Assembly: GCA_903915125.1 (NCBI GenBank)
Contig: CAIWRR010000196.1
Span: 1-33,350 of the forward strand
Direction of reading: 5' to 3'
Source of the DNA: Candidatus Firestoneibacteriota bacterium
GTDB lineage: Bacteria > Oederibacteriota > D2-FULL-39-29 > CAIOVX01
DNA: 33,350 nucleotides
Made by a program: the position numbers and the translations under genes. Below the pieces are notes generated by a model. It worked only from the letters and a program-made list of their open reading frames with translations, ran no database searches and was not told the DNA's origin. Shown here in pieces: positions 1 through 33,350 of this stretch (position 1 is its first letter; each line of letters opens with the position of its first letter).

Positions 1-588
1 ATCGCCTTTCACGCGGAAGGTTCCGCGGTAGAGGTCCATGTCGTTCCTGATGTATTGTATCTCGACGAGTTTTGAGAGCAGTTGGTCCATATGCAGGTTC
101 TGCCCTTCTTCGAGGGACAGGTGCATATTTTGATAAGTCTCAGGCGAGCCGATTCCGTAAATGCAGGAGACGCTCGCGACAATGATGCAGTCGCGCCGCG
201 TGAGAATGGAAGCTGTCGCGGAATGGCGGAGTTTGTCTATTTCATCGTTGATGGAAGCGTCCTTTTCTATATATGTGTCCGTGGAAGGAAGGTAGGCCTC
301 CGGCTGGTAGTAATCGTAGTAGCTGACAAAGTATTCAACGGCGTTTTCCGGGAAGAAAGACTTGAATTCTCCGTAGAGCTGGGCTGCCAGCGTCTTATTG
401 TGTGAAATTATCAGCGTCGGTTTCTGTGTCGCGGCAATTACATTTGCCACGGTAAAGGTCTTGCCTGAACCGGTCACGCCGAGGAGAGTCTGGTTTCTTT
501 CGTTTGCCCTGATGCCCTTGACGAGTTTCTCTATCGCCTGAGGCTGGTCCCCTGTGGGGCTGTATTCGGATACGAGTTTAAAGTCCAT
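1..588 (-). CDS. uvrB: UvrABC system protein B, N-terminal part (truncated by window start)
   Basis: Reverse-strand translation from ATG at 588 reads [99 protein letters not shown]..., the characteristic UvrB N-terminus with Walker A. Confidence 0.97.
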
Positions 589-594
589 CCGTTC

Positions 595-623
595 ATTTTA
601 ATGCATTTATGAGCTGCTTTCAA
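595..623 (-). promoter_or_regulatory. sigma70-like promoter of uvrB (TTGAAA-17-TAAAAT)
   Basis: On the minus strand: TTGAAA at 623..618, 17-nt spacer, TAAAAT at 600..595, then GAACGG and the uvrB ATG at 588..586. Confidence 0.6.
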
Positions 624-699
624 GCCATATACCCGGGCGGCTTCTGCCAAGGCGAGAGGCGACGCCGTTTTGAATGTTAAAGCCCGCGCCTGAAAGATA

Positions 700-747
700 T
701 GTCAATGCAAGTGACAAAAGAATTGACAATTCAAATGACAACCGGTA
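700..747 (+). repeat. Four 12-bp-spaced TGWCAA units upstream of the TA operon
   Basis: TGTCAATGCAAG (700), TGACAAAAGAAT (712), TGACAATTCAAA (724), TGACAACCGGTA (736): exact 12-bp register. Confidence 0.8.
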
Positions 748-751
748 TGCT
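723..751 (+). promoter_or_regulatory. sigma70-like promoter of the TA operon (TTGACA-17-TATGCT)
   Basis: TTGACA 723-728, 17-bp spacer, TATGCT 746-751. Confidence 0.55.
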
Positions 752-801
752 GTTTATGCTTGAAGCGAATTTGACATTGTGATGATTCAGCGGAGGCGGA
801 G

Positions 802-1080
802 ATGAGAAGGGTAGAAGAACCGGCGACCTATTATGGCGCATCTGAACTTAGAATCAGTTTTGATAAGATCCTGGCTGAGGCGATGACAAGGCGGGTTATT
901 ATTGAAAAAAGGCATAAACCTGTCGCAGTGATAATGTCTATTGAGGAATTCAAGAAATTTGAAGATTTAATGGAAGAGGCAGAAGACCAGTATTTCGCTG
1001 ATATCGTGAAAGAGAGGATGAAGAAGCCCGTAAAATACTTGACGATGGATGAAACAAAGAAGAAGTTGGGGATTGAATGA
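802..1080 (+). CDS. Type II antitoxin, Phd/YefM family
   Basis: 92 aa; ISFDKILAEAMTRRVIIEKRHKPVAVIMSIEEFKKFEDL pattern typical of Phd/YefM; stop overlaps start of a RelE/ParE-like gene. Confidence 0.85.
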   Translation: MRRVEEPATYYGASELRISFDKILAEAMTRRVIIEKRHKPVAVIMSIEEFKKFEDLMEEAEDQYFADIVKERMKKPVKYLTMDETKKKLGIE

Positions 1081-1364
1081 TTTGGCACATCGTCTTTTCT
1101 GATTCGGCTGTAGAGGATTTGCTTAGGCTCTCTCCGGAGATAAGGAAGGCAATTGTCGCTGTAATCGAAAAAAAACTTTCTTTCGAGCCGGAAAAGTACG
1201 GCAAGTACCTTCGAAAAAAACTTAAAGAGTATATGAAACTAAAGGTGATGGATTTCAGGGTCATATACCGGGTCGAGAAAGGACTTGTTACTGTGTTTGT
1301 TGTCGCTGTCGGGCCGCGCAGGAACGATGAGGTTTACCTTGAGGCGGAAAAGCGGTTGAAATAG
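1077..1364 (+). CDS. Type II toxin, RelE/ParE superfamily
   Basis: 95 aa; ...FSDSAVEDLLRLSPEIRKAI...YRVEKGLVTVFVVAVGPRRNDEVY, RelE/ParE-like; ATGA overlap with the antitoxin. Confidence 0.85.
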   Translation: MIWHIVFSDSAVEDLLRLSPEIRKAIVAVIEKKLSFEPEKYGKYLRKKLKEYMKLKVMDFRVIYRVEKGLVTVFVVAVGPRRNDEVYLEAEKRLK

Positions 1365-4074
1365 GGCGCCTTTTAAAAACTTTTTTTAGCGGCAATACTC
1401 CTTCCTTCGTTCCCGTGAAGGCAATCTTCATCCTGCAATTCCTGCAGTTTGGTTTTCCCGGAACCCCTTTGGCCAAAAGTTCTTCGGCGACGCGGCGAAA
1501 GTCTGCCGGGTTAAAGACGATTGTTTCCGCGTTCCCTATCTTCACCCGCTTGTCCAGCCCGCGTGCCTTCATAAGGCGTGCCGCGTGCGAGACATCGTCA
1601 AGGAGAGGGCAGCCGCCGTTTCTCCAGGACCAGGTGCGCGCTTTTATCATTTTTCCCGAAGGAAGTTTTACCGGGTATTCCTCGGTTCTTTGTCCGAGGC
1701 ATTTTACATTATTCGTCATCTCAACGACATGCCTGAAGGTGTTTGGGCCATATCCCGTGCCGAGCAAAACAACCTTGCCGCCCGCCCTTTCCAGCAGTTC
1801 AAGCGGCGAGCCGGGGCCCATTGTGCTTGTGAAACGGTGCCCGGTAAGGTACTGCTCCGCGTTTCTGCCCCAGGCGGCAAAAGCGTGGGAAGGGTCAACC
1901 GAGCGTTTCACTCCCGGCAGGCGCCAGAAGGTATCCGCTATCACGCCGTTCTTGGACGGCGTCTTCTTCATATCAAAATAATACGGGGGATTTCTCACGG
2001 CGTCTCCGTGATTGAAAGAGGGCATCATCAGAAGCCCGCTTTTCCCGACAGCCGCTTTGAGCGCGTCAATTACCGCCTCCGGCCCGCCCTTCACTTTGCC
2101 TAGAGAGGCGAGGGAGGAGTGGACCATAACGCGGTCGCCTTTTTTTATTCCAAGTTTCTTCAAGCCGGCCAGTATTTCGCTTTTGCCTATTACGGTCCGG
2201 TATTTGAACTTTATGTAGCCCAGCCGTTCCAGGTCCCGCGCGTAATCTATGTAAGTGTTTTGCTGCGCGGCCGTGAAGGTTTTTTCAAGGTCCATCTCAA
2301 GGAGTTTGATGACATCCCAGAGCGTCCTGTTTCCGTCCATCCAGGCAACGAAGTTCTCCGCAGACGGGGCATTGCGAGGCCTTTTCAGGAGGTCTTTTTC
2401 CTTTGCCATGTCCGAGGGCGGGTATTCTGCCAGCCTAACGGGAATAATGTTTGCCGCTTTGCGCTCTTCCGAAGGAATAGGGTTCTCATTTTTTACGGTT
2501 CGTGTTTTGGCCTTCCCGAATATCCCGAGGGCTTTTTCTATATGCCTGCCAAGCCGTGCCTGGGCTTTCTTCAGCGCGAAGCGGGAGACTCCGAACCCCG
2601 CCAGGGATTCCAGGCGGCGCAGCTGCCAGCCGATTACGAAGTACAAGTTTGACAAAAGTTCTTTTTCGGTTAACGCTCCGGAGCGTTTCAGGAGTTTCGA
2701 GAACTCAAGGTCTATGTGGCGGGCCAGGCCTTTTTCCACCGACGGAAGATACCCGCCGGCCGCCTGAGGATCCATGTAAGCGAGCGTAAGGATATATTCA
2801 AGCGCTACCGAGGACTTCTCCAGGGCTCTTTTCCAGTCAACGGTTTCGTAGGTGTTCTCGCTGTTGTGATGATAGGGCCCGTCCGGCTGCCAGAACCAGG
2901 TGCAGGGGGCGCTGACGAGAGGGTCCGACATAAAGGTGTCGTCTGAGAAATTGCCGCGGACATGTTGCAGGGGCGCAGTATTGTATTTTGCGACGAGCTC
3001 GTCCAGCAGGATGTCCGTGAAACTCGTGTTGCAGACCGGCGCGTAGCGCACCTGCGAGGGTTCCTTCGCCTTTTTGTGGTCTACGCAGAAGCCGTCAAAG
3101 TTCATATTAGCAATGATGTTTCCCGCGCGTTTCCGGTCTTTGAAGAATTCGGAAATGCCGTATCTTTCCGCGCCGAGTATGAACCTCAGCGAGTAACGCG
3201 GCCGGGGCAGCTTTTTTTCGCGGATAAGCCCGTTGATTATGGAAACAAAACGGGTCATAGAGGCGGCGCAGATGCAGTTATCCGAAGGCATGGGTTCGTA
3301 AAGGTGGCCGGCAATGGCTATTTCTTTTTCGCTTTCACCCCTGATTAGCGCCGTCGCGGTATGCTGCACCGCGGAGTAGGTTTTTGTATCGGCAAAAGCC
3401 TTCAGCGTAACCTTTTTGCCGCTCTTTAAAAGTTTCTCAAACCGGAGGCCCTTGTTGCGGGAAATATTCATCATCAGGATTCTCGGTTCATCGGCTGTGT
3501 GATACCAGCCGGGCCCCATTGTCCAGCCGTTCGTCCAAAAGACGGAATCCGGAAGTTTGTCGCCGCTTTCCGACCAGTAAGAAATTATGCCTGCCGCCCC
3601 GGTTTTAAGCAATTTCATTTTATCCCAGCCGCACATTTTGTAGGTTGAGCTGAGAATGAATTTTCCGCGGACTCCTTTCCTGCCTGCGTCTTTCTCGAGG
3701 ATTAGTTCTCCGGTAATTCCCCCCGCCGGAGTTGCGGGGCATCTCATCGGAAGCATAAATCGGTCAGTTTTGTAATCGGAGAGCGTTTCTTTGAAGGGCG
3801 AGAGTATTTCAAGTTTTGCGTCCAGCGGGTCCCAGGCCTGCGGCATTATGTAGTCCATATTTGCGGTCTTCCCATCCGCCTTGATATCCCGCATTTCGGC
3901 GTCCGCGCCCGCTTCTTTGAAAAGCTCAAACGCCAGCCTGGCTGAATTTGCCTGTTGTGAGAACGAGTATTCTTTTTCGTGCAGGAAGAACTGCATGGAG
4001 AGTTCTTTTATTTCCCTGATGGAAAGCTGTTTCGCGGCAAGGCCGGATATTTTCTTAACATCGTTGAAGCGCAT
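1288..4074 (-). CDS. M28/DUF4910-like aminopeptidase (with PA-like domain) fused to AAC(3)-type (Antibiotic_NAT) N-acetyltransferase
   Basis: N-terminal half has IAGHLYEPMPSDN, RFILGAERYG, NMNFDGF and YHHNSENTYETVD (M28-like metal-site pattern). C-terminal half has VMVHSSLASLGKVKGGPEAVIDAL, DPSHAFAAWG and GPGSPLELLERAGGKVVLLGTGYGPNTFRHVVE (AAC(3)/YokD family). Confidence 0.75.
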   Translation of the reverse strand: MRFNDVKKISGLAAKQLSIREIKELSMQFFLHEKEYSFSQQANSARLAFELFKEAGADAEMRDIKADGKTANMDYIMPQAWDPLDAKLEILSPFKETLSDYKTDRFMLPMRCPATPAGGITGELILEKDAGRKGVRGKFILSSTYKMCGWDKMKLLKTGAAGIISYWSESGDKLPDSVFWTNGWTMGPGWYHTADEPRILMMNISRNKGLRFEKLLKSGKKVTLKAFADTKTYSAVQHTATALIRGESEKEIAIAGHLYEPMPSDNCICAASMTRFVSIINGLIREKKLPRPRYSLRFILGAERYGISEFFKDRKRAGNIIANMNFDGFCVDHKKAKEPSQVRYAPVCNTSFTDILLDELVAKYNTAPLQHVRGNFSDDTFMSDPLVSAPCTWFWQPDGPYHHNSENTYETVDWKRALEKSSVALEYILTLAYMDPQAAGGYLPSVEKGLARHIDLEFSKLLKRSGALTEKELLSNLYFVIGWQLRRLESLAGFGVSRFALKKAQARLGRHIEKALGIFGKAKTRTVKNENPIPSEERKAANIIPVRLAEYPPSDMAKEKDLLKRPRNAPSAENFVAWMDGNRTLWDVIKLLEMDLEKTFTAAQQNTYIDYARDLERLGYIKFKYRTVIGKSEILAGLKKLGIKKGDRVMVHSSLASLGKVKGGPEAVIDALKAAVGKSGLLMMPSFNHGDAVRNPPYYFDMKKTPSKNGVIADTFWRLPGVKRSVDPSHAFAAWGRNAEQYLTGHRFTSTMGPGSPLELLERAGGKVVLLGTGYGPNTFRHVVEMTNNVKCLGQRTEEYPVKLPSGKMIKARTWSWRNGGCPLLDDVSHAARLMKARGLDKRVKIGNAETIVFNPADFRRVAEELLAKGVPGKPNCRNCRMKIAFTGTKEGVLPLKKVFKRRPISTAFPPQGKPHRSCAARQRQQTQ

Positions 4075-4090
4075 TTAAGAGTCCTCCCGA

Positions 4091-4966
4091 CTAAATATGT
4101 TTGTACAGGATAAACCAGACTGCGGCCCAGTAGAGCAGGATGTCGGCTATAAGGGGATTATCGGAGAGCAAGATATCTTCGGGACTGCCCCCCTTGCCCT
4201 CGGTGTAAATAAGGTATAGATACCTGAAAATCCCGAAGAGCACGAAGGGAAGCGTGTAGATCAGGTTAGAAGTGTGGAACTTGCTTACGGTCTCCGGCGC
4301 CAGGGTGTAGAGCGCGTAGGTCATCACGGTGCAGGCCGTGACGATGGTCATCATCTGGTCAAGCAGCCCGACGCTGTAGCCTTTCAGGCTTGCCCGGCGC
4401 GCTCCGGCTTCAACAGATACAAGTTCAAATCTCCTCTTGCCGAGGGCAAGGAAGAGGGAAAGAAACATCGTGCAGACAATGAACCACGGAGACATAGGCA
4501 CGGCTATTATCGCGGCGCCGGCTATAACGCGCAGGACAAACCCCAGGGCTATGATAAATATGTCAACAATGGCCATCTTTTTGAGAAGGAGAGAGTATAG
4601 CGTCTGAAGGGCAAAGTAAGTGAGAACTATTGCGCCGAAGGAAGCGTTAACGGCGAAGGCCCAGAGGAGTGAACCACCCGCAAAAAATAGCCAGGCGGCG
4701 GCCGCAACTCCGGAAGGGAGGCGTCCGGAAGCAACCGGCCTGAATTTTTTTACGGGGTGCAGGCGGTCCTGTTTCTTGTCTATGAGATCGTTCAATATGT
4801 ATACGCTGCCGGATGTAAGACAGAAAATTAAAAAGCCCTCAAAAGCGGGCACTGAGAGCTTAAGATTAAAGAGGTTGGAGGAGAAGATGAGGGCTGCCAG
4901 CAGGAGCAAGTTTTTTGTCCACTGCTTAGGCCTCAAACTCTCGATTACCGCCGCAAGTATTCTCAT
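4091..4966 (-). CDS. UbiA-family prenyltransferase, decaprenyl-phosphate phosphoribosyltransferase-like
   Basis: SLRPKQWTKNLLL...SGSVYILNDLIDKKQDRLHPVKKFRPVASGRLP resembles the DPPR synthase (Rv3806c-like) branch of the UbiA family; multiple hydrophobic segments. Confidence 0.8.
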   Translation of the reverse strand: MRILAAVIESLRPKQWTKNLLLLAALIFSSNLFNLKLSVPAFEGFLIFCLTSGSVYILNDLIDKKQDRLHPVKKFRPVASGRLPSGVAAAAWLFFAGGSLLWAFAVNASFGAIVLTYFALQTLYSLLLKKMAIVDIFIIALGFVLRVIAGAAIIAVPMSPWFIVCTMFLSLFLALGKRRFELVSVEAGARRASLKGYSVGLLDQMMTIVTACTVMTYALYTLAPETVSKFHTSNLIYTLPFVLFGIFRYLYLIYTEGKGGSPEDILLSDNPLIADILLYWAAVWFILYKHI

Positions 4967-5883
4967 ATCTTCTTTACTCCCGATTTCTCTGAATATTCCG
5001 CGGTGGTCGCGCTCACGAAATGAGCCGGAAGCATTGTCAAAGCGCTTGCTGCCGCGGCGCCCGTTCCGGCCCGTAAAATTCCCTCCGGGCCGCAGCCGCT
5101 TGTAATTGCCCTGCAGAAGCCGCCGAGCATGGCATCTCCGGCGCCGATAGTGTTTACCGGATTCAACTTGGGCGGTATCGCGAGGAAGAGCCCGTTTTTT
5201 GAAGCCGCGACCAGCCCGTCTTTTCCGAAAGTTACGGTAAATATGCCGACTCCTGAAGACAGAAGTTCTGTTATTACGTCCTTAATAGTGCGATCTCCGA
5301 ACGTTTCCTTAAATTCGTGGTTATTCATTTTGACGAGGAAAGGTTTCTTTTTGCCTTTGAAAGTCTTGAGCAGCGCGGGGCCGCAGATATCGGCGCAGAC
5401 GGTAATTCCGGCTTTTGCCGCTTCTGCCGTGAGTTCAGCGTAAATGTTTTCCGGGCAGCCGGGCGGAAGAGTTCCAGCAAGGGCTACAAGTTTTGTTTTC
5501 TTGAGCAGTTTGGTAAAGGTGGAACGGAACTTTTTCACTTCTGCGTCGCTTACCTTGCCGCTTGGTTCTATCAACTCGGTGTTGAGGTTTGTCTTAAGGT
5601 TCACGACGGTCACGCAGGCCCGCGTGTTTGTTTGAGTCTCCGTGAGTTCTTCCATGATGCCTTCCTGTTTCAGAAGGGTTTTCAGCAGCGTGCCGTTCAG
5701 GCCTCCCGCGAAGCCGCAGCAGGCGGCCTCCCCGCCGAGATTTTTTACGGCCCTGGCGGCGTTTACGCCTTTGCCGCTGGCGCATTGATAAAACTCCCTC
5801 GCGCGCAGGACTTGTCCTTCAGTGTAGTCGTCAAAGAGAAGAACTTTTTGGAGGGCGCTATTTAGGCTTACCGTTAGTATCAT
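4963..5883 (-). CDS. PfkB-family hexose kinase (1-phosphofructokinase/tagatose-6-phosphate kinase-like)
   Basis: MILTVSLNSALQKVL...ASGKGVNAARAVKNLGGEAACCGFAGG...NTIGAGDAMLGGF; PfkB signatures. Confidence 0.88.
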   Translation of the reverse strand: MILTVSLNSALQKVLLFDDYTEGQVLRAREFYQCASGKGVNAARAVKNLGGEAACCGFAGGLNGTLLKTLLKQEGIMEELTETQTNTRACVTVVNLKTNLNTELIEPSGKVSDAEVKKFRSTFTKLLKKTKLVALAGTLPPGCPENIYAELTAEAAKAGITVCADICGPALLKTFKGKKKPFLVKMNNHEFKETFGDRTIKDVITELLSSGVGIFTVTFGKDGLVAASKNGLFLAIPPKLNPVNTIGAGDAMLGGFCRAITSGCGPEGILRAGTGAAAASALTMLPAHFVSATTAEYSEKSGVKKI

Positions 5884-5947
5884 AGAGTTGGAGTAGTGGT
5901 GGCGCTAAAACGCTTTCACGGGATTTCCTGTTTGCCAATTTTTAAGG

Positions 5948-5982
5948 TTAATTGTAATTAGCAATTAGTAATCAGCAATTGT
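5948..5982. repeat. Heptamer-period array (TTAATTG TAATTAG CAATTAG TAATCAG CAATTGT)
   Basis: Five consecutive 7-mers in register, immediately past the 3' end of the minus-strand tRNA. Confidence 0.75.
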
Positions 5983-5988
5983 TCTTAA

Positions 5989-6064
5989 TGGTGCCGGCGG
6001 AGGGACTCGAACCCCCGACCTAGGGATTATGATTCCCGTGCTCTACCGACTGAGCTACACCGGC
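5989..6064 (-). tRNA. tRNA with CAT anticodon (elongator Met, or Ile2), CCA encoded
   Basis: Reverse complement folds as GCCGGTG TA GCTC AGTCGGTA GAGC A CGGGA ATCATAA TCCCT AGGTC GGGGG TTCGAGT CCCTC CGCCGGC A CCA; G1-C72 paired, so not a typical bacterial initiator. Confidence 0.95.
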
Positions 6065-6171
6065 ACTTTCAGCTAAAAAAAAGCTCTCGATAGACGTTAA
6101 AGTTTACTATATAAGTCCTCAAAAAGCAATATGAAATTGGGCGTTTTTAGGGGGCAAAAGGCCGTAAATAC

Positions 6172-6180
6172 TGTTATAAT
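6172..6180 (+). promoter_or_regulatory. Extended -10 promoter (TGtTATAAT) of the GT9 gene
   Basis: TGTTATAAT 7 nt before ATG at 6188; no good -35. Confidence 0.5.
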
Positions 6181-6187
6181 ACTGGAA

Positions 6188-7234
6188 ATGTCAGAAATAA
6201 AACCTCAAAAAATACTCATCTGCAGGTCAGACAAGATTGGTGACGTAATTCTGACCTTCCCGGTGATTACGGCTCTCAGAAAAACTTTTCCCGAAGCGCA
6301 TATCGGATATCTCTGCAGGGAATACACAAGAAAGGTTTTGGAGGGAAACCCGGGGCTTGATGAACTTGTAATCTTTGATCCGGAAGCCCATAAAGGCCTG
6401 CGGGGTATTCTTGCCCTGTCTCGACTTATAAAATCCAAGAATTACGATACCGCTTTAATGCTCTATCCGCGCCCCGGCATAGCGCTGGCGTTATTCCTTG
6501 CCGGAGTAAAAGAAAGAATCGGCACCGCTTACCGCTGGTATTCCTTTCTTTTCAACAGGAAAGTGAGCCTTCACAGGAAGAATTCTCTCAAGCACGAACT
6601 CGAGTATAACCTTGACCTGCTCGCCCCGCTCTCGGCGGACACTTCCTCAAAGGAAATCAGGCTCTTTCTCTCGGAAGCGGAGAAGAAAGAAGGCAGGGAA
6701 TTTCTTGAGAAACACGGGCTTGCGGGAAAGAGTATTATCAGTATCCATCCCGGCTCCGCAGTTTCCGTCCTCAACTGGCCTATAGAAAAATACCGCGGGT
6801 TGACCGAAAGCCTGATTAAGAACGGGACATATTCCGTCCTGCTTGTGGAAGGTAAAGGGGAAGAGCGGCTTACCGGAAAAATTCTGGATGGACTCGCTGT
6901 GAAGCCGGCAGTGCTTCCCGGAACCGCGGATATCAGGCAGGTCGCGGCCGTGTTAGCCGGGGTCAGCCTTCATATCAGCAGCAATACAGGCACCATGCAC
7001 CTCGCGGCGGCGGTCGGGACAAGGACTCTTTCTTTTTTCAACCCGACCAAAGCTGTCAGCCCGGCGCGCTGGGGAGCCTGGGGCAATAGCGGGGTTTCAA
7101 TATTGCCGGGGCAGGCGGAATGCGTTAAATGCATCCCGGAATGCCCTGCTTTTAACTGCATGGACAGGATTTCGGTGGACGAAGTCCTGAGAAAAATAAC
7201 TTCCATTCTCGGCGCTGGCCGGAAGGCTTCATGA
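6188..7234 (+). CDS. Glycosyltransferase family 9 (ADP-heptose:LPS heptosyltransferase-like)
   Basis: KILICRSDKIGDVILTFPVITALRKTFPEAHIGYLC... and SIHPGSAVSVLNWPIEKY, HISSNTGTMHLAAAVGTRTLSFFNPT; GT9 motifs. ORF track opens at 6131 but ATG 6188 matches the family N-terminus. Confidence 0.9.
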   Translation: MSEIKPQKILICRSDKIGDVILTFPVITALRKTFPEAHIGYLCREYTRKVLEGNPGLDELVIFDPEAHKGLRGILALSRLIKSKNYDTALMLYPRPGIALALFLAGVKERIGTAYRWYSFLFNRKVSLHRKNSLKHELEYNLDLLAPLSADTSSKEIRLFLSEAEKKEGREFLEKHGLAGKSIISIHPGSAVSVLNWPIEKYRGLTESLIKNGTYSVLLVEGKGEERLTGKILDGLAVKPAVLPGTADIRQVAAVLAGVSLHISSNTGTMHLAAAVGTRTLSFFNPTKAVSPARWGAWGNSGVSILPGQAECVKCIPECPAFNCMDRISVDEVLRKITSILGAGRKAS

Positions 7235-8229
7235 GAAGAACTTCCGTTCTTTCCGCCGTTCTCTTTCCGCTGATTCTCACCGCCGTAATTTCAGGCTGCG
7301 CCTCAAAGGGCAAAGTTGTTACGGTAGAGGACAGGGATGAAAAGATAGTTGAGATAAAAGACGGTTCCGGCATAAAGGTTCGTGACTGGGAACCGGTGCT
7401 TGCGAAAGATACGGTTCCGGAAAAGCCGGATTTGGCGGTAAGTTCCGCGGAAACAAAAACTCGTGTTGAGGCCGTCATAAAAGAGCGTGAGGTTCAGCCC
7501 CAAACCCCCGCGGCTGCGGAGATTTCCGCAGAGAAAACAAGGATTGTTGAGAACAAAGCCTTTAAGCCCGGCGAGAAGCTGACCTTCGCCATAACCTATC
7601 TAGGGCTAACCGCGGCGACTGCCGAGGTGGAGGTGGGTGATTTTGTGAAGTTGAAAGGGAGGAAGTGTTACCACATTACCACAAAGGCAAAAGTAGTCCC
7701 GCTTGTCGCCGCTCTCGTGAGGGTCGACGATGTTGTCGAGACCTTTGTTGATGCGCAAGGGCTTTTCTCCAGGCGCATGATAAAATCACTCAGGGAAGGA
7801 AATTACGAGAACGATGTTGTCCTTGAATTTAACCCCGTGAGCAGGAGCGTTAAAGAGATAGAAAAGAGCGGGGACAGAAGTTTGAAAGGCCTGCCTGATT
7901 TCTGCCATGACATCCTCTCGGCGTTCTTCTATTTTAGGACGCAGGAGCTGGAGCCCGGCAAAGATATGGTGCTTCCCGTTTATGCAGAGGGAAAACTCAA
8001 CAATCTTAGGGTCAAAATACTCCGGAAAGAGAAGGTCAGGATACCCCTCGGGACCTACAACGCCGTCGTTGTCGCGCCGCTCCTTGATTTTGAAAGCATT
8101 TTCAAGCAGGAAGGAGAGGTTACCATCTGGCTTTCTGATGATGAGCGGCACATACCCTTGATGATGAAAAGCAAGGTCTTCCTTTCCTCTGTTAGCGCAA
8201 AGCTTATTGACGCTGTAATACCGAAATGA
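7231..8229 (+). CDS. DUF3108-like putative lipoprotein
   Basis: Lipobox-like LTAVISGC; FKPGEKLTFAITYLGLTAATAEVEV... pattern of DUF3108; ATGA overlap with GT9. Confidence 0.75.
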   Translation: MRRTSVLSAVLFPLILTAVISGCASKGKVVTVEDRDEKIVEIKDGSGIKVRDWEPVLAKDTVPEKPDLAVSSAETKTRVEAVIKEREVQPQTPAAAEISAEKTRIVENKAFKPGEKLTFAITYLGLTAATAEVEVGDFVKLKGRKCYHITTKAKVVPLVAALVRVDDVVETFVDAQGLFSRRMIKSLREGNYENDVVLEFNPVSRSVKEIEKSGDRSLKGLPDFCHDILSAFFYFRTQELEPGKDMVLPVYAEGKLNNLRVKILRKEKVRIPLGTYNAVVVAPLLDFESIFKQEGEVTIWLSDDERHIPLMMKSKVFLSSVSAKLIDAVIPK

Positions 8230-8344
8230 GAAACCCGGGCAATTGTATGTCTTTTGCAGTTTTATTAAGCATTTTCACTTAAATAATCGAGAAAAAATTG
8301 ATATAATAATGGTAATACTAATTCCTTCTAAGGGTACAACACTT

Positions 8345-8917
8345 ATGCTGAAAAACATAGAAATTGAAATAGGTAATGCCGTGAAAGCGGTGAGCAGCGC
8401 CATGAAACTCAAGGAGCAGATAAACACCTCGGTAAACCTTATCGCGGGAAGGATTCTGCTCGGCGGAAAACTGGTGCTCTTCGGCAACGGAGGCTCCGCT
8501 GCGGACTCTCAGCATGTGGCAGCCGAATTCGTCGGCAGATTCAATATGGAACGCAGGGGGCTCCCGGCAATCTCGCTCACGGTTGACACCTCTATTTTGA
8601 CATCTATCGCGAATGATTACGGGTTTGATAAGGTTTTCTCCCGCCAGGTGGAAGCTCTGGTGAGCGAAAAGGATATAGTAATCGCCATCAGCACCAGCGG
8701 CAACTCGGTCAATGTTTTGAAGGGGATAGAAGAAGCGAAGAAGCGCGGGGCGAAAGTGATCGGCTTCACGGGGAAAAAAGGCGGCAAGATGGCAAAGGTT
8801 TGCGATGTCCTGCTCAAAGTTAACAGTGCCGAAACCTGGCATGTGCAGGAAACGCATATCGTCATACTTCATACCATCTGCAAGCTGACGGAAGGCATAC
8901 TCAATGAACAAAAATAG
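8345..8917 (+). CDS. gmhA: Sedoheptulose-7-phosphate isomerase (SIS domain)
   Basis: GKLVLFGNGGSAADSQHVAAEFVGRF...SLTVDTSILTSIANDYGFDKVFSRQVEAL...ISTSGNSVNVL. ORF track opens at 8243; internal start 8345 is preferred because a TATAAT lies at 8302-8307. Confidence 0.93.
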   Translation: MLKNIEIEIGNAVKAVSSAMKLKEQINTSVNLIAGRILLGGKLVLFGNGGSAADSQHVAAEFVGRFNMERRGLPAISLTVDTSILTSIANDYGFDKVFSRQVEALVSEKDIVIAISTSGNSVNVLKGIEEAKKRGAKVIGFTGKKGGKMAKVCDVLLKVNSAETWHVQETHIVILHTICKLTEGILNEQK

Positions 8918-9893
8918 GCTAAAGAAGATCCTTGACAATTTTTCGGGCAAGAGAGTGCTGGTCCTTGGGGACATAATACTTGACGAATATATCTTCGGGA
9001 AAGTTTCAAGGCTCTCTCCCGAAGCGCCGGTGCCGATAGTTGAGGTTGAATCCAGGGAGAGTATTCCCGGCGGTGCCGCGTATGTCTCCTCGCATATAGC
9101 AAACCTGGGCGGGAAAGCGCTGCTCTCGGGTGTTATCGGACGGGACGAGCACGGTAAAATACTGAAGAGAAACCTTGCCGGCAAGGGCGTCGAGCTCGCG
9201 GGCGTTGTCGAGGCAAAGGACCGGCAGACGATATTGAAGACCCGGATCATTGCCCAGAGACAGCAGATGGTAAGAATTGACAGCGAGAAAAAAGCGGCTG
9301 TCGACGCGGAAACGGCGCGCGCGATAATTTCTTTTGTTGAAAGCGTGATAGACAGCGTGGATTCCCTGATTATTTCCGATTACGGGAAGGGAGTTGTAAT
9401 TCCTTCGATTTTCAAGCAAGTAATCGGGATGGCCGGAAAGAGAAAGATTCCGGTGGCGGTGGACCCTAAACCGACCCACTGTCTTATGTATAAAGGGGTT
9501 ACGGTAATAACGCCGAATACAAAGGAAGCTTCAGAATCTGTCCATATTGAAATCAAAGACGAAGAGTCGCTGCTTAAGGCGGGGAAAGAATTGCTGGGGC
9601 GCGTGGGCTGTGAATCAGTCCTTATTACGAGAGGCGAGCACGGCATGTCTCTTTTCAGGCGCGGCAAAGTTCCCCTGCACATACCCACTTTCGCGCAGGA
9701 AGTGTTTGATGTTACAGGCGCCGGCGATACGGTGATAAGCGTTTTGGCTCTTTCGCTTGCGGCCGGAGCCAATCTTGCGGAAGCTTCTTATCTGGCCAAT
9801 GTGGCGGCAGGCGTGGTTGTGGGAAAACTCGGGGCGGCGTCGGTCAGCCTTGATGAAATTAAGAAAATGTTAAAGGCAAGCACTAAATCCTAA
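8904..9893 (+). CDS. rfaE1: D-glycero-beta-D-manno-heptose-7-phosphate kinase
   Basis: VLVLGDIILDEYIFGKVSRLSPEAPVPIVEVESRESIPGGAAYVSSHIANLGGKALLSGVIGRDEHG...DVTGAGDTVISV. Confidence 0.95.
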   Translation: MNKNRLKKILDNFSGKRVLVLGDIILDEYIFGKVSRLSPEAPVPIVEVESRESIPGGAAYVSSHIANLGGKALLSGVIGRDEHGKILKRNLAGKGVELAGVVEAKDRQTILKTRIIAQRQQMVRIDSEKKAAVDAETARAIISFVESVIDSVDSLIISDYGKGVVIPSIFKQVIGMAGKRKIPVAVDPKPTHCLMYKGVTVITPNTKEASESVHIEIKDEESLLKAGKELLGRVGCESVLITRGEHGMSLFRRGKVPLHIPTFAQEVFDVTGAGDTVISVLALSLAAGANLAEASYLANVAAGVVVGKLGAASVSLDEIKKMLKASTKS

Positions 9894-9978
9894 ATTCTAA
9901 AAAGAAGCAAGTGGCAAAACGTGTTTAGAGTTTGGTGTTTGATTCTTCTGTTTTTGTTTAGAATTTAGAGTTTAGAAT
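9883..9978. repeat. Inverted heptamer-period array (CTAAATN arm / TTTAGAR arm)
   Basis: Left CTAAATC CTAAATT CTAAAAA (9883-9903); middle TTTAGAG TTTGGTG TTTGATT (9924-9944); right TTTAGAA TTTAGAG TTTAGAA (9957-9977). 9883-9901 is the reverse complement of 9957-9975 with 2 mismatches. Confidence 0.85.
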
Positions 9979-10004
9979 TTGATTTTTGCCTTAAAGGTGC
10001 TTGA

Positions 10005-10484
10005 ATGAGGAACAAAAAAATAGTAAGCCTTAAGTCGCTGGTATCGGCCGTAAAGAAAGATAAGCGGGCCGGGAAAACAATTGTCTTCACCAACGGCTGT
10101 TTTGACATCCTGCACGTCGGGCATATAAGATACCTTAAATCCGCGAGGAAGCTCGGGGATAAGTTGGTTCTTGGCCTAAACAGCGACGCTTCGGTCAGGA
10201 AACTTAAGGGAAAGGACCGGCCGGTGGTTTCACAGTCGGAAAGGGCCGAGCTGCTTGCCGAGTTCCCGTTCATTGATTACATAGTTGTGTTCGGAGAAGC
10301 AACGCCGTACAGAGTCATAAAAGCGGTGCTTCCGGATGTGCTGACGAAAGGCGGGGACTGGCCGCCGGAAAAAATTATAGGAAGCGATGTGGTGCTGGCG
10401 CGCAAAGGGAAGGTTAAGTCGCTTCCCTATATCAAGGGCCGGTCTACCACCAACATAATAAAAAAACTGCTAAAGAGTCTTTGA
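10005..10484 (+). CDS. rfaE2: D-glycero-beta-D-manno-heptose 1-phosphate adenylyltransferase
   Basis: TIVFTNGCFDILHVGHIRYLKSARKLGDKLVLGLNSDASVRKLKGKDRPVVSQSERAELLAEFPFIDYIVVF; nucleotidyltransferase HxGH motif. Confidence 0.95.
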   Translation: MRNKKIVSLKSLVSAVKKDKRAGKTIVFTNGCFDILHVGHIRYLKSARKLGDKLVLGLNSDASVRKLKGKDRPVVSQSERAELLAEFPFIDYIVVFGEATPYRVIKAVLPDVLTKGGDWPPEKIIGSDVVLARKGKVKSLPYIKGRSTTNIIKKLLKSL

Positions 10485-10527
10485 CTCAGACTCAGGCGTT
10501 TAAACTGAAGGAGTTGACGGGCGCGAT

Positions 10528-13440
10528 ATGAATAAAGGAAAACTGTTTCTATTTCTGCTGGCCGCCGGATTTGTGCCTGCGTTCATACTTTTCTATTTTG
10601 CTTACCTGAATTCTACTCCGGCGAAAGACAGCAAGACTGCGGATATAGCGAAAGTGCTTATGAAGAGCGAGGAGCGGCTTGGTGCTGAGGAAGCTACCAA
10701 GAACGCCAGGTATATTACGGTTCTGCTGCGGAAGATAGAGAACGAGACGCGCGCCGTCCGCGACTCCGCCGAGTACATCTACGGCAATCCGGGGCGGTTT
10801 CCGGAACCCAATTACGGGAAATATTCCATAAACCCGCAGTTTGGTTTCTACTGGAATCCCAAGGACGACGGGGACTCGGTGCTCTTCGTTCCTTCTGCAA
10901 TACCGGTGACCTCAAAAAACAGGAAGGAGTTCACGGTCAGCGAGCACCTTGATGTTGTTATGAAGAGAGCGAGAAAGAACTGTTTTGAAATACAGCAGAT
11001 CTATTTGATGACGGGCGAATCTCTCAGGGAATACCCGTGGGCCAATCTGGACGACCTGGCAAAAGCAAAACTCTTCAAGCAGAACTCCGACTTCAAGAAT
11101 GACAAGAACTCCGCCTACAATCTCTTAAGCCCGAAGTACAATCAGAAGAAATTGGAGTCCTGGAGCTCGCCTTATTGGAGCCCGGCAGCAAGGTCCTGGG
11201 CGCTGACTTTCTATGTGCCTGTATACGCCAAGGGAGTCTATAAAGGAGTCATCGGTTCGGAAGTATCCCTAAACGTGCTTTTCGAGAGCATACTCTACAA
11301 AAAGTTCAAGTATGCCAACGCTTTCCCGGTTTTTATGAGCCTCGACGGAAAACTTCTTGCGACCTCTCCATTCGGCTACAAGGTGTTTAAATGCGTGCCC
11401 GAGGAAAAAAACGAGAGAAAACTGGATCTTTCTATGCTCTCCTCCGGAACCCTGGCCGGACTTGTCAAGTCTACTTATCTTTCCAAAGAAGCCGGTCTAT
11501 CCAAGGTTGATATTGAGAGCGTGCCCTACAGGGCCTTCACTTTTCCCGTGGAGACTGCGAACATATCTTTCTGTCTTTTTGTGAACTCGGCTGAGTTTGA
11601 AAGCCAGGCGGTGGGGAATATTGCGCTTGATTCTCCCGGAGACTCGAAGCAGGCGTCCTGGGTCAAGCCGGCCATATTTACGGCGTGTGTAATCGCCGCG
11701 CTCTCGCTGATTCTGCTTATGTTAACGCCTGAGAGAAAACAGGAACCTCGTGTTCCAGGCTGTGACAATGCCCCGGTTTTCAACAAGGACCGCAAGGACC
11801 TCATGGATAAGATTTCCTCGCTTGAGAACACGAATGCCAACCTCCAGAGCACGCTTCGGAAACTGCAGGCGGAGATGGACTCCAACAGGAAGCGCCCCGT
11901 ATCATTCTCGGCGAGCGCCCTGACCAGGGAAGAGGCGGAGAAAGATTACATAACCTACGCGGCAAAACTGGAACAGGAACGGGAAGCGAGGGCTGAGGCG
12001 GAATCCAGGCTTAAAGTCGCTCTGGATGAAAGCTGGCTGCTCGCGGAAAAGATGCGCAACCTTGAAGAGAAGCGCGGAGAACTGGAAAGAACTCTTACCT
12101 CAAGAATGAATTTTGAAAAGCAGGGCATGCTCTCCAAGGTCAAAGACATAGAGGATGCGAAACTCAAGTTGGCGGAAGATGCCCGGGCAGCTTCCCGCGA
12201 GAAAGCTCAGCTGCTCAATAAGATAGCAACGCTCGAGAACGAGGCAAAGGATATTACGTTCAAACTTATGGACAGGTTCGAGTCTGAAAAATCAAAACTC
12301 AAGCTTGAAATCCTTGAACTGAGCCGCAAAGCAGCCCAGCGTCCCGGGCCTGATGTTAATCTTGACGAGCTTTACAGGCTCCGTGAAGAAAAAAGGGACC
12401 TTTCCTACAGGCTGAACGTGCTTGAAGAAACCTCAAAAATAACGAGCAAGGAAAAGGAATATTTCAGCAATACAATTAACGCTCTCGAGTCGAAGAATAG
12501 GGAGCTCTCGAGAACCGCGGATGAGCTCAGGCTCAGGATCTCTCAGCAGGATCCCGGATTATCGGGCTCTGAAAGTGAAAAGCGGCTGCTTCGGGACAAG
12601 GCGCGCGCGCTGGAAGAAGCGAATCTTTCTCTCAAGAAAGCGCTCACCGAACTGCAGGGCCGAGTGAAACAGGGGCTCGCCTCTTCATCGGAAATAGAGT
12701 TTTCGAAACACGCCCAGGAAGAGAAAATTCGCGCTCTGGAAGCCAAAGCGGAAGAGGCCCGCTCGCTTTCTATAACTAATACTTCGCTCAGAAAATCGCT
12801 CTTTGAACTCCAGGATGTGATAAGGCAGGACCGCGCCTCGGCCGCCGGATCGGCAGAAGATAGGAAAGCGGCGGAAAAAGCCTCTGCCGAAGCGGCAATC
12901 CTACGCGAAAAGCTGGTTTCCTCGGAGAAAGAGAAAGCTGAGCTGCAATCACTTGTAGCGTCGCTGAACAGGGACCTGCAGCACGCGATGCAGAAGAATA
13001 TAGCCCCGGAAACCTCGGCCCGCGGGTTGAGTGGCGATCCGGCGCAGATCAATAAGCCGCTTGAGGGATCCGCGAAGAAAATTGTTGCGGCCGGGGCCAA
13101 AGAGAACAGCATTCTGATCGTGGATGATGCGGGCAGCGTAATCAAGGCGTTCGGTGACATGCTCTACGGAATGGGGTTCACGCTCTATATCGCGAGAACC
13201 GGCAAGTCCGCGGCGCAGAAACTCGCGCTTGGGACCTATAACTATGTCTTGCTCGGCGGAGTCCTGCCGGATATAGACCCGCGCGAACTTTATAATAATC
13301 TTATCAGGGCTGACAAAGGTTTGGAAAACCGCCTGATATTTTGCGGGCTGGGCAGCGCCGCAGACGATCCTTTTTTCAAAGGCAAGAAAATTATCAAGGC
13401 TTCGGCCGGAAAAGAAGAAATATCTTCACTGTTATCATAA
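10528..13440 (+). CDS. Membrane protein: extracytoplasmic Cache-like domain, TM, long coiled coil, C-terminal degenerate receiver domain
   Basis: N-terminal TM (LFLFLLAAGFVPAFILFYFAY); Cache-like region (VYAKGVYKGVIGSEVSLNVLF); second TM (AIFTACVIAALSLILLML); roughly 450 aa of heptad-rich Glu/Lys/Leu; C-terminus NSILIVDDAGSVIKAFGDMLYGMGFTLYIARTG...YNYVLLGGVLPDIDP. Confidence 0.75.
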   Translation: MNKGKLFLFLLAAGFVPAFILFYFAYLNSTPAKDSKTADIAKVLMKSEERLGAEEATKNARYITVLLRKIENETRAVRDSAEYIYGNPGRFPEPNYGKYSINPQFGFYWNPKDDGDSVLFVPSAIPVTSKNRKEFTVSEHLDVVMKRARKNCFEIQQIYLMTGESLREYPWANLDDLAKAKLFKQNSDFKNDKNSAYNLLSPKYNQKKLESWSSPYWSPAARSWALTFYVPVYAKGVYKGVIGSEVSLNVLFESILYKKFKYANAFPVFMSLDGKLLATSPFGYKVFKCVPEEKNERKLDLSMLSSGTLAGLVKSTYLSKEAGLSKVDIESVPYRAFTFPVETANISFCLFVNSAEFESQAVGNIALDSPGDSKQASWVKPAIFTACVIAALSLILLMLTPERKQEPRVPGCDNAPVFNKDRKDLMDKISSLENTNANLQSTLRKLQAEMDSNRKRPVSFSASALTREEAEKDYITYAAKLEQEREARAEAESRLKVALDESWLLAEKMRNLEEKRGELERTLTSRMNFEKQGMLSKVKDIEDAKLKLAEDARAASREKAQLLNKIATLENEAKDITFKLMDRFESEKSKLKLEILELSRKAAQRPGPDVNLDELYRLREEKRDLSYRLNVLEETSKITSKEKEYFSNTINALESKNRELSRTADELRLRISQQDPGLSGSESEKRLLRDKARALEEANLSLKKALTELQGRVKQGLASSSEIEFSKHAQEEKIRALEAKAEEARSLSITNTSLRKSLFELQDVIRQDRASAAGSAEDRKAAEKASAEAAILREKLVSSEKEKAELQSLVASLNRDLQHAMQKNIAPETSARGLSGDPAQINKPLEGSAKKIVAAGAKENSILIVDDAGSVIKAFGDMLYGMGFTLYIARTGKSAAQKLALGTYNYVLLGGVLPDIDPRELYNNLIRADKGLENRLIFCGLGSAADDPFFKGKKIIKASAGKEEISSLLS

Positions 13441-13455
13441 CAGAAGGAAGTTACT

Positions 13456-13779
13456 ATGCCTATCTACGAGTACCGCTGCAGGAAATGTTCTCATGAATTT
13501 GAAGAGCTCCAGAGCAGTAACGTTAAAACAATGAAGTGCCCGAAGTGCGGGGGAACTGCAGGCAAAAAAATGAGCGCCGCCGGATTTGTCTTCAAAGGTT
13601 CCGGGTTCTACGTTAATGACTACAAGAATAAATCCTCGGAGAGTTCTTCCGTGCCCAAAACAGGCGGCAAAGACGGGACGGTAGAAGCCGCGAAACCGGC
13701 AGAGAACAAAACAGAAAAGAAAACCGGGAGTAAGCCGGCTTTGAAATCCAAGAAAGATTCTGCTGCAAAGAAGCAATGA
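13456..13779 (+). CDS. FmdB-family zinc ribbon protein
   Basis: MPIYEYRCRKCSHEFEELQSS...MKCPKCGG; two CxxC pairs, Lys-rich tail. Confidence 0.9.
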   Translation: MPIYEYRCRKCSHEFEELQSSNVKTMKCPKCGGTAGKKMSAAGFVFKGSGFYVNDYKNKSSESSSVPKTGGKDGTVEAAKPAENKTEKKTGSKPALKSKKDSAAKKQ

Positions 13780-13821
13780 ACGGCAAAGCCCGTCAATTTG
13801 AATGGCCTTAAGAGGGTGAAA

Positions 13822-16302
13822 ATGAGTTTAGACAGTAAATGGCAGAAATACTGGGAAGAGACCGGGCTTTTTAATGCCGAAGATCTTTCGGCGGCGCAAA
13901 AGTATTACGTGCTGATGATGTTCCCGTATCCCTCGGGCAGCAAGCTGCACATGGGGCACTGCAAAAATTATGTCATCGGCGATGTCATCGCGCGCTACAA
14001 GAAAATGCAGGGCTTCAATGTCATGCACCCGATGGGTTGGGATGCTTTCGGGCTTCCCGCGGAGAACGCGGCCATAAAATTCAACGTTCATCCCGCCGAT
14101 TGGACAAAAAACAACATTGAGGTGATGACGCAGCAGCTAAAGAATATCGGAATCTGCTATGACTGGTCCCGCGAGGTCACCACCTGCGAGCCGGACTATT
14201 ACCGCTGGACCCAGTGGCTCTTTCTGAAATTTCTTGAAAAAGGCCTCGCGTATAAGAAGAAAAAAGAGGCCAACTGGTGCCCCAAATGCATGACTGTCAC
14301 GGCCAATGAAGAGGTGATTGACGGCGCCTGCTGGCGATGCAAGACCCCGGTTACCAAAAAAGAGCTGGACCAGTGGTTCTTCAAGATAACCGACTACGCC
14401 GACCGGCTGCTCGAAGATTTGAAGGGCCTTCCCGGCTGGCCGGACAAAGTAAAGACAATGCAGGAGAACTGGATTGGCAAGTCCTTCGGCGTGGAGATAA
14501 AGTTTAAGGTAAAAGAAACCGGAGACGAACTTCCGGTTTACACCACCAGGATAGACACCATCTTCGGGGTTACCTATCTCGTAATCGCGCCGGAGCACCC
14601 GCTGGTAAAGAAACTTGTCAAGGGCACGGAGTACGAGGCGAAGGTTAACGCTTTCTCCGAAAAGCTCAAAATGACGCCGGAGATGGAAAGAACCTCCGAC
14701 GCTTCGAAGAAAGAAGGTTTCTTTATCGGCATGCACGCGGTAAACCCTGTGAACGGCGAAGCGGTCCCGATCTTCGTCGCGAATTATGTCCTGCTGGAGT
14801 ACGGAACCGGGGCCGTTATGGCGGTTCCGGCGCACGACCAGAGGGATTTCCTTTTCGCCAAAGAGTACGGTCTGCCGGTAAGGGTGGTTATAAGCCCTGC
14901 AGGCAAAAAGCTTGACCCGGCTGCAATGACGGAAGCTTTTGTTGCCGGCGGCGTCCAGGTAAATTCGGCGCAATTTGACGGCCTTCCGAGCGCGAAAGGC
15001 ATTGAGGCAATCGCGGACTGGATAGCCCGCGAAGGTTTCGGGACCAAGACCGTGAAATTCAAGCTGCGCGACTGGCTTATCTCGCGCCAGCGCTACTGGG
15101 GCGCCCCGATACCCGTAATATATTGCGATAAATGCGGGATAGTCCCGGTGCCGGAGAAAGACCTTCCCGTAAAACTTCCGCATACCGTAAATTTCAAGCC
15201 GACAGGCGCGGCCTCGCCGCTGGCAGCGGTAAAAGATTTCGTGGAAACAACCTGTCCGAAATGCGGCGGCCCGGCGAGAAGGGAAACGGATACGATGAAC
15301 ACCTTTATCTGTTCCTCGTGGTACTTCCTGCGTTACTCGGACGCGAAAAATGATAAAGAGGTTTTCTCAAAAGCAAAAGCAAACTACTGGCTGCCGGTAG
15401 ACCAGTATGTCGGCGGGGTCGAACACGCGATTCTGCACCTGCTCTACGCCAGGTTTTTCACTAAAGTGCTTTTTGACCTCGGCTATGTCGGGTTCAGCGA
15501 GCCCTTTACCAATCTATTCACCCAGGGCATGGTGCTGAAAGACGGCGCCGTTATGTCAAAATCAAAAGGCAATGTTGTTCTCGCCGATCCGCTCATAGAA
15601 AAATACGGAGCGGACACGGTGCGCGGGCTTATACTGTTTGCGGCGCCCCCTGAGAAGGAACTCGAGTGGAGCGACCAGGGGATAGAGGGGATTCACAGAT
15701 TCCTCGGCCGGGTCCAGAGGTTTCTTGATCCGAGGATGGAGCTTCTAAAGAACGCCGCCGGGAAAATAGAAGGGGGTAAACTTGAAAAAGAAGCGCGCGA
15801 TCTTTATACCGCTCTTAACAAGACGGTGAAGAAAGTCAGGGATGACATTGAGAACAGTTTCCACTTCAACACGGCCATAGCGGCGCTCATGGAATTCGTC
15901 AACTACCTCTACACGCTCAAGGAACCGGCCGGGGGGAAGGCGAAGCAGGACTTCGACGCGGTCCTGGGCCTTGTTATGAAGGACATACTTCTCTGCCTGG
16001 CCCCATTTATGCCGCACAACGCGGAAGAATACTGGGAAAAAGCAGGCGGCAAAGGGAGTATTTTCCTGCAGAAGTTCCCCGTCCATGATCCGGATTTCAT
16101 TACGGACGACAACACGGTAATAGTCCTGCAGGTGAACGGCAAAGTAAAGAGCAAGATAACCGTTCCCGCCGGACTGGCTGACGCAGCTGTGAGGGAACTT
16201 GCCCTGAAGGATTCTAAAATAATTGAAGCTCTGGCCGGAAAAGCGCCGAAAAATGTGATAGTCGTGAAAAATAAACTGGTTAACATTGTTGCCGGCTCCT
16301 AA
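13822..16302 (+). CDS. leuS: Leucyl-tRNA synthetase
   Basis: [20 protein letters not shown] motif in [30 protein letters not shown]; editing-domain sequence present. ORF track opens at 13798. Confidence 0.98.
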
Positions 16303-16333
16303 ATATAGCGCCAAAACTTATGACGGAGGAATT

Positions 16334-16864
16334 ATGAAAAAACTTGCAATAATAGCGGTTCTTGCCTCGGTGCTTTGCGGCTGCGTTTCAATGAAGCCCG
16401 TTATTTCGGAACAGGTCAAGAAAATTTACATACCCACTTTTACGAACAAGACCACGCAATATGATCTTGAAACAGGTTTTACCAAAGCAGTCATACAGCA
16501 GTTCATGGTGGACGGCAGGCTGCAGGTGGTATCCAGAGATAAGGCAGATGTTCTTCTTGAAGGCACCATCAGGCAATACCTTCTGCAGCCGATGCTTTAT
16601 GACGTTAACAACGTCATTGTCCAGTATAAACTCAAGATCGTGCTGGATTTAAAATTTACCGACCTTGCTACCGGCAAAATCAGCTGGGAGCAAAAGGAAC
16701 TCGGAGGCATAACCGGCGGAACTACCACGTATAATGTTTCCGGGAGCAACGCGAACATTGCCACAACTCATATAGAGACCGAAAACGAAGCCAGGCAGAG
16801 GATCTACAACAACATGGCGGTAGCCTGCCTGAACAGGGTTATATATGGCTGGGAAAACTATTAA
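16334..16864 (+). CDS. lptE: LPS-assembly lipoprotein LptE-like
   Basis: Lipobox LASVLCGC; KIYIPTFTNKTTQYDLETGFTKAVIQQFMVDGRLQVVSRDKADVLLEGTI; position between leuS and holA as in many Gram-negatives. Confidence 0.82.
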   Translation: MKKLAIIAVLASVLCGCVSMKPVISEQVKKIYIPTFTNKTTQYDLETGFTKAVIQQFMVDGRLQVVSRDKADVLLEGTIRQYLLQPMLYDVNNVIVQYKLKIVLDLKFTDLATGKISWEQKELGGITGGTTTYNVSGSNANIATTHIETENEARQRIYNNMAVACLNRVIYGWENY

Positions 16865-17870
16865 AAACAAATCCGTGTATTTCATAGCCGGCGACGACAG
16901 CTTTTCGAAAGAAAAAAGAGCCGCGGAAATCATAGACGGAATCCTCCCCGACAAGAGCGCGAGAGACCTTAACTTTGAAGCTATTAACTGCGCGGATCTG
17001 ACGGCTGATTATTTCTTAAACCTTGACGAAAAACTGAAGACCGCTCCGTTTCTCGCGGACAAAAGAGTCCTCGTTCTGAAGAATTTTGAGGAACTCTACA
17101 TCGAGAACAGCAACAGGCTTACCGCGTACCTGCAAGAGGTTTATAAAAACCCCGCCAAGTATGACGCCTGTCTCATTCTCGTCACCAAGGACACTGTCAC
17201 CGGCGGAAGAGACCTGAGCAAGAAGCAGTACTCGGAGTTTAGCAGGTTCTGCGAGATAATCCTGTGTTTTAATCCATCGGACGAAGCCAGCCTGAAAGCG
17301 AGGCTCGTAGCCCGGCTGGAAGCCTTCGGAAAGACTATTTCTGACGAAGCGGCCGCCGTTGTCATGGATCGCGCTAACGGCGAGGTAAGGGAGCTTGAGT
17401 CGGAAGCAGAGAAACTTATAACTTTTGCGGGGAAAAAACAGAGGATAGAAATTCAGGATGTTAAATACCTGGTAAGCGACACTGATGTAAATGAATTTTG
17501 GGACCTCTCAACGGCCATCATTTCAAAAAACTTCTCTGCCGCCATGAAGATATTTTATAATATTTTCGACCATAACCGGCCGGAGACCGCCTGCCTGGTT
17601 GTCATGGGGGCGCTAAATCACAATTACCTTAATCTCTGGAATATAAGAAGACTGGAAAAAACAGGCATGAGCAGAGACGCTGCGTGCGGGAAGCTTGGAC
17701 TGAATCCTTTTGTCGGGAAACGGATATGCGAAGACGGAAAGAACCTGACTGAAAACGACATAAAAAAGGCCTTCACGATGCTCGCGAAGGCCGATATTTC
17801 TTATAAAACAGGCAGGATGCCTGCGCAGCCTGCCATCGAACGTATCATTTATAATCTTACTGCTTTTTAG
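16845..17870 (+). CDS. holA: DNA polymerase III delta subunit
   Basis: VYFIAGDDSFSKEKRAAEII...LKTAPFLADKRVLVLKNFEEL...; HolA family layout and leuS-lptE-holA synteny. Confidence 0.88.
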   Translation: MAGKTIKNKSVYFIAGDDSFSKEKRAAEIIDGILPDKSARDLNFEAINCADLTADYFLNLDEKLKTAPFLADKRVLVLKNFEELYIENSNRLTAYLQEVYKNPAKYDACLILVTKDTVTGGRDLSKKQYSEFSRFCEIILCFNPSDEASLKARLVARLEAFGKTISDEAAAVVMDRANGEVRELESEAEKLITFAGKKQRIEIQDVKYLVSDTDVNEFWDLSTAIISKNFSAAMKIFYNIFDHNRPETACLVVMGALNHNYLNLWNIRRLEKTGMSRDAACGKLGLNPFVGKRICEDGKNLTENDIKKAFTMLAKADISYKTGRMPAQPAIERIIYNLTAF

Positions 17871-18120
17871 AGAGAGAGTTTACGTGTTTCTGGAGTTTTG
17901 AAATCATCCTGCTCGCTTTATTCTTGTGAAGCACGTTCTTTAAAGCGCATCTCTGTATCTCCGGAAGGAAAGTGTCGAGAAGCTTTTTGGCTTCATCTTC
18001 TTTCTTTGAGGAAAGAATTTTCTTATTGAGGGTTTTCAAACGGGTCTTGAATGAGACCATCCTCAAGTGTTTTTTCTTTGTTTTTCTTGCTTCTTTTGTG
18101 GCTGATTTTGTTACCGGCAA
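17857..18120 (-). CDS. rpsT: 30S ribosomal protein S20, TTG start
   Basis: PVTKSATKEARKTKKKHLRMVSFKTRLKTLNKKI...ALKNVLHKNKASRMISKLQKHVNSL; AGGAGG Shine-Dalgarno upstream of TTG at 18120-18118. Confidence 0.93.
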   Translation of the reverse strand: MPVTKSATKEARKTKKKHLRMVSFKTRLKTLNKKILSSKKEDEAKKLLDTFLPEIQRCALKNVLHKNKASRMISKLQKHVNSLSKKQ

Positions 18121-18155
18121 AATACACCTCCTGAGATTTTAAAAACAGCGGATGT

Positions 18156-18184
18156 AGTATATCAAAAGAGCCGGTCAAAGTCAA
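18156..18184 (-). promoter_or_regulatory. rpsT promoter (TTGACT-17-TATACT)
   Basis: Minus strand: TTGACT at 18184..18179, 17-nt spacer, TATACT at 18161..18156. Confidence 0.7.
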
Positions 18185-18240
18185 GAAAGCAGCCTTTAAT
18201 CCCGCGGCAATGCCGCTATTTCGGGTTATTTAAGGGGAAA

Positions 18241-19845
18241 ATGGACCAAAAAACAAGACACATAACCCGTTCAGTAGGGGTTTTAAGCGCCCTTACGGCG
18301 CTAAGCCGCGTGCTTGGCTATGTCCGGGACGCTATTAATGCCGCTCTTTTCGGAGCGGGCTGGATCTCTGACGCCTTCTTTGTAGCGTATCGGATACCGA
18401 ATATGCTCAGGGATCTGCTTGCGGAAGGCGCCTTAAGTTCCGCCTTTATACCGTCCTTTGTTGATTATTTTGAGAAGAAAGGAAAGGAGGAGGCCTTCCG
18501 TCTCGCCTCCATAGTCCTGACTCTCCTTGCCGTAATTTTCTCAGGGGTCGTGCTGCTCGGTTGGGCCTTTGCCGGACCTATTGTCTCTTTTATGGCTCCG
18601 GGGTTCTTGCATCCCGCCCAGGCTCTTACTGTTAAGCTCACGAGGATACTCTTTCCGTTCATCGCCTTCATGGGGCTTGCCGCAGTTTTCATGGGCATGC
18701 TGAACTCCATGAAGAAGTTCACAATGTCGGCGCTCGCTCCGGCTGTCGGCAACTTGGTCATGATAGGAACCGGAGGGCTTATAATGGCCCTCGGCAGGCA
18801 GGACGGCAACTATGACAATTGGATAGTATTATGGTCGGCCGGCGCCGTTATTTCCGGACTGGTTCAGCTTTCGGTGCAGGTGCCCGAAGCTTTAAAACAG
18901 GGGTTCCGTTTCAAACCGTCATTTAAGTGGAGGGAGCCGGGAATAATCCAGATGGCTAAGCTCATGGCTCCGGCGGTGCTCTCCAATTCAGTCGGGCAGG
19001 TTCAGGTGCTGGTCAATACCATAATGGCATCAACGCTCGGGGCGGCAGCCGTGACCTATCTTTACTACGGCTACCGGCTTATGCAGCTGCCGATGGGAAT
19101 ATTCGGGGTTTCCATAGCTACCGCGGTTTTCCCGCTTATCGCAGCCCATGCCGCGAAGAACGAATCCGCGGAATTGAAACAAACTCTTTCCATGGGAATC
19201 AGGCTTAACATGCTGATTGCCCTGCCTGCGACCGCCGGGCTCATTGTCCTTTCTTATCCTATAAACGCGCTCCTTTTCATGCACGGCAAGTTCGGCCCCC
19301 TGGCCACGCATGAGGCTGCCCGGGCCGCCTCCTGGTACACGGCCGGCCTGCTTTTTGTGTCGCTGACAAAACTTCTCACGCCGACTTTTTTCGCGCTAAA
19401 GGATTCAAGGACGCCCGTCATTATAAGCGTATCTTCAATAATAATTAACATTTTGCTTTCCTTGATGCTTATGAGGCATAACGGATTCATCGGGCTGGCG
19501 GCTGCGAATACATTCGCGTCGGTGATTAATTTCACCCTGCTCTTCATTATGTTGCGGAGAAAACTCGGGGCGCTTGAAGAGAAGATAATCCTTGTCTCCT
19601 TCCTGAAGATAGGGCTCGCCGCGCTCATAATGGGGTTTGCCTGCTGGGGTATCTCTGCGTATTTCGGAGAACCGCGCAGGTTATGGATGAGACTTGTTCA
19701 GGTCCTTGTCTCTATCCTCGCGGGTGTAGGAGTTTTTGGCGCAGCTGCCCATATTTTAGGTGTTGCCGAGATAAGGGTATATATTGAAGCGGCAATGAGG
19801 CGGTTTCCCGGGAAAGGCGCTCCTGCCGTTCCTGCTGAAAAATAG
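18241..19845 (+). CDS. murJ: Lipid II flippase MurJ (MviN)
   Basis: SVGVLSALTALSRVLGYVRDAINAALFGAGWISDAFFVAYRIPNMLRDLLAEGALSSAFIPSF; many TM segments. Confidence 0.95.
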   Translation: MDQKTRHITRSVGVLSALTALSRVLGYVRDAINAALFGAGWISDAFFVAYRIPNMLRDLLAEGALSSAFIPSFVDYFEKKGKEEAFRLASIVLTLLAVIFSGVVLLGWAFAGPIVSFMAPGFLHPAQALTVKLTRILFPFIAFMGLAAVFMGMLNSMKKFTMSALAPAVGNLVMIGTGGLIMALGRQDGNYDNWIVLWSAGAVISGLVQLSVQVPEALKQGFRFKPSFKWREPGIIQMAKLMAPAVLSNSVGQVQVLVNTIMASTLGAAAVTYLYYGYRLMQLPMGIFGVSIATAVFPLIAAHAAKNESAELKQTLSMGIRLNMLIALPATAGLIVLSYPINALLFMHGKFGPLATHEAARAASWYTAGLLFVSLTKLLTPTFFALKDSRTPVIISVSSIIINILLSLMLMRHNGFIGLAAANTFASVINFTLLFIMLRRKLGALEEKIILVSFLKIGLAALIMGFACWGISAYFGEPRRLWMRLVQVLVSILAGVGVFGAAAHILGVAEIRVYIEAAMRRFPGKGAPAVPAEK

Positions 19846-19920
19846 CGTTTACACCTCCGGGAGGCTGTGATAAAATATTGACTAATCAGGTCGTCAGGCT
19901 GTGAAAAGGCGGGTTTATAA

Positions 19921-20061
19921 ATGAAAAAAGTAATGTTGTCGGCTTCTTGCTTAAACGCGCTAAATCTAAATTCAGTTGATACCCTCATCATGGAGCACAA
20001 GTGCCCCGCGGCTGCCGATGCGCGCGCGCATATTGATGCTGTAGATGTTTTAAAGAAATGA
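19921..20061 (+). CDS. Possible 46-aa small ORF (MKKVMLSASCLNALNLNSVDTLIMEHKCPAAADARAHIDAVDVLKK)
   Basis: ATG at 19921, TGA at 20059-20061 overlapping the ATG at 20058 of the next ORF (ATGA). Below the size cut-off of the ORF track. Confidence 0.35.
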   Translation: MKKVMLSASCLNALNLNSVDTLIMEHKCPAAADARAHIDAVDVLKK

Positions 20062-21077
20062 CCCTTAAACTTATATCCCCGCCAAGAACCGTAATGAAAT
20101 GCCTCGTTTTACTGCTGTTTTTTCTTGTGCCGCTCTTTCCGTCCGCTAAAAAATCCGCGCCTGCCGTCACTGAAGAACTCAAAACAGCGCTGTCAAAAGC
20201 TGAAAAGGCCATTGATAAAAAGAATGAGCGAGATATTGATTTTTACCTGGCGCGGGCCATGGGGCTTATTTCCAACAGTTCGGATCTGGGCGAATACTGG
20301 AAAGAGGCAAACGCTTTATTGAAGAAGGCCGGCCTCGGCATGAGCGTCGAGGCGCCTTATGCGTTCTCTCAAAGCTTCACCGAATACCTGCTGGAAACGC
20401 CTGCAACCCTCTGGGGATGTCCGCCGGATGGAGTCGACAAAGAGGGGCGCCGCATGTGCATAACGCTTGTCAGCGACGGAAAGATTGCGCTAAATATTAT
20501 TGCTTCTCCCATGCTTGAACGCTGGGGGCTTTTTGGCGGCACGGGAAAAAAATTCTTTGCCGATCTGCCCGAATGCTCCACGGAGGAACCGCCATTTATT
20601 GCTTACACAAGACTGAAGGACGGCAAGCCGTCCGGAAAAGGGGACAGGCAGGTGCTTGACCTTAAAGGCATGGCCTTAATGCACCTCTGGCCGGTTGATT
20701 TCTTCGACCTGGACGGTGACGGGGTAAACGAGGTCCTGATTCGATGCAACGCGGCTGCTCATAACGGTTTTACGCAGTTTCTCTTTATCTACAAACCTTC
20801 CGGTGATACACTGAAACTCGTCGGCAGGCTTGAAGGCGGGAACGAGGGTATAGCGAGAAGAGTCAAAGGAAAAGTGTTCGAGGTCGGTGCCGGGATTTCT
20901 CCGGGAAAAGGGGACAGGAAAGCTCCGTCGGAGATGAGGCTTGATACGATAAAATATGAAGGCGGGAAGTTCACTAAAGTCTCCCAGAAAAACATCCCCA
21001 ACCCGTTAAAAGGTGAAGACTGGAAAAAGTACTACGAACCGTCTGAAGAAACAAAAATAATAGATTCCAAGAAATAA
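20058..21077 (+). CDS. Secreted hypothetical protein with a Ca-binding-like DLDGDGVNEV motif
   Basis: Signal-peptide-like MKCLVLLLFFLVPLFPSAKK (alternative start 20094); FFDLDGDGVNEVLIRCNA resembles FG-GAP/dockerin-type Ca loops. Confidence 0.65.
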   Translation: MTLKLISPPRTVMKCLVLLLFFLVPLFPSAKKSAPAVTEELKTALSKAEKAIDKKNERDIDFYLARAMGLISNSSDLGEYWKEANALLKKAGLGMSVEAPYAFSQSFTEYLLETPATLWGCPPDGVDKEGRRMCITLVSDGKIALNIIASPMLERWGLFGGTGKKFFADLPECSTEEPPFIAYTRLKDGKPSGKGDRQVLDLKGMALMHLWPVDFFDLDGDGVNEVLIRCNAAAHNGFTQFLFIYKPSGDTLKLVGRLEGGNEGIARRVKGKVFEVGAGISPGKGDRKAPSEMRLDTIKYEGGKFTKVSQKNIPNPLKGEDWKKYYEPSEETKIIDSKK

Positions 21078-21126
21078 AACCCGCGCAGTCTTATAACTTG
21101 CCGGGCGAAATATAAATGGAGCATAG

Positions 21127-22401
21127 ATGAGCTATCCGGTTAAAGGACCTGCTCTTCTGCGGGCCATCTGCGCAATACTTCTCTCGGTCCCGGTTCTTGC
21201 GGAAAACTGGCCTAATTTTCACGGTCCAAAGTGCGACAATATTTCGCCGGACAAGGGATTGTTGAAAAGCTGGCCGGAGAAGGGCCCGGAGCTGCTCTGG
21301 AAATATGAAGGCATAGGGAGCGGCTTCTCCACGGTCTCCATAGTTAACGGCGTTATTTATACAGCCGGCTGCACAGATAAAAACACGATGGTCTACGCGC
21401 TTAACCCTTCCGGAAAGCTCCTCTGGCAATCAGAACTCGGCGACCCGCTCACAGAAACGAAACTTATTCCCGGCACCCGCGGTACTCCGACGGTAAAAGA
21501 CGGAAAGGTCTACACGCTCAGCCCTCTGGGAGTGCTCGGTTGTTTCAGCGCGAAGGACGGCGCGAAACTCTGGGAGAAAGGCCTCGCGGATTCCAAAATG
21601 GGGGTAAGAACACCGGGCTGGAGATTCTCTGAATCGTTCCTGATAGACGGCAACAGGATTTTCGTGACCGTCGCCAAGAAGGATTTTATCAATGCTTACG
21701 ACAAGGATACCGGGAAGAAAATCTGGAGCACTAGCGGGTTTACGGACGCTCTCGCCTACTGTTCTCCCGCGGTAATTGAATTTAACGGCATAAGGCAGCT
21801 CGTCACGATGAGTGCGAGATATGTCGTCTCGTTCGACATTGAAAGCGGGAAAATGCTTTGGTCTGCAAAGCAGGAATCTCTGGGGATGAACGTTGCCACT
21901 CCGGTCATTGACGGCAATCGTGTTTATGTGTCCAGCTCTTATAAATGCGGCACAAAATGCCTTGAACTTTCCGCCGACGGCAGCGGCATCGCGGTGAAAG
22001 AGGCCTGGTCGAGCGGACTGCTCGACAGCGTGCTCGGGGCGGTCGTGCTTGTGAACGGGAAATATTACGGCGGCGACAATTACAGCAGTCTAAGGGGTTT
22101 TACCTGCCTTGACGCAAAGACGGGGGAGGAACCGGCGACTGCGGCGTATTTGACTACTCAGTTCGAAACTGCCCGCCGCATCGGATCTCTTACTTATGCC
22201 GACGGCATGCTTTACTACCTGAGGAATGACGGGATGTTGTATCTGATAAACGGAGATTGCAAAATAATCAGCAAATTTAAACTTCCTCCGGATTCGAACA
22301 CTCCCTGCTGGGCGCATCCGGTCGTTCTTGACGGAAGATTATATGTAAGGCATGATAAGACGTTGTATGTGTATGATGTTAAAAACGGAAAAAGTTTCTA
22401 A
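21127..22401 (+). CDS. PQQ-like beta-propeller repeat protein, secreted (BamB/quinoprotein-like)
   Basis: Signal peptide followed by ENWPNFHGPKCDNISPDKGLLKSWPEKGPELLWKYEGIGSGFSTVSIVNGVIYTAG...; repeated G-x-x-x-W motifs (GKLLWQSE, GAKLWEKG, GKKIWSTS, GKMLWSAK). Confidence 0.9.
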   Translation: MSYPVKGPALLRAICAILLSVPVLAENWPNFHGPKCDNISPDKGLLKSWPEKGPELLWKYEGIGSGFSTVSIVNGVIYTAGCTDKNTMVYALNPSGKLLWQSELGDPLTETKLIPGTRGTPTVKDGKVYTLSPLGVLGCFSAKDGAKLWEKGLADSKMGVRTPGWRFSESFLIDGNRIFVTVAKKDFINAYDKDTGKKIWSTSGFTDALAYCSPAVIEFNGIRQLVTMSARYVVSFDIESGKMLWSAKQESLGMNVATPVIDGNRVYVSSSYKCGTKCLELSADGSGIAVKEAWSSGLLDSVLGAVVLVNGKYYGGDNYSSLRGFTCLDAKTGEEPATAAYLTTQFETARRIGSLTYADGMLYYLRNDGMLYLINGDCKIISKFKLPPDSNTPCWAHPVVLDGRLYVRHDKTLYVYDVKNGKSF

Positions 22402-22429
22402 AGTTTAATAGGTTCCTAATGTTTGTAAC
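22394..22429. repeat. 9-bp-period array (GTTTCTAAA GTTTAATAG GTTCCTAAT GTTTGTAAC)
   Basis: Four 9-mers in register with near-invariant GTT and mostly TAA; overlaps the stop of the upstream gene. Confidence 0.65.
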
Positions 22430-22617
22430 GTAAACAGTACAAGCAGGCTGCTTAGCTCTGGGTTATGTAAATGCCGTGTATATAAGCAGTTCTGTGCAGC
22501 AAAAAACTCCTAATGCGATTGATATTGGGGTAAATAATTGAAAAAAGCATAGGCATATATGCTCTTTCTCTTTGCTTGTCAGGCATAAAAATGCATATTC
22601 TGCGAGTCCGTTAGTCA

Positions 22618-22646
22618 TTGACAAACACCTTTTCCTCTTATATAAT
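22618..22646 (+). promoter_or_regulatory. Perfect-consensus sigma70-type promoter TTGACA-17-TATAAT
   Basis: TTGACA 22618-22623, 17-nt spacer, TATAAT 22641-22646; about 60 nt to the GTG start of the coiled-coil gene. Confidence 0.8.
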
Positions 22647-22711
22647 TTTAAAATGGGAAATATCGCCGATAAGGCATTATCAATTGGATTAACGCAGTAA
22701 ACGGAGAGATA

Positions 22712-25700
22712 GTGGCAGACGACAAGAATTCTACACAACCGCCGAACCTTAACCGTTCATCCGCGGATAGAGACACGAAAACATCGTCCGGTATCAAGGG
22801 ACACGCCGCCGCATCTATTTCTGCAGGCAGTTCCGGGCTCAGCGAGCTGAAAAAGAGCGTGCGGGCTGTTACCGGCGAGAAAAGAAAGAAACTTGCCAGG
22901 GAGAAAGCCGAACTCAGCAGGATCTTCCTTAAAAAGGCGAATGAAGTTAAGGCGGTCAAATCTGCCCTGTCCCGGAAGCAGCGCTCCCTTGAGAAAAGAA
23001 TATCAGGCCTTCGAAAGGAATACGCCGCGGAGAAAGTAAGGTTGTTGAAGGAACTCAGGCACAGGGACGCCGAACTCAAGAGGAAGTCGCTGTCAGGCGA
23101 TACAGCTGTTCTTGAAGCGCAGGAACTCTGGGTCAGGCGCGAGCAGGAAATAAAACATAAGCAGGACAAGGCGCTAAGAGAGCTCAAGGCGGCCGAGGAA
23201 AAACTTCTGGCCGAGCGGGAAAAGAACTGGCTCTCCGCGCTTAAATCAAAAGAGGAAGAATCCGGAGCTCTTAAGGTTGAGCTCGCGCTTCAGGAATCCA
23301 AGATACGCTCGCTTGCCCATAAACAGGAAGAAGAGCTTGCCGGAATGAAAGAGAGGGCGGAGGAATTGGTTGAGGACAGGACCAGGAAGGTGCTGGTCGA
23401 GAAAGACCGTTTGCTTGGACTTATATCGCTGAAAGAAAAAGAGGTCGAGGACCTTCGCAGGGACTTCAAGGAAAAGGAAGATCATTTTCTTAAGGCGATT
23501 GAAGCGCAGGAACTGGAAAGCAGAGTCGTTGCGGCGCGTGCCGAGCAGGAGATGAAGGAGCGCGAAAAGAAGGTTTGGGCGGAGCGCGAGAGCTGGCTCA
23601 AAGCCTTACAGGCGCAATTCGAGAAGAAGGAGAAGGATTTCAGCTCCTTCCTTGAACGCGAGAAAGGGTTGTCCGCCGCCGCAGAAAAGGCGCATAAAGA
23701 GAAAATGGCAATCCTGCTTTCAGAAATTGAAAAGAAAGACGCGGCAATAGCGAAACTCAGGGATGAACTGGCAACGCTTATAAATAGTAAAAGAGGGGAA
23801 ATTGAGAAGCTTGGCGCGTTTTTTCAGTCCGAGCTTAAAGTGCTTGAAGGCCGCCTGCGCAGGCAGGAGGCGGAGAAGGACGAGGCGCTAAGAAAAGGCG
23901 CGTTAAAAGAGAAGGAGCTCCGCAGAGAAATAGATATTTCGGAAAAGGCTGTCGCGGAACTCAGTGAAAAGCTTTTGGGCAGGGACAATGTCTGGAAGGA
24001 AAGGCTTGAGCAGAAGGCCTCGGAAGTTCTCGGCGCAAAGTCAGAAACCGTGCAGAAGGCAAGGGAACTTGAGGAAGTCAGATCCCGGCTCAGCTCAGAG
24101 AAGAGCAGGCTGCTTGAGAATCTCAACCGCAGGGAAAGCGAAATAAACCGCGAGCTTGGTTTGAAAAATGACGAGATCGCGTCTCTTCAAAAGAAGCTGG
24201 ACGGGATAGACCGCGAATGGCGCGGCAAACTTGAAGCAGAAAGGCAGGACCTCTTTGGCCGGCTGACCGCCGCCGAATTCGCCCTGAAACGCGAGGAAGG
24301 AAAGGCGGCGGACGCTATGTCCCGCCAGGAACAGGCCGCGGCGCGGTTTGCCGCGGCAATGGCCGAGGCGAAAACGGCAAAGGAAGACGCGGTCCGTTTT
24401 GAGGCGGAACTGCGGACTATCAGGGCGGAGAAGCGCAGGATAGAGGACGATTACTCAGCCCGCCTTTTAGACAAGGAAAGCCAATTAAAGAAAATTATCC
24501 GCGATTCGTCGGCGAATGAACTTGAGCTTGTTGCCCTGCGCGCGGAGCTCAGAAAGATTGAGCTTGACCGTGATCTTAAGCTTACACATTCTAACGAACG
24601 GGTGCTTGCGCTCGAGACTGAACTTAAAAAAAGAAACCCGCTGCCGGCGGGACGCGACGAAGAACTTTCGGCGGCCCGGGAGCTGGGAGAAGAAAGACGG
24701 AAAAAACTGGTTGCTTTCTACGATACGGCGGGACGCCTGGAAGAAGAGAAATTCAGAGCGGAGCTTGAGTCAAAGAAGGCCCGAGAAAAACTCGAACAAG
24801 CTGTCAGGGAATTGGCAGCGGCGAAGGCGGAAGCGGCGCTGTCCTCTTCCGGCAGAAAACAGGCGGAGGAAGAATACCGCTCCCTTCAGCGGCAGAAAGA
24901 GTCTGCGGAACTTCTGCTGAAACAGTCCGCCGGTGAGAAAGAGCGTCTGGAACGCGAACTTTCCGCGGTAACGCTTAAAAGAGAGTCAACCGAAGGCAGG
25001 CTCGCCGAGCTTACCGAAAGGCATAACGCGCTTGAACGCGCTAGAAAAGAGGCAGAAGAGGCCAGGCTGTCTTCCGAGGAGCAATACGCCGAACTATACG
25101 CTGAATACGAGCGCCTTTCAGGGGAAACAGCAGTTCCGTCAGCCGGAGAAATTGAAGAGCTGCGGGAAAGCATCTCGGAGCTGGAATCAGAAAGGTCCGC
25201 TCTGAAAAAAGATCTATCCAGGGCTGCGTCTGACCGGGCAAGGCTTGCCGGCGCCGCCGAGAAGGCGGAGCGTGAGGCTGAGACTGCCGAGGCAGCGCTC
25301 AGAGATGCGGAGCGGGGTTTTGAAGCTAAGCTCTATAGAGAAGGCAGGGAGCTCAGAGAAAAAGAAAGGCAATTCGCCGAACTCACCGAGGTACTGGATA
25401 GAAAAGAAGCTGAATTAAAAAAACTGCGCGCCGATGCCGATATTCGGTTCGCGCAGTTGAAGGAAGAATTTGGGCGAAGAGAGCGCGAATATGTGCAGCT
25501 TTCCGGAAGCGTTGAATCAAAGCTTGCCGGTTTTAACGCGGAGCGCCCGGAAGGTGTTGATGCCGCCGGAAAGGAAGCGGACAGGTTCAGGCAGGAAGCG
25601 GGACGGCAGCTTTACAGAGTGGAACAGTTTACTGCAGAAATATTATCCCTGCGGAGCGAAATAAAGGCCAGAGATGAACAGCTCGCTGTGGTCAACAAAG

Positions 25701-26770
25701 AAAAGGCCGAAGCACTGAGGGATTTGTCAGCGAAACTCGAGGCCTCCGATTCACAGGCGAGGGAGTTTGCGGAAAGAATAATAAAAGAACAGAAAAAACT
25801 GGCGGACGTAATCGGGTTGAACGAGCAATTGAAAGCGGAGCTCGCGTCTGGCTCGGGTTTTGCAGAAAAATACAAAGGAAAAGAATCTGAAATTGATGCG
25901 ATTAAGAGGGAGTACAAGCTTAAGGCAGAAGATGCCGCTGCCCGTTCCTTGGATGCTCTAAAGGGGCGCGAAGAGGCGCTTGCCCGGGCGGCTGAGGCAG
26001 AGAGAATATCTAAAGAGAAAGACCTGGAACTGCTCGCAGTCAAGACCAGATTGAGTACCCAGATAAAAGAACTCTCCGGTCATATTGAAATTAAAGAGAA
26101 GGAGCTCCAGGGAATAAGGTCAATGCTTTCCGAGCTGGAGCAGAAAGCTAGGTCGGAGTTCGAGCTCAAAGGAGAGGAACTTAAGTTGGCCATTAACAGG
26201 CTGCAGCTGCAGCTTAAGAACGTGACGGGGAAGACGGAAGCGGAACTTAACGAGAAGGAACAGAAAGTTAAATCGATGCAGACCGAGTACGCGCTCCGCG
26301 AGGTTCAGTGGAAACAGCAGAAGGAAACAAATGAAAGGGACCGGGAGCGTATAGCCCTCTTCGAAGCCGAGATTGCGAGGCTCCGCGAGGAGTCGTCAAA
26401 TTCCATCAAAGAACTGCAGGCGGTTGTTGAGCACCAGAAGAGGCGCCTGACAGAGACCGAGAATTACCTCCATGCAAGGGAGGAAGAAACCAAACTGGCG
26501 AATGAAAAACTCAGGGAAGAGGTCGCCGCGCGTGAAGAACTCCAGGCGTCGCACTCAGACGAGTTGGCGGCGAAGGAAGGCATGTTCGCTGCAAAGGAAT
26601 GGGGGCTTAACGCGAAGATTGGCGACCTTGCGAGTGAAAAGAACAATCTGGAAGCCGAGAATGCGGCCATAACCGGCAGAATAGATGAAGCTGAAGCGGC
26701 GCTTGCCGCCTTGCGCAGAAGGTTCAGGCTATTGCTCTGGTTCTGGTACCCGAACGAACCGAGGAACTAA
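22712..26770 (+). CDS. 1352-aa coiled-coil protein, no recognisable catalytic domain, GTG start
   Basis: Almost entirely Glu/Lys/Ala/Leu/Arg heptad-rich sequence; ends RRRFRLLLWFWYPNEPRN; GGAGAG upstream of GTG at 22712. Confidence 0.85.
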   Translation: MADDKNSTQPPNLNRSSADRDTKTSSGIKGHAAASISAGSSGLSELKKSVRAVTGEKRKKLAREKAELSRIFLKKANEVKAVKSALSRKQRSLEKRISGLRKEYAAEKVRLLKELRHRDAELKRKSLSGDTAVLEAQELWVRREQEIKHKQDKALRELKAAEEKLLAEREKNWLSALKSKEEESGALKVELALQESKIRSLAHKQEEELAGMKERAEELVEDRTRKVLVEKDRLLGLISLKEKEVEDLRRDFKEKEDHFLKAIEAQELESRVVAARAEQEMKEREKKVWAERESWLKALQAQFEKKEKDFSSFLEREKGLSAAAEKAHKEKMAILLSEIEKKDAAIAKLRDELATLINSKRGEIEKLGAFFQSELKVLEGRLRRQEAEKDEALRKGALKEKELRREIDISEKAVAELSEKLLGRDNVWKERLEQKASEVLGAKSETVQKARELEEVRSRLSSEKSRLLENLNRRESEINRELGLKNDEIASLQKKLDGIDREWRGKLEAERQDLFGRLTAAEFALKREEGKAADAMSRQEQAAARFAAAMAEAKTAKEDAVRFEAELRTIRAEKRRIEDDYSARLLDKESQLKKIIRDSSANELELVALRAELRKIELDRDLKLTHSNERVLALETELKKRNPLPAGRDEELSAARELGEERRKKLVAFYDTAGRLEEEKFRAELESKKAREKLEQAVRELAAAKAEAALSSSGRKQAEEEYRSLQRQKESAELLLKQSAGEKERLERELSAVTLKRESTEGRLAELTERHNALERARKEAEEARLSSEEQYAELYAEYERLSGETAVPSAGEIEELRESISELESERSALKKDLSRAASDRARLAGAAEKAEREAETAEAALRDAERGFEAKLYREGRELREKERQFAELTEVLDRKEAELKKLRADADIRFAQLKEEFGRREREYVQLSGSVESKLAGFNAERPEGVDAAGKEADRFRQEAGRQLYRVEQFTAEILSLRSEIKARDEQLAVVNKEKAEALRDLSAKLEASDSQAREFAERIIKEQKKLADVIGLNEQLKAELASGSGFAEKYKGKESEIDAIKREYKLKAEDAAARSLDALKGREEALARAAEAERISKEKDLELLAVKTRLSTQIKELSGHIEIKEKELQGIRSMLSELEQKARSEFELKGEELKLAINRLQLQLKNVTGKTEAELNEKEQKVKSMQTEYALREVQWKQQKETNERDRERIALFEAEIARLREESSNSIKELQAVVEHQKRRLTETENYLHAREEETKLANEKLREEVAAREELQASHSDELAAKEGMFAAKEWGLNAKIGDLASEKNNLEAENAAITGRIDEAEAALAALRRRFRLLLWFWYPNEPRN

Positions 26771-26774
26771 AACC

Positions 26775-26908
26775 AAATTCAAAATTCGAATACTGAAATT
26801 CGAAAGCACTGCTTAACGCGCGGCAGAGAATACGGTAAACAGCCATCATATTAATTTCTCTCTGCGGTTTTTGTTTCGAATTTCGGATTTCTTGCTTCGA
26901 ATTTCCCT
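26775..26908. repeat. Inverted heptamer-period array (AAATTCG arm / TTTCGAA arm)
   Basis: Left AAATTCA AAATTCG AATACTG AAATTCG AAAGCAC (26775-26809); right TTTCGAA TTTCGGA TTTCTTG CTTCGAA TTTCCCT (26874-26908). GAAATTCGAAA 26795-26805 pairs exactly with TTTCGAATTTC 26874-26884. Confidence 0.85.
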
Positions 26909-26920
26909 CAAGGAGTTCTT

Positions 26921-29900
26921 ATGAATACGGTTAAGGCATGGGAAGGACCTCTTGTAATTCCTACCTATGAGACCGGAGAAGAGAACGAGAACCCCGACCT
27001 GGCCGTTGAAGGCAACCTCCGCATGTACCCCTACACCCGCCGGCTGCACCTCAAAGGCACAAAAAAGGACAGGACTTACCGCGCCCTGTTTATTGAGAAT
27101 GAATTTCTGAAGGCCATAATATTGCCGGAACTCGGCGGCAGGGTCTATTCCTGCGAGGACAAGGTAACCGGCCGCGATATCTTCTATAAGAACGGCGTTA
27201 TAAAACCGGCCCTGATTCAGACAAAGGGGACCTGGATTGCGTGCGGTCTAGAACTTAACTTCCCCATGGGCCATTCCATTACTTCCTATGAAACCATAGA
27301 CAGCAGGATAATAAGGAGCGCCGACGGTTCCGCGGGAGTCGCGGTAGGGAATATCGACCTTGTTACCAGGATGAGGTGGACGGTCATAGTGAAGCTTTAT
27401 CCCGGGGTTTCGGCCCTGGAGCTCTCCGTGAAATTGAATAACCGCGGGGTGCTTCCCGAAAGGTATTATTTTTGGGCCAACGCGGCGGTGGATGCCACGG
27501 AAGGCCTCCACCTTGTGTTCCCTGCCAGCAAGCTGAAAGGCGGAGAGGGCGGTAAAATAAATTATCCCGTCCACAAGGGCACGGATCTCAGTTATTACAG
27601 GAATACCAAGAGCACCTCCGAGGGATTCGCGCATAATTCCCCCGAGAATTTTTTCGGCTATTATAATGAAGATTACGATTTCGGAATGGTTCACTACGCC
27701 GACCGGCACGAGGTTTCCGGAAAGAAGTTTTTCTCCTGGGGTTCCGTAAACGGGCTCCGCTGGAAAAAGTTCCTGACAGACGACAATCCTCCTTACGTGG
27801 AATTTCAGTCCGGCCCGTTTGAAACACAGCTGCGGTGGGAGTTTTTGAATCCGTGCGGCACCTCCGAGTTCAAACAGTATTATATGCCCGTAAGAAAGAC
27901 CGGCGGGTTTGTCTACGCGAACAGGGAAGCCGCCGTGAACCTGGTCCAGAGGCACAGCACCGGTTCCATGGAGCTTGCAATCTCCGCGAACCGGATTATC
28001 AAAGACGCGGTCATTTGCGTGTCCGCGCGCGGGAGAAAGTATTACTCCGGAAAGAGGACGCTCTCGCCGCTTGATGTTTTTAGGGAATCTTTCCCTTTTC
28101 CGCCGGACCTCGGCGGGAAAAAAATCACGCTCTCCGTGTCGGAGGGCGGTTCGGAAATACTCAGGTACGAAAGCATTGTGTCAAAACTGGGGAATTATGA
28201 ATCGCTTCCGGACCTGCCGGCAAAAAAGGGGCGCAGGATAGTTGAAACGCTCTACGGCGAGGGATTGACCCTGGAGAAGAGAAGGTTCTTCACGGAGGCG
28301 TCGGAGAAGTACGGGGAGGCGCTTGAGAAAGACCCAAAATATGTTCCCGCGCTGCTCCGTCTTGCGGTTATTGCCCTCGAAAAGGGGTTATACCGCCGGG
28401 CGGACGAACTGCTCGCAGGCATAAAGAAAATTGACGCCGCGAACAGAGAGGCCTTCTACTTTCACGGACTGGCCCTCAAGCATCTGGGCAGGACGGAGAA
28501 GGCTGAAGAGTCCTTCAGGCAAGTAAGCACTGACAACGGTTATCCCGGAGTTTCCGCGCTGCTGGAACTCGGCAAACTGGCGCTTGCGTCAGGCCGCCTT
28601 GGAACAGCCGCGGAAACGCTTGCAAAGGCCTGGTCAAAGAATGTCAATAATCCTAAAGCCGCGGGGCTGTATTCGGCGGCGCTGCGCCGTTTAGGAAAAA
28701 CCAAAGAAGCCGCCCATGTTGTGTCTGACTGCCTGGCAAATGAGCCGCTTGACGGCCTGCTTTTAAACGAGTTTAACCTGCTCCGGAAAGGGCCGAAGAA
28801 CGCCGCCGTCCTGCTTTCGGTTCTTCACAGGTGCAGGGAGAACGCCCTTGAAATCGCGGCTGACTACCTGCAGGCCGGGCTCTGGGCCGAGGCCGCGGGA
28901 GTAATTCAGCTTGCGGCGGCAAGATATCCCGATTACCCTCTTTATCATTACTACCTGGGTTTCGCGCTTGAGAAACTCGGACGGTTTAAAGAAGCAAGGG
29001 CGCGCTACCGGGCGGGCGCGCTGGCAAAAGGGAAGCGCTGCTTTCCCTGGCAGGCCGAGGCCGTGGAAATACTTGAGAGCGCGGTTAAAGCTCATCCCCG
29101 CCTGCCGAATACATACGAATACCTTGGGAATTACCTTTTCAGCCGCCTGCGCTGCGAAGAAGCGCTGAAGCACTTCAACAAAGCCAAAGAGCTCGGTTCA
29201 AAAAGCCCGGTCGTATTCAGAAATATCGCTTTAGGTTTGGTGCGCCTGAAAAAAGATTACGATAAAGTGGCCAAGGCCTATGAACAGGCGCTCAGATATA
29301 ATCCTGAGGACTGGGAGATCTACGCGGAAGGGGACCGGTTTCTGTCTATTTACGGGTACAAACCCGTAAGGAGAAGGCTCGCCGGGATTGTTTCGCAAAA
29401 AGCCCTGGAACATCCCAAAGCGATGGAACGCATGGCGAAATATATTGTCGATACCGGCGCCTATGATGAGGCTATAAAGTATATTTCAACCAGGCAGTTC
29501 TATCCGTGGGAAGGCGAGTTTATCTCGAGGCAAATATATGAGGACGCCTGGAACGGCAAGGCGGAGAAGCTGATAAAAGGGAAAGACCTTGACGAGGCGG
29601 CCCGCTGCGTGGAAAGAGCCATGCTTTATCCCGAGAATATCGGCGTGCAAAAGATGGATTGGCGCACGGAGAGCAGGAGCTGGTTCATAAAATATGTTAT
29701 AGCGCGAAAAAAAGGCGACAGCACCGCGGCCAAAGAAGCGCTTGCCAAAATAAAGGGCAGGGAAGAGGAAACAGTTTGGTGGGTCAGCGGGGATTTTACG
29801 GCTTACTATTTCGCGTCGGAAAGGTTTATCTATCACACGCTGGCCTTAAGCATCACTGGCAAATCTGGGCGCGCCGAAGAACTGTTGGACAAAGTGCTTT

Positions 29901-30091
29901 CCAGGTGCAGGAAAGATTCCCGGCGCATGTTTGTCTGGGCTTCGTACCTGGAGGGCTGGCATTTCCTGCAGCTGGAAAACAGGGCTTTTGCCGCAAAGAA
30001 GCTGCTTTCAGGGTTCACAATACCCAAGCCCCTGTACAAATTTTCCGCCGCTATCGCGAAGCTGATTAACAATAGCAAGAACGCGAAATAG
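26921..30091 (+). CDS. DUF5107-like N-terminal domain plus tetratricopeptide repeats
   Basis: N-terminus ...TYRALFIENEFLKAIILPELGGRVYSCEDKVTGRDIFYKNGVIKP... resembles DUF5107; C-terminal half has TPR motifs (e.g. PNTYEYLGNYLFSRLRCEEALKHFNKAKELG). Confidence 0.82.
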   Translation: MNTVKAWEGPLVIPTYETGEENENPDLAVEGNLRMYPYTRRLHLKGTKKDRTYRALFIENEFLKAIILPELGGRVYSCEDKVTGRDIFYKNGVIKPALIQTKGTWIACGLELNFPMGHSITSYETIDSRIIRSADGSAGVAVGNIDLVTRMRWTVIVKLYPGVSALELSVKLNNRGVLPERYYFWANAAVDATEGLHLVFPASKLKGGEGGKINYPVHKGTDLSYYRNTKSTSEGFAHNSPENFFGYYNEDYDFGMVHYADRHEVSGKKFFSWGSVNGLRWKKFLTDDNPPYVEFQSGPFETQLRWEFLNPCGTSEFKQYYMPVRKTGGFVYANREAAVNLVQRHSTGSMELAISANRIIKDAVICVSARGRKYYSGKRTLSPLDVFRESFPFPPDLGGKKITLSVSEGGSEILRYESIVSKLGNYESLPDLPAKKGRRIVETLYGEGLTLEKRRFFTEASEKYGEALEKDPKYVPALLRLAVIALEKGLYRRADELLAGIKKIDAANREAFYFHGLALKHLGRTEKAEESFRQVSTDNGYPGVSALLELGKLALASGRLGTAAETLAKAWSKNVNNPKAAGLYSAALRRLGKTKEAAHVVSDCLANEPLDGLLLNEFNLLRKGPKNAAVLLSVLHRCRENALEIAADYLQAGLWAEAAGVIQLAAARYPDYPLYHYYLGFALEKLGRFKEARARYRAGALAKGKRCFPWQAEAVEILESAVKAHPRLPNTYEYLGNYLFSRLRCEEALKHFNKAKELGSKSPVVFRNIALGLVRLKKDYDKVAKAYEQALRYNPEDWEIYAEGDRFLSIYGYKPVRRRLAGIVSQKALEHPKAMERMAKYIVDTGAYDEAIKYISTRQFYPWEGEFISRQIYEDAWNGKAEKLIKGKDLDEAARCVERAMLYPENIGVQKMDWRTESRSWFIKYVIARKKGDSTAAKEALAKIKGREEETVWWVSGDFTAYYFASERFIYHTLALSITGKSGRAEELLDKVLSRCRKDSRRMFVWASYLEGWHFLQLENRAFAAKKLLSGFTIPKPLYKFSAAIAKLINNSKNAK

Positions 30092-30158
30092 AGCGGCTGT
30101 TGCACTTAGATTTTATACTTGCAGTTGCCCTGCTGAGTAATTAAAATGAAAGAGTAAA

Positions 30159-30173
30159 GGCGGGAGGCCCGCC
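30159..30173 (+). promoter_or_regulatory. 6-bp GC hairpin (GGCGGG AGG CCCGCC) abutting the pyrF Shine-Dalgarno
   Basis: Perfect inverted repeat directly followed by GGGGGTGG and ATG at 30183. Confidence 0.4.
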
Positions 30174-30182
30174 GGGGGTGGA

Positions 30183-30890
30183 ATGGAACCAAGAGACAGG
30201 ATAATAATAGCGTTGGATTATCCAAACGAGGTTTCGGCCCTCGCCATGGCTTCGCTTACCCGCGAATACGCCGGGGTTTTTAAGGTGGGGTTTGAACTTT
30301 TTGTCTCGGCCGGCCCGGAAATAATTAAGAAACTGAACGCCCTCGGAGCCAAAGTCTTCCTGGACCTGAAATTCCACGATATTCCAAACACCGTAGGGCA
30401 GGCGTCCGGCGCGGCTTCGGCCCTCGGGGTCAAAATGTTCAATGTACACGCTTCCGGCGGGCTGGATATGATGAAGAAGGCCGCGGAAGCCGCGGCTAAG
30501 GCCGGCAAGGACAGGCCTCTTGCGCTTGGCGTAACCGTGCTCACCAGTCTGAACGACAGGGTCTTGAAGGAAGAACTGGGCCTGACTGTCGGCGCTAACG
30601 CGCAGGCGCTGAAACTCGCGAAGCTCGCGAAAGAGGCCGGGCTTGACGGGGTGGTCTGTTCCGGTGAAGAGATAAAGGCGATAAAGGAAGCCTGCGGAAA
30701 AGATTTCAAACTGGTGGTGCCGGGCGTCCGTCCCGCCTGGGCTTCCGGCGACGACCAGAAAAGAATAATTACCCCCCACGAAGCGGTTTTTGCCGGGGCC
30801 GATTACATAGTAATAGGCCGTCCGATCACAAAAGCGGCTGATCCTAAAACCGCCGCAAAACGCGTGCTGGAAGAACTGCAGGGGAGCTGA
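30183..30890 (+). CDS. pyrF: Orotidine 5'-phosphate decarboxylase
   Basis: RIIIALDYPNE...KVFLDLKFHDIPNTVGQA...VVPGVRPAW...DYIVIGRPITKAADP. Confidence 0.97.
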   Translation: MEPRDRIIIALDYPNEVSALAMASLTREYAGVFKVGFELFVSAGPEIIKKLNALGAKVFLDLKFHDIPNTVGQASGAASALGVKMFNVHASGGLDMMKKAAEAAAKAGKDRPLALGVTVLTSLNDRVLKEELGLTVGANAQALKLAKLAKEAGLDGVVCSGEEIKAIKEACGKDFKLVVPGVRPAWASGDDQKRIITPHEAVFAGADYIVIGRPITKAADPKTAAKRVLEELQGS

Positions 30891-30915
30891 CGCGCTCCCG
30901 AAGCGCGGGGTTTTT
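30891..30915 (+). terminator. Intrinsic-terminator-like hairpin after pyrF
   Basis: CGCGCT CCCGA AGCGCG GGG TTTTT immediately after the pyrF stop. Confidence 0.65.
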
Positions 30916-30919
30916 CCGG

Positions 30920-30948
30920 TTGAATAGCAGCCCCTTTTAACCTATAAT
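30920..30948 (+). promoter_or_regulatory. sigma70-like promoter of the ABC exporter (TTGAAT-17-TATAAT)
   Basis: TTGAAT 30920-30925, 17-nt spacer, TATAAT 30943-30948, then 8 nt to ATG 30957. Confidence 0.65.
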
Positions 30949-30956
30949 TGTTCCAA

Positions 30957-33236
30957 ATGGATAAAGATAAAGTACCGCAACATCTGCAGGAAAAAATCCG
31001 CAAGTCCCGCCCGAACGAAAATCTCCTTATCGCGCTCCGCTCGGACGTCGTAGGCGAGGCAAAGTACGGGGAAGAATGGCTCTTCGTCACCGAAAAGCGG
31101 GTTATTGTACTTTCCGGGGCCGGCAGGGTTATTCACGATATAAGCCTTTCCTCCGTTAAAAAATCCGAAGCAATCGACCTTGTCGGCAGCGGCGTTATAG
31201 AACTTACCGTGGGCTCTTCCGTCCACCGCGTTATAATGTTTTCCAACGCCAAGACGCCTGATTTTTACCAGGCGGCGGATGACATAAACGAACTTGCAAG
31301 GGGAAGAAAGGTTACGGCCAGGGAAAGCGCGGCAAAGAAGGTAATCTGCGAGAACTGCCACGAGCCCATCCCCGACTATATGAACAAATGCCCTCAATGC
31401 ACCGATAAATCCAAAACGCTGATGAGGGTTATGAGGTTCGCGAAACCTCATACGGGAACGATACTCGTTGTTATTTCCTGCACCCTGTTCCTCATGCTTT
31501 CCGGGCTCGTGACGCCCTATCTTTCCCGGCTCTTTCTGGATTACGTGTTCTACACGGGCCAGGATCACGGCCCGATGCCTTTTGCCCGGCTGATTCCGTG
31601 GATCTCGCCGGGGCCTTCCGACTCCAAATTTCCCTACTGGGACTGGTTCTATGTTGTCACCGCCGTGCTCTTTCTTTCAAGCATGGCCCAGCTTTTCTTT
31701 CAGGGGCTCTCCGAACGCTTCTCCGGCAAGCTCGGCTACAGCACGGCGTTTGATGTCAGGTCCGCCATTTACGAGAAACTGCAGGAACTCTCCCTTTCGT
31801 ATTTTGACAAGCATCAGACAGGCGCGATTCTTTCCAGGGTAAATCAGGATACCGGGGAAGTGCAGAGGTTTCTGGTGGATTTTTTTCCGCTCACGGTGGA
31901 GGCGATACTCTATTTCTTCGGCATCGGCTATTGCCTCTTCAAACTCAACTGGCAGCTGACGCTTTACATGTTCCTGCCGATGGTCTTTACCGTGATCTTC
32001 CTGGGCCTGGTGTTTCCGCGCGTCTGGTACTATTTCATCAGGTTTTACCACAAGCGCTCAATGCTTTCCGCTCTTGTCAACGACTCGGTGTCGGGCATGA
32101 GGGTCATTAAGGCTTTCGGGCAGGAGAAGGTTGAGGTCGCGAAATTCAAGAAAAGAAGCGCGGAATTCCGGGACGCGGGAATACAGGTTTCTAACCAGTG
32201 GGGGATTTATCACCCGATTCTTCACGCGTTCATAACCCTCGGGACCATTCTTGCTTATGTTATCGGCGGCCCCTATGTGTCCGGCGGGAAGATGACCATC
32301 GGCCAGCTGATGGCTTACATAGGATATCTCGCGATGTTTTACAGGCCGGTCTTCATCCTAACCAGGATGGTGGAGAATGTCGGCAACTCGCTCTCGGCCG
32401 CGGAAAGAGTCTTTGATGTGATTGATACCGAACCGGAGATAAAGGATCCTGAGGGCGGAGGCGGAAGCGTCGAAATAAAAGGCTCGATAGAGTTCAAGAA
32501 TGCAAGTTTCGGTTACAGCAAATTCAAACCTGTTATAAAGAAGATATCAGTAAAGATAGAACCAAACGAGATGATCGGTCTGGTCGGGCGCAGCGGCGCG
32601 GGAAAGAGCACCTTCGTGAATCTGGTCTGTCGGCTCTATGATGTCAACAACGGCGAGCTGCTTATTGACGGCAGGAACATAAAGGATATAAAGGTTTCTG
32701 AACTTCGAAGCCAGATAGGAATAGTGCTTCAGGAGACCTTTCTCTTCAACGGGACTATCTATGACAATATTGCCTACGCGAAACCCGGCGCCAAAAAGGA
32801 AGAGGTGATTGCCGCCGCGGTGGCGGCGAACGCCCATGATTTCATCCTGAAAAAACCGGACGGCTACGATACCGATGTGGGAGAGAGGGGAAACAATCTT
32901 TCCGGAGGGGAAAAACAGATGGTCTCAATCGCCCGGGCAATTCTCCGGAACCCGCGAATCCTGATTCTTGACGAAGCCACTTCCTCCGTTGACGTCCAGA
33001 CAGAGAAGAAGATACAGGACGCCCTGGAAAAGCTCACAAAGAGCAGGACGACAATCGCGATTGCCCACCGGCTTTCCACCCTGAGGAACTGCAACAGGGT
33101 GATAGTCATCAAGGACGGCAAGATTGTGGAAGTCGGGACTCACAAGGAACTGATGGACAAGAAGGGATTGTTCCACAAGCTCATCACGATGCAGAGGGAG
33201 TTTAGCAAACAGGCGTCGAAGGCGAAGGCGGTATAG
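30957..33236 (+). CDS. ABC exporter (MsbA-like, TMD-NBD) with N-terminal PH-like region and zinc ribbon
   Basis: N-terminus EEWLFVTEKRVIVLSG...; CENCHEPIPDYMNKCPQC zinc ribbon; TMD; Walker A GRSGAGKST, LSGGEKQ signature, LILDEATSSVD. ORF track opens at 30948. Confidence 0.9.
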   Translation: MDKDKVPQHLQEKIRKSRPNENLLIALRSDVVGEAKYGEEWLFVTEKRVIVLSGAGRVIHDISLSSVKKSEAIDLVGSGVIELTVGSSVHRVIMFSNAKTPDFYQAADDINELARGRKVTARESAAKKVICENCHEPIPDYMNKCPQCTDKSKTLMRVMRFAKPHTGTILVVISCTLFLMLSGLVTPYLSRLFLDYVFYTGQDHGPMPFARLIPWISPGPSDSKFPYWDWFYVVTAVLFLSSMAQLFFQGLSERFSGKLGYSTAFDVRSAIYEKLQELSLSYFDKHQTGAILSRVNQDTGEVQRFLVDFFPLTVEAILYFFGIGYCLFKLNWQLTLYMFLPMVFTVIFLGLVFPRVWYYFIRFYHKRSMLSALVNDSVSGMRVIKAFGQEKVEVAKFKKRSAEFRDAGIQVSNQWGIYHPILHAFITLGTILAYVIGGPYVSGGKMTIGQLMAYIGYLAMFYRPVFILTRMVENVGNSLSAAERVFDVIDTEPEIKDPEGGGGSVEIKGSIEFKNASFGYSKFKPVIKKISVKIEPNEMIGLVGRSGAGKSTFVNLVCRLYDVNNGELLIDGRNIKDIKVSELRSQIGIVLQETFLFNGTIYDNIAYAKPGAKKEEVIAAAVAANAHDFILKKPDGYDTDVGERGNNLSGGEKQMVSIARAILRNPRILILDEATSSVDVQTEKKIQDALEKLTKSRTTIAIAHRLSTLRNCNRVIVIKDGKIVEVGTHKELMDKKGLFHKLITMQREFSKQASKAKAV

Positions 33237-33238
33237 AT

Positions 33239-33350
33239 GGTTGGAGGGTTAGAAGGTTGGATGCTTAAAGGCCAGCAGGGTTGATGCGCAGAGGCGCGGA
33301 TGAGCGGACGCGCAAGTGAAAAGGACAGAAGACTGAGGACAGAAGTCAGA
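33239..33350. repeat. Short-period array: 8-bp GGTTGGAG-type words then 7-bp ACAGAAG-type words, running off the window
   Basis: GGTTGGAG GGTTAGAA GGTTGGAT GCTTAAAG ... (33239-33270) and ACAGAAG ACTGAGG ACAGAAG TCAGA (33325-33350). Confidence 0.65.

Follow-up and report, generated by a model that had tools for sequence, protein, structure and literature searches.

The two facing arrays of 7-nt words at positions 26775-26908 of the window, by which we mean the whole 33,350-nucleotide stretch of DNA analysed here, are quite probably an old copy, lacking an open reading frame (ORF), of an element resembling the intervening sequences (IVSs) of 23S rRNA. In its full form, this element is a word-array hairpin with a PF05635 gene in its loop. 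The copy is best read as vertically inherited in four congeners. The arrays fill a 150-bp gap between two co-directional genes, the first ending at 26770 and the second starting at 26921, and the parts of this region are as follows.

22712-26770, plus strand: upstream coiled-coil gene, with no Pfam match (flanking context)
26771-26912, plus strand: whole hairpin, transcribed between two co-directional genes; RNA minimum free energy (MFE) of -36.6 kcal/mol, z of -3.8
26775-26809, plus strand: left arm, AAATTCA AAATTCG AATACTG AAATTCG, then AAAGCAC (direct reading; profile match of 27.5 bits at 26775, plus strand)
26810-26873, plus strand: loop between the arms, without an ORF; sequence well conserved in all four congeners
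26821-26829 and 26857-26867: inner inverted repeat in the loop (CGGCAGAGA and TCTCTCTGCGG), then TTTTT at 26868-26872
26874-26908, minus strand: right arm, inverted, reading on the minus strand GG, AAATTCG AAGCAAG AAATCCG AAATTCG AAA(CAAAAAC) (direct reading)
26921-30091, plus strand: downstream DUF5107-TPR gene (flanking context)

An initial annotation of this DNA had given the positions and words of the array, its 7-bp period and an exact 11-bp inverted match, and all of these are as it described them. On the plus strand the right arm reads TTTCGAA TTTCGGA TTTCTTG CTTCGAA TTTCCCT (26874-26908), and GAAATTCGAAA (26795-26805) and TTTCGAATTTC (26874-26884) are exact inverse complements over 11 bp. 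The left arm is made of four AA-NNN-XX heptamers with AAAGCAC in the place of the AAACAA found in the wider family described below. With about four heptamers per arm ending in AAAC(AA), or in AAAGC for the left arm, and an inverted second arm, the copy has the form that defines that family. Folded as RNA, the gap reaches -36.6 kcal/mol, whereas dinucleotide shuffles give -24.2 +/- 3.3 and 0 of 200 did as well. No Rfam family was found near this array or the second array of the window, and weak matches to plant miRNAs were chance. Integron attC sites, CRISPR and tandem regulatory arrays were dropped as candidates because no matching feature was seen. Elsewhere in the window, an imperfect period-7 array (TAATTAG, 5949-5980) lies at a distance of 12 nt from the minus-strand tRNA gene at 5992-6064.

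All four congeners have the copy at this site, with both arms and the loop recognisable (the left-arm ortholog of 26775-26809 is retained in three), and the RNA of the orthologous gaps reaches -32 to -40 kcal/mol when folded. Such a strong hairpin in all four genomes, with a conserved loop that holds a GC-rich stem and a T-run, would suit a cis-acting RNA hairpin, either a terminator or an intercistronic stabiliser, under selection at this locus whatever its origin. The same reading gains from five other loci, where array cores are 90-100% identical to those of congener G003 and most flanks 80-89%, although locating the cores by fuzzy matching favours high identity. The loop stem and T-run (26821-26872) are terminator-like but enclose a long loop of about 27 nt, which makes a poor classical terminator. 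A cis-acting role alone leaves unexplained why the words are common to other phyla and why they are linked to PF05635 genes; it would also be compatible with an IVS-like origin as a later exaptation. We consider it possible as an account of the locus, though on balance doubtful.

In G003 the innermost word has changed from AAATTCG to AAATTAG in both arms, and exactly 7 nt, one heptamer, has been lost from the right arm. The paired change is a single event that compensation or hairpin-templated copying could explain equally well, and column-wise pair counting at the locus is uninformative because the heptamer register slips and G003 carries the 7-nt deletion. Both changes are also what neutral low-complexity DNA might produce, with tandem 7-bp words arising by slippage and the arms kept similar by template switching within quasi-palindromes. 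A further point for such neutral processes is a locus seen in nearly identical strains (L005 and L097), where the flanks agree and the array contents are wholly different. The contigs C89 and C262 of the source genome (G000) are 97-100% identical to G002 (L097, L098), and since other shared regions are about 83% identical, one of these two metagenome-assembled genomes (MAGs) probably holds contigs of the other.

The words, however, recur far beyond the genus. Searching the source genome for the 17-mer AAATTCGAAATTCGAAA with at most one mismatch, as the initial annotation had proposed for AAATTCG-rich arrays, gave 23 matches against 0 for the reversed pattern; the count is 13-15 in three congeners and 24-72 in some same-order genomes. 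In the family, each arm is built on a skeleton of four AA-NNN-XX heptamers and then AAACAA, where XX is mostly CG and NNN is drawn from a small vocabulary (mostly ATT, ATC, GCA and TAT, with ATA, TTT and ACT also occurring). In copies with both arms, which come from many phyla, an arm usually holds four AA-NNN-CG heptamers and then AAAC. A composite 24-mer that mixes two different words, AAATTCGAAGCAMNAAATTCGAAA, matches MAGs and an isolate from more than ten phyla: Planctomycetota, Omnitrophota, Desulfobacterota, Aminicenantes, Patescibacteria, Firestonebacteria, Latescibacterota, WOR-3, Armatimonadota, Verrucomicrobia and Gammaproteobacteria (the last including the isolate). The degenerate pattern AANNNCGAANNNCGAANNNCGAAAC finds up to 252 arms per genome among 20 genomes, and its reversed control finds 0 in 19 of the 20. 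That many phyla have identical, discrete words and arms of four words, with a reversed control near zero, is not what slippage predicts, and the cross-phylum vocabulary by itself already largely refutes the neutral reading. In IMG/VR contigs, 104 stretches match AANNNCGAANNNCGAANNNCGAAAC (L282-L361), which may be viral genomes or host flanks. Within the literature covered, which took in subscription papers in part, the family words appear in no relevant paper and no word-armed PF05635 elements outside rRNA are reported.

The copies are discrete blocks. Forty copies from a deltaproteobacterium (G052), collected with a pattern in which three words of one side and two of the opposite side are fixed, extend to a fourth word on both sides and have unique sequence outside, so the block ends sharply. 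The two arms have different consensuses, AAATTCG AAATCCG AATATCG AAATCCG against AAATTCG AAGCACG AAATCCG AAATTCG. Among 31 clearly oriented copies from one genome, the same triplet occurs at mirrored words 0.13 times per element, against 0.45 in permuted arms (p about 1e-4). The first run of this test was possibly biased by orientation; repeated with model-based orientation, and with unambiguous copies only, it gave the same result. In these copies mirrored words avoid the same triplet, and therefore the AA..CG frame pairs while the centres are mismatched, which suggests a hairpin designed with regular internal loops. The idea that compensatory heptamer changes would reveal selection on structure thus fails across the family. 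Arms less alike than permuted ones are also the opposite of what template correction would leave, and with the association with PF05635 genes described below counting against it as well, we regard a neutral origin as extremely improbable.

Copies lie a short way past stop codons, at a median of about 7 nt, and their commonest setting is a gap between co-directional genes; this bears out the gene-end location noticed from the window alone. That location had been given as 4 nt after the stop for both arrays of the window. The figure holds for the 26775 array, which starts 4 nt past the end of the upstream ORF (26770); the left words of the second array, called here the 9883 array, run across the stop codon (9891-9893) of a pfkB-family gene. 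The arms of this second array are the following.

9878-9898, plus strand: left arm of the second copy, AAGCACT AAATCCT AAATTCT
9953-9987, minus strand: right arm of the second copy, AAATTCT AAACTCT AAATTCT AAACAAAAAC on the minus strand (profile match of 19.1 bits at 9953, minus strand)

The two-arm architecture and the grammar common to the two arrays hold up. The initial annotation went on to describe them as built on different words and took this as an argument against simple dispersal of one repeat. The first of these statements falls, since both arrays use the family triplets ATT, ATC, ACT and GCA and only the last two letters of the words differ (CG against CT). An arm profile trained on 401 arms from loci outside the genus, almost all in other phyla and a few in Firestonebacteria, picked out only these two arrays in the whole 33-kb window: its five best scores fall on the 26775 element, in both arms, and on the 9883 element, in the right arm. 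These scores, which include neighbouring registers, run from 38.0 bits (the right arm of the 26775 element, at 26870 on the minus strand) down to 19.1 bits, against a simulated maximum of 7.0 in 60 windows. Because one profile trained outside the genus finds both, the two arrays are, on sequence evidence, dispersed members of one element family. The argument against dispersal is therefore right in that this is no plain copy-paste repeat, and wrong in that both arrays are dispersed family members.

In copies with widely spaced arms, an ORF of 118-129 codons lies between the arms and matches PF05635 (23S rRNA-intervening-sequence protein, IVP or S23). To our knowledge, this family, also called 'four helix bundle', is common, has no known function and is known mainly from insertions in 23S rRNA. 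A protein search of 30 genomes yielded a subfamily of 15 genes (one of them a self-hit at 100%) that are 57-73% identical to the query across phyla and well separated from the rest; its closest solved structure is PDB 2rld. All 15 genes are flanked by word arms, on one side at the least and in nearly all cases on both. At the gene at 5103329 of G040 (CP070694), about 100 bases downstream are masked as N, which hides the second arm (L566, L542). A same-order genome (G008) and Firestonebacteria RIFOXYA2_FULL_40_8 (G048) have identical IVP matches, which points to a place near that group for the source organism. In most of the subfamily, the ATG of the IVP gene lies inside the arm, in the word AATGACC, and the start region AAACAA...AATGACCAAAATTCAAATG is retained by ORF-less copies, as would be expected if these derive by loss of the middle of the IVP gene. 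In the 26775-26908 copy no IVP remnant was found and the loop is unlike the IVP start region, so that the loop may have another origin. Several hairpin-bearing genomes among the 30 searched have no member of the subfamily, and none matching the hairpins was found in the incomplete assembly of the source genome itself. The congener G002 does have an IVP gene, with arms AAATTCT AATCACT AAATTCT AAACAAAATG and, inverted, AAGCACT AAATTCT AAATACT AAACAAAG, which are of the CT flavour seen in the 9883 array. In G001 and G003, the space between the same two flanking genes holds a CG-flavoured hairpin that lacks an ORF, and a further word array comes after it.

The association is not confined to one subfamily. 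Other PF05635 genes are flanked by inverted arms of other words of about 7 nt, such as AATGTCG, AACATCG and AATCGTC. Among 86 PF05635 genes, 61 have flanks whose inverted similarity exceeds the 95% point of mismatched pairs, and 38 exceed the 99% point, a conservative test because the null itself contains shared words. Protein similarity, as far as sequence comparison goes, predicts the arm words across phyla: cross-phylum pairs with at least 55% protein identity (n = 51) have a mean of 7.0 arm 9-mers in common and 57% of them have at least five, whereas pairs below 35% identity (n = 1977) have a mean of 1.0 and 3.5% have at least five. PF05635 was absent from 14 control genomes. The source genome contains further arrays of period 7 or 8 with other words, namely GGTTAGAG, CATCCAA and AAGCACCAAATCAC (L014 1380-1500, L001 1590-1660, L007 1540-1750), which are likely the arms of other IVP subfamilies. 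Its locus L007 also has, at 309-456, a TPP riboswitch upstream of a gene, scoring about at the gathering threshold.

The case for mobility of the hairpins is built on copy number and distribution, because no clean empty site for a word hairpin was found and target-site duplications did not occur above chance. The hairpins might then be palindromes of the REP/REPIN or MITE kind that depend for movement on a transposase, Y1 (IS200/RAYT-type) or another, with the IVP gene an occasional passenger between the arms. They are imperfect palindromes in many intergenic copies, and Y1_Tnp genes occur in eight of the eight genomes tested, with three in the source genome. A separate 42-bp GC-rich double palindrome (TCCGCCTGCAG..GAGATCTCGCC..GGCGGA) has clearly been inserted into one word array (L019, about 1445-1490, on contig C243 of G000), the site without it being present in G001 and G002 (compare L069 and L070); it also lies within other arrays (L021, L027, L014). 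A passenger would nevertheless not be expected to contribute its start codon to the arm skeleton, where ORF-less copies still keep it, nor to predict the arm word across phyla, and other IVP subfamilies would not each carry inverted word arms of their own. We therefore consider this transposase-based reading unlikely. Another enzyme could still move the hairpins by a REP-like route, given the lack of target-site duplications and the Y1 transposases in the genomes tested.

For the IVS-like element that we favour, the following course may be proposed. A complete element consists of two inverted arrays of four 7-nt words (AA-NNN-XX) with AAACAA, and a small PF05635 gene in the loop. Elements lie in transcribed gaps, mostly between a stop codon and the next ribosome-binding site, and are therefore present in mRNA as long AU-rich hairpins. 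We infer that the IVP binds the hairpin written in its own words, probably in the form of RNA, and that this binding drives the spread of full and ORF-less copies alike. The hairpin would be tolerated because it acts on RNA between genes; mRNA gaps between co-directional genes, just past a stop codon, may be where it does least harm. At 26775-26908, the inner GC-rich stem and T5 were possibly adopted as a terminator. More tentatively, PF05635 proteins might in general be word-reading hairpin binders, each subfamily reading its own word of about 7 nt with mismatched centres kept on purpose, and each spreading its own gene and ORF-less hairpins across phyla by way of host-operon RNA and possibly, like the related Avd of retroelements, together with a reverse transcriptase supplied in trans.

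Here PF05635 genes turn up at the centre of dispersed elements that lie in protein-gene operons, with a 7-nt word hairpin particular to each subfamily. The consequences for this unexplained and long-mysterious protein family are strong, as it gains a specific, testable nucleic-acid substrate as candidate partner. The elements also account for a class of puzzling repeats between the genes of uncultured bacteria and tie these to IVSs, perhaps also to Avd.

Among known systems, the TAACTGA repeats of marine Beggiatoaceae (PMC4679880) likewise consist of 7-nt units between genes, occur in related word variants and are scattered over distant phyla, and their heptamer period and gene-adjacent position are similar. 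They are, however, direct repeats, mostly just upstream of start codons, with no inverted partner arm and no reported link to IVP, whereas the arrays here are inverted arm pairs of fixed length at gene ends; a reading on their model is very unlikely. REP/REPIN sequences with their RAYTs are also small, dispersed, intergenic and palindromic, leave no target-site duplication and are likely non-autonomous. The word family differs from them in having four 7-nt words per arm and, as the partner gene in the loop, PF05635 instead of a Y1 transposase. PF05635 resembles Avd of diversity-generating retroelements, which is essential for retrohoming (PMC10053308), but an unsystematic look beside the word elements saw no reverse transcriptase and no template or variable repeat.

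The closest likeness is to the IVS/S23 system of 23S rRNA. IVSs are hairpins excised by RNase III and regarded as selfish; that of Coxiella burnetii has 428 nt and a 28-bp stem, and Xanthomonas S23p forms a pentamer of four-helix bundles (PMC4990558). In both systems a hairpin with inverted ends, with a PF05635 gene in its loop, lies inside a transcript and has a sporadic, horizontal distribution. The word elements differ in lying between protein genes, in having degenerate 7-nt arrays with mismatched centres for arms, and in that most copies have no ORF. The window copy has stem-forming inverted ends (z of -3.8), as the full-length relatives have inverted flanks; the PF05635 ORF is present in the loop of 15 relatives from other phyla and of the element in congener G002, and is absent from the window copy, which, like its relatives, lies between two protein genes and not in a 23S rRNA helix. 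Although it is no IVS by definition, because it has no ORF and is not in rRNA, the window copy would work like an IVS element.
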